Assembly (NCBI GenBank): GCA_947627665.1 | Contig: CANQWX010000001.1 | Span: 62,001-126,000 of the forward strand | Source of the DNA: an uncultured Clostridia bacterium | Lineage (GTDB): Bacteria; Bacillota; Clostridia; Christensenellales; Borkfalkiaceae | Length of the DNA: 64,000 bases | Direction: 5' to 3' | Part shown: positions 1 to 64,000 of the stretch, in pieces | How positions within the stretch are numbered: the first letter of the stretch is position 1 | Layout: each line of letters opens with the position of its first letter | Made by a program: the position numbers and the translations under genes | Notes under the pieces: model-generated | What the model was told of the DNA's origin: nothing | The model's database searches: none | The model's input: the letters and a program-made list of their open reading frames with translations, nothing else

Positions 1-49
1 AGAGTACCTCCGTATTTTTGTCTTAGAACATTTTAGAATACTTTTGCGG

Positions 50-893
50 GAAAGTCAAGAAGAAAGCCGTTATTTTTCGGGGAATATCGCGCGCCCGCCG
101 CGGTTTTTCCCAAAACCGCGGCGGGCGCAAAACGGTATGGATCGCATGCCTTCTCCATTGGAGAGTGTAAAAAGACCCCCTCCATTGGAGGGGGATCAAG
201 GGGGTGGGCAATCACACGTCATATTGAGCGCAGTCGAAATATGACGTCCTTATTATAATGATGTCACCCATTCGACTACGCCTCACGTTGCTCGGCTCGC
301 TACTTCGCCTGCGGCTCGTGCCGCGCTTAGAGAAACAGAACAGCGCGCGGGGCAGGGTGACGTAAACGTCATTCCGAGCGGAACGCAGTGAAGTCGAGGA
401 ATCGCTACCGCACTTGGCGCCCCTGTAGGGGAGCTGGCGAGGCGATAGCCGAGCCTGAGGGGTTTTCGTGACCCCTTTCCCCCTCGCGTTGCTCGGGTAC
501 TTTCCCTTTCAGGGACAGCAAGCGCCCCACACCCCTTCCGTCTTGCCGCCGTTGCGGCAAGCCACCCACCCCTCAAGGGGTGGGCAAGAAAGGCTCCTCC
601 TTAGGAGGTGGAGCATTGCCTTCTGCCAACGATTGATAACCGTTGGCGCAATGCGACATGAGTGCCCCGCCTTTCTAATGTCTAATTCCTTAGGCGGCAC
701 GAGCTGTTAGGCGAAGTAGCGCATTTGCCGCGCGAACGATGACCGAACACGGGGTTCTACCCGTGTGAGAAATGTCACCAAAGGTGACTGAGGTGGTGTT
801 TTCACCACACCCGCCTCGCGTTGCTCGGCACCCTCTCCTAAGGAGAGGGTACCAGGGGGATTCAGGGGGTGGGCAAGGCGCAGTGGCCGCGCC
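50..893. repeat. Intergenic hairpin-module repeat tract 1
   Basis: No credible gene. The stretch is a mosaic of GC-rich inverted-repeat modules that recur between operons through the window: a GCCGCGGTTTT/AAAACCGCGGC hairpin (about 91-126, second copy near 3438), a block with paired CCCCCTCC/GGAGGGGG arms, REP-like 'GTCATTCCGAGCG' pieces (about 369-405), a 'GGGACAGCAAGCGCCCC' block and the 165-bp three-hairpin module (607-771). The short open frames here run through palindromes in all frames and have no family resemblance. Confidence 0.75.
607..771 (-). repeat. Three-hairpin repeat module, copy 1
   Basis: This copy of a roughly 165-bp module also occurs at 25527-25694 and 62059-62226, and shortened at 19532-19646. 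It holds three inverted repeats: CACACGGG/CCCGTGT, CCGCCT/AGGCGG, and CCAACGAT/ATCGTTGG inside an outer GCATTGC/GCAATGC stem. In this copy the CCAACG hairpin carries one mismatch (ACCGTTGG). Confidence 0.8.
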
Positions 894-3191
894 TCACCCT
901 TCCCGCTTCCAATAATAATGGAGGTAACTACCCGTCAAATATCCTGCGGCTGTTGCGGGGTCTTCCAGCCCCGAAACGGTTTCCGCGCCCGACATACCGT
1001 CACTCCGCGACACTTTCCACCCGTTCGGATTTTCAAAATGCACTTCTTTCAACCCGCTACAACCATTGAACGCATAATCCCCAATCGAGGTCACGCTGTC
1101 GGGAATCGTCACCGAAGTCAACGCGCTGCAATGATAGAACGTATACTGATAAATCGCATAATTTTTGCCCGTGGGCGACTTGGCGGGAAGGTTCAATTGT
1201 GTTTCTTTCCCGATATAACCAAGCAAATAACTTTCCTCCCCCTCTTCGTAGAAAATATAGTCATCCACAACAGTCTGTTTGCTCGGCGTATTCTCCGTAT
1301 AAACATGCTTTGCATGATAAGCTTCATATCTTCCCGCTTGGATATTCAACCCCGAATAATTCCATATTTCAATCAGCTTATAATCTAAACCGAATGCATC
1401 TCCGATTTCGGTCACGCCGCTGCCGATCGTGACCGAAGTCAAATTATAACAATATTCGAATGCGCAATTTCCAATCGAGGTCACGCTGTCGGGAATGGTG
1501 ATCGAAGTCAACCCGCTACACTTATAGAACGCCTGGACCGCTATTGTTTTTGTGCCGCTGCGAATGGAATAACTTCCCGAAATCGTATCTTTTGCTTTAA
1601 TCAAATGATTTCCGATATAGAGAACTCCCGCCTTATCCCAATTGCTATCGTTATTATAATAAGCAGTGTCACGAAACGCCTCACCATTGATTCCGGTCAC
1701 GCTGTCGGGAATAGTGATCGAAGTCAACCCGCTACAATTAGAGAACGCATCATATCCGATCTTGGTCACGCTGTCGGGAATAGTAATTGAAGTCAACCCG
1801 CTACAACCCGAGAACGCCGAATATCCAATCTCGGTCACGCCGTTGCCGATCGTGACCGAAGTCAACCCGCTACAACCCAAGAATGCCCTCTCTCCGATTT
1901 CGGTCACGCTGTCGGGAATGGTAACTGCGCCTTTGATCGCTTTTGGAATCGAAAGAATTTGTGTTTGTGCTTTATCATACAAAACGCCATCTTGACTACT
2001 ATATTTTGCATTGCCCTCTCTGACAATATATTTTTCAAGCCCGCTACAATCCCCGAGCGCATCATCTCCGATCGAGGTTACGCCGCTGCCGATCGTGACC
2101 GAAGTCAATCCGCTACAACCATGGAACGCCCTATCCCCAATCTCGGTCACGCTGTCGGGAATGTCAATCGAAGTTAAGCCGCGACAACGCTCGAATGCAT
2201 CATCTCCAATTGATGTCACAAGAAGTCCTTTATATTTACTCGGAATAATAAGTACCGAATCGTCTTTACAAGCGCCAATTCCCGAAACTGTATATTCTGT
2301 CTTTTCTTCGTTGAGTGTATATCTCAGACTGAATGCCCGAAATTCGGCATACTTTATTCCGCACCGATTGCAAACATCATTTTGAAAATCATGTCCGAGC
2401 GGTGCAAGTTTTCTTGTTCCTTTCGTGTGGTAGCCACATATTTGGCAAACTTTCTCCGTGAAACCCTCTTCATCACAGGTCGCCTCTTTGATAACTTCGT
2501 CTTTCAGTTTATGTATATGCCCTTTCTTGGCATAGGTCACTTCTGCGCCCATGATTTCGAGCTTTAATACGCCGTCCTTTATGGTGCCGCTCGCTATAAC
2601 GTCCTTGATCCCGAACAGTTCGGCATACAAAGATACGTTACTGCCGTCGAAATCTACGTCGCAGGAGTAGCCCGATTCATCCGTGTAGGTGTTCCCCTTG
2701 AGGATAAAATATTTTTCGTAGTTATACTCCTCGTTTTCATAGAGGTAGTAGGTGCCATTGTGGCGGTTGATGACGGCAACGGGAATGACGATGGAAAGGA
2801 TAAGGACGAGCACCAAAGCCGCCGCGCCCCAACCGAGGAGCTTTTTATGCGCTCTGGCCCACGCCGAAGCGCCGCCCGCCCTTTGCACCGTTTTCTCCCG
2901 TTGATAGAAGGCGTAGCCGCACTCGGCGCAAAATTTGGTGTCGCCCCCCACGAGGTTTCCGCATTTGGGACAGGTTTTGAGTTCTGTCCATTCTTCTCCG
3001 CATTCGGGGCAGTACTTGCCCTCGAACTCCGTGCCGCATTTGGGACATTTGTTCATTTTGCTATCTCCTTTTCTTTGAATTTCATGCGTTGGAATGGGCG
3101 CAGGTTTTACTTCCCGCCATCGTTTCACACAAACGGGACAAAACTTTGAACTGCCGATCAGTTTTGCGCCGCATATGGGACATTTGTTCAT
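894..3191 (-). CDS. Zinc-ribbon, membrane-anchored BspA-like leucine-rich-repeat protein
   Basis: The 765-residue protein has three Cys-x2-Cys zinc-ribbon knuckle pairs at its N-terminus (CPICG at 4-8, CPKCG at 49-53, CPKCG at 74-78, each with a partner CPxC or CxxCG). A single hydrophobic span follows at about 117-141, with no signal peptidase site, then an extracellular region with a Cys-rich segment (about 224-285) and many LRR_5 (TpLRR/BspA-type) repeats of the form LTSITIPDSVTxIG from about residue 300 to the end. The ribbons should face the cytoplasm and the repeats the outside. BspA-like LRRs typically mediate adhesion or binding, but the ligand here is unknown. The start at 3191 has an AAGGAG site. 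A second in-frame start at 3056 has its own AAAGGAGAT site, so a product 45 residues shorter is possible. Confidence 0.85.
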   Translation of the reverse strand: MNKCPICGAKLIGSSKFCPVCVKRWREVKPAPIPTHEIQRKGDSKMNKCPKCGTEFEGKYCPECGEEWTELKTCPKCGNLVGGDTKFCAECGYAFYQREKTVQRAGGASAWARAHKKLLGWGAAALVLVLILSIVIPVAVINRHNGTYYLYENEEYNYEKYFILKGNTYTDESGYSCDVDFDGSNVSLYAELFGIKDVIASGTIKDGVLKLEIMGAEVTYAKKGHIHKLKDEVIKEATCDEEGFTEKVCQICGYHTKGTRKLAPLGHDFQNDVCNRCGIKYAEFRAFSLRYTLNEEKTEYTVSGIGACKDDSVLIIPSKYKGLLVTSIGDDAFERCRGLTSIDIPDSVTEIGDRAFHGCSGLTSVTIGSGVTSIGDDALGDCSGLEKYIVREGNAKYSSQDGVLYDKAQTQILSIPKAIKGAVTIPDSVTEIGERAFLGCSGLTSVTIGNGVTEIGYSAFSGCSGLTSITIPDSVTKIGYDAFSNCSGLTSITIPDSVTGINGEAFRDTAYYNNDSNWDKAGVLYIGNHLIKAKDTISGSYSIRSGTKTIAVQAFYKCSGLTSITIPDSVTSIGNCAFEYCYNLTSVTIGSGVTEIGDAFGLDYKLIEIWNYSGLNIQAGRYEAYHAKHVYTENTPSKQTVVDDYIFYEEGEESYLLGYIGKETQLNLPAKSPTGKNYAIYQYTFYHCSALTSVTIPDSVTSIGDYAFNGCSGLKEVHFENPNGWKVSRSDGMSGAETVSGLEDPATAAGYLTGSYLHYYWKREG

Positions 3192-3371
3192 AGGTTTTTC
3201 TCCTTATAAAAAAAGTGTGTTCCCGAAAGGAAACACACTGCGTTGGTATCTCCGATCAGGTTACCACACACAAATCGTATATTGCATAAGCTCTGTTAAG
3301 TTGCGACATGCAAAGAGATACGCAATGCCTAAATTGCGCTACTTAACAAAGTTTATGAATTTGTGTGTGGT
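3192..3371 (-). promoter_or_regulatory. Structured 5' leader of the LRR gene (candidate attenuator or riboswitch-like element)
   Basis: From the predicted start near 3371, transcription gives a leader of about 180 nt. It opens with a long imperfect stem: ATTTGTGTGTGG at 3359-3370 pairs with CCACACACAAAT at 3264-3275, and CATAAxCTxTGTTAAGT arms (3341-3357 with 3285-3301) continue it inward around a GC-containing core. The leader ends in a terminator hairpin and U-tract directly before the ribosome binding site. GTGTGT/ACACAC segments in both the long stem and the terminator could form alternative pairings. It resembles no riboswitch class I can name. Confidence 0.55.
3207..3239 (-). terminator. 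Intrinsic terminator inside the LRR leader
   Basis: On the minus strand AGTGTGTT and AACACACT form the arms, extended by CC/GG around a short loop (3214-3239), and seven T residues follow (3208-3214 as A on the plus strand). The ribosome binding site AAGGAG (3200-3205) lies two bases beyond the T-run, so termination would block expression of the gene. Confidence 0.7.
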
Positions 3372-3377
3372 GAGTTC

Positions 3378-3406
3378 AGTATAGCATAACCCAAGCATTT
3401 TTACAA
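3378..3406 (-). promoter_or_regulatory. Promoter of the LRR gene
   Basis: Minus-strand -35 TTGTAA (3401-3406), 17-bp spacer and extended -10 TGCTATACT (hexamer 3378-3383) place the start near 3371, at the base of the long leader stem. Confidence 0.75.
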
Positions 3407-3429
3407 GCGTTTGGGAAAATTTTTTGCAA

Positions 3430-3885
3430 AAAGAACCGCCCGCCGCGGTTTTGGCCAAAACCGCGGCGGGCGCAAAACGGTGTGGAAGTATGCCCTTTCC
3501 ACAGGAGAGGAGGTGTCCTTTGTTCTCCAAAGGCACCACCTCAGTCGCGCAAGCGCGCCAGCTCCTCCTTAGGAGGCGCCATTACCCCCTCCTGCGGAGG
3601 GGGACTAAGGGGGTGGGCTTCTCGGCGCCCCTTGCAGGGGAGCTGGCGAGGCGATAGCCGAGCCTGAGGGGTTTCGTGAACCCTTTCCCCCTCGCGTTGC
3701 TCGGGTACTTTCCCTTTCAGGGACAGCAAGAGGTAGAGATTTCTCCGCGCGGTCGCTTTGCTCCCTTGGTCGAAATGACAAACAAATGATAACGTATTAG
3801 AACGCGCCCCACACCCCTTCCGTCTTGCCGCCGTTGCGGCAAGCCACCCACCCCTCAAGGGGTGGGCAAGTGGCTCCACTTGCGG
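3430..3885. repeat. Intergenic hairpin-module repeat tract 2
   Basis: No gene seen. The tract begins with a second copy of the CCGCCGCGG hairpin (about 3438-3475), followed by the GGAGGGGG-type block, a 'GGCGCCCC..GGGGAGCTGGCGAGGCG' block, a GGGACAGCAAG block and a GTCGAAATGAC REP-like unit. It separates the promoter of the LRR gene from the 3' end of the channel gene. Confidence 0.7.
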
Positions 3886-3892
3886 GAGCGAC

Positions 3893-4564
3893 TTATTGGT
3901 TTTCTTCCTTTTGGGGCTTTATCAGGAGCAGGGCGGGGATGATGAGCGCGCCCAGCGAATTCCCGATGAGGATCATGCAGATGTAGCCGAAACTCTGCCA
4001 GGTGGCAACGCCGTACACCGCAAAATAGAACATGTCCGCAATGGAGTGCTCGTAGCCGCTCAAAATGAACACGGGTATGCCGATCAGCACGCCGAGCACC
4101 GACTGGCGGTTGTTCTTGTAAATATCCACGGCAAGATAGACGAGGATCCCGCAGAGGAAAGCACGCAACAGCCCGAACAGATACCCCTGCTCCAATTTGG
4201 CGGGACAGATGACGTCCGCCGCCGCCTTCATCGTGCCGGGGAACACCCACCCGCACAGGTACCCGAACGCCGCCGTCCCGAGCACGTTCCCCAAAAGTCC
4301 CAAAAGCAAGACGGAGATGTCCTCCTTTTTGTGGGCGGAGAGCACATAGCCGATCTTGCCCGTGTAGAGGGAATAGCCCTTCATGCAGATGCACAGGAGG
4401 GCGATGGGAAAGAGGAACGCCCCCACATAGTACGAAAAGGCGAGGCTGCCGTCCGCGTTCTTCGCGTAGCAGGCGAGAAACACCGCTCCGCCGATCGAGA
4501 TGAGCATGCCTGCGAGAAACCCGTTTGCGATCTTTTGCAAAATTGCGAGTAATTTGTTCTTCAT
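3893..4564 (-). CDS. Formate/nitrite transporter (FNT) family channel
   Basis: The 223-residue polytopic protein has about six hydrophobic segments and the FNT signature SGYEHSIADMFYF (about 167-179), whose His is the central pore residue in FocA/NirC-type pentameric channels. Family members pass small monovalent anions such as formate, nitrite or hydrosulfide; the substrate cannot be chosen from sequence. The protein is slightly shorter than typical FocA (about 270-285 residues). A GGAGG site lies just upstream of the ATG and a near-consensus promoter gives a very short leader. It is monocistronic and points away from the GH3 operon. Confidence 0.88.
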   Translation of the reverse strand: MKNKLLAILQKIANGFLAGMLISIGGAVFLACYAKNADGSLAFSYYVGAFLFPIALLCICMKGYSLYTGKIGYVLSAHKKEDISVLLLGLLGNVLGTAAFGYLCGWVFPGTMKAAADVICPAKLEQGYLFGLLRAFLCGILVYLAVDIYKNNRQSVLGVLIGIPVFILSGYEHSIADMFYFAVYGVATWQSFGYICMILIGNSLGALIIPALLLIKPQKEENQ

Positions 4565-4582
4565 CGGTATCCTCCGACGGAG

Positions 4583-4611
4583 ATTTTATCACACGGCGGG
4601 GCGCTTGTCAA
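4583..4611 (-). promoter_or_regulatory. Promoter of the FNT channel gene
   Basis: Minus-strand -35 TTGACA (4606-4611), 17-bp spacer, -10 TAAAAT (4583-4588). The start would lie only about 10 nt before the GGAGG ribosome binding site. Confidence 0.8.
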
Positions 4612-4667
4612 GCGGGCGGCAGGGCGGGAAGCCGCGGGAAAATCCCAAAGAATTTCGGCATACCCCC

Positions 4668-4696
4668 TTGAAATGGGGAAAAAAGTATGTTATAAT
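4668..4696 (+). promoter_or_regulatory. Distal promoter upstream of the GH3 operon
   Basis: TTGAAA (4668-4673), 17-bp spacer, TATAAT (4691-4696). It would give the GH3 operon a leader of about 260 nt. The intervening 4703-4900 stretch contains only a weak open frame (from 4726, without a ribosome binding site) and several GC-rich short inverted repeats. Confidence 0.65.
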
Positions 4697-4903
4697 GATA
4701 ACAAATCGCAAATTGTGCCGCGGTAATGTCAATTTATGCCGTAAGCGCTGTGCATTTTCGGGGGAAAGATTATAATGAACACGATCGGCGGGACCTCCTC
4801 GCCGGTCCGAATCCCCCCAAAGAACGCTTGCGGGCAGCCGCGGGCGCTTTTTGCGCTTTGCGGGAGCAGATTGTGTCACAAATATTACAAATTATGTTCT
4901 TTT

Positions 4904-4933
4904 TTGCCCTTCCGAATGAAAATGTGATACAAT
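4904..4933 (+). promoter_or_regulatory. Proximal promoter of the GH3 operon
   Basis: TTGCCC (4904-4909), 18-bp spacer, extended -10 TGATACAAT (hexamer 4928-4933), about 30 nt before the GH3 start codon. Confidence 0.65.
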
Positions 4934-4964
4934 GTTCCCAATCTATATTGATAAGGAGCGCTAT

Positions 4965-7421
4965 ATGAACAAGCAAGAGATCGTTTCCAAGATGACTCTG
5001 CGGGAAAAGGCGGACTTTCTGACGGGCGGCGCCTTTTTCAAATCGCGCGCCCTGCCGAGGCTCGGCGTGCGGGATATGTACCTCTCCGACGGCCCCCACG
5101 GGCTGAGAAAACAGGCGGAAGAAGCGGACCACCTCGGACTGCATAAGAGCATCCCGTCCACCTGCTTCCCCACGGCCTCCGTCATGGCGTGCAGCTGGGA
5201 CGAGGAACTGGGCGAACGCGTGGGCAAGGCGCTCGGCAAGGAATCCGCCTCCATCGACGTGGATATGTTGCTCGGGCCGGGGCTGAACATCAAGCGCAGC
5301 CCGCTGTGCGGCAGAGATTTCGAATACTTCTCCGAGGACCCGCTCCTCGCGGGCAAGATGGCTGCCTCCTTTGTGCGCGGCATCCAGTCGGAGAACGTCA
5401 ACGCCTGCATCAAACACTTTGCGGCGAACAACCGCGAATACCGCAGAATGACCTCGGACTCCATCATCGACGAGCGCACCCTGCGCGAAATTTACCTTAC
5501 GGGCTTCGAGATCGCGGTCAAAGAGGGAGGGACGAACACCGTCATGACCTCCTACAACCGCCTCAACGGCACTTTCACCAACGAAAACCAACACCTCCTG
5601 CGCGAGATCCTGCGCGACGAGTGGGGGTATCAAGGCGTCGTCGTCACCGACTGGGCGGGCTGCAACAGCCGCGTCGAGGGCTTGAAGGCGGGCAACGAAC
5701 TCGAAATGCCCCCCTGCAAATACGGCGCGGACGACGTCTATAAGGCGGTGCTCGCGGGCGAGATCCCCGAATCTTTGCTCGACGAGAGCATCGTGCGCAT
5801 CCTCGGGCTGATCGAATTCAGCGATCAGAAGCCCGCCTTCCCCAAGGACGAAAAGGGGAAGAGCAAGCTCGACAGCAAGGAGCGCCTCGCGCTGCTCGAA
5901 GAGAACCACGCCCTCGCGCGGGAAGCCGCCGAAAAGAGCATGGTGCTCCTCAAAAACGACGGCGTGCTCCCGCTCGGCTTAAAGACGAAGGTCGCCATCG
6001 TGGGCGATTTCGCCTTCCATCCCCGCTATCAGGGGGCGGGTTCTTCCATCGTCAATCCGTCGAAGGACATCGAAAAGGGAGAATTCCCCACGGCGCAAAC
6101 GAGCATCAAGGCGCTCAAAGCGAACGTCGTCGCCGAGTGCCAGGGCTTCGACCGCTTCGGCAAACAAAAGAAGAAGCTGTACAAGAAGGCGATCGAGGGC
6201 GCGCTCAAAGCGGACGTCGTGCTCTTCTTCGCGGGGCTTGACGAGTTCTCTGAGGCGGAGGGCATCGACCGCACGGGCATCGGCGTATCCGAGAACCAGA
6301 AAGACCTGCTCCGCGCGCTGCTCGCCACGGGCAAGAAGGTGGTCGTCGTGCTCTCCTGCGGCTCCGTCGTCGAAACGGAGTGGCTGCAAGGCGCTTCCGC
6401 CGTGCTCTATGCGGGGCTTTCGGGACAGGCAGGCGCGGACGCGGCCGCCAATATCCTCTACGGCAAGGTAAATCCCTCGGGCAAGCTCGCCGAAACATGG
6501 GCGGCGGACTTCGGGGATCTCCCCACTTCCCCCAAGGAACTCTTCCCGGGCGGCAGGGACGCGGTGGAATACCGCGAAGGGCTGTTCGTCGGCTACCGCT
6601 ACTTCACCACGGCGGGCGTAAAGCCGCGCTATCCCTTCGGCTACGGGCTGAGCTACACGACGTTTGAATATTCGGACCTCACCGCTTCGGAAAAGGGCGT
6701 GAAGTTCACCGTCAAAAATACGGGCGCCTCGCAGGGCGACGAGATCGCCGAGGTGTACGTTTCCAAGAAGGACAGCCGCCTCGTGCGCCCCGCCCTCGAA
6801 CTGAGAGGGTTTGCCCGCGTGAGCCTCGCCCCCGGCGAGAGCAAGACGGTGGAGATCGCCTTTAATGAACGCACCTTCGCCTACTACGACGCCGCGGAAA
6901 AGGGCTGGCGGACGGAAGCGGGCGGATACGAGATCGGGGTCGGCGCGTCCTCCGAGGACATCCGCCTCACCGCCTCGGTGACGCTGCAAGGCGTGACGCC
7001 CGAAAGCGAACGGGAGAAATATCCCGTCTATGCGAGCTGCGACGTCAAGCACATTCCCGACGAAGAATTTTACGCGCGGCTCGGCTACCTTCCCCAAAAG
7101 GAGGAAACGGGCAAGAAGCGCATCACGGTGGGGGAGAACTCCACGGTGCAGGACCTCAAGCGCGCCAGGGGCTGGACGGGCCGCCTGTTCGCATGGGTCA
7201 TCTGTTCGGCGGCGGTCGGCTGGGCGAAGATGACGGGCAACCGCGCCCTCGAGAACACTCTCATCATGGGCATGGTGCACCAGCCCATCCGCGGCATCGC
7301 CAAATTCGGCGGCTTCTCGCGCAACCAGATGGAGGGGCTTATCACCATGTTCAACGGCCATTTCTTCAAGGGCTTAGGCCTCTTCTTCAAAAAGGAAAAA
7401 GAGCAAAAGGAGGGAAAATAA
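4965..7421 (+). CDS. Glycoside hydrolase family 3 beta-glucosidase (intracellular, canonical domain order)
   Basis: The protein of about 818 residues has the usual GH3 order: TIM-barrel domain first, with the nucleophile Asp in VVTDWAG (D229), then the alpha/beta sandwich, then a fibronectin-III-like domain after the PFGYGLSYTTF signature. A C-terminal extension of about 100 residues follows, rich in hydrophobic stretches (for example LFAWVICSAAVGWAK). There is no signal peptide, so it should cleave imported beta-gluco-oligosaccharides. I chose the ATG at 4965 because AAGGAG sits 6 nt upstream; an earlier ATG at 4932 lies in the -10 region. It heads an operon, and its TAA is followed immediately by the next ATG. 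Confidence 0.92.
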   Translation: MNKQEIVSKMTLREKADFLTGGAFFKSRALPRLGVRDMYLSDGPHGLRKQAEEADHLGLHKSIPSTCFPTASVMACSWDEELGERVGKALGKESASIDVDMLLGPGLNIKRSPLCGRDFEYFSEDPLLAGKMAASFVRGIQSENVNACIKHFAANNREYRRMTSDSIIDERTLREIYLTGFEIAVKEGGTNTVMTSYNRLNGTFTNENQHLLREILRDEWGYQGVVVTDWAGCNSRVEGLKAGNELEMPPCKYGADDVYKAVLAGEIPESLLDESIVRILGLIEFSDQKPAFPKDEKGKSKLDSKERLALLEENHALAREAAEKSMVLLKNDGVLPLGLKTKVAIVGDFAFHPRYQGAGSSIVNPSKDIEKGEFPTAQTSIKALKANVVAECQGFDRFGKQKKKLYKKAIEGALKADVVLFFAGLDEFSEAEGIDRTGIGVSENQKDLLRALLATGKKVVVVLSCGSVVETEWLQGASAVLYAGLSGQAGADAAANILYGKVNPSGKLAETWAADFGDLPTSPKELFPGGRDAVEYREGLFVGYRYFTTAGVKPRYPFGYGLSYTTFEYSDLTASEKGVKFTVKNTGASQGDEIAEVYVSKKDSRLVRPALELRGFARVSLAPGESKTVEIAFNERTFAYYDAAEKGWRTEAGGYEIGVGASSEDIRLTASVTLQGVTPESEREKYPVYASCDVKHIPDEEFYARLGYLPQKEETGKKRITVGENSTVQDLKRARGWTGRLFAWVICSAAVGWAKMTGNRALENTLIMGMVHQPIRGIAKFGGFSRNQMEGLITMFNGHFFKGLGLFFKKEKEQKEGK

Positions 7422-8600
7422 ATGAGCAAATATACCGAAAAGGACCTGCAATTGCAGTTAAAACCTTATTCGCAGAACGGCTTTGTCGCCTTCTTCCAAA
7501 AGATCTGGCGCGGGTGGCTCTCGGCGTGGTACGGCTTCGCCGACAAGCACCCCAAGCTCGCCAATATCATTTACATGGTATTCTTCTTCATCGTATTCTC
7601 GGAGGGCGTGACGATCTTCCAGTTCCTCGTCATGACGTTCCTGCCCTATGCGTTCGAAAGCATGTGGACCCAGCCCTTTGTGTGGCCTGCGGTCGCGCTT
7701 CCGTGGAAAGACGCTGCGGGGAACGCGCTGAACTATGCCATCTTCAATGAACCCGTGAAATTCCTCGACACCGCGGAGAAAGTGTACCTTGCCTCCACGG
7801 CGGACCTGGTCGCCCAATACCAGGCGGCAGGCTATACCCTGCAAAGCTCGGGGCTTGGGAACTTCATCGCCTTCGAGATCGCCGTATTCCTCGCGCAGTG
7901 CATCAACTTCCCGCTCCAGCGGAACATCACCTACCGCTCCCACGGCAACCCGTGGTACCAGGCAATGTGGTATTTCATCGGCTGGGTGCTCGTTTCGATC
8001 TTTACCAACGCCGTGTGGGGGATCATCAACCCCATCCTCCTTTGGTGGAACTGGAACGACGTTGTGATCGGCCTTCTGAAAACGGTGCTCACGGGCGGCG
8101 TTTCGATGGTGATCTTCTTCTTCGTGTTCCTCGTCATCTTCCCCGACAACAACAAGGTCGCAAGGAAGGCGAAGGCGAAGTACGAAAAGCTCGTGGCGGC
8201 CAAGGCGCCCGCGGCGAAGATCGCCAAGGCGGAGAAGGCGTACAAAGCAGCGCAGGACAAGGCGGACCGCTCCAATTCCGAGAAGGAATATCACCAGGCG
8301 CTCACGCAGGCCAATTCCAAGGCCCTCAAATATTTCGCCACCGTCAAAGAGGCGGCCGCGGCGGAAGAGGCGACCAAGGCGGCGGCAGCGCAGCTCGAAG
8401 CCGCAAGAAAGGCGGAACTTCCCGTCAACAAGCTCGCCAAGAAGGTCGCGGAACTTGCCGAAGCGCAGAAGAAAGAAGAGGAGCTGAAAGCCCGCATTTC
8501 CCACAATTTCGAAGCCGCCTGCGACGCCATCGACGTCAAAGAGGAAAAGACCCGCGTCTATACCGAGGTCATGCAGCGGCTCGGCCTGCAAGTAAAATAA
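7422..8600 (+). CDS. GtrA-like polytopic membrane protein with coiled-coil tail
   Basis: The 392-residue protein has about four hydrophobic spans in its first 240 residues. The segment AQCINFPLQRNITYRSHG resembles the GtrA/DPMS-type signature of small membrane proteins thought to help flip or present polyprenyl-linked sugars. The last 150 residues are an Ala/Lys/Glu-rich, predicted coiled coil. Its ATG abuts the GH3 stop codon and a GGAGG site lies inside the GH3 3' end, so the two are translationally linked. A GT2 two genes downstream fits a lipid-linked glycan role. The family assignment is tentative. Confidence 0.6.
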   Translation: MSKYTEKDLQLQLKPYSQNGFVAFFQKIWRGWLSAWYGFADKHPKLANIIYMVFFFIVFSEGVTIFQFLVMTFLPYAFESMWTQPFVWPAVALPWKDAAGNALNYAIFNEPVKFLDTAEKVYLASTADLVAQYQAAGYTLQSSGLGNFIAFEIAVFLAQCINFPLQRNITYRSHGNPWYQAMWYFIGWVLVSIFTNAVWGIINPILLWWNWNDVVIGLLKTVLTGGVSMVIFFFVFLVIFPDNNKVARKAKAKYEKLVAAKAPAAKIAKAEKAYKAAQDKADRSNSEKEYHQALTQANSKALKYFATVKEAAAAEEATKAAAAQLEAARKAELPVNKLAKKVAELAEAQKKEEELKARISHNFEAACDAIDVKEEKTRVYTEVMQRLGLQVK

Positions 8601-8619
8601 AGCGAGGAGGCCGCTTCGG

Positions 8620-9444
8620 ATGAGGGGCCGTCTGAAACTGAAAAAGCTCGTCAATGCGCGCGATCTCGGCGGACTGCCGTGCGGGGACAAGCAGATCGTC
8701 TGCGGGAAACTGATCCGCAGCGGCGATCTGAGCAAGATCCCCGCCAAAACGGCGCGTGCCCTCAAAGAGCTGGGCGTAAAGACGGTGGTGGACCTGCGCA
8801 TCGAAAACGAGCGCCGCGCCCACCCCGACGTGGAGATCGCGGGCAGCCGCTATCTCCATTTGCCCATTCTGTGCGTTCCTACCATCGGCATCACCTGGGA
8901 GTACGATCCCGCGGCGGACGAAGGGGAGCGGAAGCGCATCGAAAAGGAGGGCGAGCGCATCAAGCGCGAATTCGGCAGCATCGACGGCTATATGAAAGCC
9001 GCCTACCGCAGCATCGTATTCACTCCCGAGGGGCAGGAGGGACTCAAAAAATTCCTCGGCGTCCTCCTCGGGAGCGAGGGGTGCGTGCTGTGGCACTGTA
9101 TGAGCGGCAAGGACCGCGCGGGCATCTGCGCCATGCTCGTCGAGGCGCTTCTCGGCGCGGACGAAGAAACCATTCTCGGGGACTATATGCTCTCGGGAAG
9201 GTTTTTGCGTTTTCGTTACTTTATCAACCGCACGGCGCTCGTCCTCGTGCCCACGAGCATGCGCTTAAAGCGCATCCTCTTCGGGCTGATGCGCACCAAG
9301 CGGGAATATCTGTGCTGCATCCTCCGCGAGATGGAGGAAAAATACGGCGGCGTGATCGGCTACTGCAAGCAATGCCTCGGTGTGACCGACGCGGACATCG
9401 CGGCGTTGCGGGAAAAATATCTGGAAGATACGTTACGGACATAA
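8620..9444 (+). CDS. Tyrosine-protein phosphatase, Y_phosphatase3 (IphP/LipA-like) family
   Basis: The 274-residue protein has the N-terminal NARDLGGLP and LIRSGDL motifs typical of this family and the catalytic P-loop HCMSGKDRAG, with Cys160 as nucleophile and Arg166 binding phosphate. The middle of the protein is charged and helical. Family members dephosphorylate phosphotyrosine and sometimes phosphoinositides; the substrate here is unknown. A GAGGAGG site precedes the ATG, and the gene sits between the GtrA-like protein and a glycosyltransferase in a tight operon, so a role in controlling glycan assembly is possible but only inferred. Confidence 0.88.
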   Translation: MRGRLKLKKLVNARDLGGLPCGDKQIVCGKLIRSGDLSKIPAKTARALKELGVKTVVDLRIENERRAHPDVEIAGSRYLHLPILCVPTIGITWEYDPAADEGERKRIEKEGERIKREFGSIDGYMKAAYRSIVFTPEGQEGLKKFLGVLLGSEGCVLWHCMSGKDRAGICAMLVEALLGADEETILGDYMLSGRFLRFRYFINRTALVLVPTSMRLKRILFGLMRTKREYLCCILREMEEKYGGVIGYCKQCLGVTDADIAALREKYLEDTLRT

Positions 9445-9447
9445 ACC

Positions 9448-10473
9448 ATGAAGATCATTACGTTTGCGGTGCCCTGCTATAACTCCGAGCACTACATGAA
9501 AAAATGCGTGGACAGCCTTCTCAAAGGGGGCGAGGACACCGAGATCATCATCGTCAACGACGGGTCCAAGGACGACACGCTCGCCATCGCCAGGGAGTAC
9601 GAAAAGCGCTATCCCTCCGTCGTGCGGGTGGTCGACAAGGAGAACGGCGGGCACGGTTCGGGCGTAAATGCCGGGCTGAAACTCGCCCGCGGGCTATATT
9701 ACAAGGTCGTCGATTCGGACGACTGGGCGGACACGCACGCGCTCAAGACCCTGCTCGGCATCATCCGCACCCACCTTTCCACGGGCACCCTGCCCGACCT
9801 CTACATCGTCAACTACGTCTACGAACACGTCGCGGACAACACCTCGCACGTCAACCGCTACGGGAAGCAATTCCCCGCGGGCAAGCGGACGGACTGGAAA
9901 AAGATCAAAACGTTCCGCTTTGCGCACATGCTGCTCATGCACTCCCTCGTGTTCAAGACGGACGTTTTGAGAAGGAGCGGGCTGGTTTTGCCCGAGCACA
10001 CCTTCTATGTGGACGACATCTTCTCCTACGTCCCGCTGCCCTACGCCAAGAGCCTGTTCTATCTCGACGTGGACTTCTACCGCTACTTCATCGGCAGGGC
10101 GGACCAGTCGGTCAACCTCTCCAACATGGTCGCGCGGTACGAACAGATGGTGCGCGTGATGGAGGCGATGACCGACCGCTGGACCTATCCGCAGATCAAA
10201 CAGCAGCCCAGGGGACTGCGGCGGTATATGATCCACGCGCTCGCAAACTATATGATGACGACGCAGCTGTTCGTCTGTGCGGAGGATTCCCCCGAACGGC
10301 GCGCGGCGTACAGGGCGATGTGGGCGCACATCAAGGAGAAGGACGTTGCGCTCTACCGGAAGCTGCGCTACCGCACCTATGTGCTCTCGGCAACGCTGCT
10401 CCCGTGGAAACTGAGGGGATTTTACCTTGTACATGGATATAAACTGCTCTGCCGCAAAATGAAACTCGGCTGA
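9448..10473 (+). CDS. Family 2 glycosyltransferase (GT-A fold)
   Basis: The 341-residue protein begins with the GT2 pattern FAVPCYNSEHYMKKCVDSLL, then IIIVNDGSKDDT and the metal-binding DSDDW (89-93). No membrane span is evident. It should transfer a sugar from a nucleotide-activated donor to a glycan or lipid acceptor, with neither specified by the sequence. It starts 3 nt after the phosphatase stop without a strong ribosome binding site, which suggests translational coupling. Confidence 0.9.
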   Translation: MKIITFAVPCYNSEHYMKKCVDSLLKGGEDTEIIIVNDGSKDDTLAIAREYEKRYPSVVRVVDKENGGHGSGVNAGLKLARGLYYKVVDSDDWADTHALKTLLGIIRTHLSTGTLPDLYIVNYVYEHVADNTSHVNRYGKQFPAGKRTDWKKIKTFRFAHMLLMHSLVFKTDVLRRSGLVLPEHTFYVDDIFSYVPLPYAKSLFYLDVDFYRYFIGRADQSVNLSNMVARYEQMVRVMEAMTDRWTYPQIKQQPRGLRRYMIHALANYMMTTQLFVCAEDSPERRAAYRAMWAHIKEKDVALYRKLRYRTYVLSATLLPWKLRGFYLVHGYKLLCRKMKLG

Positions 10474-10495
10474 GCATAACAAATAGGGAGGGGAC

Positions 10496-11467
10496 ATGAA
10501 ATATTACATCGGGATCGATCTCGGCGGCATGAGCGCCAAGGCGGGGCTTATGAACGAAGAGGGGGAAGTGCTCTGCATGACGCGCTGCGAAACGAGTGCC
10601 GACGACACGGCGGAAACCACCGCACGGCGGCTCGCGGAACTTGCCCTGCAGCTCCTCGAAGAACGGGAACTTTCGCGCGAAGAGGTCGCGGCGATCGGCG
10701 TCGGCTCCCCCGGCGTCATCAACAGTGAGAGCGGGAGCGTGGTCGTCTGGTCCAATTTCCACTGGACGAACGTCCCCCTCGGACGGCTCATCTCGGGCTA
10801 TGCGGGGCTGCCCGTCTACGTCACCAACGACGCCAACGCGGCGGCGCTCGGCGAGGCGAAGTACGGCAGCGGCAAGGGCTTCGGCGACAGCGTGATGATC
10901 ACCCTCGGCACGGGGGTGGGCGGCGGCATTGTGTTCGGCGGCAAGCTCTTCGAGGGCTACCGCTCGGCGGGCGGAGAGCTGGGACACACCGTGATCCGCA
11001 GGGGCGGAAGGCTCTGTACCTGCGGCAGGCGGGGCTGCCTCGAATGCTACGCCTCGGCGACGGCGCTCAAACGGGAGACCCGCATCGCCATGGAAAAACA
11101 TCCCGAGTCTTTGATGTGGAAGTTCACGCCCAAGCTCGAGGACGTCAACGGTAAGACCCCCTTCGAAGCGGCGCGCGCGGGGGACAGGTACGGCAAAAAG
11201 ATCGTCAAGGAATACGTCGAGTACCTCGGCGACGGGGTCGCCAACATCGTCAATCTGCTCCGCCCGCAGGTCATCATTTTGGGCGGCGGCGTTTCCAACG
11301 AGGGGGAATATCTCATCTCGCGGGTGCGCGATTACGTCCTGAAACACATCTACGCCTCGGCGGCCTATGCTTCGCTCGAGATCGTGCGCGCCTCCCTCGG
11401 CAACGACGCGGGACTGTACGGCGCCTGCGCCTACGCCATGGCAAGAAGCGCTCCCTGCCGCCCGTAA
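10496..11467 (+). CDS. ROK-family glucokinase
   Basis: The 323-residue protein carries the N-terminal phosphate-binding motif GIDLGGMSAKAG, the sugar-binding NDANAAALGE and GGELGHT segments, the GTGVGGGIV loop and the ROK zinc-binding cysteines in CTCGRRGCLEC (Cys174, 176, 181, 184). It should phosphorylate glucose with ATP to glucose-6-phosphate. Its place downstream of a cytoplasmic GH3 makes it the natural entry step for glucose released from beta-glucans. A GGAGGGG site precedes the ATG. Confidence 0.92.
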   Translation: MKYYIGIDLGGMSAKAGLMNEEGEVLCMTRCETSADDTAETTARRLAELALQLLEERELSREEVAAIGVGSPGVINSESGSVVVWSNFHWTNVPLGRLISGYAGLPVYVTNDANAAALGEAKYGSGKGFGDSVMITLGTGVGGGIVFGGKLFEGYRSAGGELGHTVIRRGGRLCTCGRRGCLECYASATALKRETRIAMEKHPESLMWKFTPKLEDVNGKTPFEAARAGDRYGKKIVKEYVEYLGDGVANIVNLLRPQVIILGGGVSNEGEYLISRVRDYVLKHIYASAAYASLEIVRASLGNDAGLYGACAYAMARSAPCRP

Positions 11468-11495
11468 GCGCCTGTTGTTTGAAGGAAAGACGGCT

Positions 11496-12206
11496 ATGGT
11501 AAACATTGCGATCGTGGAGGACAGCGAGGAGGAGGCCCAAAAGCTCCTCGAGTGCCTCGAACGCTACGCCGCGGAGAACGGCGAACAATTTTCCTATACC
11601 TGCTTCCGTGAGGCGAACGCCTTCCTCGAGGAGCGGGAAAAACTCTTCGACATCGTCTTTATGGACATCATGCTCCCGGGCGTGAACGGCATGGAGGCGG
11701 CGCAGCGCATGCGCCGCGTCAACCAGCAGACGGTGCTCATCTTTGTCACCAATATGACTTCCTACGCCATCAAGAGCTATGAGGTGGACGCGCTCGACTA
11801 CATCGTCAAGCCGCTCTCCTACAAGCGGGTGGTGTTCAAGCTGCGCAAGGCCCTCCACATCGTCAGTGCCAACGAGGGGAAACTCCTTCTGATCCGCGAC
11901 AAGCAAGGTCCCGTGCAGATCTCCTCCAACGAGATCTATTACATCGAGATCCGCAAGCACCGGCTCACCTACCACACCGCGCGGGGGGAATACGCCGAGA
12001 ACGGCTCCCTCAAGGGGCTGCGGGAAGAGCTTGCGCCCTATAACTTCTCCTGCTGCAATGCCTGCTATCTCGTCAATCTCAAATACATCTTCCGCGTCAA
12101 GGGCTTTATCCTCACCATGCAGAGCGGGGACGAACTCAAGATCAGCCAGCCCAAGCGCAAAGAATTCATGAACGACCTCGCCAACTATTTAGGACAGGGG
12201 AAATGA
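11496..12206 (+). CDS. LytTR-family response regulator
   Basis: The 236-residue protein has a receiver domain with the acidic pair E8-D9, phosphoacceptor D57 in VFMDIMLPG, the conserved Thr in FVTNM and Lys in YIVKPL. A C-terminal LytTR DNA-binding domain follows (about 130-236). It resembles AgrA-type regulators. I chose the ATG at 11496 because it gives the correct receiver N-terminus and has a GAAGGA site. Its stop overlaps the start of the partner kinase by 4 bp. Its targets are not apparent; I saw no convincing paired LytTR boxes in the window. Confidence 0.92.
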   Translation: MVNIAIVEDSEEEAQKLLECLERYAAENGEQFSYTCFREANAFLEEREKLFDIVFMDIMLPGVNGMEAAQRMRRVNQQTVLIFVTNMTSYAIKSYEVDALDYIVKPLSYKRVVFKLRKALHIVSANEGKLLLIRDKQGPVQISSNEIYYIEIRKHRLTYHTARGEYAENGSLKGLREELAPYNFSCCNACYLVNLKYIFRVKGFILTMQSGDELKISQPKRKEFMNDLANYLGQGK

Positions 12207-13498
12207 ACGTGTTCCGGGCCGCGGTCAATTTCATCTACGAAAACGGATACGCGCTCGAGCTGATCGCCGCGTTTTCGATCTTCGCATGCTGTTACAAGCG
12301 CAGAAAGTATTTTGTTCTGCGCTATTTGCTTGTGTTTTTCCTTCTGCTCGCCGCCTCCATGATCTGGAACGAGCTTGGCGTGCAGTCCCCGTGGCTGATG
12401 TGGATCAAGTACATCGTGATGATCGGGATCGCGGGCGGCGGCGTGCCGCTGTGCACGCGTTCCAACCTGTGGGACGCCCTCTTCTGCGTCGTGGGCGGCG
12501 TCGCCACCCAGCACCTCTATTTCCGCAGCATTTCGCTCGTGCTCTCCTTCACCGCCTTCGGCTACGAGAGCCTCTTCCGCATGATCATCACGGTGGCGCT
12601 CTTTTTCGCCGTGTACAGCTCGGTGTTCTTCCTGTTCTTCAAGCCCCTGCAACAGCGCGAAGAGGAGGGCAGGCGCACCCCCGAGCGCAGCAGCCTCATG
12701 CTCGGGCTTGCCATCATCATCGTCGCCATCATCCTGCACCTGTACGAAAACACCCACGACTTTCTCCAGACCGACCGCTCCCTGCTGTCGGCGTTCTCCT
12801 GCTACGGCATCCTGTGCTGTTTGTTCACCCTCGGGCTTGCATACAGCCTCATCCAAAACAAGGCTCTCTCCGTGGAGAAGGCCGTGCTCGAACATCTCGT
12901 GGAAAAACAGAAGGAGCAATACGAGCGCTCCAAGGAAACGATCGACATCATCAACGTCAAGTGCCACGACATGAAGCAGCACATCGCTTTGCTCGAAAGC
13001 CGCATAGAACCCGAGGAATTGCGGGAAATTACAAGTAAAATAAAGGTGTACGAAACCGCCTACCGCACGGGGAACGAGGTCATCGACGTCTTTCTCGCCG
13101 AGAAGAGCCTGCTGTTCGAGCGGAACAAGGTGCAGTTCAACTGCATCGTGGACGGCGCCTGCGTTTCCTTTTTGAAGCCGTCGGAGATCTACGCGCTGTT
13201 CGGCAACGCCTGCGACAACGCCATCGAAGCGCTCCAGACGATGCCCGAGGAGGACCGCATCTTCACCCTCTCGGTCAAGCGCCAGCTCGACATGGCGGTC
13301 ATCCACACCGAGAACGCCTTCCACGCCGATCTCGCCTTCGAGAACGGCCTGCCCCTCACCACCAAGGAGGACCACACCAGCCACGGCTATGGCATGCGCT
13401 CCATCCGCATGGTGGCGGAAAAATACCGCGGTTCGGTCACCGTACGCGCGGAGGGAGGCATCTTCAACCTGAATATTTTGCTCCCGCTTCCGCAGTAA
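12203..13498 (+). CDS. GHKL-type (AgrC/NatK-like) sensor histidine kinase
   Basis: The 431-residue protein has about six membrane spans in the first 220 residues with no large external sensor domain, then a helical segment with the phosphoacceptor His in VKCHDMKQH (H255). A HATPase_c_5-type domain follows with GNACDNAIEAL (N box) and SHGYGMRSI (G box). This layout is typical of kinases that sense peptides or membrane state. ATGA overlap with the LytTR regulator indicates a coupled pair. It closes the operon begun at 4965 and no terminator is obvious after it. Confidence 0.92.
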   Translation: MNVFRAAVNFIYENGYALELIAAFSIFACCYKRRKYFVLRYLLVFFLLLAASMIWNELGVQSPWLMWIKYIVMIGIAGGGVPLCTRSNLWDALFCVVGGVATQHLYFRSISLVLSFTAFGYESLFRMIITVALFFAVYSSVFFLFFKPLQQREEEGRRTPERSSLMLGLAIIIVAIILHLYENTHDFLQTDRSLLSAFSCYGILCCLFTLGLAYSLIQNKALSVEKAVLEHLVEKQKEQYERSKETIDIINVKCHDMKQHIALLESRIEPEELREITSKIKVYETAYRTGNEVIDVFLAEKSLLFERNKVQFNCIVDGACVSFLKPSEIYALFGNACDNAIEALQTMPEEDRIFTLSVKRQLDMAVIHTENAFHADLAFENGLPLTTKEDHTSHGYGMRSIRMVAEKYRGSVTVRAEGGIFNLNILLPLPQ

Positions 13499-13573
13499 AG
13501 GGCGACGATCGCTTAAGATGTGCGATATAAACGGAAAATTGTGCTTTTTTTGTGAAAAAATTCAAAAAGATGC

Positions 13574-13602
13574 TTGAATTTTGCCGAAGAACGCTGTATA
13601 AT
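13574..13602 (+). promoter_or_regulatory. Promoter of the GH16 gene
   Basis: TTGAAT (13574-13579), 17-bp spacer, TATAAT (13597-13602). It starts a leader of about 110 nt that contains three hairpins. Confidence 0.75.
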
Positions 13603-13629
13603 GTTTCCACCAAATGGAAGAGCAAGCGC

Positions 13630-13699
13630 ATAGGGGCGGTTTTGCCCCCGCGCGCGGACACAGGGGACGTCCCCTGTCTGCACACACAAATGTGTGCAG
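13630..13699 (+). promoter_or_regulatory. Hairpin cluster in the GH16 leader
   Basis: Three inverted repeats stand in a row: GGGGC/GCCCC around 13632-13648, the perfect 18-bp palindrome ACAGGGGACGTCCCCTGT (13660-13677), and CTGCACACA/TGTGTGCAG (13678-13699) with a 4-nt loop. The start codon is a TTG 22 nt later with AAGAGGAT as ribosome binding site. Operator, mRNA stabiliser or attenuator are all possible. Confidence 0.55.
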
Positions 13700-13721
13700 A
13701 TAAAAACATTAAGAGGATAGA

Positions 13722-14903
13722 TTGAAGAGGAAAGCTCTTTTACAACTGGCGGGGATCCTCACCGCGGCGGTACTTCTGCCCGCGGGTTGCGGACCTGCCG
13801 CGGCGGTCACCGTTTCGATCACCCCCCACACCGCGGAGATGGAGATCGGGGAGACCCGCGTGCTCTCGGCTTCCGCTTCGGACGGCTCCGCCCTGACGTG
13901 GAGTTCGGAGGACGAGGCGGTCGTATCCGTGGACGGCGGGGGGAAGGTCACCGCGCTCTCTGCGGGGCAAGCCGCCGTCGTCGCATCGGCAGCGGTGGGA
14001 ACGGCACGCGCCGAATGCCGCATCACCGTGCTTTCGCCCGCACCCTCCGTGGACCCGCCCGAGGGACCCGAGGACCCCGAGGACCCCGTGGACCCGCCCG
14101 CGCCTGCCGAGCCGCAGTGGACGCTCGTGTGGAGCGACGAATTCTCCGCCCCGTTCGACGGGGACAAGTGGGAGATCCAGCGCGGCATACAAGACGACTA
14201 TTTCGGCACGAAAGGCCCCCTACATTGGGGCAATAACGAACAACAGTATTATACGGAAGACGCGATCTCGGTGCAGGACGGCGCGCTCGTGATCACGGCA
14301 ACGCGCGAAGAGATGCCCGACGGGAGGAAATATTCCTCGGCGCGCATCACGACGAGAGATCGGTTTTCGTTCACCTACGGCTATGCCGAGGCGCGCATCA
14401 AGACCCCTGCGATCACAGGAATGTGGCCCGCCTTTTGGGCGCTGCCGCAGCCCGACAGCCACCGCTCCACCCAAAACAAGTACGGCGGCTGGCCGATGAG
14501 CGGGGAGATCGACATCATGGAAGCGCGGGGCAGGCAGAAGAACGTTGCGGGCGCCACGCTGCACTTCGGCGGGGGCGCGGGGAGCTGGCAGAGCACCTAT
14601 CTTACGCGCGATGTGACCCTCTCTTCGAGCACGGAGGAGTGGCACACTTACGGCGTTGACCGCTGCGAGGAGTATATTGCATGGTATTACGACGGACGGG
14701 AGGTATTCCGCGTCAGACGGGACGAATATTGGACGGGCGCGGTGAGCAAAGAACAAAACCCCAACGCGCCGTTTGACGTACCGTTTTATCTTTTGCTGGA
14801 TCTGGCGGTAGGGGGGAACTTTGACGGCGGGAGAGAGCCGCCCGCGGATTTCACGTCCGCCGCCATGTATGTGGACTATGTAAGGGTATACGAGTGGAAA
14901 TGA
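13722..14903 (+). CDS. GH16 beta-glucanase (laminarinase-type) lipoprotein with bacterial Ig-like domain
   Basis: The 393-residue protein has a lipoprotein signal ending in LLPAGC (Cys at about 23), a Big_2 Ig-like domain (about 29-107), an acidic Pro-rich linker rich in PEDPEDP, and a GH16 catalytic domain. The active site GEIDIMEA (E262 nucleophile, D264, E267 acid/base) is the ExDxxE form with the beta-bulge typical of laminarinases rather than lichenases. It should be an endo-acting, surface-anchored beta-1,3 (or mixed-link) glucanase. The start is a TTG preceded by AAGAGGAT; no in-frame ATG fits the signal peptide. Confidence 0.9.
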   Translation: MKRKALLQLAGILTAAVLLPAGCGPAAAVTVSITPHTAEMEIGETRVLSASASDGSALTWSSEDEAVVSVDGGGKVTALSAGQAAVVASAAVGTARAECRITVLSPAPSVDPPEGPEDPEDPVDPPAPAEPQWTLVWSDEFSAPFDGDKWEIQRGIQDDYFGTKGPLHWGNNEQQYYTEDAISVQDGALVITATREEMPDGRKYSSARITTRDRFSFTYGYAEARIKTPAITGMWPAFWALPQPDSHRSTQNKYGGWPMSGEIDIMEARGRQKNVAGATLHFGGGAGSWQSTYLTRDVTLSSSTEEWHTYGVDRCEEYIAWYYDGREVFRVRRDEYWTGAVSKEQNPNAPFDVPFYLLLDLAVGGNFDGGREPPADFTSAAMYVDYVRVYEWK

Positions 14904-14947
14904 GGCCGTTGCCCCCTCCAAAAGAGGAGCCAAGTTTCCGCGCCCCT

Positions 14948-15247
14948 TGCCCACCCCCTGAATCCCCCTCCGAGGGAGGGGGTACCCTCTCCGTGGGAGA
15001 GGGGTAGGGGTGTGGGGCGCTCGCTGTCCCTTTTAGGGAAAGTGGCGAACGTAGTGAGCCGAAAGGGTTCTCGGAGAACCCCTCAGGCTCGGCTAACGCC
15101 TCGCCAGCTCCCCTACAAGGGGCGCCAAGTGCGGTAGAGATGTTTACTTCGTCGCTGCGCGCCTCGTGCCGCGCTTGGAGAAACAGAACTTCGCGCGGGG
15201 CGACTTCGGCTAACGCCTCCGCTCAACATGACGTTTAAGAACGGCGC
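14948..15247 (+). repeat. 300-bp direct repeat, copy A
   Basis: By eye this block matches 15476-15775 without a mismatch. It contains a GGAGGGGGTACCCTCTCC block, a CGCTGTCCC/GGGAAAG block, a CTCGGAGAACCCCTC block and a REP-like end. Copies diverge abruptly at both borders. Confidence 0.9.
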
Positions 15248-15475
15248 CTCCGCTCAATATGACGTTTAAGAATGGCGACTACGTTCGGAATGACATTTAC
15301 GTCACCCTGCCCGCGCCCTCTTTACGTCACCCTGAGCGCAGTCGAATGGGTGACAAGTGGACCATGTTTCGACTTCGGCTACGCCTCCGCTCAACATGAC
15401 GTTTAAGAACGGCGCCTCCGCTCAACATGACGTTTTAGAACGGCGACTACGCTCAACATGACGTGATTGGGGGAA

Positions 15476-15775
15476 TGCCCACCCCCTGAATCCCCCTCCG
15501 AGGGAGGGGGTACCCTCTCCGTGGGAGAGGGGTAGGGGTGTGGGGCGCTCGCTGTCCCTTTTAGGGAAAGTGGCGAACGTAGTGAGCCGAAAGGGTTCTC
15601 GGAGAACCCCTCAGGCTCGGCTAACGCCTCGCCAGCTCCCCTACAAGGGGCGCCAAGTGCGGTAGAGATGTTTACTTCGTCGCTGCGCGCCTCGTGCCGC
15701 GCTTGGAGAAACAGAACTTCGCGCGGGGCGACTTCGGCTAACGCCTCCGCTCAACATGACGTTTAAGAACGGCGC
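15476..15775 (+). repeat. 300-bp direct repeat, copy B
   Basis: Second copy of the block at 14948-15247, offset 528 bp, same orientation and no visible differences. The lack of divergence indicates a recent duplication or ongoing gene conversion. Confidence 0.9.
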
Positions 15776-15852
15776 GGGGCTTGCCGCCAAAGCCCGCTTC
15801 TGAAAAAAACGGGAAACCGTAGAATATAGAAAAATTCAGGGAGGAAATTTGT

Positions 15853-18800
15853 ATGAAGAAAAGGATGTATGTACTTTTGGCGTGCCTTCTCTCCGCGGTG
15901 CTGGCGTTTTCGCTGGTAGGGTGCGGAGGCTCGCTCACCATCTCCGACGAAAGCCTTGCGCTCACCGTCGGCGATACCAAACAGCTCACGCTGAAGAGCG
16001 GCGACGAGGACGTCACCGACAGCGCGGAATGGACGACGGAAGATCAAAAGATCGTCACCGTTTCCTCGCGCGGCAACGTGTCCGCCAAGGCACCCGGCAC
16101 GGCGAAGGTCACGGGCACCTACGAGGGCAAATCCGCGACCTGCACCGTTTCCGTCACGGCGAAAGAAGTCGTTGAAGTCAAGATCACCGACGAATCGGGC
16201 ACGGAGATCACGTCCGCTTCCGTGGACCGCGGCGCGACCATCACCTTAAAGGCGACCACGTCCAACGACAGCGATGTCACCTGGAGTTCGGGCGATACGG
16301 CCTATGCGACGGTCGCTCCCGTTTCGGGACAGAAGAACACCGCCACCGTCACGGGCGTATTCCCCACGACGACCCCCGTCAAGATCTATGCGAAGTCGGG
16401 TTCCACGCAGGTAGGCGTTGACCTCACCGTCAACAAGCCCGCGGACAATCCCACTTGGTACGACATGGTGGCGAGAGATGATGACGGCAACCCTGTGGAA
16501 GGCGCAGGCTCCGTCGGGCAGAACAAATCCCCGCTCGGAAAGTGGACCTTCTGGCGCGATCAGGCGGGCTGGAACAACGGCAATGCGGATATGGGTACCG
16601 CGGAATATCTCGGCGACAGCGCCGATTCCATGGCGGGCAGCATTCACCTTTCCTACACGAACGGCATGCCTTCCACGAATGCCGGTTGCAAGGCGCCCGA
16701 CACCGTGCAGATCACGTTCCGCAGCCCTACGACGAAGCTTGCGAATAAAGATGCCACTCCCGAACCCAACGAGGGCGGTCTGCTCGAAAACGGCAAATAT
16801 TACAAACTCACTTTCGATCTTACCGTTGATTTCGACGGCATTGTTACCGTAAACGGCACCGAAATCACATTGACGAAGGGCGTGAATCACGTTACCGTCT
16901 ATTTCCAACATAACGACGACGGCGCGATCCGTACGCGTGCAAACGGTTATTTTAACCCCGCCGTTGAGGGCGACAGCGATTACGACATCTATCAATTCCC
17001 CGCATTCTATATGGCGATGGGTTCCTATGAGGAGAACACCTTCGTTCCCAAAGCGGACATTACCATTGCCAAATTGCAGTGGACAGAATCCCAGGCCCCC
17101 GGAGCGCTCAAAGCTCCCACCGTTGCAGTTAGCGATGGCAAAGTGACGGTAAGCGATACCGCCAATGCCGAAGGCGTTAAAAATTACACCGTCGGCTTCT
17201 TCAAGAACGCGGACGACGCCACGCCCGCCTATGCGATCACGGCGAACAAGGGCGAAGCGACGAGCGTGGATACCTCCCGTTGGAACAACGGCGATTACGT
17301 TGTGAAGGCGAAGGCGAACCCTGCGGACGGCAGATTCCTCGAATCGGCTTGGTCTGCGGCGGCAGACGGAAAACTCACCGTGGCAAACGAAACCGTGGAA
17401 TACGCTCTGAAAAACATCGCCGCTGCCGACCTCGGCAACGATCAGTGGGCTTACTGGTCGGAAGGCGCGGGAACGATCACAGACGCGAAGTATAAGGACG
17501 GCGTGATCACCCTCAAAGTCACGGGATTGAATGACAACTGGTATTCCAACCAAGTGTTCTATAAGAACAGCGCCTTGAAGGCGGGCGGGAGTTACACCCT
17601 CACATGCGTTATCAGCACCACGAAGGCGGGGCGCATCACCTTAAACGCGACAGTGATCGCCTTGGAAGTGGGCGATAATGACATCGAAGTTACGTTCACC
17701 GAAGATAAGGCCCCCGGCAAAGCTTCCTTCTCCCTGCAATTCGGCGTGCAGGAAGGTAACGCAAGAGAGATCGAGGACGCCGACATTACGATCAAAGAAG
17801 TGAATTGGGAAGTTACGGGCGGCAGCCAGCCCCAGCCTCAGCCCGGGACCCCGACGACCCCCGCAAATCCCGAGGACTATCAGCTCGGCGAGAAGATGAA
17901 CGCTCAATTTACGCTTCAGAACGAGAATAAAGAAGCGTATATCGTGAGAAATGATTCGCAGGAAAACAAATTTGCCGTTTGGCATACTGCGGAGAATGGT
18001 TGGGACGGTTGCGGCACGATCGTCACGATGAATGAAACCAAGATCGAGAACAATGCGCTCACGATCTCTTACACGGGCGGCAGCGTTGGTTTCAGCGTGC
18101 AGCTCTACTACAACAACCCCTCCGTTACGGCGGGCAAGCAGTACTTCCTCTCGATGAAGATCAACGCTTCCGAGCTGTATACGATCACCATCAACGGGGT
18201 TTCTTACACGCTCGCCAAGGGCGACAACAACGTCGCGCTCGTGTTCACCAAAGGGGATTCTGCCGCAATGCAGGCGTTGGATATTCAATTCCCCGGCCAT
18301 GAAACGCAGCTTACGTTCGTGATTTCCGATGTCGCTTGGCAGGAAGTTACGGGCAGCACGCAGCCCGATACGGAAACGCTCGGAGAGGCGATCAACGCGA
18401 AGTATACGGCAGTGCGCAAGGGCGCAGAAAAGAAGGGTGACAACGATACCGACGGCGCGGACGTCAGCCCCAACGTCTGGATTCTCTGGTGGCGCGACTG
18501 GGATCCCGCCGTCACGATGAACGATGGGTATGCGATCGAGAATAACGTGCTTACGTTCTCTTTCTCGGGCGGTCCCACGGACGGCGAAGCCTCCTGGGCG
18601 ACTCAGCTCTTCTATAACAATACCGAGCTTACGCAGGGAAAGACGTACCGTCTGTTCATGAAGATCAATTCTTCCGCGGCTTACACGATCACCGTCAACG
18701 GCGCCCCCGTTGCTCTCGTAGCGGGCGATAACGACGTGAACGTGAAGTTCACGCTCGGGAACGGCCTCAGCGCAGTGGACATTCAGTTCCCTTCGCCCGA

Positions 18801-19326
18801 TGCGCATACGATCAAGATTTCCGACGTGTATTGGAAAGAAGTCAATCCCACGGGCGGCCAGCCCGAAACCCCCGCAGGCGCAACGCAGATGACGAAAGTC
18901 AGCTCCGCCGCCGAGGCGACCGAAGCGGGCAAGTGGTATTACTACGCCAAGGACGGCGTCACCGTCACCAAGGCGGAAGTCGCAGCCGACGGCACGATCA
19001 CGTTCGTTTACAGCGGCGCGACCGCTTGGGACGACGTGAAGATCTTCTATACGCCCGCAGACGTCCCCGACGGGGAACAGCGCACGATCTTGCTCACGAT
19101 CAAATTCGATTACGAGGGCGAACCCGGTGCGCTGACGATTTCGCTCAACAGTAACGACAGTAATTGCCCCGGTTACAGCCGCGGGCAGGAGTTTACGGGA
19201 CAGGGTTTCCGCTTTACGAAGAATGCAGGTTCTCCCATGTTCCAGATGACGTTGGGCAAAGAAGGAGTCGCAAATCCGCAAGGACAGGTCACCTTAACGT
19301 TGAAAGTGGAAAACGTAGCTCCATAA
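15853..19326 (+). CDS. Large surface lipoprotein with Ig-like domain and repeated beta-sandwich (carbohydrate-binding-like) modules
   Basis: The 1157-residue protein starts with a lipoprotein signal (FSLVGC, Cys at about 24) and one or two Big_2 Ig-like domains (about 28-195). At least four similar beta-sandwich modules follow, each with a pattern like YxLTxxIxxxxxxTIxVNGxxxxLxxGDNxVxVxF (for example around 315-360, 575-620, 765-810 and 930-975), separated by Pro/Gln/Thr linkers. An FnIII-like segment lies near 415-510. The modules resemble carbohydrate-binding jelly rolls and no catalytic motif is visible. Its neighbours are GH16 and GH3 enzymes, so a surface glycan-capture role is likely. 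A GGGAGGAAA site precedes the ATG. Confidence 0.75.
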   Translation: MKKRMYVLLACLLSAVLAFSLVGCGGSLTISDESLALTVGDTKQLTLKSGDEDVTDSAEWTTEDQKIVTVSSRGNVSAKAPGTAKVTGTYEGKSATCTVSVTAKEVVEVKITDESGTEITSASVDRGATITLKATTSNDSDVTWSSGDTAYATVAPVSGQKNTATVTGVFPTTTPVKIYAKSGSTQVGVDLTVNKPADNPTWYDMVARDDDGNPVEGAGSVGQNKSPLGKWTFWRDQAGWNNGNADMGTAEYLGDSADSMAGSIHLSYTNGMPSTNAGCKAPDTVQITFRSPTTKLANKDATPEPNEGGLLENGKYYKLTFDLTVDFDGIVTVNGTEITLTKGVNHVTVYFQHNDDGAIRTRANGYFNPAVEGDSDYDIYQFPAFYMAMGSYEENTFVPKADITIAKLQWTESQAPGALKAPTVAVSDGKVTVSDTANAEGVKNYTVGFFKNADDATPAYAITANKGEATSVDTSRWNNGDYVVKAKANPADGRFLESAWSAAADGKLTVANETVEYALKNIAAADLGNDQWAYWSEGAGTITDAKYKDGVITLKVTGLNDNWYSNQVFYKNSALKAGGSYTLTCVISTTKAGRITLNATVIALEVGDNDIEVTFTEDKAPGKASFSLQFGVQEGNAREIEDADITIKEVNWEVTGGSQPQPQPGTPTTPANPEDYQLGEKMNAQFTLQNENKEAYIVRNDSQENKFAVWHTAENGWDGCGTIVTMNETKIENNALTISYTGGSVGFSVQLYYNNPSVTAGKQYFLSMKINASELYTITINGVSYTLAKGDNNVALVFTKGDSAAMQALDIQFPGHETQLTFVISDVAWQEVTGSTQPDTETLGEAINAKYTAVRKGAEKKGDNDTDGADVSPNVWILWWRDWDPAVTMNDGYAIENNVLTFSFSGGPTDGEASWATQLFYNNTELTQGKTYRLFMKINSSAAYTITVNGAPVALVAGDNDVNVKFTLGNGLSAVDIQFPSPDAHTIKISDVYWKEVNPTGGQPETPAGATQMTKVSSAAEATEAGKWYYYAKDGVTVTKAEVAADGTITFVYSGATAWDDVKIFYTPADVPDGEQRTILLTIKFDYEGEPGALTISLNSNDSNCPGYSRGQEFTGQGFRFTKNAGSPMFQMTLGKEGVANPQGQVTLTLKVENVAP

Positions 19327-19374
19327 CCGCAACGGCGCGGGGGCGGCGGCAAGCCGCCGCCCCCGCTTTTTGCC

Positions 19375-19885
19375 GTGATCGGGGAGGCGCTCGCTGTCCC
19401 TTTTAGGGAAAGTGGCATGAGCAACGCGAGGGGGAAAGGGTTCTCGGAGAACCCCTCAGTCACTCACTGCGTTCGTGCCAGCTCCCCTACAGGGGCGCCA
19501 AGTCCTCAGTCACTCACTACGTTCGTGCCAGCTTTCTCACACGGGTAGAACCCCGTGTTCGGTCACCGTTCGCGCAGCAAATGCGCTCACTCATGTCGCA
19601 TTGCGCCAACGATTATCAATCGTTGGCAGAAAGCAATGCTCCACCTTACAGGGGCGCCAAGAATTATTCGTCATTTCGACCGAAGCGAATGCAATGAGCG
19701 GAGTGGAGAAATCTCAACCTTATTAAATTATAATGCGGTAGAGATGTTTACTTCGTCGCTACGCGCCTCGTGCCGCGCTTGGAGAAACAGAACTTCGCGC
19801 GGGGCGACTTCGGCTAACGCCTCCGCTCAACATGACGTTTTGGAACGGTGACTGCGTTCCGAATACGTCACCAAACAAGGCCTAA
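19375..19885. repeat. Intergenic hairpin-module repeat tract 4
   Basis: No gene seen. It contains the GCTGTCCC/GGGAAAG block, two 'CAGTCACTCACT..GTTCGTGCCAGC' pieces, the shortened three-hairpin module (19532-19646), the REP-like 'GTCATTTCGACCGAAG..GGAGAAATCTC' unit (about 19671-19715) and a 'CTCAACATGACGTTTTGGAACGG' unit. It ends about 65 bp before the GH3 start. Confidence 0.75.
19532..19646 (+). repeat. Three-hairpin repeat module, internally deleted copy 2
   Basis: It matches copies at 25527 and 62059 but lacks the internal stretch of about 50 bp containing the CCGCCT/AGGCGG hairpin. The perfect CCAACGAT/ATCGTTGG hairpin and the outer GCATTGC/GCAATGC stem are kept. Confidence 0.75.
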
Positions 19886-19948
19886 TGCGTTCTCAACAAT
19901 AGGGGAGGGAACGATCAAATAGGAATCTTTTGATAAGGAGAAAAATCT

Positions 19949-22900
19949 ATGGCCAATTTCTTTGCAGGCAGCAAGGGCAAAAAGAGGATCCTCCTCGCGG
20001 TCGGCGCGGTCATTCTCATCGCCGTGCTCATCGCGGGCAACATCGTCCTCAGCACCTTTGCTCCCATCATCCACAGCGCTATGAGCAATCAGTCGGTAAA
20101 TACCGATACCGCCGAAGCCAAAAACGCGCTGTCCTCCGCCGACGGCGTCGTGCGCGAGATCGCCGAGGAGAGCATCGTCCTCCTCAAAAACGACGAAGTG
20201 GACGGAAAGCCCTTCCTTCCGCGCGATAAGAGCGAGAAATTCAACCTCTTCGGCTGGGCTTCCACCGATCAGGGCTTCCTGCTCGTCGGCGGCGGCAGCG
20301 GCGGCACTAACATCACTTCCGAGAACCCCACCCACCTCACCCTCGCCGGAGCGTTCGACGCGATCGAGGTGGAGTATAACGCGGACCTTTTGAAGGCTTA
20401 CAGCGATTATTCGAATTTCGACGCGGACTACCGCGCAGGCGGTTCCACGGGTAAGAACGCGGTGGAGAGCCTCCGCAACCCGCCCGCTTCCTTCTACACC
20501 TCCGACCTCATGGACGGCGCCTATAACTATTCGTCCACGGCGGTCGTCACCCTCTCCCGTTGGGGCTGCGAGAACGGCGGCACGGGCGAGCTTGTCAACA
20601 TCAGCGGCAACAACGGCGGCACGGGCAATTTCCAGAACGGCGCGTTCCTCGAACTGACATCCGAAGAAAGGGCGATGTTCGACGCGCTCCAGGCGAAGAA
20701 CTTCAACATCATCGTTCTGCTCAACACCACCAACCCCATCGAGCTTTCCTTCCTTGACGACTACGACTGCATCAAGGCCTGCCTCTATGTGGGCATCCCC
20801 GGGCAGTCGGGCGCGTACGCGATCCCCGAGATCCTCATCGGCGAGCAGTATACGCTCACCCGCGACGAAGTGACCCGCGAGATCGCAGACGTGGAATATG
20901 AAGGGCAGCTCTCCCCCTCGGGCAGACTGTCGGACACCTACGCCTACAACTGGCAGGAGAACAACCCCGTGTTTGCGAATGCGCTCTCTTCCAATTCGAG
21001 CATCGTCTACCAGGAGGGCATCTACTTCGGCTATAAGTGGTATGAAACCGCCGACGAAGCGGGCTACTTCGAAGCGAAGGGGACCTCTTACGACGAGGTC
21101 GTGCAATTCCCCTTCGGCTACGGGCTGAGCTACACCGATTTCACGCAGGAGATCGTGCGCTTCGGCTATCGGAACGGCGACAACTTCGTCGAGCTTGACG
21201 CAAGCAAGACCCCCGACCTCGTGGACGGCAGGGAGTACGAAGTCACCGTGCGCGTCACCAATGTGGGGGACTACCCCGGCCGCGACGTCGTGCAGCTCTA
21301 CTACACCGCGCCCTACACCGAGGGCGGCATCGAAAAGGCGAGCGTCAACCTTCTTGCCTTCGACAAGACCGCCGTCTTAAAGCCGCATTCCGAATCGGAA
21401 ACGGAGAGCGTGCAGGACGTGACCCTCACCTTCACCGCCTACGACATGGCGTCCTACGACGACTACGACAAGAACGGCAACGGGTTCAAGGGCTATGAAC
21501 TCGATACGGGCGACTACGAGATCAAGCTCATGGCGAACGCGCACGAGGCGTACGAACTTCCGCAGGGCAGCCAATTCCGTAACGTCCTCAACATGTATTG
21601 CGACGGCATCACGATCGACGCCGATCCCGTCACGGGCGAAGAGGTAAAGAACCGCTTCACGGGCGCGGACGCGTATGCGGACATGCCCATCGACGGCTCC
21701 ACGGGCATTGCGGGCAGCGTGAACTATCTCTCCCGCGAGAACGGGTTCGAAAACTTCCCCACCACGCGCGCAGGGGCGATCACCTCGGCTGCAAGAGGCG
21801 CGGCGAACTTTGCCTATGCGGGCTATGACAATGAGGATACCTCTTCCTATCAGTACGGGCAGGACAACGACGAATATCTTGTCACCGTAGACGGGGAGAA
21901 GGCGACGTCTGCCCAGCTCAACGGCGGCGCTACGCTCACCTATAACGAAGAGCTGTTCAGAAAGCTCGCAAATTGGGACGACACGGCCGCATGGGATAAG
22001 GTGCTCAATGCCCTCTCCCAGAGCAACATCCAGGCCCTCCTCGGCCAGGGCGGTTTCCAGACGGTCGACATCGAGAGCATCGGCAAACCCCGCAACCGGG
22101 ATAAAGACGGCCCTGCGGGCTTCAACAACAACGTTACAAGTGCAAATGTGCCGAACGAGTGGACGGTGTTCCCCGCCGAAACGCTGACGGGCTGTTCGTG
22201 GAGCCGGCGCCTCACCTACAACTTGGGACATGCGCAGGGCGCCGTCGGCGTTGCCACGCAGATCCAGGGTTGGTACGCCCCCGGCGTCAACCTGCACCGC
22301 TCGGTGTACAATTCGCGCAACTATGAGTATTACAGCGAGGACGGCATCCTCTCGGGCAAGCTCGCGGCGGAAACGGTGCGCGGCGCCAAAGAGAATAACC
22401 TCTACTGCTATGTGAAGCACTTCGTCATCAGCGACAACGGTCAGAATGCGGCCGACTGGTACGAATGGCTCACCGAACAGAGTCTCCGCGAGAACTATCT
22501 CAAACCCTTTGAGATCTGTGTGAAAGAGGGCGGCGCGAACGCCATGATGAGCGCCTTCAACAAGCTCGGCGCCGTGTGGTGCGGCTACAACCACGCGCTG
22601 CTCACCGACATTCTGCGGACGGAGTGGGGCTTCCATGGCTCGGTCATCACCGACTGGGACCAGGGCTATATGAATACCTACGGCAAGGCCGCGATCGCGG
22701 GCAACGACCTCTGGCTCCAGGGTACCACGCAGAACTCCGCCACCATCAACTTCAACAAGGCGGGCGAGGCCTACGCGGCACGCCGTTCGGCGAAGAACAT
22801 CCTCTACACCTATGTGGATACCTATGTGTCTGCGCTCGAATACCAGGAGAAGAGCCAAAGCGACGACTACGAGGATCCCTACAACGTCACCCTCGGCACC

Positions 22901-23065
22901 ACGACCGCTACGGCAGCACCTTTCTCGCCGCTGTTCGCAGCGCTCTGGGCGATCGTCGACGTCGTGCTCGTGCTCGGCATCGGCGCCTGCGTCGCATTCA
23001 TGTTCCTGCCCAAGGAAAAGAAGGCGGCAGAGGCAGACAACGGCTCCGAGGACCAAGAAGATTAA
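19949..23065 (+). CDS. Membrane-anchored, circularly permuted GH3 beta-glucosidase (first of two)
   Basis: The 1038-residue protein has an N-terminal membrane span (about 13-36) and a C-terminal one (about 991-1016), followed by a charged tail. Between them the GH3 domains run in reversed order. The alpha/beta-sandwich comes first (EESIVLLKNDE near 72), then the PFGYGLSYTDF signature and an FnIII-like domain (about 390-540), and the TIM barrel comes last. The barrel has the motifs NLHRSVYNSRNYEYYSED and VITDWDQG with nucleophile D902. Reversed GH3 enzymes are known from Butyrivibrio and Ruminococcus. Both ends anchored outside the cell implies processing of oligosaccharides at the membrane. 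AAGGAG lies 8 nt before the ATG and a strong terminator follows. Confidence 0.88.
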   Translation: MANFFAGSKGKKRILLAVGAVILIAVLIAGNIVLSTFAPIIHSAMSNQSVNTDTAEAKNALSSADGVVREIAEESIVLLKNDEVDGKPFLPRDKSEKFNLFGWASTDQGFLLVGGGSGGTNITSENPTHLTLAGAFDAIEVEYNADLLKAYSDYSNFDADYRAGGSTGKNAVESLRNPPASFYTSDLMDGAYNYSSTAVVTLSRWGCENGGTGELVNISGNNGGTGNFQNGAFLELTSEERAMFDALQAKNFNIIVLLNTTNPIELSFLDDYDCIKACLYVGIPGQSGAYAIPEILIGEQYTLTRDEVTREIADVEYEGQLSPSGRLSDTYAYNWQENNPVFANALSSNSSIVYQEGIYFGYKWYETADEAGYFEAKGTSYDEVVQFPFGYGLSYTDFTQEIVRFGYRNGDNFVELDASKTPDLVDGREYEVTVRVTNVGDYPGRDVVQLYYTAPYTEGGIEKASVNLLAFDKTAVLKPHSESETESVQDVTLTFTAYDMASYDDYDKNGNGFKGYELDTGDYEIKLMANAHEAYELPQGSQFRNVLNMYCDGITIDADPVTGEEVKNRFTGADAYADMPIDGSTGIAGSVNYLSRENGFENFPTTRAGAITSAARGAANFAYAGYDNEDTSSYQYGQDNDEYLVTVDGEKATSAQLNGGATLTYNEELFRKLANWDDTAAWDKVLNALSQSNIQALLGQGGFQTVDIESIGKPRNRDKDGPAGFNNNVTSANVPNEWTVFPAETLTGCSWSRRLTYNLGHAQGAVGVATQIQGWYAPGVNLHRSVYNSRNYEYYSEDGILSGKLAAETVRGAKENNLYCYVKHFVISDNGQNAADWYEWLTEQSLRENYLKPFEICVKEGGANAMMSAFNKLGAVWCGYNHALLTDILRTEWGFHGSVITDWDQGYMNTYGKAAIAGNDLWLQGTTQNSATINFNKAGEAYAARRSAKNILYTYVDTYVSALEYQEKSQSDDYEDPYNVTLGTTTATAAPFSPLFAALWAIVDVVLVLGIGACVAFMFLPKEKKAAEADNGSEDQED

Positions 23066-23077
23066 ACGGCTTAACAA

Positions 23078-23107
23078 AAAGAGGGCGGAATGCGTTCCGC
23101 CCTCTTT
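23078..23107 (+). terminator. Terminator after the first permuted GH3 gene
   Basis: Arms AAAGAGGGCGGAA and TTCCGCCCTCTTT form a 13-bp stem with a 4-nt loop; the A/T ends could let it act in both directions. Confidence 0.85.
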
Positions 23108-23155
23108 GCCATATATAGTTTATGTATCTTTTTTGGCAAGTTATGCCGTTTTGAT

Positions 23156-23184
23156 TTGCTTTTTCTCTTGGAAAAGTGTATAAT
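23156..23184 (+). promoter_or_regulatory. Promoter of the GH55-like gene
   Basis: TTGCTT (23156-23161), 17-bp spacer, consensus TATAAT (23179-23184), 45 nt before the ATG at 23229. Confidence 0.7.
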
Positions 23185-23228
23185 AATATCATCTCGGACC
23201 GCGCATTTTTTTCAAATTCGGAGAAAAA

Positions 23229-25255
23229 ATGAGAAAAGTCGAAACATTTTTATTAAGCATTTTGATAATTTCGGCTTTTTTCCTTCCCTGCCTCGCAGGC
23301 TGCCAAAGAGAGGGACAGCCGCTCCGCGGGGAGGTGGAGGAGGGCGTGCGCGTCGACGTTTCGGGGGACGCTGCCACCGTCCGCTGGGCGCCGCTTGCGG
23401 GGGCGGAGAGCTATACGCTTTACCGCTCGGTCAGCACGTTCGGCGCGCGCGAGCAGGTCGCCGCGGGACTGAAAAACTGCCGCTACGACTTCCCGGCCGC
23501 AACTATGACGTCTATACCGTCGTTGCGGTGACAGAGGACGGAGAGGAAGAGCTTGGCCGCGCGAGCGTCTTTTCCAAGGACACGCTCATCGTCGCCCCGA
23601 CGGACGACATGGCGCAGGTGCAGGCGTACATCGACGAGCGGCATTCCCGCCTCGAGAGCGCGCAGAGGGGACAGTTCTCCTCCGAGCGGCTGGCGATCTT
23701 TCTGCTGCCCGGGGAATATGATTTAGACATCAAACTCGGCTATTACACCACAGTGAGCGGGCTGGGAAAGACGCCCAACGACGTCCGCGTGCGGGCGCTC
23801 ACCGTATCGACGGACGTGCTCGCAAACCACAACGCGACCTGCACTTTCTGGCGGGGCGCGGAAAATCTCACCGTCGCAAGCGACGTCATTTGGGCGGTTT
23901 CGCAGGCGACGAGCCTCAGGCGCGTCCGCATCGAGGGCGACCTCGCCCTCTCCTACGGCGACGGCTGGTCGTCGGGCGGCTTTCTTGCCGACAGCGAAGT
24001 GACGGGCACGGTCGATCCCGGGACCCAGCAGCAGTGGATGTCCCGCAACAGCACCTGGTCGCGCTGGGCGCATTGCACGTCGCATAACTATGTGTTCTCG
24101 GGCTGTGCGGGGAATATCCCGCAGGGGGAATGGACGGAGAGCGGCAGGCGCTCCACCGTTCTGCTCACGACCGAAAAGATGGCGGAAAAGCCCTACCTCA
24201 TCTATGACGGGGAAGAGGGCTACCGCGTATTCGTGCCCGACGTGCGCGAGCAAAGCGTGGGGACGGACTATAACACGCAGACGGGACAGACCATTCCGCT
24301 CGAACGGTTTTACATTGCAAACGAAGCCGACTCCGCCGCAGGGCTGAACGCGGCGCTTTCGGCGGGCAAGCATCTCTATTTCCCCGCGGGGCAATATCTG
24401 CTCGAACAGCCCCTCGAAGTCGGGCTGGCGGGAACGGTGGTGCTCGGCGCGGGCTATGCCACGCTCAAGATCGCGGACGGAAATCGGGACTGCGCTCTCC
24501 GCATTGCCGATACAGACGGCGTGCGGGTGGCGGAACTTCTCGTTGACGCGGGCGCTTACAGCAAGAACATGGTGGTCGTCGGCGAAGAGGGGAAGCACAC
24601 CCCGCATGCGGACCCCGTGGTGCTGAGCGATCTGTATCTCCGCGTGGGCGGGGTCGAAAATGTGCATACCGAAACGGACGTTGCGCTCGCCATCCATGCG
24701 GACGGCACGCTGGGCGACAATTTCTGGATCTGGCGCGCCGATCATTCGCAGGGGGTGCAGTGGGAGGACGTCACCTACGAGGACGAGGACGGAAAACTTG
24801 TCACGCAATACGGCAATCCCATCAAGACGGGGCTGCTCGTCACGGGCGACGATGTAAGCTGCTATGCGCTCATGGTGGAGCACTGCGAGGGCTACCAGAC
24901 CGATTGGCGGGGCGAGCGGGGGCTGACCGTGATGTATCAGAGCGAAACGCCCTACCGTGTTCCTTCGCAGGAGAAGTGGATGAGCGGCGAAAAGAACGGC
25001 TGCGCGAGTTATAAGGTGGGGGAGAACGTACAAGCCCATCGGGCTTACGGGGTCGGGATCTATCTGGTGAATTACAGCGGCGTGAACCTTGCGTCGGCGA
25101 TCGAAGTGCCCGAAGGCGCGGGGATCGACATGGAGCATTTGGTGATATGCGCGTTCACGCAGAACGAGAGTTCGATCTCGAATGTGATCAACGATCACGG
25201 CGGCGGCGTTGGGGCGAATTCTTTCCGCCGCCTTGTGGCAAAATATCCGTTGTAG
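23229..25255 (+). pseudogene. GH55-like exo-beta-1,3-glucanase lipoprotein, interrupted by a -1 frameshift near 23495
   Basis: Frame one gives a lipoprotein signal (LPCLAGC) and the first half of an FnIII domain, then stops at 23531. The second half (NYDVYTVVAVTEDGEEE) and the rest continue to 25255 in the -1 frame. The long remainder has the right-handed beta-helix pattern of the GH55 and actinobacterial 'adenylyl cyclase-like' beta-1,3-glucanase family: NATCTFWRGAENLTV, WAVSQATSLRRVRIEGDL, SGGFLADSEVTG, QQQWMSRNSTWSRW, HLYFPAGQYLL, WIWRADHSQGV and VMYQSETPYRVPSQEKW. The homology switches frame at the GGCCGC run at 23495-23500, consistent with one lost base, either a mutation or a sequence error. 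If whole, it would release glucose from beta-1,3-glucan outside the cell. A GGAG site precedes the ATG. Confidence 0.8.
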
Positions 25256-26010
25256 GGGTAAGGAAAGACGACGGAGGACATGGCGCCCCGCGCACTGTTC
25301 TAAACCGTCATTCCGAGCGTAGTCGTTCTTATAATGTCATGTTGAGCGGAGGCGTTAGCCGAAGTCGAAACATCTCTACCGCACTTGGCGCCCCTGTAAG
25401 GGGAGCTGTCACGAACGTAGTGAGTGACTGAGGACTTGGCGCCCCTGTAAGGGGAGCTGTCACGAACGTAGTGAGTGACTGAGGGGTTCTCAGAAAACCC
25501 TTTCGGCATTCGCTCTGCTCATGCCACTTTCTCACACGGGTAGAACCCCGTGTTCGGTCACCGTTCGCGCGGCAAATGCGCTACTTCGCCTAACGGCTCG
25601 TGCCGCCTAAGGAATTAGACATTAGAAAGGCGGGGCACTCATGTCGCATTGCGCCAACGATTATCAATCGTTGGCAGAAAGCAATGCTCCACCCTAAGAG
25701 GGACAGCGAGAGGTTGAGATTTCTCCACTCCGCCTTCGGCTTCGGTCGAAATGACGAAAAGGGGACAGCAAGCGCCCCACACCCCTACCCCCTCCATTGG
25801 GGTGGAGCGGCGCCATTACCCCCTCCTTGGAGGGGGATTCAGGGGGTGGGCATTTACACGTCATATTGAGCGTAGTCGAAATATGATGTCACCCATTCGA
25901 CTACGCTACTTCGCACTTCGTGCTCGTGCCGCGCTTAGAGAAACAGAACTGCGCGCGGGGCAGGGTGACGTAAAGAGGGCGCGGGGCAGGGTGACGTATT
26001 AGAACGCCAA
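25256..26010. repeat. Intergenic hairpin-module repeat tract 5
   Basis: No gene seen. Order: REP-like 'GTCATTCCGAGCG' and 'CATGTTGAGCGGAGGCG' units, a tandem pair of 'ACTTGGCGCCCCTGTAAGG' blocks of about 55 bp (25385-25490), the three-hairpin module (25527-25694), a GGACAGC block, a GGAGGGGG block and a 'GGCAGGGTGACGTA' unit repeated at its end. Confidence 0.75.
25527..25694 (+). repeat. Three-hairpin repeat module, full copy 3
   Basis: This 168-bp copy is nearly identical to 62059-62226 and shows all three hairpins: CACACGGG/CCCGTGT, CCGCCT/AGGCGG and CCAACGAT/ATCGTTGG within GCATTGC/GCAATGC. Confidence 0.85.
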
Positions 26011-26145
26011 CCCACGGCCAAAAAATTGCCCTTTGCTACGCCAAGGGCGCTGTCTACTCCCGTAGACAGCAAAAACATTACTCAGTTCTCGCTCGGCGAC
26101 TGCCGAAGGGAAAATAATCAAAAATTTTTTTGAGGAGGAAGAACT

Positions 26146-28797
26146 ATGAAACACAAGGCATCTTTGTTGCGGTACCTCATGGTATCCGTGCTCGTTGTCC
26201 TGTCCATGGCGCTCTGCTTCGCAGGCTGCAAGGACGACACGCAGCGCACGATCACATGGGAAGTGCCGACGCAAGCTACCGTCAAGGTGGAAGGGTACGA
26301 CGAACTGCCCGAAAAGGTCAAGGACGGCACCCAGCTCTCCTTCACGATCACCTGCGCCAACGGCTATGAGGTCGATTCCGTCAAGAACAGCGGGAAAAAC
26401 GTCACTGCCAGAAACGGCAAGTACACGGTCAGCATTACGGCGGACACCACCATTACCGTTTCGGTAAAGCAGCAGATCAAGTCCGTCAATGTAACGGCGA
26501 ATCCCACCAAGCTCACCTATCTTGCGGGCGAATCGCTTGACAAAGCGGGCATGGCCGTCGAAGTGGAATACGTCAGCGGCGACAAGCAGACGCTGCAAGA
26601 GGCGGATTACCGCATTGTGTATCCTACCTCGAGTGCGACCGCTTTCTATCGCGGGGACGCTTCCTTTAAGGTTTCGTACCAGGGCAAGGAATCCGCAGAC
26701 GTCGCGCTCACCGCACCCGTAGAGGCGAAGGTCACGATCAACCCCGTTGCGGGCAAGATCGCAGAGAGCGTCATCACCGCGTGGCAGAACAATGAGGCTT
26801 TGCATGAGTTTGCCGTAGCGGAAGAAACAGGCATTGTTTCCTTCACCTATGCGGAACTTTCCGAACCGATCACGCTTCCCACGGGGAATAATCTCCCCAA
26901 ACGCGATGACCTTGGGAACATCAACTTCACTTTCGTCGGTTGGGCGGCTGTGGAAGGCGATACCATTACGGGGCTTACGAGCATTACCGTAGAAAACCGC
27001 AACAGCCTTGAGATCGAGGCGCAGTACAACGCCGATCTTGTGACCTTCAAAGCTGCCGATCTCAAAATGGTAGGCGAGGTGCCCACGCTCGAAGTGACCT
27101 TCACTGCCGAAGCGATGAGCGGTGCATATCTCTTCCTTTATGAAGGAAATCAGAAGTTCTCCGTGAAGGGCGACGCCGTTACCCAAACGAGCGGCGACAT
27201 TAAGGTCGACTTCGATCTTCGCAAACTTGCGGCTGCAAAATCGGAAGATGGCGCGTCGTTTGCGGGCGCATGGATGGATATCCGTATCGCTCTCGATGTC
27301 AACGGCGCTACCTTCTCGAATATGATGGTCATCGATCCCGAAAATGTCACGGTCGATGTCGGCAAAATGATCCATGACGACGATTATTGCTATCGTTTCA
27401 TTCACTATGTAAGAGCGGAAACGGGCGAAGTGGAACTCAAAGTTTACTACAACCGCTATGCTTACACCTATGAAATGGAGATTTCCGAAACGGGCGGCAC
27501 GCCTACCCTTACGTTCACGGGTACGCTCAACAAGAAACTCGATCCCGAGTTCAACTATGACGGGGCAGACGTTTCTATTGCGCTCGGCTCTTACGCAGCC
27601 GCAGGCAAGGTCAACGCGGATGGCACCTGGACGGCAACGCTCGACCTTTCCACCATCACCGAAAACACGAACGCCACCGCAGGCACCATCACCGTGACGT
27701 CCGGTAGCACTTCTCTCGACGCCCTCTATGTGGAAAGCAGCAGCGGGAACAAGACGTCCCTCGACCTCATCGGTTGCGGCACGATCTTTGAAGATTTCGA
27801 TCCCACCGCAGGGAACAACCGCAACTATTCCACTTCGTTTAGCGCTTCCAACGGCTGGCGCTACACGATCGGTACCGACTGGAACGAGCCTTTCCTTACC
27901 GCAACCGATGTTGCGCATGAGATCGCTGTCAAGGGCGATGTCGCGCTGAAAGCGGAAAACAATAAGGCATACTACGTTGTCACCGTTCAAGCGGGCGCCA
28001 ATTACACGGAAGCGAACTTAAAGAGCACGGTTTGGTTTGGCGACGGCAGCGATTATATCAACCCCGAAAAGGTGAACTCGCTCGGTTCGGAGATGTATGA
28101 ACTTTGGTTCAATATCACCGAAAGAGAAGCCAACGGCAGCAAGCTCTATGTGCACCTCAAGATCGGCGCGACCGCAGAGGAAGCGTCGGGTTGGGACGGC
28201 GGCAACGGGGACATCAAAGACGCCGATAATTCCGAGAACGGCAAATTTGTGATCGTCGGCGAAAAGAAGTATTCCATTTCGAACGAGTGGAATATGCCCA
28301 ACCTCGTGGTAGACCCTTACGACCCGAATACCGACTATACGCTGACTTCCGCCGATCTTGTTGTCGACGGCAACAAGGTGTATCTCGTGGTCGGCGGCAC
28401 AATGCCGAATGCGACCGACAAGACGAAGGTGGAAGAGTTCCTCACCGCGATCTATGCGGATATGCAGCGGCGTGAAGGCGGTTGGGATAGAACTAAATTG
28501 ACCGTTTCGGACGTTCAGGTCAGTGCGGACGGCAAGACATGGTCGTTGAGGCTCGATGTCACCGATCTCGAAGTGGACGTCAATGCTTATACGGGACACT
28601 TTGGCTCGACGGACGGCGTCGGCGGACAGGACACTAACACGAAGGACCTCAAAGTTCCTGCTGAAGGCACAGAGGACGGAAAGAGCGTTACCCTCGGAGG
28701 AAAGAAGTACACCCTTGTCAACAAGTACGGCTCGAGTGCAGCGGAAGATAACTGGGGCTGCGTGTCCGTTAAAGTAGAGGAAGCGACTGCGGAATAA
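26146..28797 (+). CDS. Large surface lipoprotein with Ig-like and beta-sandwich modules
   Basis: The 883-residue protein has a lipoprotein signal (ALCFAGC, Cys at about 28), a repeat-type beta domain (about 35-105), a bacterial Ig-like domain of the 'NPTKLTYLAGESLDKAGM' type (about 112-190) and several beta-rich modules. Its last 260 residues hold two or three related units marked by GxxxTISNEWxxPNL and similar strings. No catalytic motif is visible. Its composition matches the lipoprotein at 15853, and its position among glucanases suggests substrate binding or scaffolding at the cell surface. A strong GAGGAGG site precedes the ATG. Confidence 0.7.
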   Translation: MKHKASLLRYLMVSVLVVLSMALCFAGCKDDTQRTITWEVPTQATVKVEGYDELPEKVKDGTQLSFTITCANGYEVDSVKNSGKNVTARNGKYTVSITADTTITVSVKQQIKSVNVTANPTKLTYLAGESLDKAGMAVEVEYVSGDKQTLQEADYRIVYPTSSATAFYRGDASFKVSYQGKESADVALTAPVEAKVTINPVAGKIAESVITAWQNNEALHEFAVAEETGIVSFTYAELSEPITLPTGNNLPKRDDLGNINFTFVGWAAVEGDTITGLTSITVENRNSLEIEAQYNADLVTFKAADLKMVGEVPTLEVTFTAEAMSGAYLFLYEGNQKFSVKGDAVTQTSGDIKVDFDLRKLAAAKSEDGASFAGAWMDIRIALDVNGATFSNMMVIDPENVTVDVGKMIHDDDYCYRFIHYVRAETGEVELKVYYNRYAYTYEMEISETGGTPTLTFTGTLNKKLDPEFNYDGADVSIALGSYAAAGKVNADGTWTATLDLSTITENTNATAGTITVTSGSTSLDALYVESSSGNKTSLDLIGCGTIFEDFDPTAGNNRNYSTSFSASNGWRYTIGTDWNEPFLTATDVAHEIAVKGDVALKAENNKAYYVVTVQAGANYTEANLKSTVWFGDGSDYINPEKVNSLGSEMYELWFNITEREANGSKLYVHLKIGATAEEASGWDGGNGDIKDADNSENGKFVIVGEKKYSISNEWNMPNLVVDPYDPNTDYTLTSADLVVDGNKVYLVVGGTMPNATDKTKVEEFLTAIYADMQRREGGWDRTKLTVSDVQVSADGKTWSLRLDVTDLEVDVNAYTGHFGSTDGVGGQDTNTKDLKVPAEGTEDGKSVTLGGKKYTLVNKYGSSAAEDNWGCVSVKVEEATAE

Positions 28798-28859
28798 AAC
28801 CGCAAGAAAAGGAAGCAAAGGGACTGCCGCGCAGAAATGTGTGGCAGTTCTTTTTTATT

Positions 28860-29200
28860 TATGCCCCCCGCAAGGGTAAAAAGGCGCCTCCTTAGGAGGA
28901 GCGGCGGCGTTACCCCCTCCCGTGGAGGGGGATTCAGGGGGTGGGCATTTACACGTCATATTGAGCGTAGTCGAAATATGGTCCTTATTATAATAAGGTT
29001 GAGATTTCTCCACGCGGTCGCTTTGCTCCCTTGGTCGAAATGACGAAAAGGGGACAGCAAGGGGTTGAGATTTCTCGACTTCACTTCGTTCCGCTCGAAA
29101 TGACGAAAGGAAAGCTATGCGGGCGGGTCGAAATGACGAACGGGGCAGGGTGACGTACAGAGGGCGCGGGGCAAAGTAACGTATTAGAAAGGGGGCAGCT
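28860..29200. repeat. Intergenic hairpin-module repeat tract 6
   Basis: No gene seen. It is made of a GGAGGGGGATTCAGGGGGTGGGC block and at least four REP-like pieces ('GGTTGAGATTTCTC', 'GGTCGAAATGACGAAA'). It separates the convergent lipoprotein and GH3 genes. Confidence 0.7.
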
Positions 29201-29215
29201 TATAAGAGCATGAAA

Positions 29216-29243
29216 AAAAGCCTTCCCGTACGGGAAGGCTTTT
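29216..29243 (-). terminator. Terminator of the second permuted GH3 gene
   Basis: A perfect 28-bp palindrome with AAAAGCCTTCCCG and CGGGAAGGCTTTT arms sits 11 bp beyond the stop codon. The minus strand continues with T residues, and the A/T flanks allow action from the plus side too. Confidence 0.85.
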
Positions 29244-29254
29244 CTCAATTCCGC

Positions 29255-32200
29255 TTACTCTTGTGCGGGTGCGCCGCCGTCGCCGTCGTTGCCGCCGTCC
29301 GTTTCCGCGGGCGCCGCCTCTTCTTTCTTCCGCAACACCTTAAAGATCCAGAACCCGCAGCCGCCGAGCGCGATCACGTCCACCGCCACAAGCACGGGAA
29401 TGTACCAACGGAAATTGAGATCGCGCGAGCTTGTATGGATCGGCACGCTGTCGATCTCGCCGTTTGCGATCGCTTCGTTGTATGCCGCCTGCGTGTCGAG
29501 CGCGTTCAGATACATAAACAGCACATGCTTGCCCGCGCTTCTGAGCGCCTGTTTGAACGCAGCGCTGTTCGTTTCCTGCGAGAAGCTGCCGTTGTTCGTT
29601 GCGCCGTCCATCCAGAGGTCGCCGCCTGCGCGAAGCATCTGGTCGCCGTTCATAAAGTTGTGATGGTCCGCATAGTCGGTGAGGATGGCGCCCTTGAAGC
29701 CCCATTCATTGCGCACGACTTCGGTGAGGAGCGCCTCGCTGCCGCCCGTCCAGACCGCGCCGATGCGGCCGTAGGAGGTCATGATGCCCGTCGCACCGCC
29801 TTCCTTCACGCAGATCTCAAACGGCTTGATATACGCTTCGCGGAGCGCCTGTTCGGTGAGCCAGGTGTACATGCCGTCGCGGCCGCTCTCGCTCTCGTAC
29901 AGGCAGAGGTGCTTCAGATAGCAGAACACGCCGCCGTTCTTGGCCGCTTCCACTTCGTTCGCCGCCATGATGCCCGAAAGATACGCGTCCTCGGAATAGT
30001 ACTCATAGTTTCTGCCGCCGAAGGGGGAACGGTGCAAGTTCATCGCGGGACCGTACCACCCGTTGATGCTGCGGTCCGCACTTTCATTGGCAACGGCAAG
30101 CCCCATGCTGTATGCGAGCTGGGTGTTCCACGTCTGCGCGAGCACGACCGAGCTGAAGCCCGTAGCGCCCTTTGCCAGGCCCGAGAAGCTGCCGATCTGG
30201 TTGGGACCGTCGAGGTCGCGCGTGTCGGGCTTGCCCACGGATTCGAGCACCATCGTCTTGGTGTAGCCGTGAAGGACAAGCTGCTGCAATTCGCTCTGCG
30301 TGAGCTGGTCAAGGACGGGCTTCCAAAGATCGTCGTTGTCGTAGTTCTCTTCTTGCCCGAGCTGTCTGCCCAGTTCGGTGATGCCCATCGGATTTCCGTC
30401 CGCGTCTTCGGTGGCGTCATAGACAAGCTGGCCGCTGCCCGAACCCATCACAGGCTCCTGCGCGTCGCTGTGGCGTGTCAGCCAGGCTGCGGCAAGATCC
30501 TTCGTGTAGAGGTTGTATTTCCGCACCGTGTCCGCCATCGCGCGGTTTGCCGCCCGCTCATAGGGGAAGGTCGTTGCAAAGTTCTCGCGGGAAAGATAGG
30601 TGATCGTCGCCGTCCCGTCGCTGTTGCCGTCGATCGCCACCTCGTCGGTGAGGGTGACGCCTTCGCCCGCCGTAAAGCGGTTCTCCACAGGCTCGTCCGT
30701 CGTGCTGTCGTTCTCGATGCGGATGGTGTTCTTCACCGTGTAGGTGTATTCCGCGTCTTTATTCCCGAGGCGGTCGGACGCAAGGGTGTGGGCGTCCGTT
30801 CTCAGCGAGAGGATATAGTCGCCCGCTTCCAGCTCATAGCCCGCAAAGCCGTTGTTGTTCGCGTCGTAGCAGTCGTAGCTCTTCATGTCGTCTGCCTTGA
30901 CTTCGAGGAACACCGATTCGGTGTCGCCCGGCTGCAACACTTGCTGGGTCTTGCCGAAGGCGACGAGGTTGACCGACGCCTTCTCGATGCCGCCCGCCGT
31001 GTAGGGAGCGGTGTAGTAGAGCTGCACGACGTCCTGTCCGGGGAAGTCGCCCGTGTTGGTGACGGCGACTTCGAAGGTGATGACGCTGTTCGCGGTGAGG
31101 TCGGAGGCGGAGCCTTTCTCGACCTTCACATCGCGCACGGTCCACTCAAAGGTGGTGTAGCTCAACCCGAAGCCGAAGGGATATTGTACGACGTCATTGT
31201 AGCCGCTTGTGATGTCCTTCCACTGCGCCTTGGCCCTGTCGCTCGTCCAGAAGCCCGCCGCGTCCGCCGTTTCGTACCACTTATAGCCGACGTAGATGCT
31301 CTCCTGGTAGTCGGTGTAGGCAACGCCCGAATAGGGGACGTTCGTGCTGCCGTTGGTATGCTGTTCGGTGGTGGGGTAGAGCCGCGTGGCATTGGTGTAG
31401 AAGGCGGTGGTGTCCTCGCCGTTGTTGCCCGTTCCCTTGACGCCCGCACCCGTGTTCACATAGGTGGGGTTGGTGGTAAGGTCATAGGCGTAGGTGTCCG
31501 TCGTCCTGCCCGAGGGGCTGATGGGCGCGGAATCGCGGGAGACCTCCTCCCCGTTTTCGCCCCGCTCGATGCGCAGCGTCTTTCCCCAGAGGAGTTCGGG
31601 GATCGCCTTCGCGCCAGCGCTGCCCGTCGCACCCACGATGAGGCAGGCGTCAAGCCCCGGAATGGTTTCGAGGAAGCCAAGCTCCATCGTGTTGGTGGAG
31701 TTGATGAGCACGACTACGTTCGTGTAGTTGTTGCCCACATATTTGAGCAGCTCCTCTTCCTCCGTGGAAATTTCAAGATAGGTGCGCTCCGGATCCGTCG
31801 TCCCTCTGTACTTATACTGCACCTTGGGACAGTCATTGCTCTCGCCCGTGGTCCTGCCCAAGACGACGAAAGCGGTATCGGAGTATCCCTTGGCTGCGGA
31901 CAGAAGCTCCGACGTGTAGTAGTTCTCGTCGGTGATGCCCGGTTCGTAGAGCATGCTGAACTCATAGCTGAAGGAGTGCAGGGAGCCTCCCGAATCGCCC
32001 TTCTCCAGGGGAGAGGCCTTGTCGCGGCGGTCCCTGTATCTCTTGTACATCGCTCTGAGATCGGAATTGTATTCGATCCCGTATTCTTCGAGCGCGTCAT
32101 ACAGGTCGTAGAGCTGGGTCTGCGTTGCGTCGTTGCGGTTCTGGGTCCCCGAAATGGTGCCCGAGCCGGAGCCGCTGAATACCCAGTCCTCGGACGCCCA

Positions 32201-32482
32201 GCCGAACACGTTGACCTTCGTCACCTCGCTGCCGAGGGGAAGCACGGGCGCGCCGCCCTCCGTGTTGGCCTCGTTGCGCACGAGCACGGTCCCTTCTTCC
32301 TGGATCTGCTCCACAAGCGCTTCGCCCTGTGCGCGCGCCGCAGTGTTCTCTGCGCCCGTCTTATAGCCGATGACCCAGAGGTCGATCATTTCGTGCAGCA
32401 CGCCGACGGCGATGTTCAGCGCCAGCACGAACACGATGATCAGCGCACTGACCGAAAAACAGACGATCTTTGATTTCTTCAT
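29255..32482 (-). CDS. Membrane-anchored, circularly permuted GH3 beta-glucosidase (second of two)
   Basis: The 1075-residue protein has the same layout as the enzyme at 19949: N-terminal span (about 5-27), alpha/beta sandwich first (EEGTVLVRNEAN near 62), PFGFGLSYTTF and an FnIII domain, then the TIM barrel with NLHRSPFGGRNYEYYSEDAYLS and AILTDYADH (nucleophile D936). A C-terminal span of about 20 residues precedes a Gly/Asp/Glu-rich tail. The two enzymes are clearly related but divergent, so they may prefer different oligosaccharide linkages. The gene diverges from the GH5 gene and has a GGGAGG-type site close to its ATG, with a GCGGG/CCCGC hairpin just before it. Confidence 0.88.
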   Translation of the reverse strand: MKKSKIVCFSVSALIIVFVLALNIAVGVLHEMIDLWVIGYKTGAENTAARAQGEALVEQIQEEGTVLVRNEANTEGGAPVLPLGSEVTKVNVFGWASEDWVFSGSGSGTISGTQNRNDATQTQLYDLYDALEEYGIEYNSDLRAMYKRYRDRRDKASPLEKGDSGGSLHSFSYEFSMLYEPGITDENYYTSELLSAAKGYSDTAFVVLGRTTGESNDCPKVQYKYRGTTDPERTYLEISTEEEELLKYVGNNYTNVVVLINSTNTMELGFLETIPGLDACLIVGATGSAGAKAIPELLWGKTLRIERGENGEEVSRDSAPISPSGRTTDTYAYDLTTNPTYVNTGAGVKGTGNNGEDTTAFYTNATRLYPTTEQHTNGSTNVPYSGVAYTDYQESIYVGYKWYETADAAGFWTSDRAKAQWKDITSGYNDVVQYPFGFGLSYTTFEWTVRDVKVEKGSASDLTANSVITFEVAVTNTGDFPGQDVVQLYYTAPYTAGGIEKASVNLVAFGKTQQVLQPGDTESVFLEVKADDMKSYDCYDANNNGFAGYELEAGDYILSLRTDAHTLASDRLGNKDAEYTYTVKNTIRIENDSTTDEPVENRFTAGEGVTLTDEVAIDGNSDGTATITYLSRENFATTFPYERAANRAMADTVRKYNLYTKDLAAAWLTRHSDAQEPVMGSGSGQLVYDATEDADGNPMGITELGRQLGQEENYDNDDLWKPVLDQLTQSELQQLVLHGYTKTMVLESVGKPDTRDLDGPNQIGSFSGLAKGATGFSSVVLAQTWNTQLAYSMGLAVANESADRSINGWYGPAMNLHRSPFGGRNYEYYSEDAYLSGIMAANEVEAAKNGGVFCYLKHLCLYESESGRDGMYTWLTEQALREAYIKPFEICVKEGGATGIMTSYGRIGAVWTGGSEALLTEVVRNEWGFKGAILTDYADHHNFMNGDQMLRAGGDLWMDGATNNGSFSQETNSAAFKQALRSAGKHVLFMYLNALDTQAAYNEAIANGEIDSVPIHTSSRDLNFRWYIPVLVAVDVIALGGCGFWIFKVLRKKEEAAPAETDGGNDGDGGAPAQE

Positions 32483-32739
32483 TCCTTACCTCCCGTAAAT
32501 TTGCGGGTCTTTGCCCGCAGCCGAAAGCGCCTTTCCGCTTTCTTTCTTTCCATATTATATTATTTTCCCTCCGAATGCAATAGTCTTTCTATAAAATATG
32601 GTATAAAAGTATACGCAATCCAAAAGAAGTACATTGTTAATTTTTCCAACAAAACCGCGCAAAAAATCAAAAAAAATAGGGGGAAATGTAAGATATATTC
32701 AGGTTGTGCTCGAATTTGATTAAATTATTGTACGAATAC

Positions 32740-32769
32740 TTGACGGGGGTGTTATAAAAATGTTAAAAT
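32740..32769 (+). promoter_or_regulatory. Promoter of the GH5-TetR operon
   Basis: TTGACG (32740-32745), 18-bp spacer, TAAAAT (32764-32769), ending 30 nt before the GH5 start. The AT-rich 32530-32760 stretch between the divergent genes also holds TATAAT-like strings for the minus-strand GH3 gene and the partial palindrome ATAAAATATGGTATAAAAGT. Confidence 0.65.
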
Positions 32770-32798
32770 GGACAATGAGAAAAAAGGGGGTAACCGCC

Positions 32799-34100
32799 AT
32801 GAAGAGAGGGTGCGCTGTTTTGGGGGCGCTTGCGCTTTCCGCCGTCCTGCTGTGCGGCTGCGTGCAGGAGGAACAGCCAAACGTGGTGCACACCCTTCCC
32901 GCGCTCGGGACGGAAGGGGAGAAGATCGTGACCCAAACGGGGGACGAGGTCTTTCTGCGCGGCGTGAACGCGGGCGGCCTGTGCGTGACCGAGAGCTGGA
33001 TGTGCGGCTTCTCGGACGCGCGCGACTATCTCTCCGCGAGCAGGCGGTTCATCGAGCGCTTCGGCTACACCGCGGCGCAGAACCTCTGGTACAATTACCG
33101 CTCCTGCTGGTGGACGGCGGAGGACTTCGAAAACTGCGCGGAGATGGGCATCAACGTCATCCGCCTGCCCTTCACCTACATGAACGTCGACTTTGCCGCC
33201 GTCGAGGGGCTTGAAAACGCGGGCAAGGAGTACGACTTTTCCTACCTCGACGAATTTGTCAACACCGCCGAGGAGTACGGGATATACACCATTCTCGACC
33301 TGCACGGGGCGTACGGCTCCCAGAACGGGCAGGACCACAGCGGGGAGCTGATCGGTTGGGACAACAACGACGGCACGGCGGCGGAGGTCGTCGGGTTCTA
33401 TTCGGACGAGCGCAAGCTCTCCCTCACCGAAAAGCTGTGGGGGGCGGTCGCCGCGCACTTCAAGGATAACCCCGCGGTGGCGGGCTACGATCTCCTCAAC
33501 GAACCGGGCGAAAAGGCGGGCACAACCTCCAAACCCCATTTCGACGCGATGGACCGCTTCTACCGCGCCATCCGCGCGGCGGGGGATGAGCACATCGTCA
33601 TCTTCGAATCGTGTTGGGGCGGGGCGGACATCCCCGCGCCCTCCGTCTACGGCTGGGAAAACTGCATGTATTCCTTCCACCACTATACGGGCTGCTCCAC
33701 GGCGGGCAGAGAGGAGGAACACATCACGAGCTTTTACCAGCGCCTCTCGGAGGTGGAGCAAAGGAACTTCGGCGTTCCCCTCCAGATGGGGGAATTCACC
33801 TGCTACGGCGTCGAACAGCAGTGGGAGGACACCCTCTCCCTGCTCAACAGCCGCGGCTGGCACTGGGTGAGCTGGACGTATAAAGTCTGGGGCAACATGG
33901 GATGGGGGATCTACAACATCGGCGTGTTCGGCGAGCAGCGGGCGAGCGTGGAGGAGGACTCCTACGAGCAGCTTGACTTAAAGTTTTTGCAGCTGCGCAC
34001 GGCGACGGACGGCCGCCCCTTTGCCTTCCGCTCGGGCAATACGCTGTTTTCGGTGATACAGCGCTACAGTCCCCGCTACGCGAAGGAGGAGGAAGCATGA
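32799..34100 (+). CDS. GH5-family endo-glucanase-type lipoprotein
   Basis: The protein of about 433 residues has a lipoprotein signal (AVLLCGC, Cys at about 20) and a GH5 TIM barrel: FLRGVNAGG near the start, the RLPFTYMN strand, acid/base Glu in YDLLNEPG (E235), HHYTG and nucleophile Glu in QMGEFTC (E332). Its WTYKVWG strand resembles exo-beta-1,3-glucanase and related GH5 subfamilies, but the substrate cannot be fixed. I chose the ATG at 32799 because a typical lipoprotein signal and an AAGGGGG site fit it; the upstream in-frame ATG at 32760 overlaps the -10 region. Its stop overlaps the TetR gene by 4 bp. Confidence 0.88.
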   Translation: MKRGCAVLGALALSAVLLCGCVQEEQPNVVHTLPALGTEGEKIVTQTGDEVFLRGVNAGGLCVTESWMCGFSDARDYLSASRRFIERFGYTAAQNLWYNYRSCWWTAEDFENCAEMGINVIRLPFTYMNVDFAAVEGLENAGKEYDFSYLDEFVNTAEEYGIYTILDLHGAYGSQNGQDHSGELIGWDNNDGTAAEVVGFYSDERKLSLTEKLWGAVAAHFKDNPAVAGYDLLNEPGEKAGTTSKPHFDAMDRFYRAIRAAGDEHIVIFESCWGGADIPAPSVYGWENCMYSFHHYTGCSTAGREEEHITSFYQRLSEVEQRNFGVPLQMGEFTCYGVEQQWEDTLSLLNSRGWHWVSWTYKVWGNMGWGIYNIGVFGEQRASVEEDSYEQLDLKFLQLRTATDGRPFAFRSGNTLFSVIQRYSPRYAKEEEA

Positions 34101-34600
34101 ATACCGAACGCTTCTTGGAACGCGCTCTTTTCGACATGCTCAAAACGAAGCCCGTGACGCGGGTGTTCGTATCCGACCTTCTCGGCGAGGTGGGCGTGTG
34201 CAAGGCGACCTTCTACAAGCACTACTGCGATAAGTACGACTTGCTACAAAAGTGCTTCCGCAACAGCTTTTACGCCGAGATCCTCGCCCACGCGGAGAAT
34301 TTCGACCAGTTCGTGGCGCAGTCGCTCTCCTCTTTCCGCAAGAACCCCAAAGTGGTGCTGAACGCCATGCCGCCCGAGGACCCGAGCGGGCTGTTCGGCT
34401 ACCACGTCGGGCTGCTGTGCGGCTTTCTGCGCAAGGAATACGGCTTCCGCGCGGGCGGAAGCAACGAAAACCTCATCCGCGCCTACGCCCGCACCGTCAC
34501 GGAGGTCACGCTCGAGTGGCTCTCTTCGCCCCGTCTTGCCCCCGCAGAGGAGATCATGCGGCTGATCCGGGCGCTGTATCCCTCCGGTTTACAGGTCTGA
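34097..34600 (+). CDS. TetR-family transcriptional regulator
   Basis: The 167-residue protein has an N-terminal TetR helix-turn-helix (FVSDLLGEVGVCKATFYKHY, about 23-42) and a helical C-terminal ligand domain of the DhaS/TetR_C type. It is co-translated with the GH5 gene through an ATGA overlap, so it may control that operon in response to a sugar or other signal; this is inferred from position only. The next 300 bp downstream are repeats. Confidence 0.85.
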   Translation: MNTERFLERALFDMLKTKPVTRVFVSDLLGEVGVCKATFYKHYCDKYDLLQKCFRNSFYAEILAHAENFDQFVAQSLSSFRKNPKVVLNAMPPEDPSGLFGYHVGLLCGFLRKEYGFRAGGSNENLIRAYARTVTEVTLEWLSSPRLAPAEEIMRLIRALYPSGLQV

Positions 34601-34619
34601 TCTTACACGGTTTTTTGCC

Positions 34620-35395
34620 CCCCGCTTTTGGCGGGGTTTTTGTCTGCCCTCGCGGTAGGGAGGCTAGCCCACCCCCTTAGTCCCCCTCCAATGGAGGGGG
34701 TACCATTTTCGTCATTTCGAGCGGAACGAAGTGAAGTCGAGAAATTTCAAACTCTTGCTGTCCCTTTTAGGGAAAGTGGCATGAGCGGAGCGAATGCCGA
34801 AAGGGTTCTCGAAAACCCCTCAGGCTCGGCTAACGCCTCGCCAGCTCCCCTGCAAGGGCGCCAAGATGCCCACCCCCTTAGTCCCCCTCCAATGGAGGGG
34901 GTACCCTCTCCGTGGGAGAGGGGTAGGGGTGTGGGGCGCGTTCTGAATACGTCACCCTGCCCCGCGCCCTCTTTACGTCACCCTGAGCGTAGTCGAATGG
35001 GTGACAAGTGGACCATGTTTCGACTACGGCTAACGCCTCCGCTCAACATGACGTTTAAGAACGGCGCCTCCGCTCAACATGACGTGATTTTATTGCCCAC
35101 CCCCTTAGTCCCCCTCCAATGGAGGGGGTACCCTCTCCGTGGGAGAGGGGTAGGGGTGTGGGGCGCGTTCTGAATACGTCACCCTGCCCCGCGCCCTCTT
35201 TACGTCACCCTGAGCGTAGTCGAATGGGTGACAAGTGGACCATGTTTCGACTACGGCTAACGCCTCCGCTCAACATGACGTTTAAGAATGGCGCCTCCGC
35301 TCAACATGACGTGGTTTTATTGCCCACCCCCTTAGTCCCCCTCCAATGGAGGGGGTAAGGGCGCCGACCTGCCCCACAGGTGGGGGCAGGTCGTG
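34620..35395. repeat. Intergenic hairpin-module repeat tract 7
   Basis: No gene seen. It starts with a CCCCGC/GCGGGG hairpin with T-run (34617-34642) that may terminate the GH5-TetR transcript, then repeat blocks including the 227-bp tandem array, and ends at a CCTGCCCC/GGGGCAGG hairpin (about 35369-35391). Confidence 0.75.
34867..35357 (+). repeat. 227-bp tandem repeat, two full units plus a partial third
   Basis: Units begin at 34867, 35094 and 35321. Each carries TGCCCACCCCCTTAG, a GGAGGGGGTACC block, 'GGGGCGCGTTCTGAATACG', and REP-like and ACATGACG ends. The two full units differ at only a few bases (for example AACGGCG versus AATGGCG), so the array is recent. Confidence 0.88.
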
Positions 35396-35442
35396 CGGCG
35401 GCGTTCTCATCATCATTGTCATTCTCATCTTTATTTACATTA

Positions 35443-35548
35443 TCATCATCATTATCATTCTTGAAAGCATTTGCTTTTTTTGCTTTTCATTACATTCTCA
35501 TTCTCATCATCATTATCATTCTTGAAAGCATTTGCTTTTTTTGCTTTT
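35443..35548 (+). repeat. 45-bp direct repeat of low-complexity TCA/CTT sequence
   Basis: The same 45 bp occur at 35443-35487 and 35504-35548, offset 61 bp, each ending in CATTTGCTTTTTTTGC. They lie directly upstream of the aspS promoter in a strongly pyrimidine-biased stretch. Confidence 0.8.
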
Positions 35549-35562
35549 TGCCCGCCGAAAAC

Positions 35563-35591
35563 TTGACAATTTCCGCGCAAACGCCTACAAT
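35563..35591 (+). promoter_or_regulatory. Promoter of aspS
   Basis: Consensus TTGACA (35563-35568), 17-bp spacer and TACAAT (35586-35591). The leader is short (about 20 nt) and no T-box is present. Confidence 0.85.
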
Positions 35592-35618
35592 AAAGAAAAA
35601 ATTTACGAGGATACCGCT

Positions 35619-37370
35619 ATGTTTTACAGGACCCACACCTGCGGCGAGCTGAGAAGCGGGGACGCAGGCAAACGGGTAAAGCTCTCGGGCTGGCTCGACA
35701 GTAAGCGCGACAAAGGGGGGCTTCTCTTCGCCGTGCTGCGCGATTTTTACGGCGTCACGCAGGTGGTGGCGGAGGAGGAACCCTGCCTCAGCCTTCTGCG
35801 CGACATTCCCACCGAATCCACCATTTCCGTCGAGGGCGTCGTCGTGCTCCGCTCCGCGCCCAACGACAAACTCCCCACGGGGCTTGTCGAGGTCGTGCCC
35901 GACAAGGTGGAGGTGCTCGGCCGCCGCACGGTGCCCGCGCTTCCCTTTGAAATTTCCCACTCCACCGAGGCGGGGGAGGACGCGCGGCTCCGCTACCGCT
36001 TCCTCGATCTCCGCAATCCCGCCGTGCGCGACAAGATCATCTTGCGCTCCGAGATCGTCGCCGATCTGAGAAAGCTGATGACCGAGCGCGGCTTTTACGA
36101 GATCTCCACGCCCATTCTCACAAGCTCTTCGCCCGAGGGCGCGCGCGACTACATCGTGCCCTCCCGCGTCTATCCCGGGGAATTCTACGCCCTGCCGCAG
36201 GCGCCGCAGCAATACAAGCAGCTTCTGATGTGCTCGGGCTTCGACAAATATTTCCAGATCGCGCCCTGTTTCCGCGACGAGGACGCCCGTGCCGACCGCT
36301 CCCCCGGCGAGTTCTACCAGCTCGACATCGAGATGGCTTACGCCACGCAGGAGGACGTGTTCGAGGTGCTCGAAGGGGTGCTCCCGCCCGTCTTTGCCAA
36401 GTATTCGGGCTGGGAAGCGGACAAGCCCCCGTTCCGCCGCATTCCCTACCTCACGGCGCTCGAGGACTACGGCACCGACAAGCCCGACCTCCGCAACCCC
36501 CTCCGCATCAAGGACGTGACGGAGCTGTGCGTCAATTGCGGCTTCGACCCCCTCATGCTGAAGCACGTCAAGGCGGTCTGCGTGACGGGCGTCAACGTCC
36601 CGCGCAAGTGGATCGACAAGACCGCGGAGGAGTTCAAGGTCAAGACCGAGGGCGGCGCCCTGTATTGGTTCAAGCTCGACGAGAACGGCGCGCCCGCGGG
36701 CGGGATCGCAAAGTTCGTGGCGGAGAACATTGCGGCGTGGAAAGAGGCGCTCGGCGCGGAAAAGGACGCCTTTGTCGCCCTCGTCGCCGAGAGCAAATTG
36801 CAGGACGTGCAAAAGCGCGCGGGCATTCTGCGGACGATGCTCGGCGTGGGGCTGGATCTTCTCGAAAAGAACGTCTACCGCTTCTGCTGGATCGTCGACT
36901 TCCCGATGTACGAGATCGGCGAGGAGAGCGGGCAGCTCGAATTCTGCCACAATCCCTTCTCCATGCCGCAGGGCGGAATGAAGGCGTTTGAACAGGATCC
37001 GCTCATGATCCTCGCCTACCAATACGACATCGTCTGCAACGGCGTGGAACTCTCCTCGGGCGCGGTGCGCAACCACGACCCCGAGATCATGCTCAAGGCG
37101 TTCTCCCTCGTGGGGCTGGACAAAGAGGCGGTGGTGAACAAGTTCCCCGCCCTCTACCGCGCTTTCGAGTACGGCGCGCCCCCGCACGCGGGCGTCGCGC
37201 CCGGCGTGGACCGCATGGTGATGCTCATCTCGGATACGGTCAACATCCGCGAGGTCATCGCCTTCCCGATGAACGCCAAGGCGCGCGACCTTCTGATGAA
37301 CGCCCCCTCGCCCGTGGAGCAAAAGCAGCTCGACGAGGTGCACATCGGCATCGTCAAAGAAAAAAAGTGA
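35619..37370 (+). CDS. aspS: Aspartyl-tRNA synthetase
   Basis: The 583-residue class II synthetase has an N-terminal OB-fold anticodon-binding domain (1-110), class II motif 2 in FRDEDARADRSPGEFYQLD, a bacterial GAD-type insertion (about 300-420) and motif 3 in APGVDRMVML. It charges tRNA-Asp in the cytoplasm. Because asnS is also present at 62316, this enzyme is probably the discriminating type. I chose the ATG at 35619 because it follows the promoter and a GAGG site and gives the normal N-terminus MFYRTHTCGEL. Confidence 0.95.
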   Translation: MFYRTHTCGELRSGDAGKRVKLSGWLDSKRDKGGLLFAVLRDFYGVTQVVAEEEPCLSLLRDIPTESTISVEGVVVLRSAPNDKLPTGLVEVVPDKVEVLGRRTVPALPFEISHSTEAGEDARLRYRFLDLRNPAVRDKIILRSEIVADLRKLMTERGFYEISTPILTSSSPEGARDYIVPSRVYPGEFYALPQAPQQYKQLLMCSGFDKYFQIAPCFRDEDARADRSPGEFYQLDIEMAYATQEDVFEVLEGVLPPVFAKYSGWEADKPPFRRIPYLTALEDYGTDKPDLRNPLRIKDVTELCVNCGFDPLMLKHVKAVCVTGVNVPRKWIDKTAEEFKVKTEGGALYWFKLDENGAPAGGIAKFVAENIAAWKEALGAEKDAFVALVAESKLQDVQKRAGILRTMLGVGLDLLEKNVYRFCWIVDFPMYEIGEESGQLEFCHNPFSMPQGGMKAFEQDPLMILAYQYDIVCNGVELSSGAVRNHDPEIMLKAFSLVGLDKEAVVNKFPALYRAFEYGAPPHAGVAPGVDRMVMLISDTVNIREVIAFPMNAKARDLLMNAPSPVEQKQLDEVHIGIVKEKK

Positions 37371-37375
37371 CCCGA

Positions 37376-37427
37376 CGCAGCCCGAAAGGGCAGGCGGTCC
37401 GCTCCGCGCGGGCCGCTTTTTTGCGCG
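37376..37427 (+). terminator. Probable terminator region after aspS
   Basis: A GC-rich stem GCGGTCCGC/GCGGGCCGC is followed by CTTTTTTGCG just beyond the stop codon. Pairing is imperfect, so confidence is moderate. Confidence 0.5.
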
Positions 37428-37583
37428 ATTTTTTTCTGCGGCGTCCGCAAAGCGCGGGAGGAGCGCGCTTTGTTGTGTAGATTTTTTTCACGAAATCCTC
37501 CGAAAATGGGGTAAAATTGGCGAAAAATTCCCCGTTTTTGAAAATTTTCTTCATTTTCGACCTTTTCACCTATTTATTTACAT

Positions 37584-37596
37584 AATTCGTCGAATT
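37584..37596 (+). promoter_or_regulatory. 0A-box-like palindrome upstream of spo0A
   Basis: AATTCGTCGAATT is an inverted repeat whose core TCGTCGAAT matches the Spo0A box TTGTCGAAA at 7 of 9 positions. It lies about 37 bp upstream of the -35 element and could allow autoregulation. Confidence 0.4.
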
Positions 37597-37632
37597 TTGT
37601 AAAAAATTCTTCGATTTTTTTACAAAAATACC

Positions 37633-37661
37633 TTTACAAGGGAAAAAGGATATTATATAAT
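37633..37661 (+). promoter_or_regulatory. Promoter of spo0A
   Basis: TTTACA (37633-37638), 17-bp spacer and consensus TATAAT (37656-37661), in an AT-rich stretch, about 33 nt before the ATG. A GGTGAGG site precedes the start. Confidence 0.75.
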
Positions 37662-37693
37662 ATATTCAAAAGAGTTGGTGAGGTATTTTTTCT

Positions 37694-38455
37694 ATGAAAC
37701 AGCTGTCCGTTCTCGTACTGGAAAGCAACACAAGTTTTGCGGAAGAACTAAAGACGGCGCTCGCTGCGCGCGACGGGATACGGGTCTGCGGCGTGACGGA
37801 CGACGGGGAGGCGGGCATGGAGCTGATCCGCACGCAGAATCCCGCCGTCGCGGTGGTCAGCCTGCTGCTGCGGAATTCGGACGGATTTTATGTGATGGAG
37901 ACCGCCAAAAAAGAGGGGAAGCGGACGGAGTTCATCGTGCTGGGCAATTTTGCCGACGATAAGATCATCGACCGCGCCATCTCGCTGGGTGCGCGCTATT
38001 ACCTGATGAAGCCCGTTTCGGCGGACGTGGTGGCGGACCGCGTGTCGGAGATGGGCGGCGATACGACGCCCGCCGTGCGGGAGACCGTGGAGCGCCGCCG
38101 CGCGGGTTCTCTCGACGAGCGCATCTCGGGCATCTTCATCTCCATCGGCATCCCGCCCCACATCAAGGGTTACAGCTATCTCAGGGAGGGCATCAAGATG
38201 GCGGTCGCCGACCCGCACGTCATCAACAACGTCACCAAGGGGCTGTATCCCGTCATCGGGGAGAAGTTCGGCACCACCGCGAGCAAGGTGGAGCGCGCCA
38301 TCCGCCATGCCATCGAGGTGGCATGGAACAGGGGCCGCATCGACGCGGTGAACGCCATTTTCGGCGCGCGCGTCTACCTCGGCACCGACAAGCCGACGAA
38401 CAGCGAATTCATCGCCCTCGTGGCGGACAAACTTCTGCTCGAGAGCATGGTTTGA
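37694..38455 (+). CDS. spo0A: Spo0A homologue with a degenerate receiver domain
   Basis: The 253-residue protein matches Spo0A along its length. The C-terminal DNA-binding domain is well conserved: GIPPHIKGYSYLREGI, TTASKVERAIRHAIEVAW recognition region and KPTNSEFIALVADKL. The receiver is not. At positions that align residue for residue with Bacillus subtilis Spo0A, D10 is Glu, D11 is Ser, the phosphoacceptor D56 is Ser (codon AGC at 37859-37861) and T84 is Gly; only K106 remains. It therefore probably cannot be activated by the normal phosphorelay and may act constitutively or through another signal. Whether this organism sporulates cannot be told from the window. The gene stands alone with its own promoter. 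Confidence 0.9.
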   Translation: MKQLSVLVLESNTSFAEELKTALAARDGIRVCGVTDDGEAGMELIRTQNPAVAVVSLLLRNSDGFYVMETAKKEGKRTEFIVLGNFADDKIIDRAISLGARYYLMKPVSADVVADRVSEMGGDTTPAVRETVERRRAGSLDERISGIFISIGIPPHIKGYSYLREGIKMAVADPHVINNVTKGLYPVIGEKFGTTASKVERAIRHAIEVAWNRGRIDAVNAIFGARVYLGTDKPTNSEFIALVADKLLLESMV

Positions 38456-38564
38456 CCGCGAAAGGGGACGGGCGCCGCCGCATGCGTTGCATGCGGCGGC
38501 GCCCTTTTTTGGCGTTCCCGCGGAAAAAAATCGGGACGGAACGCAAAATTCTCCCCTTATATTG

Positions 38565-38593
38565 TTGAAAAATCGGGACGAAAATGTTATAAT
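38565..38593 (+). promoter_or_regulatory. Promoter of the ftsK-recA operon
   Basis: TTGAAA (38565-38570), 17-bp spacer, consensus TATAAT (38588-38593), about 52 nt before the TTG start of the translocase gene. Confidence 0.8.
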
Positions 38594-38645
38594 GTACCGT
38601 GAGAAATCATCGCCCCCCTCGTCTTGGGGGAGAAGGAGAGATATT

Positions 38646-41600
38646 TTGAACGGTTACGGTCGCGGAGAGGACCGCCCCGCCAAGGAGAAGGCGTCCTCCG
38701 TTATCACGAGAGAAACATTCGGCATGACGCTTTTGCTGTTTTCGGTCGTCCTGCTCTTTATATCCGCACTCGGCTCCTATATGCTCGGGGAGATCGGGGT
38801 CGCCATCAACGCCTTTCTCTTGGGCGTGTTCGGCTTCTTCCTCTATCCCTTCCTGCTCTTCTGCGTCGGGCTTTCCCTGCGCATGATCACGGGGAAAAAG
38901 GTCTTTGCGGGCAAGCGCGTGCTGCTCACGATGGCGGTGGTCGCTTCCGTCTTTTTGGTCGTGCACCTTGCAACGAGCGCCCGCTTTACGGGCAACGGCT
39001 TCGGCGGGTATCTCGGCGGCTGCTGGAACGCCGCTGCGGCCTCCGCCGCGGAAGCCACGGGGGGCGGCGTCCTCTTCGGCGTCATCGTCTATCCCGTGCA
39101 AGCACTGCTCTCGCAGGTCGGCGCCTATCTCGTGTTCTCCCTGCTCATCGCGCTCACCGTGTTCTTCTTTTTGTGGACGACTCCGCTCAAGGACAAGCTC
39201 AAGCATTCCCGCGCGCCCAAGGCGCAGACGGTGGAAAAGGCCGCTCCCGCGCCCGTCCGCGGGCAAGAGGAGGGACCCCGCATGCCGCAGGGCGAAGACC
39301 GTCCGCGCCCGTCCGCACCCGGGAAACAGCCGCAGCAGCCCGCTTACGGGCAGTACGCGCAGCCGCAGCAGCCTGCTTACGGACAGTACGCGCAGCCGCA
39401 ACAGCCCGCTTACGGGCAGTACCAACAGCCGCAACAGCCCGCTTACGGGCAATACCAACAGCCGCAACAGCCTGCCTACGGGCAGTATACGCAGCCGCAG
39501 CAGCCCGCTTACGGGCAATACCAGCCGCAGCAGGGGAGGGCGGGGGCATACAACGCGCCCTACATGGACAATTTCGATCGCTACACCCCGCAGATGCCGC
39601 AGACGGCGCCCGTCGATCCCATGGACATCCTCTATGGCGATCCCGCCTCCAACTACCGCAACAATCCCATCTTCGACAAGGACTCCCGCTACAACACCCT
39701 GCGCCGCAGGAGCAGCGTGGAACCCGAGGATTCCCCTGTGCGCGCCAACCCGCGGGAGATCCCCTCGAGCTTTGTGCCTTCGCCCGACCGTTCCCGCGCG
39801 GGCTATTCCGAACGGTATGCCGCCGCGGCGGAGACGCCCCGTCCCGCCATGCCCCGCAAGGTGGTGGAACAGCGCGCCGAATCGCCCGCATCCGACCTCA
39901 ACTATTCCTTCAAACCTTACTATAAGGCGCCCGACTCCCCCGACGTGCAGGAGGCGCACGGCTTTTACGAAAACGACGTGCCCTTCGAGGAGGAATTTTC
40001 CTCCGCGCCCAACGTCGACGACGAGCCTGTCCGCACCGCGCCCGAATTGAGAAGAGCCAGCCCCGAGCCTTGCCCCGAGCCTGTGAAGAGCGAGCCGCGC
40101 GCAGAGCTTTTCCCGCGGGCGGAGGAACCCGTTTCCGCAGGCGCGCAGGACAGCCGTCGCACCGTCGGCTCCGACCGTGGATTCGGCTTCGGCAGCGACC
40201 GCAGCGGCGACCTCGGATTTACGAGCGACCGCGACCGCAGCGGCGACCTCGGATTTACAAGCGACCGCGACCGCAGCGGCGACCTCGGATTTACAAGCGA
40301 CCGCGACCGCAGCAGCGACCTTGGATTTACAAGCGACCGCGACCGTGGCGGCGATCTTGGGTTTACAAGCGACCGCGACCGTGGCGGCGACCTTGGATTT
40401 ACGAGCGACCGTGACCGCAGCAGCGATCTTGGTTTCGGCGGTGACCGCGACCGTGGCAGCGATCTCGGATTTACGAGCGACCGCGACCGCAGCGGTGATC
40501 TTGGGTTTACGAGCGACCGCGACCGTGGCGGCGACCTCGGGTTTACAAGCGACCGCGACCGCAGCGGTGATCTCGGATTTACGAGCGACCGCGACCGTGG
40601 CGGCGACCTCGGTTTCGGCGGCGACCGCGATCCCGGCAGGGAGGAGTTCGGCAGCCGCGCCGCGGAGGGGCTTTCCCGCGCCGATCTTTTCGACGACGAC
40701 GAACCCGAGACGGAACCCGATCTGCCCGCTATGCCCCGCACGCCCATGCGCCCCGTGCGCGAGGAAACGCACCCCGTTCCCCCGACGCCCGCGCCCAAGC
40801 CGCAGAAGCATATCTACCGCCCTTACCAGCGTCCCTCCCTCTCCATCTTCCACCAATACGACGAGAGCGTCACGGTCGACAGAGAGGAGATCGAACAGAA
40901 TTCACAGACGATCATCGATACGCTGGCGGGATTCCGTATGGATGTGGAAGTCATGCGGGTCGCGGTCGGACCTTCGGTCACGCGGTACGACATCAACATT
41001 CCCAAAAATATCTCCGTGGGAATGGTCACAAAAAAGGACGACGACGTCGCCATGCGTCTGCATGCGCGCGACGGCGTGAATATGTATTCCAACAACGAGT
41101 CGGGCTTCATCTCCATCGAGGTGCCCAACAAGAACCGCGCGATCGTGGGCGTGCGCTCCATTTTGCAGTCGGAGGAGTACCTCAAAGAGAAACCGGGCGC
41201 GCTGATGTTCGCCATCGGCAAGGACCTCGAGGGCAGATGCGTCTGCGGCAACATCACCAAGATGAAGCACATTCTCGTCGCGGGCGCCACCGGCTCGGGC
41301 AAGTCGGTGTGCCTCAACGCCATGCTGATCAGCCTCTTGTGCAAGTATTCCCCCGAGGATCTGCGCATCATCCTCATCGACCCCAAGAAGGTGGAATTCA
41401 CCATCTACGACGGGCTGCCCCACCTCATGATCAACGAGATCATCGCCGACGCGCAGAAGGCGGTCACCGCCCTCAACTGGGCGATCAAGGAGATGGAGCG
41501 GCGGTACGAGCTGTTCGAGCAAAAGACCCGCTCGGGCGTGGTGGTGCGCGAGCTGGACGAATACAACCGCCACCTGAATGAGGACGAGCAGAAACTGCCC

Positions 41601-42290
41601 AAGATCGTCATCGTCGTGGACGAGCTTGCCGATCTCATGGCGGTCGCCAAGAAGGACATCGAAGAGCGCATCCAGCGGCTCACGCAGAAGGCGAGGGCGG
41701 CGGGCATCCATCTCGTCATCGCCACCCAGCGTCCCTCGGTGGACGTCATCACGGGCGTCATCAAGGGCAATCTGCCCACCCGTATGGCGTTCCGCGTCAT
41801 ACAGGAAGTGGACAGCCGCACGATCCTCGACGAGTCGGGCGCGCAAAAACTGCTCGGCAACGGCGATATGCTCTACCGCACCGAGGGCATGTTCAACTGC
41901 CTGCGCGTGCAGGGCGCCTTTTTGAGTTCGGAAGAGGTGCAGGCGGTGCTCACCGAGATCAAGGCGAACAACGAGGCCTATTTCGATCCCGCCGTGGCGG
42001 ACTTTATCAACAACACCCAGTCGGGAGGGGAGGACGGCGACGCGGAAGGCATGGAGGACGGCGAAGCCAACACCGAATATATCCGCGCCCTCGGCATGGT
42101 CGTGAAATTGGGACAGGCCTCCATCTCCCTCATCCAGCGCAAGTGCTCCATCGGCTACAACCATGCGGGCAAGATCATCGAATGGATGGAGCTTATGGGC
42201 TATATCTCGCCCTTCGACGGCAAGGCCAAGGCGAGAACGGTGCTCCTCACCAAGGAGGAATATGAAAGCAAGTACGGGCCTCTCGACTGA
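38646..42290 (+). CDS. FtsK/SpoIIIE-family DNA translocase with long repetitive linker
   Basis: The 1214-residue protein has about four N-terminal membrane spans (20-180), a low-complexity linker of about 500 residues, then the FtsK motor. The motor has the alpha domain (from about 735), Walker A GATGSGKS (880-887, K886), Walker B IVIVVDELADLM and a C-terminal winged-helix gamma domain (SISLIQRKCSIGYNHAGKIIEWME). It pumps chromosomal DNA through the division or sporulation septum. The linker holds six PAYGQY-type units and about twelve SDRDRSGDLGFT-type units. Translation most likely starts at the TTG with AAGGAGAG upstream; the in-frame ATG at 38592 overlaps the -10 element. The typical SpoIIIE is about 800 residues, so the excess is the linker. 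Confidence 0.92.
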   Translation: MNGYGRGEDRPAKEKASSVITRETFGMTLLLFSVVLLFISALGSYMLGEIGVAINAFLLGVFGFFLYPFLLFCVGLSLRMITGKKVFAGKRVLLTMAVVASVFLVVHLATSARFTGNGFGGYLGGCWNAAAASAAEATGGGVLFGVIVYPVQALLSQVGAYLVFSLLIALTVFFFLWTTPLKDKLKHSRAPKAQTVEKAAPAPVRGQEEGPRMPQGEDRPRPSAPGKQPQQPAYGQYAQPQQPAYGQYAQPQQPAYGQYQQPQQPAYGQYQQPQQPAYGQYTQPQQPAYGQYQPQQGRAGAYNAPYMDNFDRYTPQMPQTAPVDPMDILYGDPASNYRNNPIFDKDSRYNTLRRRSSVEPEDSPVRANPREIPSSFVPSPDRSRAGYSERYAAAAETPRPAMPRKVVEQRAESPASDLNYSFKPYYKAPDSPDVQEAHGFYENDVPFEEEFSSAPNVDDEPVRTAPELRRASPEPCPEPVKSEPRAELFPRAEEPVSAGAQDSRRTVGSDRGFGFGSDRSGDLGFTSDRDRSGDLGFTSDRDRSGDLGFTSDRDRSSDLGFTSDRDRGGDLGFTSDRDRGGDLGFTSDRDRSSDLGFGGDRDRGSDLGFTSDRDRSGDLGFTSDRDRGGDLGFTSDRDRSGDLGFTSDRDRGGDLGFGGDRDPGREEFGSRAAEGLSRADLFDDDEPETEPDLPAMPRTPMRPVREETHPVPPTPAPKPQKHIYRPYQRPSLSIFHQYDESVTVDREEIEQNSQTIIDTLAGFRMDVEVMRVAVGPSVTRYDINIPKNISVGMVTKKDDDVAMRLHARDGVNMYSNNESGFISIEVPNKNRAIVGVRSILQSEEYLKEKPGALMFAIGKDLEGRCVCGNITKMKHILVAGATGSGKSVCLNAMLISLLCKYSPEDLRIILIDPKKVEFTIYDGLPHLMINEIIADAQKAVTALNWAIKEMERRYELFEQKTRSGVVVRELDEYNRHLNEDEQKLPKIVIVVDELADLMAVAKKDIEERIQRLTQKARAAGIHLVIATQRPSVDVITGVIKGNLPTRMAFRVIQEVDSRTILDESGAQKLLGNGDMLYRTEGMFNCLRVQGAFLSSEEVQAVLTEIKANNEAYFDPAVADFINNTQSGGEDGDAEGMEDGEANTEYIRALGMVVKLGQASISLIQRKCSIGYNHAGKIIEWMELMGYISPFDGKAKARTVLLTKEEYESKYGPLD
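39339..39521 (+). repeat. 33-bp minisatellite in the translocase gene (PAYGQY units)
   Basis: Six tandem units encode PAYGQYxQPQQ or close variants. All units keep the reading frame and show mostly synonymous differences (CAG/CAA, CCC/CCT). Confidence 0.85.
40191..40635 (+). repeat. 36-bp minisatellite in the translocase gene (SDRDRSGDLGFT units)
   Basis: About twelve tandem 12-residue units of the form SDRDR(S/G)(G/S)DLGF(T/G). The Asp/Arg alternation makes a mixed-charge, disordered linker directly before the motor. Units differ by single bases, indicating recent expansion. Confidence 0.88.
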
Positions 42291-42294
42291 CGGG

Positions 42295-43611
42295 ATGAAG
42301 AACAAGACTTTTTCCATGGTCACGCTCGGGTGCGACAAGAACCGTGTGGACGGGGAGCGCCTGCTCGGCGAGATCGCGCGGCGCGGCTTCCGCGTCACCA
42401 ATGATCCCGCCGAAGCAGAGATCGTCATCGTCAACACCTGCGCCTTCCTCAACGCGGCGCGGGAGGAGTCGGTGGAAGCGATCTTTTCCGCCGACCGCCT
42501 GCGCAGGACGGGCAAGCTCGAAAAGCTCGTCGTCGCGGGCTGTCTGCCCGAAAAATATGCCGCGGAGCTGAAAAAGTCCCTGCCCGAAGCGGACGTGCTG
42601 CTCGGCGTCAAGGACGCCTCCGCCCTCTTCCCCGCCCTCGAGGCCTCCTACCGCGGGGAGGGACAGGTCGACGCCGTGGGAAAGGGGACGGGGGAGCGCA
42701 CGCAGCGGCTGGTTTCCACCGCGCCCCACGTCAAATACCTCAAGATCGCGGACGGCTGCTTCAACCGCTGCACCTATTGCCTCATTCCCAAGATCCGCGG
42801 CAGGTACGTTTCCTATCCTATGGAAGAACTCGTGGAGGAGGCGCGCTCGCTCGGGGAAACGCAGGAGCTGATCCTCGTCGCGCAGGACGTGACGCGCTAC
42901 GGCGAGGACGGCGGGGAAAATAAGCTCGTGCCCCTGCTCAAAGCGCTCTCCGCCCTCGGCAATATCCGCCATATCCGCCTTTTGTACTGCTATCCCGAGG
43001 CGATCACGGACGAACTCATCGCCGAGATCGGGGACGAACCAAAGATCTTAAAATATCTCGACATTCCGCTCCAACACTGCGAGGACCGCATCCTGCGCCT
43101 CATGGGGCGGCGTTCGCGGAAGGAGGAGATCGTGGCCCTCCTTCAAAAACTGCGCCAAAGGATCGGCGGGATCGCGCTCCGCACGACGTTCATCACGGGC
43201 TTTCCCTCGGAAACGGAGGAGGAGCACCGCGCGCTGTTGCGCTTTCTGGAAGAGGCGCGCTTCGAAAACTGCGGCTTCTTCGCCTACTCGCGCGAACCCG
43301 AAACGCCCGCCTACCGCATGGAGGGGCAGGTGCATCCCTCCACCAAGAAGAGGCGGCTGAAAGAACTTTACGCGGCGCAGGCGCAAATTTCCGCCGAAAA
43401 ACTCACACAATGGGTGGGAAAGACGTTGCCCGTCCTCGTGGACGGCTGCGACAAGACGGGCTATGCCGGCAGAGCCGCGTTTCAGGCGCCCGAGATCGAC
43501 GGAAACGTCTTTTTCGCTTCCCCGCGGCGGAAACTTGAATGCGGGGAGATCGTTCCCGTCAAGATAACCGCCGCCCAAACGTACGATCTCAGCGGCACCG
43601 TGGAGGAATAG
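42295..43611 (+). CDS. rimO: Ribosomal protein S12 methylthiotransferase RimO
   Basis: The 438-residue protein has the N-terminal MTTase domain with three cluster-binding cysteines (C13 in TLGCDKN, C49 in NTCAF, C83 in AGCLPEKY), a radical-SAM domain with C155-x3-C159-x2-C162, and a C-terminal TRAM domain. It adds a methylthio group to an Asp of ribosomal protein S12. It starts 4 nt after the translocase stop with little ribosome binding site of its own, suggesting coupling. An ATG at 42262 inside ftsK is preceded by AAGGAGG but would add 11 unrelated residues. Confidence 0.9.
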   Translation: MKNKTFSMVTLGCDKNRVDGERLLGEIARRGFRVTNDPAEAEIVIVNTCAFLNAAREESVEAIFSADRLRRTGKLEKLVVAGCLPEKYAAELKKSLPEADVLLGVKDASALFPALEASYRGEGQVDAVGKGTGERTQRLVSTAPHVKYLKIADGCFNRCTYCLIPKIRGRYVSYPMEELVEEARSLGETQELILVAQDVTRYGEDGGENKLVPLLKALSALGNIRHIRLLYCYPEAITDELIAEIGDEPKILKYLDIPLQHCEDRILRLMGRRSRKEEIVALLQKLRQRIGGIALRTTFITGFPSETEEEHRALLRFLEEARFENCGFFAYSREPETPAYRMEGQVHPSTKKRRLKELYAAQAQISAEKLTQWVGKTLPVLVDGCDKTGYAGRAAFQAPEIDGNVFFASPRRKLECGEIVPVKITAAQTYDLSGTVEE

Positions 43612-43612
43612 C

Positions 43613-44239
43613 ATGAATTTACCCAACAAGATCACTCTGACGCGCATCTTTCTCATTCCCGTGTTCGTTCTCTTTTTCTATTTAGACGTGCTTCCCTATC
43701 ACGAACTGTATGCGGCGGCCGTGTTCGCGGTCGCGGCGTGCACCGACTTTTTGGACGGCTACATCGCGCGCAAATATCACCTCGTCACCAACATGGGGAA
43801 GTTTCTCGACCCTATTGCCGATAAAGTACTCGTTTCCACGGCGTTCATCGTGCTGTTGACCCGCCCCCTCATCTTCAGCTATCACAGCTTGGCGGGCTGG
43901 GGCCTTGTTGCGGCGGGCGTCTGCGTGGCGCTCATCATGGCGCGCGAACTCATCGTCAGCGGGTTCCGCCTCGTCGCGGTGGAGAAGGGCGCCGTCATCG
44001 CTGCGGATAAGCTCGGCAAGGTCAAGACGACCGTGCAGGACGTCACGATCGTCGTCCTTCTCTGCGTCATGCCCTTCCTGAAAGAGGGCGGCTGCATCGC
44101 GGGATACGAAGAGCCGGGTGCGATCGTCGGCATGGCGCTTTTGCTGCTCGCCGCGTTGCTCACGGCGATCTCGGGCGTCCATTATATCGTAAAGAACAGA
44201 CAAGTGCTCCGCGAAGAGCCAAAAGAGGAAAAAGAATGA
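43613..44239 (+). CDS. pgsA: CDP-diacylglycerol-glycerol-3-phosphate 3-phosphatidyltransferase
   Basis: The 208-residue membrane protein has several spans and the CDP-alcohol phosphotransferase signature D(x2)DG(x2)AR(x8)G(x3)D(x3)D beginning at TDFLDGYIAR (about 43-52). It makes phosphatidylglycerolphosphate, the committed step to phosphatidylglycerol. It begins almost directly after rimO and overlaps cinA by 4 bp. Confidence 0.93.
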   Translation: MNLPNKITLTRIFLIPVFVLFFYLDVLPYHELYAAAVFAVAACTDFLDGYIARKYHLVTNMGKFLDPIADKVLVSTAFIVLLTRPLIFSYHSLAGWGLVAAGVCVALIMARELIVSGFRLVAVEKGAVIAADKLGKVKTTVQDVTIVVLLCVMPFLKEGGCIAGYEEPGAIVGMALLLLAALLTAISGVHYIVKNRQVLREEPKEEKE

Positions 44240-45309
44240 AATTTGCCGCTCTCGTGCTGCGCAATATCCGCAGTCCCGCGCGCTCCGTGGGCTATGCAGA
44301 GGTGATGGACGCCCTGCTCTCGGGCGGGGTCTGCCTCGACGAGGCGACGCTCTTGCCCTACGACGATCCCACCGCCCTGCCCAATGCCTTACAGCGGCTG
44401 CGGGGGGAGTGCGACGGCGTGTTCGTCATCTGCGACGAGGTGCTCCTGCCCGCCGTGAGGGAGGGCGTGGAGGCCGTTGCGGGCGGAAAATTCGAGGGCG
44501 ATCTTCTGCCCACGGAGGAATGCCTGTTCGCCGTCCTGCCCGCGGGCGGAGAGGGCGTGCGTTGCGCGCACCAAGAGGTGGTGCCCGCCGTGGATAAAAG
44601 GCGGGGGCAGTCCTTTTACCGCGTGGTCTTAAAGACGGTGCTCGCTCCCGCGGAGGAGGTGCTCGCCGCCGCGGAGGACGCGCTTGCCTCGGGCGCGCGC
44701 GTTTCCGTGCACACGAGCGAAGAGGGGGGCGTGGGCAGGATCGAAGTGGTCTACCGCTCCTCTACCCCCAAGGTGGAGGTAGACGAGGCGGTGCGCATTC
44801 TGGCGACCGCGCTCGACAAATACCTCTACGCCATGGAGGACGTCACGGTGGGGCAGCGGCTCTTCGAGGCGTTAAAACTGCACCGTTTGCGCATTTCCAC
44901 CGCGGAATCCTTTACGGGTGGCGGCGTGGGAGGGGAGATCGTCAAAAACCCCGGGGCGTCCGCCGTGTTCTACGAAGGGCTGAATACCTACGACAGCGGC
45001 TCCAAAAAGGAGCGGCTCGGCGTTTCGGAATACACCTTAAAACAGAAGGGCGCCGTTTCGGAGGACGCCGCTTACGAGATGGCGGCGGGGCTTCTCAAGA
45101 CGGGAAACTGCGACGTCGCCGTGGCGACTACGGGCGTGGCAGGCCCCGCCTCGGACGGCTTCGGCACCCCCGCGGGCACCTGCTTCATCGCCGTGGGCAC
45201 CCCCGAACGCGTGCGGGTGTTCGAATATCATCTGAAAGGGGACAGGGCCGCCGTCACCGCGCAGGCGGTGAATCTGGCGCTCTTCCTCGCCTATAAAGAG
45301 ATCAACTGA
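44236..45309 (+). CDS. cinA: CinA-family protein with intact amidase domain and diverged N-terminal half
   Basis: The 357-residue protein has a clear C-terminal CinA/PncC domain (about 205-357): STAESFTGGGVGGEIV, FYEGLNTYDSGSKKERLGV and ATTGVAGPASDGFGTPAG, expected to deamidate nicotinamide mononucleotide. The N-terminal half should be a MoCF-like domain, but the usual GxELLxG start and the GGLGPTxDD loop are missing; it begins MKFAALVLRNIRSPARSVGY. It is shorter than the usual 410-420 residues. ATGA overlap with pgsA and position before recA match the common Clostridia/Bacilli order. Confidence 0.82.
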   Translation: MKFAALVLRNIRSPARSVGYAEVMDALLSGGVCLDEATLLPYDDPTALPNALQRLRGECDGVFVICDEVLLPAVREGVEAVAGGKFEGDLLPTEECLFAVLPAGGEGVRCAHQEVVPAVDKRRGQSFYRVVLKTVLAPAEEVLAAAEDALASGARVSVHTSEEGGVGRIEVVYRSSTPKVEVDEAVRILATALDKYLYAMEDVTVGQRLFEALKLHRLRISTAESFTGGGVGGEIVKNPGASAVFYEGLNTYDSGSKKERLGVSEYTLKQKGAVSEDAAYEMAAGLLKTGNCDVAVATTGVAGPASDGFGTPAGTCFIAVGTPERVRVFEYHLKGDRAAVTAQAVNLALFLAYKEIN

Positions 45310-45333
45310 GAAAACGACCCAAGGAGAACAGAT

Positions 45334-46359
45334 ATGAACGAAGAAAAACTCAAAGCGCTCGACGCCGTGCTCGCGCAGATCGAGAAGCAGTACGGCAAGG
45401 GCGCCATCATGAAGCTGGGCGAAGAGGCGGGCAATACCGACATCGACGTCATCCCCACGGGCTGCCTTGCGCTCGACCTCGCCCTCGGCATCGGCGGCAT
45501 CCCCCGCGGCAGAATGGTGGAGATCTACGGCCCCGAGAGTTCGGGCAAGACGACCGTCGCCCTCCACTGCGTGGCGCAGGCGCAAAAGATGGGCGGCATT
45601 GCCGCTTTCATCGACGCCGAGCACGCCCTCGACCCCGTTTATGCCAAGCATTTGGGGGTAAACCTCGACGAGCTGTACGTTTCTCAGCCCGACACGGGGG
45701 AACAGGCGCTCGACATCGTGGACAGCCTCGTGCGCTCCTCGGCGGTGGACATCATCGTTGTGGACTCGGTGGCGGCGCTCACCCCCAAGGCGGAGATCGA
45801 GGGGGACATGGGCGATTCCCATGTGGGGCTTCAGGCGCGGCTCATGTCGCAGGCGCTCAGAAAGCTCACCGCCATCGTCAACAAGAGCAAGACGAGCGTC
45901 ATCTTCATCAACCAACTGCGCGAAAAGGTGGGCGTGATGTTCGGCAATCCCGAAGTCACCCCCGGCGGCAAGGCATTGAAGTTCTACGCCTCCGTCCGCA
46001 TCGACATCCGCAAGATCGACACGCTCAAGGATGCCGAGGGGGCGGCGGGCAACCGCACTCGCGCGAAGGTGGTCAAAAACAAGCTTGCGCCTCCCTTCCG
46101 CCAGGCGGAATTCGACGTCATGTACGGCGAGGGCGTTTCGCAGGAGGGCTGCCTCATCGACCTCGGCATCCAGTACGACATCATCAAAAAGAGCGGCGCG
46201 TGGTTCAGCTATAACGACGCGAAAGTCGCCAACGGCAGGGAGAAGATGCGGCAGTTCTTAAAGGACAATCCCGAGCTTTCCGCCGAGATCGAGGGCAAGA
46301 TCAGGGTCGCCGCGAAGGGCACTTCCGTCGATCAGGTGGTCGGCAGCGAAGAGGAATAA
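45334..46359 (+). CDS. recA: Recombinase RecA
   Basis: The 341-residue protein starts with the RecA oligomerisation helix ([20 protein letters not shown]), Walker A GPESSGKT (66-73), the VDSVAALTP Walker B, the L1/L2 DNA-binding loops ([19 protein letters not shown] and [17 protein letters not shown]) and [12 protein letters not shown]. It forms filaments on single-stranded DNA for recombination and SOS induction. It is last in the ftsK-rimO-pgsA-cinA-recA series, with an AAGGAG site; I saw no clear SOS box before it. Confidence 0.97.
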
Positions 46360-46379
46360 GAGCTTCCGCGTTTCGTTTC

Positions 46380-46945
46380 GAACAATTCTTTGCTCGCTTC
46401 CCCCCTTGTCCACCCCTTGAGAGAAGGGTGTCACGCGCTCTGCGCGCGACGGAAGGGGTGTTGCTTCGAAAAGAATTGTTCGAGGAAACCTTCCTCCTGC
46501 GTCAACCGAATGGTCCTCAAAGCCGCTCGGCATGGACAAGAAGCCGTAAGAATGCGGCAACTTGGGGCGCCCACGGCGGAAGTGAATTCCGCCTAAGGCA
46601 AGAAAATTATATTCACGAAAAATCTTTTGCCGTGAGATCGGCATTTCTTGCTGTCCCTGAAAGGGAAAGTACCCGCGTAGCGGGGGAAAGGGTTCTCGGA
46701 AAACCCCTCAGTCACTCACTACGTTCGTGACAGCTCCCCTATAGGGGCGCCAAGATTTCTTGCTGTCCCTGAAAGGGAAAGTACCCGCGTAGCGGGGGAA
46801 AGGGTTCTCGGTAAAACCCCTCAGGCTTGGCTAACGCCTCGCCAGCTCCTCTACAGGGATTTCAGAATGCGTCCCACACCAAAATGTCATTTCGACCAAG
46901 GGAGCAAAGCGACCGCGTGGAGAAATCTCTACCTTATTAAGAACA
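46380..46945. repeat. Intergenic hairpin-module repeat tract 8
   Basis: No gene seen. It includes an element of about 105 bp bounded by CGAACAATTCTTT/AAAAGAATTGTTCG inverted ends (46379-46483), two tandem copies of an approximately 110-bp 'TTTCTTGCTGTCCCTGAAAGGG' block (about 46646 and 46757) and the REP-like 'GTCATTTCGACCAAGG' unit (46886-46935), which runs right up to the nadE ribosome binding site. Confidence 0.75.
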
Positions 46946-46956
46946 GGAGAAAAAAT

Positions 46957-48870
46957 ATGAAACATCAATTTGTGAAAGTGGCGGCGGCAAGCCCCGAACT
47001 CAGGGTCGGCGACCCCGCGTTCAACGCCAAAAAAATCATCGAGATCATTGAAGAACAGTCCGCAAAGGGGACCGAACTTTTGGTCTTTCCCGAGCTGTGT
47101 ATCCCAGGCTACACCTGCGGCGATCTCTTTTTGCAGCAGACGCTGCTCGACGGGTGTCTTGCCGCCCTCAAAAAGATCGCAAAAGCCACAACGGGTCTTA
47201 AAATGCTCGTCTTTGTCGGGCTGCCTCTTTCGGTGGACGGCAAGCTCTACAACTGCGCCGCGGGACTTTCGGACGGCAAAATTTTAGGGTTCGTCCCCAA
47301 GACCTACATTCCAAACTACAACGAATTTTACGAGGTGCGCTACTTCTCGCCTGCGCCCGAGGGGGGTTCTTGGCTTCCCTTCGGCGGCGAGGAGAACGAC
47401 GGCGCGGCCTTTTCCGCCGAGCTGCTCTTCCGCGACGAAAATCACCCCGAGATCGCCGTCGGCTGCGAGATCTGCGAGGACCTCTGGGCGCCCGCATCGC
47501 CCTCCGTGCGGCTTGCGCAGAGGGGCGCGGCGATCGTCGTCAACCTCTCCGCGAGCAACGAAACGGTGGGGAAGCGGGAGTACCGCAAGACGCTTATCGC
47601 CGCCCAGTCGGGCAAAAACCTGTGCGCCTACGTCTATGCCGACGCGGGCGTGGGGGAGAGCACGTCGGACATGGTGTTCGCGGGCAACAATCTGATCTAC
47701 GAAAACGGCGTCTGCCTTGCGGAGAGTTTGCCCTTCTCGGGGGGGACTGCCGAGGCCGAAGTGGACGTCGGATTTCTCCTGCATGAGCGCAGAAAACTCA
47801 ATACGTTCTGCGAAAACGCGACAAACGACGACTGGTTGGACGCCTCCTTTGTGGGCGAAGAAGAGCTTACGGCGCGGCAATTTCCGCAGCTTCCCTTCGT
47901 GCCGCAGGGAAAAGAACTCGAAAAGCGCTGCGGGCTGATCCTCTCCATGCAGTCGAGCGCCCTCGCAAGGCGTTTGCAACATACGCACGCAAAGACGGCG
48001 GTCATCGGTATTTCGGGCGGGCTGGATTCTTCGCTCGCGCTTCTCGTCACCTGCCGCGCCTTCGACCTTTTGGGGAAGGACCGCGAGGACATCGTCGCCG
48101 TCACCATGCCCGGGTTCGGCACCAGCCTCAAGACCCGCAACAACGCCATGGCGATCATGCAGGCGGCGGGCGTGACGATCCGCACCGTGCACATCGGGGG
48201 CGCGGTCAACCGCCACTTCCGCGACATCGACCACGACCCCGAAAACCGCGATACGGTCTACGAAAACGCGCAGGCGCGCTACCGCACGATGATCCTCATG
48301 GACCTTGCCAACGAAACGGGCGGCCTTGTCATCGGCACGGGGGACATGAGCGAACTCGCCCTCGGCTGGTGCACCTATAACGGCGACCATATGAGCATGT
48401 ACGCGGTCAATTCTTCCGTTCCCAAGACGCTGGTAAAGTCCCTCGTTTCCTATGAGGCGAAGCGGTTGGGCGGCAGGATGGAAGTCGTGTTAAAGAGCGT
48501 TCTGAATACCGAAATTTCGCCCGAACTTCTCCCGCCCGACGAGGAGGGGAACATCGCGCAAAAGACGGAGGACATCATCGGCCCCTACGAGCTGCATGAT
48601 TTCTACCTTTGGTGCTTCTTGCGGCGGGGATATTCGCCCGCCAAGACGCTGTATATCGCCGAGCGGACGTTTGCCGAAAAATACGACCGTGAAACGTTAA
48701 AGAAGTGGCTCGTGAGCTTTTATAAGCGGTTTTTCGCGCAGCAGTTCAAGCGCGACTGCGTGCCGGACGGGGTAAAGGTGGGGTCGGTGTCCCTCTCACC
48801 CCGCGCCGATCTCCGTCTGCCCGCGGACGCCTCCGCAAACCTTTGGGTGAGAGAGGCGGAGGAGCTTTGA
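46957..48870 (+). CDS. nadE: Glutamine-dependent NAD(+) synthetase
   Basis: The 637-residue fused enzyme has an N-terminal nitrilase-type glutaminase domain (FPELCIPGYTCGDL with the catalytic Glu, the KTYIPNYNEFYE segment, and the nucleophile Cys in GCEICEDLW) and a C-terminal ATP-dependent synthetase domain with the P-loop GISGGLDSSL and GTGDMSELALGW. It amidates nicotinic acid adenine dinucleotide to NAD. The ATG at 46957 has an AGGAG site 8 nt upstream. A REP-like repeat occupies the leader, so its promoter must lie in or beyond repeat sequence. Confidence 0.95.
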   Translation: MKHQFVKVAAASPELRVGDPAFNAKKIIEIIEEQSAKGTELLVFPELCIPGYTCGDLFLQQTLLDGCLAALKKIAKATTGLKMLVFVGLPLSVDGKLYNCAAGLSDGKILGFVPKTYIPNYNEFYEVRYFSPAPEGGSWLPFGGEENDGAAFSAELLFRDENHPEIAVGCEICEDLWAPASPSVRLAQRGAAIVVNLSASNETVGKREYRKTLIAAQSGKNLCAYVYADAGVGESTSDMVFAGNNLIYENGVCLAESLPFSGGTAEAEVDVGFLLHERRKLNTFCENATNDDWLDASFVGEEELTARQFPQLPFVPQGKELEKRCGLILSMQSSALARRLQHTHAKTAVIGISGGLDSSLALLVTCRAFDLLGKDREDIVAVTMPGFGTSLKTRNNAMAIMQAAGVTIRTVHIGGAVNRHFRDIDHDPENRDTVYENAQARYRTMILMDLANETGGLVIGTGDMSELALGWCTYNGDHMSMYAVNSSVPKTLVKSLVSYEAKRLGGRMEVVLKSVLNTEISPELLPPDEEGNIAQKTEDIIGPYELHDFYLWCFLRRGYSPAKTLYIAERTFAEKYDRETLKKWLVSFYKRFFAQQFKRDCVPDGVKVGSVSLSPRADLRLPADASANLWVREAEEL

Positions 48871-48874
48871 GAGT

Positions 48875-49262
48875 TCACGAAAAATCTTTTGCTTGCTTCC
48901 CCCCTTGCCCACCCCTTGAGGGGTGGGTGTCGCGCGCAGAGCGCATGACGGAAGGGGTGTCGCTTTGAAAAGAATTGTTCGAGGAAACATGCTTTTCTTG
49001 CTGTCCCTGAAGCGTAGTCGAATGGGTGACGTCATATTTCGACTTCGCTCAATATGACGTACGGGGAATTCCTCCAGTCGCCTTCGCTCGCCAGCTCCCC
49101 TGCAAGGGGCGCCGAGAAGCGGCAAATTGGGTGCGCTTATGGAAAAGCGTGGTTTTCCAACGCGCAGGGCATTCAGAATACGCCCCACACCCCTGCCCCT
49201 CTCCCACGGAGAGGGTAATGGGACCCCCTCCACTGGAGGGGGTAGGGGTGTGGGGTCCTTTG
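48875..49262. repeat. Intergenic hairpin-module repeat tract 9
   Basis: No gene seen. It repeats the element found after recA (CACCCCTTGAGGGGTGGGTG, GAAAAGAATTGTTCGAGG), then REP-like units, a GGCGCC block, the TGGAAAA/TTTTCCA hairpin (about 49139-49158) and a GGAGGGGGTAGGGGTGTGGGG block. Confidence 0.7.
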
Positions 49263-49339
49263 CCCTCCGATCACACCATTCATGCAAATTCCAAACCAAA
49301 TACAATAAAAACATTCATCCAATAGGAGAAAAGATCAAC

Positions 49340-50680
49340 ATGTTCAAGAAAAATTTCGTTTGGGGCGTGGCGACCGCGTCCTACCAGATCGAGGGCGGCG
49401 CTCACACGGCGGACAAGGGCCTCAACGTGTGGGACGTCGGCTCCGCAACGCCCGGGCGCATCTTCGAGGGCCAGCGCGGCGACGTCGCCTGCGACCACTA
49501 CCACCTCTTCAAAGAGGACGTCCGCCTCATGAAGGAGTTTAAGATCGGCGGCTACCGCTTCTCCGTCAACTGGGCGCGGCTCCTGCCCGATGGCACGGGG
49601 AAAATTTCCGAGGACGGCAAACGCTTCTACCTCGAACTCTTGGCAGAACTCAAAAAAGCAGGCATACAGCCGTGGGTCACCCTCTTCCATTGGGATTATC
49701 CCTACGCGCTCTACCAAAAGGGCGGATGGCTGAACCCCGACAGCCCCAAGTGGTTCGAGGAATATGCCGCCGTGTGCGCGGAACTCTTCAAAGACGATGT
49801 CACGCACTTCATTCTTATCAACGAGCCGCAGTGCTTTTTGGGGCTTGGGCATTCCACGGGCGAACATGCGCCCTTCCTGAAACTTCCCGACAGCGAGGTG
49901 ATGCGCGCGGCGCACAATACGCTGCTCGGCTGCGGGCTGGCGGAGAAGAGGATCCGCAAGATCTGCGGCGACCGTGTGAAGATCGGCACCGCACAGGCAT
50001 ATTGGCCCGCGCTTCCCGTTACGGAGGCGGACGTGGAGCTTGCCCGTGAGGAAACTTTTGCCTGCCACAAGAATTTTGGCTCTGTCAATTATTATACCGA
50101 TCCGCTGCTCTTCGGGAAATATCCCGACGACGTGCTTGCATGGCAACGGGAATGCGGCTTCACTTTCCCCGAAAGCGATATGCAGATCATCAAGAGCAAG
50201 CTTGATTTTTACGGCCTCAACACCTATTCGGGCGACCGTGTGACGAAAAAGGACGGCAAGACCGTCCACCCGAAGCCCGCGCCCACCGTTCCCCGCACCG
50301 ACATGCGCTGGACTGTGGACCCCGACGCCCTCTACTATGGGCCGAAATTTATTTGGGAACGGTATGCGCTTCCCATCGTGTACACCGAAAACGGCGTGGC
50401 GCTCGCCGAGTGGAAGGACCTCAACGGACAGATCAACGACGACAGCAGGATCGACTTTTTGAAGCGGTACCTGCGGGCGCTCTCCCGCGCGGCGGACGAG
50501 GTGGAGATCGACGGCTACTTCTATTGGTCGCTCATCGACAATTTCGAATGGGCGGAGGGCTTCTCCAAGAAGTTCGGACTCATTCATGTGGACTACGAAA
50601 CGCAGGAGCGCACCCCCAAAAAGAGCGCGTATTTCTACAAACGGGTCATCGAAACCAACGGCGAAGAGATCTGGAAGTAA
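49340..50680 (+). CDS. GH1 beta-glucosidase
   Basis: The 446-residue protein has the GH1 barrel and signatures: NFVWGVATASYQIEGG at the start, acid/base Glu in LINEPQ (E162), nucleophile Glu in YTENGVA (E350) and the WSLIDNFEWAEGF loop with the aglycone-site residues. There is no signal peptide, so it acts inside the cell on beta-glucosides. The absence of the Lys/Ser/Tyr phosphate-binding trio cannot be judged with certainty, so a 6-phospho-beta-glucosidase is not excluded. The ATG follows an AGGAG site. It stands alone between repeats and a terminator. Confidence 0.92.
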   Translation: MFKKNFVWGVATASYQIEGGAHTADKGLNVWDVGSATPGRIFEGQRGDVACDHYHLFKEDVRLMKEFKIGGYRFSVNWARLLPDGTGKISEDGKRFYLELLAELKKAGIQPWVTLFHWDYPYALYQKGGWLNPDSPKWFEEYAAVCAELFKDDVTHFILINEPQCFLGLGHSTGEHAPFLKLPDSEVMRAAHNTLLGCGLAEKRIRKICGDRVKIGTAQAYWPALPVTEADVELAREETFACHKNFGSVNYYTDPLLFGKYPDDVLAWQRECGFTFPESDMQIIKSKLDFYGLNTYSGDRVTKKDGKTVHPKPAPTVPRTDMRWTVDPDALYYGPKFIWERYALPIVYTENGVALAEWKDLNGQINDDSRIDFLKRYLRALSRAADEVEIDGYFYWSLIDNFEWAEGFSKKFGLIHVDYETQERTPKKSAYFYKRVIETNGEEIWK

Positions 50681-50710
50681 CGCTACAAGGCGCGGAAATA
50701 AAGGAGAAAC

Positions 50711-50758
50711 ATAAGGAAAGATATCAGGAAAGACATAAGGTAAGATATAAGGTAAGAC
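50711..50758 (+). repeat. 12-bp tandem repeat (ATAAGGTAAGAY), four units
   Basis: Units ATAAGGAAAGAT, ATCAGGAAAGAC, ATAAGGTAAGAT and ATAAGGTAAGAC follow directly on one another between the GH1 stop codon and its terminator. Confidence 0.85.
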
Positions 50759-50767
50759 ACATAGAAC

Positions 50768-50796
50768 GCCGCGGCGAGGGTTTCCCTCGCCGCGGC
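50768..50796 (+). terminator. Terminator after the GH1 gene
   Basis: A 13-bp GC-rich stem (GCCGCGGCGAGGG/CCCTCGCCGCGGC) with a TTT loop is followed by AAATTTTAT. It also lies downstream of the minus-strand XRE gene. Confidence 0.8.
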
Positions 50797-50857
50797 AAAT
50801 TTTATATCTTTGATCTTCAAACAATGGCTATACCCGTCTTAAATCAAGCGGGGCGGT

Positions 50858-51154
50858 TTATAAGCTATTCAAAAAATGATTCAAAAGCTGTTTTTGCTCC
50901 GAAGTAAGAGCGGAAAGCCGGTCGGCAGTTTCTCCTTGCGGGGATTCTTTTTTTGTGGAAAAAAATTCTTCGATGGTGATCCCCAACCCCCAACAAATAT
51001 TGTCGATATATTCGATGGTCGGGTTTTTTTCGCCGCGCTCCAATTGATAGATATAGGTGGGCGAAACGCCTGCCTGATATGCCAAAGCATTTTGCGTCAT
51101 TTTCCGCTCTTCCCGCAATTCCCGAATGCGTTTTGCAACATCGTGACGATCCAT
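50858..51154 (-). CDS. XRE-family (lambda repressor-like) transcriptional regulator of the defence island
   Basis: The 98-residue protein is a single HTH_3 domain (about 7-62; MTQNALAYQAGVSPTYIYQLERG is the helix-turn-helix) with a short acidic tail. It diverges from the methylase-nuclease pair, with 132 bp between start codons, and an inverted repeat overlaps the promoter there. By analogy with restriction-modification controller (C) proteins it probably times or limits expression of the island. An AGAGGA site precedes the ATG. Confidence 0.88.
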   Translation of the reverse strand: MDRHDVAKRIRELREERKMTQNALAYQAGVSPTYIYQLERGEKNPTIEYIDNICWGLGITIEEFFSTKKESPQGETADRLSALTSEQKQLLNHFLNSL

Positions 51155-51225
51155 AGAATGTCCTCTTTTCTTAAACTTTAGTTATAGTTTACGCACTTTT
51201 ATATGAATATCTCCAAAATATCGTG

Positions 51226-51254
51226 TTGACAGATTAAAACTATCGTGTTATAAT
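51226..51254 (+). promoter_or_regulatory. Consensus promoter of the methylase-nuclease pair
   Basis: TTGACA (51226-51231), 17-bp spacer, TATAAT (51249-51254): a perfect sigma-A promoter, expected to be strong unless repressed. Confidence 0.9.
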
Positions 51255-51278
51255 TTTTACACTATAATTTATAACACG
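51244..51278 (+). promoter_or_regulatory. Putative XRE operator over the methylase promoter
   Basis: CGTGTTATAA (51244-51253) and TTATAACACG (51269-51278) form a perfect inverted repeat spanning the -10 to the ribosome binding site, with a further ACTATAA between them. TTATAGT occurs again near 51182, close to the XRE start. Confidence 0.6.
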
Positions 51279-51286
51279 AGGAAAAA

Positions 51287-52357
51287 ATGCCTGCTGAAAC
51301 ACTCAGGAACGCAAGGAAGAACAAAGCGGACGAGTTTTACACCCAACTGCCCGACATCGAAGCGGAATTGAAACATTACAAGGAACAACTTGCGGGAAAA
51401 ATTGTTTTTTGCAACTGCGACGACCCATACGAGAGCAATTTTTTCAAGTACTTTGCGATGAACTTTAACTTTTTGGGGCTTAAAAAACTCATTGCAACGT
51501 GTTATGATCCCTCGCCCATTGCCTATACCCAACTCTGCCTTTTCGACGACGGAAAGACAGTCCCCAATAAAAATCGCCGTGCCTATAAGATCGAGATCAC
51601 CGAGGTGGGGGACTACAACGGTGACGGCGCGGTGGACCTCAGCGACATCGAGTGGCTGTTAAAAAATAAGAAGAACTCTCTTTCGCTTTTGAAGGGGAAC
51701 GGCGATTTTCGCTCCGCGGAGTGCGTGGAACTTCTGAAAGAGGCGGATATCGTGGTGACCAACCCGCCGTTTTCCCTCTTCCGCGAGTATGTGGCGCAAC
51801 TGATAGAGTACAATAAGAAGTTTTTGATTATCGGGAATATCAATGCGGCCACATATAAGGAAATCTTTCCACTTATTAAAAACAATTTAGTGTGGTGGGG
51901 CGTCAGTACAAACGGAAGCAATCGGTATTTTGCTGTACCCGACCATTATACTTTGACGGAAAAGACAGGCAAAATTGTTGATGGCACCAAGTATGCTTTC
52001 GTACATGGTGTTATGTGGTATACAAATTTAGACCACAAGAACAGGCATGACCCGATGACTTTGTTCCGTAGTTATTTCAACGAAACGTGGCGATTTCCAA
52101 AATACGATAATTACGATGCTATCGAAGTTTCTAAAACTTCGGATATTCCTTATGACTACGACGGTTTCATGGGTGTTCCCATCACATTTCTCGACAAATA
52201 CGATCCCGAGCAATTTGAGATAATAGATGGAATTGGACGGTACAGCATTTTGGATAATGAGGCGACTAAAAAAGCGGGTAAATATTTATCCATGGTAAAC
52301 GGAAAAGCAAAATATTTTCGGTATATTATCAGAAAAATCAAAGGAGAAAATAAATGA
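51287..52357 (+). CDS. EcoRI-type adenine-specific DNA methyltransferase
   Basis: The 356-residue protein belongs to the EcoRI methylase family: N-terminal RNARKNKADEFYTQLPDIE, FCNCDDPYESNFFKYF, and the catalytic NPPF motif (159-162) in ADIVVTNPPFSLFREY. A loop DYNGDGAVDLSD (109-120) has the spacing of a calcium-binding dockerin/EF-hand loop. It should methylate adenine at a short site; specificity is unknown. The gene is clearly AT-richer than the surrounding chromosome. Its stop overlaps the next gene (ATGA), so methylase and nuclease are made together. Confidence 0.88.
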   Translation: MPAETLRNARKNKADEFYTQLPDIEAELKHYKEQLAGKIVFCNCDDPYESNFFKYFAMNFNFLGLKKLIATCYDPSPIAYTQLCLFDDGKTVPNKNRRAYKIEITEVGDYNGDGAVDLSDIEWLLKNKKNSLSLLKGNGDFRSAECVELLKEADIVVTNPPFSLFREYVAQLIEYNKKFLIIGNINAATYKEIFPLIKNNLVWWGVSTNGSNRYFAVPDHYTLTEKTGKIVDGTKYAFVHGVMWYTNLDHKNRHDPMTLFRSYFNETWRFPKYDNYDAIEVSKTSDIPYDYDGFMGVPITFLDKYDPEQFEIIDGIGRYSILDNEATKKAGKYLSMVNGKAKYFRYIIRKIKGENK

Positions 52358-53490
52358 AAATCGAACTGCATGAGATCACGGTCGGCGAAATCGCCAAAAA
52401 CTATGTAGACAACGCCGAGGAGGGGGTCGTGGGTTACGGGGGTAAGCTCAATATCCGTCCCAAATATCAGCGCGAATTTGTCTACGACGAAAAGAAGCGG
52501 AACGCCGTCATCGATACCATCACGAAGGGCTTTCCGCTCAACGTCATGTATTGGGTCAAGAATGAGGACGGCACCTTTGAGGTCCTGGACGGGCAACAGC
52601 GCACGATCAGTTTCTGCCAATATGTGGCGGGCGATTTTTCGATCGACAGCCGCGCCTTTCATAATCTGACCGAGCCGGAGCGGAAGCGTATTTTGGAGTA
52701 TAAGGTGCTCGTCTACTTCTGCGAGGGGGACGAGGACGAGAAACTTGCGTGGTTCAAGATCATCAACATCGCGGGGGAGAAACTTACCGACCAAGAACTC
52801 CGCAACGCGACGTACACGGGGCCGTGGCTTACCCACGCGAAGTCGATTTTCAGCAAGACGGGCTGTGCCGCCTATCTGCTCGCCAAGGACTATGTGAGCG
52901 GGTCGCCCATTCGCCAGGAAATTTTGGAAACCGCGCTCGATTGGATAGGGAAGAGCCTTTCCCTCGGCGAGGGGAAGCGGGAGCCGGACGCGCACATCAA
53001 AGGTTACATGTCGGAACACCAACACGAGCCAAACGCAAACGAGCTGTGGATATATTTCCGCAATGTCATCGAGTGGGTGAAACTCACCTTTATCAAATAC
53101 CGCAAGGAGATGAAGGGGATCCATTGGGGCGCGCTGTATGACGAGTTCCACGGACAGACTTTCGACACCGCAGCGTTAGAGCAAAAGATCCTCTCGCTCA
53201 TGGCGGATGACGATGTGACGAACAAGAAGGGGGTCTATCCCTATGTGCTTACGGGGCGGGAAAAATACTTGAACCTCCGCGCCTTCACGGAGAGCCAAAA
53301 GCGGCAAGCTTACGAAAGGCAGGGCGGCATTTGCCCGTACTGTGCAAAGGAAGGGCGCGCGAAAACGCATTATGAAATCGGCGAAATGGAGGGCGACCAC
53401 ATTATGCCGTGGTGTGAGGGCGGTAAAACCGTTCCCGATAACTGCCAGATGCTCTGCAAAGAGCATAATCGGATAAAATCAAATAAGTAA
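52354..53490 (+). CDS. DUF262-HNH endonuclease (GmrS-like ParB/Srx fold plus HNH)
   Basis: The 378-residue protein has an N-terminal DUF262 domain with the nucleotide-binding motif VLDGQQRT (about 71-78) and a C-terminal HNH nuclease with CPYC, EGDHIMPWCEGG, DNCQMLCKEHNRIK. DUF262 proteins power the type IV enzyme GmrSD and several anti-phage systems. Here it overlaps an EcoRI-type methylase by 4 bp, so the likeliest role is the restriction partner, perhaps nucleotide-driven. No separate specificity subunit is seen. Confidence 0.85.
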   Translation: MKIELHEITVGEIAKNYVDNAEEGVVGYGGKLNIRPKYQREFVYDEKKRNAVIDTITKGFPLNVMYWVKNEDGTFEVLDGQQRTISFCQYVAGDFSIDSRAFHNLTEPERKRILEYKVLVYFCEGDEDEKLAWFKIINIAGEKLTDQELRNATYTGPWLTHAKSIFSKTGCAAYLLAKDYVSGSPIRQEILETALDWIGKSLSLGEGKREPDAHIKGYMSEHQHEPNANELWIYFRNVIEWVKLTFIKYRKEMKGIHWGALYDEFHGQTFDTAALEQKILSLMADDDVTNKKGVYPYVLTGREKYLNLRAFTESQKRQAYERQGGICPYCAKEGRAKTHYEIGEMEGDHIMPWCEGGKTVPDNCQMLCKEHNRIKSNK

Positions 53491-53498
53491 ATGTAACA

Positions 53499-53535
53499 GG
53501 CGGCAAAGAGATGATTTGCCGCCCGGTTTTTTAAT
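53499..53535 (+). terminator. Terminator after the DUF262-HNH gene
   Basis: GGCGGCAAA/TTTGCCGCC form a 9-bp stem followed by CGGTTTTTT. Confidence 0.85.
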
Positions 53536-53582
53536 ACAGCCGACTGCGCGGAGAAACGGGGAGGAAATCGCAAGCGAAATTC

Positions 53583-53612
53583 TTGACGGAAAAAATAAAA
53601 TTATAGTATAAT
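53583..53612 (+). promoter_or_regulatory. Distal promoter of the type III system
   Basis: TTGACG (53583-53588), 18-bp spacer, TATAAT (53607-53612). It gives a leader of about 250 nt in which I see only a short open frame (ATG at 53625, 19 codons) and a CCGTCA/TGACGG inverted repeat. Confidence 0.65.
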
Positions 53613-53761
53613 AAAGTTATCAAAAGATGTCGAAAACAATGATGAAAGGGAACGCACGCCGATATGACGCTCCCTTCCGTCATTGACGGGTGGGGACACA
53701 GAGCTTGACGATATGATCCTCCGACAATCTCATTGAAGTCGGTAAAATTTGAAGTGTACGA

Positions 53762-53790
53762 TTGACGAACCGAAAGAAATGAAGTAAAAT
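53762..53790 (+). promoter_or_regulatory. Proximal promoter of the type III system
   Basis: TTGACG (53762-53767), 17-bp spacer, TAAAAT (53785-53790), about 80 nt before the mod start. Confidence 0.65.
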
Positions 53791-53871
53791 AGCAATAGAC
53801 ATGAGCGAAACAGCAATCGATATAGACGAAAATGAAGCAAAAACTTCATGTAACTGCGGGAGATAAAAAAG

Positions 53872-55881
53872 ATGACCGATAAACTCAAAATGCGATCGAT
53901 GGATAAGGTCCAGGACAATATCGGGAAGATCCGGGAGATGTTCCCGAATGCGGTAACCGAAGTGATCGACGGATATTATAAGGACCTGAAGGGCGAGGAC
54001 AAGCCCATTATCAAACTGAAAGTCGATTTCGACGTGCTCAAACAGGAACTCGCGGATACCCTCATCGACGAGCGGGAGCTTCGCTATCAGCTCACTTGGC
54101 CCGACAAGCAGAGGTCCGTTTTGCTTGCCAACTCGTCCGTGGAAAAAACGCTCCGCCCCGACAAGGAAAGGAGCGTGGATTTCGACGGCACGCGGAATCT
54201 GTACCTCGAAGGCGACAACCTCGATGTTCTGAAACTGCTCCGTGAAACGTATTTGCACAGCATTGACGTGATCTATCTCGATCCCCCTTACAATACGGGC
54301 AAGAACTACATCTATAAAAACGATTTCTCAAAGAAGAAAGGGGAGTTCCTCTTTGGCGATTCGCAGATCGACGATGAGAGAAACCGTCTGGTCGTAAATA
54401 TGCAAAGCAACGGGAGATTTCACACCGATTGGCTGAATATGATGTATCCGCGGCTCAAGGTCGCAAAGGATCTGCTCTCTCCCCAAGGCGTCCTGATCTG
54501 CGCCATAGACGAAAATGAATTTTCGACCCTTACCCTCATTCTCAAAGAGATTTTCAGTGAAGGCGGGTACGAGTTCTCATATGCGACCGTGGTCCATAAT
54601 CCGCGGGGACAGCAGGGCCTGAATTTCTCCTATGTCAACGAGTACGCGATCTTCATCTATCCCAATGACGGCGGAAAATATCTGGGGGACATGCCCAAAA
54701 AGGAGGTCGACGCAAGGGGCCTGCGCGACAGCGGCACCGAGTCGGACCGTGTGGACGCGCGGAATTGTTTCTACCCGTTCTATGTGCAAAACGGGGCGAT
54801 ACTTTCCGTCGGCGATGTGCCCGATCCTTCCTATCATCCGCAGTCTGCGAATGTCGTCCGTGCGGACGGCGTGACCGAGGTCTGGCCGATGACGGATGAC
54901 GGCGCCGAGAAGAAGTGGAGATATGCGCGCCAATCGGTCGGGGAGATCCTGGACAAACTGACCGTGAAGAAGGGGCGCAATTCCCTGCAGATCGTCTACA
55001 ACAAGGGCGACGAAACCATGCGCAGCCTTTGGGAGAACCCGCGCTACGACGCGAGCGAATACGGCACGAAAACGGTGCAGAGCTTGTTGGGGATCCAAGA
55101 CGGTTTTTCCTTCCCCAAAAGCCTTTGGCTGATCTATGACATTCTGAAATACACCTGTCCTCACAAGAAAAACGTCACCGTGCTGGATTTCTTTTCGGGT
55201 TCGGCGACGACGGCGCACGCCGTCATGCAGCTCAACGCCGAGGACGGCGGGGATCGAAAGTTTATCATGGTACAGCTTCCCGAACCCTGCGACGAAAAGA
55301 GCGAGGCATACAAGGCAGGCTATAAAACCATCTGCGACATCGGCGAAGAACGCATCCGCCGTGCGGGGAAGAAGATAAAAGAGGAGATGCAAAAGCCCAA
55401 GCAACAGGGCATTGATCAAGAAGATCCTTCGGCTTCGCCGCGCTCCGCCCGGAATGACGCGGTGGCGCAACTCGATGTCGGTTTCCGCGTCCTGCGGCTG
55501 GATTCTTCGAATATGCGGGAGGTCTATTATCATCCCGGGCAGTATACGCAGACTCTCTTGGACGGCCTCGCCGACAATATCAAAGGGGACCGCACGCCGC
55601 TCGATCTTCTCTTCCAGGTGATGCTCGATTTGGGCGTGGAGCCGTCGGCAAAGATCGAAGAAAAGGAGATCGCGGGGAAGCAGGTTTTTGCCGTCAACGA
55701 GAATGAGCTGATCGCCTGTTTTGACAGCGGGATCACTGACGAAGTCGTCAAAGCGATCGCGCAAAGGAAGCCACGCTATGCCGCCTTCCGCGACAATGCC
55801 TATGCCTACGACTCCGTCGCCGACAATTTCGAGCAAATTTTTGCGACCTATTCTCCGAATACAAAAAAAGAAGTACTGTAA
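53872..55881 (+). CDS. mod: Type III restriction-modification methyltransferase subunit (Mod)
   Basis: The 669-residue beta-class adenine methylase has the catalytic DPPY (137-140) in IDVIYLDPPYNTGKNY, a long target-recognition region (about 200-400) and the AdoMet-binding LDFFSGSATTAHAV (about 438-451). Residues 517-530 (EDPSASPRSARNDA) are encoded by a REP-like repeat inserted in frame in a linker. It modifies one strand of an asymmetric site and guides the Res subunit. A GGGAGA site precedes the ATG. The Res gene follows after 81 nt. Confidence 0.93.
   Translation: MTDKLKMRSMDKVQDNIGKIREMFPNAVTEVIDGYYKDLKGEDKPIIKLKVDFDVLKQELADTLIDERELRYQLTWPDKQRSVLLANSSVEKTLRPDKERSVDFDGTRNLYLEGDNLDVLKLLRETYLHSIDVIYLDPPYNTGKNYIYKNDFSKKKGEFLFGDSQIDDERNRLVVNMQSNGRFHTDWLNMMYPRLKVAKDLLSPQGVLICAIDENEFSTLTLILKEIFSEGGYEFSYATVVHNPRGQQGLNFSYVNEYAIFIYPNDGGKYLGDMPKKEVDARGLRDSGTESDRVDARNCFYPFYVQNGAILSVGDVPDPSYHPQSANVVRADGVTEVWPMTDDGAEKKWRYARQSVGEILDKLTVKKGRNSLQIVYNKGDETMRSLWENPRYDASEYGTKTVQSLLGIQDGFSFPKSLWLIYDILKYTCPHKKNVTVLDFFSGSATTAHAVMQLNAEDGGDRKFIMVQLPEPCDEKSEAYKAGYKTICDIGEERIRRAGKKIKEEMQKPKQQGIDQEDPSASPRSARNDAVAQLDVGFRVLRLDSSNMREVYYHPGQYTQTLLDGLADNIKGDRTPLDLLFQVMLDLGVEPSAKIEEKEIAGKQVFAVNENELIACFDSGITDEVVKAIAQRKPRYAAFRDNAYAYDSVADNFEQIFATYSPNTKKEVL
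55421..55458 (-). repeat. REP-like module inside mod
   Basis: Read on the minus strand the stretch begins GTCATTCCGGGCGGAGCGCG and ends GAAGGATCTT, matching the 'GTCATTCCGAGCG' modules of the intergenic tracts. It keeps the reading frame. Confidence 0.7.
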
Positions 55882-55962
55882 AAATTTGCGGGATAGGGGA
55901 CAGGAGCGAAGCAAAGGCGGGCAATTTTTGCCCCAACCGTTACGCACCGACCACGGACCACT

Positions 55963-58900
55963 ATGAAATTCCAATTCAAAATTCAACAATATCAGACGGA
56001 TGCGGTGAACGCCGTCGTGAAAGTCTTTGCGGGGCAGCCCTTCCATGACCCTCTGTCCTATCTGCGCGATTTGGGCAAGCAAAGCGCGCCCTTGCAGCAG
56101 AGCATCGAGATGGTCGCGGAGGACTACGCGAGCGGCTTCGGCAACGCGCCGATCGAACTCTCCGATGAACAGCTTCTCGGAAACATCCGCGCGGTACAGG
56201 CGGAGAACGACATCAAGCAGTCCGCGGCGCTCTCCGATCCGTTCGGAGGCGCCCGCTGTGCGCTCGATATCGAAATGGAAACGGGTACGGGCAAGACCTA
56301 TTGCTATATCAAGACGATGTTCGAGCTGAACAAGCAGTACGGTTGGAGCAAGTTCATCGTGGTTGTGCCGTCCATTGCCATCCGCGAGGGGGTAAAGAAG
56401 TCCTTCGAGGTCATGGAGGACCACTTCTTCCGCCTATACGGGAAGAAAGCGCGGTATTTTGTATACAGCAGCAAAAATCTCAGCCGCCTCGACGATTTTT
56501 CCGCGAACCGCGACATCTATGTCATGATCATCAACGCACAGGCATTTGCCTCCTCTTTGAAGGAGGGCGCGAACAACGAGGCGGCGCGGATCATTTACAG
56601 CAAACAAGATAATTTCGGCAGCCGACGCCCCATCGACGTGATCGCCGCGAACCGCCCGATCGTCATTTTGGACGAGCCGCAAAAGCTCGGCGGCGACGCG
56701 ACGCAGGCCTCGATCAAGCGCTTTAAGCCGCTCTTTTCCGTCAACTATTCGGCGACCCACAGGGACATGCATAACCTTGTCTACGTTTTGGACGCGCTCG
56801 ACGCCTACAAGAAGAAGCTCGTCAAGAAGATCGAAGTCAAGGGTTTCGAACTTCACAACCTGCGCGGTACGGACGGGTTTATATACCTTTCGGAAATTCT
56901 CATCGATCCGCAAAAGCCGCCGCGGGCGAGAATGACGATAGAGGTCAACCGCAGTGGCGGCGTGAAACGGGAATCGCGCATTTTTTCGGCAGGGGACGAT
57001 CTCTACCTTGCCTCGGGGAGTGCGAAGATGCCCGCCCTCGACCAGTATCGGAACGGCTTTGTCATCAAAGACATCAGCGGCATCAACAATACCGTGACGT
57101 TTTTGAACGGGGAGATCATGTCTGTCGGAGAAGTGAACGGGGACAGGTCGGAGAAGGACATCCGCCGCATCCAGATCCGCGAAACCATTCTCTCCCATTT
57201 CGAAAAGGAAGAAAAGCTATTCGGGCTGGGCGTCAAGTGCCTCTCGCTGTTTTTTATCGACGAAGTGGCGAATTATCGGCAATACGATGAAAACGGCAAC
57301 GAACTCCTGGGCGAGTACGGGCAAATGTTCGAGCAGGAATATCGCAACGTATTGAACGAATATATCCGCCCGGACGAAACGCCATACATGAAATATTTGA
57401 AGAGCATCGACGTCCACGACACGCACAAGGGATATTTCTCCATCGACAAAAAGACCCACCGTGCCGTCAACTCGGTGGAAAAGCGGGGAGTCTGCGACGA
57501 TATTTCCGCCTACGATCTCATTCTGAAAAACAAGGAGCGGCTGCTCTCTTTCGGCGAGCCGACGCGGTTCATCTTTTCCCACTCCGCCCTCCGCGAGGGC
57601 TGGGACAACCCCAATGTATTCCAGATCTGCACCTTAAAACAGAGCAACAGCGAAGTGAACAAAAGGCAGGAGGTCGGGCGCGGCATGCGCCTGTGCGTCG
57701 ACCAAAGCGGCGAGAGAATGGACGAAAGCGTTGCAGGGATCTCCGTGCATGGCGTCAACGTTCTGACGGTCATCGCAAGCGACAGCTATAAAACGTTTGT
57801 CAGCGAATTGCAAAACGAACTAAGATCTACCCTCTACAACAGGCCCACCAAGGCGACCGTCGATTATTTTACGGGGAAGACGGTCAAGACGGCAGAGGGG
57901 AGCTATACGCTCACGCAGGCGGACGCCTCGTACATCTTCGTCTACTTGAACATGAACGGGTATGTCGATCGGGAGGGGAACGTTTTGGAAGCATACCGCG
58001 CCGCGCAGCGCGCCGGCTCGTTCGCCCCGCTGCCATCGGTACTTTCCCCTTATGCGGAGGGGGTGCATAAACTCGTGCAGGGCATCTTCGACGAGAAGAT
58101 CCTCTGCGAAATGGTCACGCCCGCCACACAGTCCAAGATCACCCAAAACGATCTCAATGAGAATTTCTACAGCGAAGAATTCCAGGCGCTCTGGAGGCAG
58201 ATCGATCATAAATACACCTATACCGTCGATTATGACAGCGATGCGCTGATCCGCGCGGCGATCGAGGTGCTCGACCAAAAAATGTATGTGCCGAAGCTGA
58301 CGTATGTCCGCACGGTCGGCAGCCAGACGGAAACGCTCGATTTCGCCGAAAACAGGACCAGGACGGCGACGCTTCCGACGCGCCGCGATTTCGTTTCCAC
58401 TTACGATTTGATCGGCAAGATCTGCCGCGGGACGACGCTCACGAGAAAGACGGCCGCAGCGATCCTGAAGGGGATACGTCCCGCGACGTTCGCGTGTTTT
58501 ACGGACGGCGGCGATCCCGAGGAGTTTATCGCCAAGGCGATCAAGATCATCAACGGGGAAAAGGCGAAGCTTATCGTCGATAAGATCGAATACCGCATCG
58601 CCGAGGGCAAACAGGGGACGGGGATCTTTGCGCTCGGCGGCCCTGTTCCGCTCGACCGCGTAGTGGAGGCGAAGAAACATGTTTCGCCCTATGTGGTCGT
58701 GGACAGCAAAATAGAGCGCGATTTTGTAGAAGCATTAGAAAGAGATGAGGATAAGGTCTGTGTGTACGCAAAACTGCCGACAGGCTTTAAGATCCCCACT
58801 CCGCTCGGGAATTATTCTCCCGACTGGGCGATCGTTTTCCGCAAAGATACGGTCAAATATGTCCATTTCATCGCCGAAACGAAGGGCAGCGAAGCACATT

Positions 58901-59025
58901 TGGACGAATTGGAGAGAGCGAAGATCGCCTGCGCAAGGAAGCTGTTTGCAAAGCTGAACGGCGGAGATGTCCATTACGATGTCGTCAATTCTTACCAAGA
59001 GCTGATGAACCTGCTGTGCCGGTAA
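55963..59025 (+). CDS. res: Type III restriction enzyme subunit (Res): helicase-nuclease
   Basis: The 1020-residue protein has a superfamily 2 helicase core with motif I METGTGKTY (K111), motif II ILDEPQ (D237-E238), motif V/VI region FIFSHSALREGWDNPN and RQEVGRGMRLC. A C-terminal PD-(D/E)xK nuclease has D954 and E972-T-K974. It translocates on or switches along DNA and cuts with Mod when two sites meet. All key motifs are present, so it looks functional. Confidence 0.93.
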   Translation: MKFQFKIQQYQTDAVNAVVKVFAGQPFHDPLSYLRDLGKQSAPLQQSIEMVAEDYASGFGNAPIELSDEQLLGNIRAVQAENDIKQSAALSDPFGGARCALDIEMETGTGKTYCYIKTMFELNKQYGWSKFIVVVPSIAIREGVKKSFEVMEDHFFRLYGKKARYFVYSSKNLSRLDDFSANRDIYVMIINAQAFASSLKEGANNEAARIIYSKQDNFGSRRPIDVIAANRPIVILDEPQKLGGDATQASIKRFKPLFSVNYSATHRDMHNLVYVLDALDAYKKKLVKKIEVKGFELHNLRGTDGFIYLSEILIDPQKPPRARMTIEVNRSGGVKRESRIFSAGDDLYLASGSAKMPALDQYRNGFVIKDISGINNTVTFLNGEIMSVGEVNGDRSEKDIRRIQIRETILSHFEKEEKLFGLGVKCLSLFFIDEVANYRQYDENGNELLGEYGQMFEQEYRNVLNEYIRPDETPYMKYLKSIDVHDTHKGYFSIDKKTHRAVNSVEKRGVCDDISAYDLILKNKERLLSFGEPTRFIFSHSALREGWDNPNVFQICTLKQSNSEVNKRQEVGRGMRLCVDQSGERMDESVAGISVHGVNVLTVIASDSYKTFVSELQNELRSTLYNRPTKATVDYFTGKTVKTAEGSYTLTQADASYIFVYLNMNGYVDREGNVLEAYRAAQRAGSFAPLPSVLSPYAEGVHKLVQGIFDEKILCEMVTPATQSKITQNDLNENFYSEEFQALWRQIDHKYTYTVDYDSDALIRAAIEVLDQKMYVPKLTYVRTVGSQTETLDFAENRTRTATLPTRRDFVSTYDLIGKICRGTTLTRKTAAAILKGIRPATFACFTDGGDPEEFIAKAIKIINGEKAKLIVDKIEYRIAEGKQGTGIFALGGPVPLDRVVEAKKHVSPYVVVDSKIERDFVEALERDEDKVCVYAKLPTGFKIPTPLGNYSPDWAIVFRKDTVKYVHFIAETKGSEAHLDELERAKIACARKLFAKLNGGDVHYDVVNSYQELMNLLCR

Positions 59026-59176
59026 GCAAGAGGTTTGGTCTTGTCATACACCCACCATTTGCAGGGGGGCTAAGCGGGGCGAAAGCGCATTGCGGCCCTT
59101 GCTCTATCCTGCCTCCCTAAATCAAAAAGTGCGACACATTTCCGTGTTGCATTTTTTACATTTCATATATAAAATA
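59026..59176. other. Intergenic stretch after res
   Basis: I see no gene here, only a GTGCGACACA/TGTTGCA partial inverted repeat near 59133-59158 before the tRNA terminator. Confidence 0.5.
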
Positions 59177-59217
59177 AATCCGAACCAATCACGGGTCGCC
59201 ATGATTGAGTTCGGATT
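59177..59217 (-). terminator. Terminator of tRNA-Pro
   Basis: On the minus strand AATCCGAAC...AATCA pairs with TGATT...GTTCGGATT across a GC-rich loop, followed by TATTTTAT, starting 10 nt beyond the tRNA 3' end. Confidence 0.75.
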
Positions 59218-59226
59218 ATTTTGTTT

Positions 59227-59303
59227 TGGTTGAGGTGACGTGACTTGAACACGCGACCTCTTGGTCCCTAACCAAGCGCGCTACCAAACTGCGCTACACC
59301 TCA
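59227..59303 (-). tRNA. tRNA-Pro, anticodon AGG
   Basis: The 77-nt cloverleaf folds fully: acceptor TGAGGTG/CACCTCA, D-stem GCGC/GCGC with loop AGTTTGGTA, anticodon stem CTTGG/CCAAG with loop TTAGGGA, T-stem GCGTG/CACGT with loop TTCAAGT, discriminator A and encoded CCA. Anticodon bases are at 59269-59267 (AGG), followed by G37 as in proline tRNAs. A34 is rare in bacteria outside tRNA-Arg(ACG). The 1:72 pair is U-A. proS lies nearby, transcribed the other way. Confidence 0.92.
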
Positions 59304-59779
59304 TCGTCGCAACAAACTCCGCTTGGAGCACTTTTTGTAAACAAAAAGTGCAAGTGCGCTCCGTTGTTGCTCCTCTTCCCAAAAAATCTTGCTGCGCAAT
59401 CTTTTTCGGGAGCCTTGCCTTTGCTCGCCGCATTCTTACGCTTTTCTCACGAAAAGCTCTTTTTTGCGGCTGTGCGGTGGTGGCGTCCGCCGCACCCGCC
59501 TCACTACCAGTTCGGCTGTCGCATTGCAGCTCACAGCCCACTGGGCTGTTGAGCAGAATTGCAATGCTCCACCTCTTCCCGAAAAATCTTGCTGCATGAT
59601 TTTTTTCGGGAGCCTTGCTTTTGCTCGCCACCGTCTGACGCTTTTCTCACGAAAAGCTCTTCTTTGTGGCGGCTTCCACTCTTTCCCGAAAAATCTTGCT
59701 GCATGATCTTTTTCGGGAGCCTTGCCTTGCGCTGCCGTCTTGCTTTGCTGGCAAAGACGCTCCGTCGCGCAGGAAAGCA
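59304..59779 (-). repeat. Transcribed repeat-rich leader of tRNA-Pro (tract 10)
   Basis: Between the promoter and the tRNA lie about 475 nt made of repeats: three copies of CTCCCGAAAAA/TTTTTCGGGA hairpins (near 59375-59412, 59576-59612, 59688-59721), each near GAGCTTTTCGTGAGAAAAGCG, and a variant of the three-hairpin module (about 59517-59571) with outer GCATTGC/GCAATGC and inner ACAGCCCA/TGGGCTGT. No open frame is convincing. A CACTTTTTGTTTACAAAAAGTG hairpin (59330-59351) lies close to the tRNA. Confidence 0.65.
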
Positions 59780-59785
59780 TATCTT

Positions 59786-59813
59786 ATTATACCAAATTTC
59801 CGTAAAGTGTCAA
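59786..59813 (-). promoter_or_regulatory. Consensus promoter of the tRNA-Pro transcript
   Basis: Minus-strand TTGACA (59808-59813), 16-bp spacer, TATAAT (59786-59791); transcription would start near 59779. Confidence 0.85.
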
Positions 59814-59936
59814 GTGATTTTTCCGTCAATTCCAAAATATTTTTTGCCGTTCCCGAAAAGGCGCGTCCGATCGGCCGCCGCGCTTCTCCCATGCGCCCGC
59901 CGCGGGAGGACGTTTTCCATCCGCCGAGGAAGGGTC

Positions 59937-59973
59937 CTTCCCGCCGCCGCGCGTTCCGCGCGGCGGCGGGAAG
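59937..59973. repeat. Perfect 17-bp GC-rich inverted repeat
   Basis: CTTCCCGCCGCCGCGCG and its exact complement flank a TTC loop. There is no T-run, so it is not a classical terminator; it lies between the divergent tRNA and proS promoters. The rest of 59820-60090 holds no gene that I can see. Confidence 0.75.
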
Positions 59974-60092
59974 ATGGGGGAGCGCTCTCGCTCGAAAAGA
60001 ACGCTCTGTGCAATTCCTCCCCCAAGGGACGCCGTGTTTGTTGTCCCGTGCGGAAGGGGAAGCGGCAAATTTTCAAAAACCCGTTGCAAATA

Positions 60093-60122
60093 TTGGACGA
60101 ATCGGAAAAAACATGGTATAAT
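60093..60122 (+). promoter_or_regulatory. Promoter of proS
   Basis: TTGGAC (60093-60098), 18-bp spacer, TATAAT (60117-60122), about 28 nt before the ATG. No T-box leader fits this short distance. Confidence 0.75.
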
Positions 60123-60149
60123 AGCGCGTGAAATCAGGAGAAAATCATT

Positions 60150-61580
60150 ATGGCGAAGGACAATCAATTCGTTTCTCAGATCGCCGACATCGAAACCGAC
60201 TTTCCACAGTGGTACACCGACGTCGTCGTGAAAACCAAGCTCGTCGATTACGGCCCCGTGAAGGGCACCATGGTCATCCGTCCCTACGGGTATGCCATCT
60301 GGGAGAATATCCAAAAAGAACTCGATTCCCGTTTTAAGGCGATGGGGGTGGAAAACGCCTATTTCCCGCTTCTCATCCCCATGAGCTTTATGACGAAGGA
60401 AGCCGAACATGTGGAGGGTTTTGCGCCCGAAGTGGCGGTCGTCACGCATGCGGGCGGCGCCAAGCTCGAGGAGCCTCTCGTCGTACGGCCGACCTCCGAA
60501 ACGATCATCGGCTACATGATGGGCAAGTGGGTGGAGAGCTGGCGGGATCTGCCGCTCCGCCAAAACCAATGGTGCAACGTGATGCGGTGGGAAAAGACGA
60601 CCCGTCCCTTTCTGCGCACGAGCGAATTTTTGTGGCAGGAGGGGCATTCCGTCTTTGCCACGGGGGAAGAGGCGGAAACGGAAACGCTCAACATGCTCCG
60701 CCTCTATGAAGAATTTGCAAAGAACGTCCTCTGCATGCCCGTATTGACGGGCCGCAAGACGGAGAAAGAAAAGTTTGCGGGCGCGGTGGCGACTTACGGC
60801 ATGGAAGCCATGATGCACGACGGCAAGAGCCTGCAATCGGGCACGACCCACTACATGGGGCAGAACTTTGCCAAGGCGTTCGGCGTGCAATTCACGGGAA
60901 AGGACGGCGTGCTCGAACACGGTTACACGATGAGCTACGGCGTTTCCACCCGCCTCATCGGCGCGCTCATCATGACCCACGGCGACCAAAGGGGACTGGT
61001 TTTGCCGCCCCCCGTCGCGCCCGTGCAGGTCGTCATCGTTCCGATCGCGGCGAAGAAAGAGGGCGTTACGGAGGCCTGTGCCGCGCTCTGCGGGCGGCTG
61101 CAAAAGGCGGGCTTCCGCGTCAAACTCGACGACAGCGAGAATTCCCCCGGCTGGAAATTCAACGAATGGGAGATGAAGGGGGTGCCGATCCGCATCGAAC
61201 TCGGGCCGCGCGACATCGAAAACGGCAAGATGACCGTGTTCCGCCGCGACACCTGCGAGAAGAACGAACTCGATCTCGCGGCCGCAGAACGGGAAACGGG
61301 CGCATCGCTCGCCGAAATTTCGGAGAACCTCTACCGCAAAGCGGAAAAGCGGATGCACGAACGCATTGTGGATGCGGATACGCTCGACGGGCTGCTCAAA
61401 GGCGTGGACGGCGGGAATTTCGTGCGCGCGGGATGGTGCGGCTGCCGCGCCTGCGAGGACAAGGTGAAAGAGTTCGCCCAAGCGACCGCGCGCGTCATGG
61501 ACAAAGAAAACAGCGCGCAAAAGTGCGTCGTCTGCGGAAAGCCCTCCGTGCACACGGTGCTTTTTGCGAGAGCGTACTGA
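60150..61580 (+). CDS. proS: Prolyl-tRNA synthetase, archaeal/eukaryote-like type
   Basis: The 476-residue enzyme is the short ProS-3 type: class II core with VRPTSETIIGYMM and RWEKTTRPFLRTSEFLWQEGH, the GTTHYMGQNFAKAF segment, an anticodon-binding domain (about 280-385) and a C-terminal zinc-binding domain with four cysteines (CGCRAC and CVVCG). It lacks the editing insertion of the bacterial type. It charges tRNA-Pro, including the AGG tRNA encoded just upstream on the other strand. An AGGAG site precedes the ATG. Confidence 0.95.
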   Translation: MAKDNQFVSQIADIETDFPQWYTDVVVKTKLVDYGPVKGTMVIRPYGYAIWENIQKELDSRFKAMGVENAYFPLLIPMSFMTKEAEHVEGFAPEVAVVTHAGGAKLEEPLVVRPTSETIIGYMMGKWVESWRDLPLRQNQWCNVMRWEKTTRPFLRTSEFLWQEGHSVFATGEEAETETLNMLRLYEEFAKNVLCMPVLTGRKTEKEKFAGAVATYGMEAMMHDGKSLQSGTTHYMGQNFAKAFGVQFTGKDGVLEHGYTMSYGVSTRLIGALIMTHGDQRGLVLPPPVAPVQVVIVPIAAKKEGVTEACAALCGRLQKAGFRVKLDDSENSPGWKFNEWEMKGVPIRIELGPRDIENGKMTVFRRDTCEKNELDLAAAERETGASLAEISENLYRKAEKRMHERIVDADTLDGLLKGVDGGNFVRAGWCGCRACEDKVKEFAQATARVMDKENSAQKCVVCGKPSVHTVLFARAY

Positions 61581-61582
61581 GT

Positions 61583-62275
61583 TCACGAAAAATCTTTTGC
61601 TACGCAAAATCTTTTTCCGTGAGGAAACCTTCCTCCTGCATCAACCGAATGGTTCTCAAAGTCGCTCGGCTCGGACAATAAGCCGCAGGTATGCGGCAAA
61701 TTGGGGGCGCTTATGGAAAAGCGTGGTTTTCCAACGCGCAGGGAATTTAGAACGCGCGCCCTCTTGCTGTCCCTTTTAGGGAAAGTGGCGCGAAGCGCCG
61801 AAAGGGTTCTCGGAAAACCCCTCAGGCTCGGCTTACGCCTCGCCAGCTCCCCTATAGGGGCGCCAAGCCCTCAGTCACTCACTTTGTTCGTGACAGCTCC
61901 CCTACAGGGGCGCCAAGATTTCTTGCTGTCCCTCTTAGGGAAAGTGGCGAACGTAGTGAGCCGAAAGGGTTTTTGAGAACCCCTCAGGCTCGGCTTACGC
62001 CTCGCCAGCTCCCCTATAGGGGCGCCAAGTCCTCAGTCACTCACTTTGTTCGTGACAGCTTTCTCACACGGGTAGAACCCCGTGTTCGGTCACCGTTCGC
62101 GCGGCAAATGCGCTACTTCGCCTAACGGCTCGTGCCGCCTAAGGAATTAGACATTAGAAAGGCGGGGCACTCATGTCGCATTGCGCCAACGATTATCAAT
62201 CGTTGGCAGAAGGCAATGCTCCACCTACAGGGGCGCCAAGAAAATATCCCCCACAGCGAGGGGCAAGAAAGGGGA
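61583..62275. repeat. Intergenic hairpin-module repeat tract 11
   Basis: No gene seen. Order: ACGAAAAATCTTTTGC/GCAAAATCTTTTTCCGT hairpin, TGGAAAA/TTTTCCA hairpin, two nearly identical 'CTTGCTGTCCC..GGGAAAGTGGCG' blocks (about 61761 and 61923), and the three-hairpin module (62059-62226) ending 90 bp before asnS. Confidence 0.75.
62059..62226 (+). repeat. Three-hairpin repeat module, full copy 4
   Basis: Nearly identical to 25527-25694 over 168 bp, with the same three hairpins and outer GCATTGC/GCAATGC stem. Confidence 0.85.
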
Positions 62276-62315
62276 CGGCAGGGGGCGGCGATCAGATCAA
62301 CAACGAGGTTTTTTT

Positions 62316-63689
<1,374 letters not shown>

Positions 63690-63706
63690 TCGTTTTCCTC
63701 AAAAAA

Positions 63707-63740
63707 GAGCCGCCCGACCTGCAAAGGTCGGGCGGCTTTC
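63707..63740 (+). terminator. Bidirectional terminator between asnS and the next gene
   Basis: AGCCGCCCGACCT/AGGTCGGGCGGCT form a 13-bp stem with A-run before and T-run after, serving convergent genes. Confidence 0.9.
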
Positions 63741-63750
63741 CATATGCCGT

Positions 63751-64000
63751 TTATTCCTTTTTCTTGCGCGGACGGAAGAGGATGAACGCCGCCAGCACGC
63801 CCACCGCCACCACGCTCAGGACGATGATGAGGCTCATGCGCAGAGCGCCCGGGTCGCCCTCCTGTATCATGCGGGCGGGGACTTGCGCGGTATATTCCAC
63901 GCCGTCGCGGCGGAAGCGGACGAAGTAAAGCCCGTTGCCGCTGTCGTAGATCCGCACCTGCGTGCGCTCGGTGACGAGCAGGGAGGGACCGTTGTCCCCC
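63751..64000 (-). CDS. C-terminal part of a membrane-anchored protein (5' end beyond the window)
   Basis: The frame is open to the window edge, giving at least 82 residues: a beta-rich segment (LLVTERTQVRIYDSGNGLYF, then VEYTAQVPARMI), one membrane span (about 20 residues, SLIIVLSVVAVGVLAAFILF) and a basic RPRKKKE tail. This is the end of an extracytoplasmic protein fixed by a C-terminal span. I do not recognise the family. Confidence 0.7.
   Translation of the reverse strand, partial: GDNGPSLLVTERTQVRIYDSGNGLYFVRFRRDGVEYTAQVPARMIQEGDPGALRMSLIIVLSVVAVGVLAAFILFRPRKKKE

Follow-up and report, generated by a model that had tools for sequence, protein, structure and literature searches.

A Spo0A without its phosphoacceptor aspartate that probably still starts early sporulation in the Clostridia family Borkfalkiaceae

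According to the accessible part of a 2024 review, all endospore formers start sporulation through Spo0A, which is activated by phosphorylation at a conserved Asp (PMC11210211). The spo0A gene described here raises the question of how this master regulator could act once that residue is gone. Identified by its open reading frame and profile matches, the gene encodes 253 amino acids at positions 37694..38455 of the window, by which we mean the whole stretch of 64,000 nucleotides that was analysed; the gene, its domains and codons, and the promoter elements given below lie on its forward strand. The receiver domain (amino acids 4-120; 37703..38053) has a predicted (beta-alpha)5 fold and a lost active site, and it is followed by a Spo0A_C DNA-binding domain (amino acids 139-250; 38108..38443). 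A receiver activated by phosphorylation carries an acidic pair (D/E, D/E) at positions 10 and 11, Asp56, Ser/Thr84 and Lys106. The window protein reads E, S, S, G and K at these positions: the Glu10 and Ser11 codons occupy 37721..37726, Ser56 is encoded by AGC at 37859..37861, Gly84 by 37943..37945, and the retained Lys106 by 38009..38011. The initial annotation had described a receiver without its phosphoacceptor and most of its active site, and this description stands. With a receiver fold that lacks the phosphoacceptor, the protein belongs with the aspartate-less, or pseudo-, receivers.

By profile the protein is an ortholog of Spo0A. The open reading frame scores 235.7 bits against the NCBIfam equivalog model TIGR02875 (cut-off 200), 131.6 bits against Pfam Spo0A_C (cut-off 25) and 48.9 bits against Pfam Response_reg (cut-off 30.2), and no gap is needed to align its DNA-binding domain, whose recognition region is conserved, with 1lq1, a DNA-bound structure of Spo0A. 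An AlphaFold2 model (29 sequences; mean pLDDT 83.3, pTM 0.53) displays the alternation of strands and helices typical of receivers. Using Foldseek, we find that the C-terminal half of the model matches the Spo0A DNA-binding domain (1fc3/1lq1) at 55-59% identity, and that the receiver half matches various receivers, among them the Spo0A receivers 5wq0 and 1qmp, to which it is only ~20% identical; the receiver fold is predicted to be intact. Spo0A_C occurs once in the window genome (1.81 Mb, 46 contigs), and the second, canonical Spo0A that had been considered as a competing explanation was not found in this 89%-complete genome. Among ten genomes of the genus, the window genome included, nine have one Spo0A_C match and one (G066) has three. 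Beyond the gene, at 38487-42290 of the window, lies an open reading frame, presumably FtsK/SpoIIIE-like, in which long near-repeats (PQQPAYGQY and SDRDRSGDLGFT units) precede the C-terminal part. As for gene order, aspS was found next to spo0A in only 9 of the 80 named loci, a number of which are short.

If the receiver had simply decayed, constraint on it should be relaxed. We compared 72 distinct genus-level sequences from Candidatus Gallimonas and its kin, comprising the g1 sequences and the named loci L082-L148, L151 and L152. Glu10, Gly84 and Lys106 are present in all 72, and Ser56 and Asn85 each in 69. Codon 56 is AGC or AGT in those 69 and encodes Asp once and Asn twice in the remaining three, which excludes the sequencing error at 37859-37861 that had been a concern. 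Both the acidic pair and Asp56 are absent from 71 of the 72 sequences, and the 72nd has Asp56 only. Over 440 genus-level pairs, the receiver has a median dN/dS of 0.24 and the DNA-binding domain one of 0.09; in the twelve closest pairs, the receiver values are 0.01-0.15. At a threshold of at least 95% conservation within the genus, 84 of 112 DNA-binding positions and 38 of 114 receiver positions are conserved, and the receiver set contains E10, N12, S56, G84, N85, D88, D89, Y102, Y103 and K106. Thus the earlier statement that Lys106 and the whole DNA-binding half are kept proved correct, and position 56 turned out to be a near-fixed Ser in relatives with dN/dS well below 1. As the DNA-binding half is intact and constrained and the gene is under purifying selection, simple decay is unlikely; judged from sequence, Spo0A of this genus is neither a pseudogene nor a freely drifting receiver. 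One close relative, L088 (82% identity), carries Asp56 within an otherwise Glu-Ser-Gly-Lys site, and two others have Asn, so Ser56 itself is probably not the working part.

How far does the loss extend? The named relatives at 73-75% identity are Candidatus Gallimonas merdigallinarum, G. merdae and G. caecicola, followed more distantly by Borkfalkia (64%) and Coproplasma (57%); the named relatives are metagenome-assembled. The family, one of mostly uncultured gut bacteria, is on this basis probably Borkfalkiaceae, of the order Christensenellales. We assembled a family set of 111 Spo0A sequences from 110 genomes, the better-scoring ones of 201 searched, with genera g13 and g15 falling outside it, and a comparison set of 50 sequences from 27 other families of the order, one of which (L239) is truncated. 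The window sequence itself (L001) and a second copy in G145 (L046) are among the 111 and stand outside the tree, selection and promoter counts, in which identical sequences were counted once and upstream stretches shorter than 100 bp were left out. A complete site (D/E, D/E, D, S/T, K) is found in 1 of the 111 better-scoring family sequences, compared to 42 of the 50 from other families, and Asp56 in 21 of the 111, compared to 46 of the 50, the truncated one counted. The sole canonical sequence of the family is a long-branched row from genus g17. Among the 80 named loci, none has a canonical site and one has Asp56. In a quick tree from which the five site columns were left out, the 110 family rows fall on one branch (SH-aLRT 98); across all 159 rows of the tree, position 56 underwent at least 12 changes between Asp and another residue and 29 changes of letter.

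The replacements differ by genus. The window genus has Ser at position 56, whereas g4 and g6 have Glu and g7 has mostly Glu or Gly. Gly is found in 6/10 sequences of g3, 6/8 of g9 and 7/9 of g10; g8 has Asn or Asp, and all six sequences read from g2 have Asp, within a site of Q-D-D-S/C-K. Across the family, S, G, N, E, D and W all occur at this position. On these alignments, the loss of the active site characterises the family, in which position 56 has taken on several residues, and is not the quirk of a single genome. We infer that Spo0A here has long been able to do without phosphorylation, with each genus settling on its own residue. The near-fixation of Ser56 in the window genus (69/72) would fit phosphorylation of that serine by a PrkC-type Ser/Thr kinase in place of the aspartate, but with Gly, Asn or Glu in sister genera, and one Asp and two Asn within the genus itself, we consider this highly improbable. 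Just as improbable is conditional, weak phosphotransfer through a residual site or through the Asp of some members, which would make the family's Spo0A merely a divergent normal one: the 21 better-scoring family sequences with Asp56 (g2 among them) and the canonical g17 sequence favor it, but it is opposed by the 71 window-genus sequences that have neither acidic pair nor Asp56 and by the 72nd, which has Asp56 only.

The glutamates deserve separate mention. In the sister genera g4, g6 and part of g7 (e.g. L031, L026, L007), Glu56 mostly accompanies a Gln-Asp pair and is a possible natural phosphomimic. Compared with the Glu56 genera (g4, g6 and part of g5 and g7), the window genus has the same gene in the same family, and Asp56 is absent from both; Glu could mimic the phosphorylated state, whereas the Ser of the window genus does not. 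Exchanging Asp for Glu alone often fails to activate receivers, and Spo0A is named as a case in the part of the source available (PMC4395418).

If Spo0A is still a sporulation regulator, then sporulation genes should accompany it. The initial annotation had proposed a search of the genome for them, and we find that the window genome encodes spoIVA (5.9e-99), spoIIAB directly upstream of a sigF-like sigma factor gene on contig C30, another sigF/sigG-type sigma on contig C13, and spoIIGA, spoIIE and spoVAC. Thus, Spo0A co-occurs with sigF-like genes, spoIIE, spoIIGA and spoIVA, as expected of an ortholog. Within the family, spoIVA is present in 18/18 genomes (one match is weak), spoIIAB over cut-off in 38/45, and spoIIGA and spoVAC in 43/45 each. 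At least two sigF/sigG-like sigmas of at least 240 bits on the sigF model occur in 31/41 genomes, and none of them reaches the sigF cut-off of 321. Matches to spoIIE were found in 43/45 family genomes, all under the curated cut-off, as are those of 5/7 other-family genomes. The late end of the programme looks different. SASP was found in 0/45 family genomes, compared to 5/7 from other families, and the GPR protease in 2/45, compared to 7/7; the 89%-complete window genome yielded neither SASP nor GPR, the pair expected of a complete classical endospore former. By contrast, the accessible part of a survey of metagenome-assembled genomes, some of them placed with Borkfalkiaceae, reports gpr as present in its Clostridia (PMC11536998), and Borkfalkia ceftriaxensis is described as spore-forming by its genes in the part of its report available (PMC6839795). 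The two GPR-bearing genomes belong to genera g2 and g18, in which 6/6 and 1/1 sequences have Asp56. We dropped a rule linking GPR to Asp56, as G007 (Asp56, L163) and G017 (genus g17, its one sequence canonical) are without GPR. From these gene contents, the lineage retains early and middle sporulation genes. Since SASP is found in none of the 45 genomes and GPR in two, completion of a classical spore is doubtful; the mostly kept SpoIVA and SpoVA genes suggest altered or SASP-free spores in the family.

A Spo0A that still acts on these genes should leave its binding sites upstream of them. We took the core of the Spo0A box to be TTCGAC or GTCGAA and counted cores 20-150 bp upstream of each start, relative to dinucleotide-preserving shuffles; starts were assigned by script according to start codons and RBS-like letters, with errors of at least a few codons in some cases. 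Within the genus, cores precede spo0A in 53/72 cases (6.7 in shuffles), spoIIAA in 14/20 (2.2), spoIIE in 11/12 (1.4) and spoIIGA in 3/12 (1.0). In further genus genomes, examined to 160 bp, they precede spoIIE in 11/15, one of these at a different place (-153), and spoIIAA in 4/5. Among other genera of the family, cores are again found at spo0A (52/86; 3.8 in shuffles) and spoIIAA (4/6; 0.5), but counts at spoIIE are near background (2/11; 0.7), and spoIIGA has cores in 2/11 (0.5). The box cores expected of a Spo0A ortholog at spoIIA, spoIIE and spo0A are present in the genus; in the rest of the family, spo0A and spoIIAA have them and spoIIE scarcely does. Other families, with cores at 0/4 spoIIAA, 0/6 spoIIE and 1/5 spoIIGA promoters, offer too few cases to judge.

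The window genome follows the pattern of its genus: TTCGACA stands before spoIIAA (L260, position 176) and before spoIIE (L356, at about -88), near the usual places, and a TTCGAC core lies upstream of spo0A at 37556..37561, with a box-like sequence, TTCGTCGAA, at 37586..37594. As controls, a core is present at 1 of 13 response-regulator promoters of the genus, and spo0A alone among 29 scored open reading frames of the window has one upstream. As the 7-mer TTCGACA is not enriched over the window (7 found, 9.5 expected), the argument rests on the position of the boxes, not their number. A TGNCGAA-type box at 10 of 12 genus spoIIGA promoters was left out of the count, because in most cases it is a TTCGGCA within a hairpin that runs into T's. 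By eye, a conserved terminator-like hairpin around GGCATATTCCGACGGAATATGCC, then T's, lies ~75 bp before spoIIGA in the genus (e.g. L290 near 1421), where it overlaps the box-like TTCGGCA. With sporulation genes present and box cores before spoIIAA, spoIIE and spo0A, the targets of Spo0A look unchanged and its input changed. The initial annotation had proposed a repurposed master regulator; the vanished active site and the intact DNA-binding half are as it described, but persisting sporulation genes and predicted boxes do not fit the word repurposed.

The same data bear on whether this Spo0A is a relic in slow decay, persisting by inertia in a family that is losing sporulation. The scarcity of SASP and GPR, the variable residue at position 56 and a SpoIIE under its curated cut-off family-wide all lean that way, yet the last also holds for most of the other-family genomes examined. 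The lack of a full Spo0A match over cut-off in 5 of 29 genus genomes (G111, G160, G165, G190, G200; 93-97% complete) also speaks for a relic; family-wide, 25 of 201 genomes lack one. These missing matches may be gaps in draft assemblies or real losses. Some of the five genus genomes have boxed spoIIE or spoIIAA promoters. Against a relic stand purifying selection on both Spo0A domains, the conserved box cores of the genus and the open frames of many sporulation genes across it, and we regard this explanation as quite unlikely.

Directly upstream of spo0A, the promoter has a feature of its own. A TTTACA -35-like element (37633..37638) and a TATAAT -10-like element (37656..37661) are separated by a 17-bp spacer, and palindromic TTTTGTACAAAA repeats with a 21-bp phase immediately precede them, in the same place in relatives. 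In the window, the first copy, read from the sequence, is degenerate (37574..37585, 9/12 match to TTTTGTACAAAA), the second is TTTTGTAAAAAA (37595..37606), and the third, TTTTTTACAAAA (37616..37627), follows 21 bp after the second. The consensus of 69 genus spo0A promoters, which leaves out L089 and L145 because they are without a -35/-10 match, reads TTCGACA, then three TTTTGTACAAAA-type repeats, then the -35. Scored against shuffles, a three-site array reaches p<=0.02 in 68/71 genus, 72/108 family and 8/49 other-family rows. With up to two mismatches, TTTTGTACAAAA matches the window 7 times (1.3 expected), and only the two matches at spo0A have a single mismatch. These patterns suggest an array of operator sites controlling the level of Spo0A, which agrees with the 'amount' option among the modes of control that the initial annotation had listed. 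Spo0A itself is a possible binder, because TTTTGTACAAAA differs from the T/A-flanked box TTTTGTCGAAAA at two central bases only. We did not retain a tie between the array and the atypical receiver: its Fisher p is 8e-9, but it rests on only 3 independent pairs on supported branches, and a clade effect is possible. PhoB and YycF models pick up two of the paired response regulators in the genus, with scores below their cut-offs. A literature search for the string TTTTGTACAAAA brought up no apparently relevant paper.

Would a change of input be visible in the histidine kinases? We surveyed 80 kinase loci, 79 found by HisKA and one, the fifth kinase of the window genome, by its HATPase match, calling a kinase paired if a receiver frame lies on the same strand within 600 bp. 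With canonical relatives included, 69 of the 80 are paired and 11 are hybrids. In seven genomes of the genus, HisKA was matched only once, in a kinase with a response regulator of its own. The loss of orphan kinases finds no support as a cause, since the 26 kinases examined from canonical families (G201 6/11, G216 4/8, G232 7/12, G231 6/6, G212 3/3) are also paired or hybrid. The window genome has three two-receiver hybrid kinases (G000:C4:61556, C5:49309 and C17:11018; L350-L352), which the seven genomes with one HisKA match lack.

A receiver without a phosphoacceptor could instead be gated by a ligand or partner, with dimerisation switched by a small molecule or protein bound in the emptied pocket (E10, N12, S56, G84, N85, K106). 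All six residues fall in the receiver set with 95% conservation within the genus, and ligand-binding pseudo-receivers are known, as the accessible part of one paper describes (PMC12632262). However, the presence of four of the five active-site positions in that set is only weakly above chance, 38 of 114 receiver positions being in it, and a shared ligand would not predict a residue at position 56 that varies between genera from S, G and N to E, D and W. We treat gating of this kind as a tentative possibility.

Our preferred reading, to which we give a probability of roughly two in three, is that this is an orthologous Spo0A with a pseudo-receiver, independent of Asp56, that still starts early sporulation and whose output is set mainly by its amount. 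In such a protein, no phosphoryl group would be transferred to position 56 and there would be no acidic pair to bind metal, the predicted fold being kept under purifying selection. Active without phosphorylation, Spo0A would bind through its DNA-binding domain to the boxes before spoIIA, spoIIE and spo0A, and so start the early sporulation programme; from the genes and boxes, it probably still does so, and not via Asp56. Autoregulation and the repeat array on the spo0A promoter would mainly set the output through the amount of Spo0A, and a ligand or partner of the receiver may tune it. More speculatively, and in our view unlikely in this full form, the whole family may have shifted its sporulation decision from Spo0A phosphorylation to Spo0A dose, by means of an autoregulated promoter and a phased operator array, and may run an altered, SASP-less programme that leads, for example, to SASP-free spores or internal daughter cells.

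Compared with Spo0A of Bacillus and Clostridia (1lq1, 1fc3, 1qmp, 5wq0), the window protein is alike in domain order, DNA-binding domain, box cores and single copy in its genome, but it lacks the phosphoacceptor, the acidic pair and the Ser/Thr switch, and its receiver is about 20% identical. With the aspartate-less atypical response regulators ChxR, RitR, FruA and CmrT, as the accessible parts of two papers present them (PMC4395418, PMC12632262), it has in common a receiver fold without catalytic residues and a DNA-binding domain; here, in contrast, the sporulation master regulator itself is affected, as the only copy found, and in most of a family. By title and the start of the abstract, no paper found in the open-access literature describes a Spo0A that lacks its phosphoacceptor. 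This family looks like a naturally occurring exception to the rule that Spo0A works through phospho-Asp, in which early sporulation genes persist and, in the genus, box cores do too, and through it the rewiring of a developmental decision can be put to the test. The presence of spo0A is a first sporulation criterion in the available part of a survey of metagenome-assembled genomes (PMC11536998); as this family cautions, it need not imply classical regulation or a classical spore.
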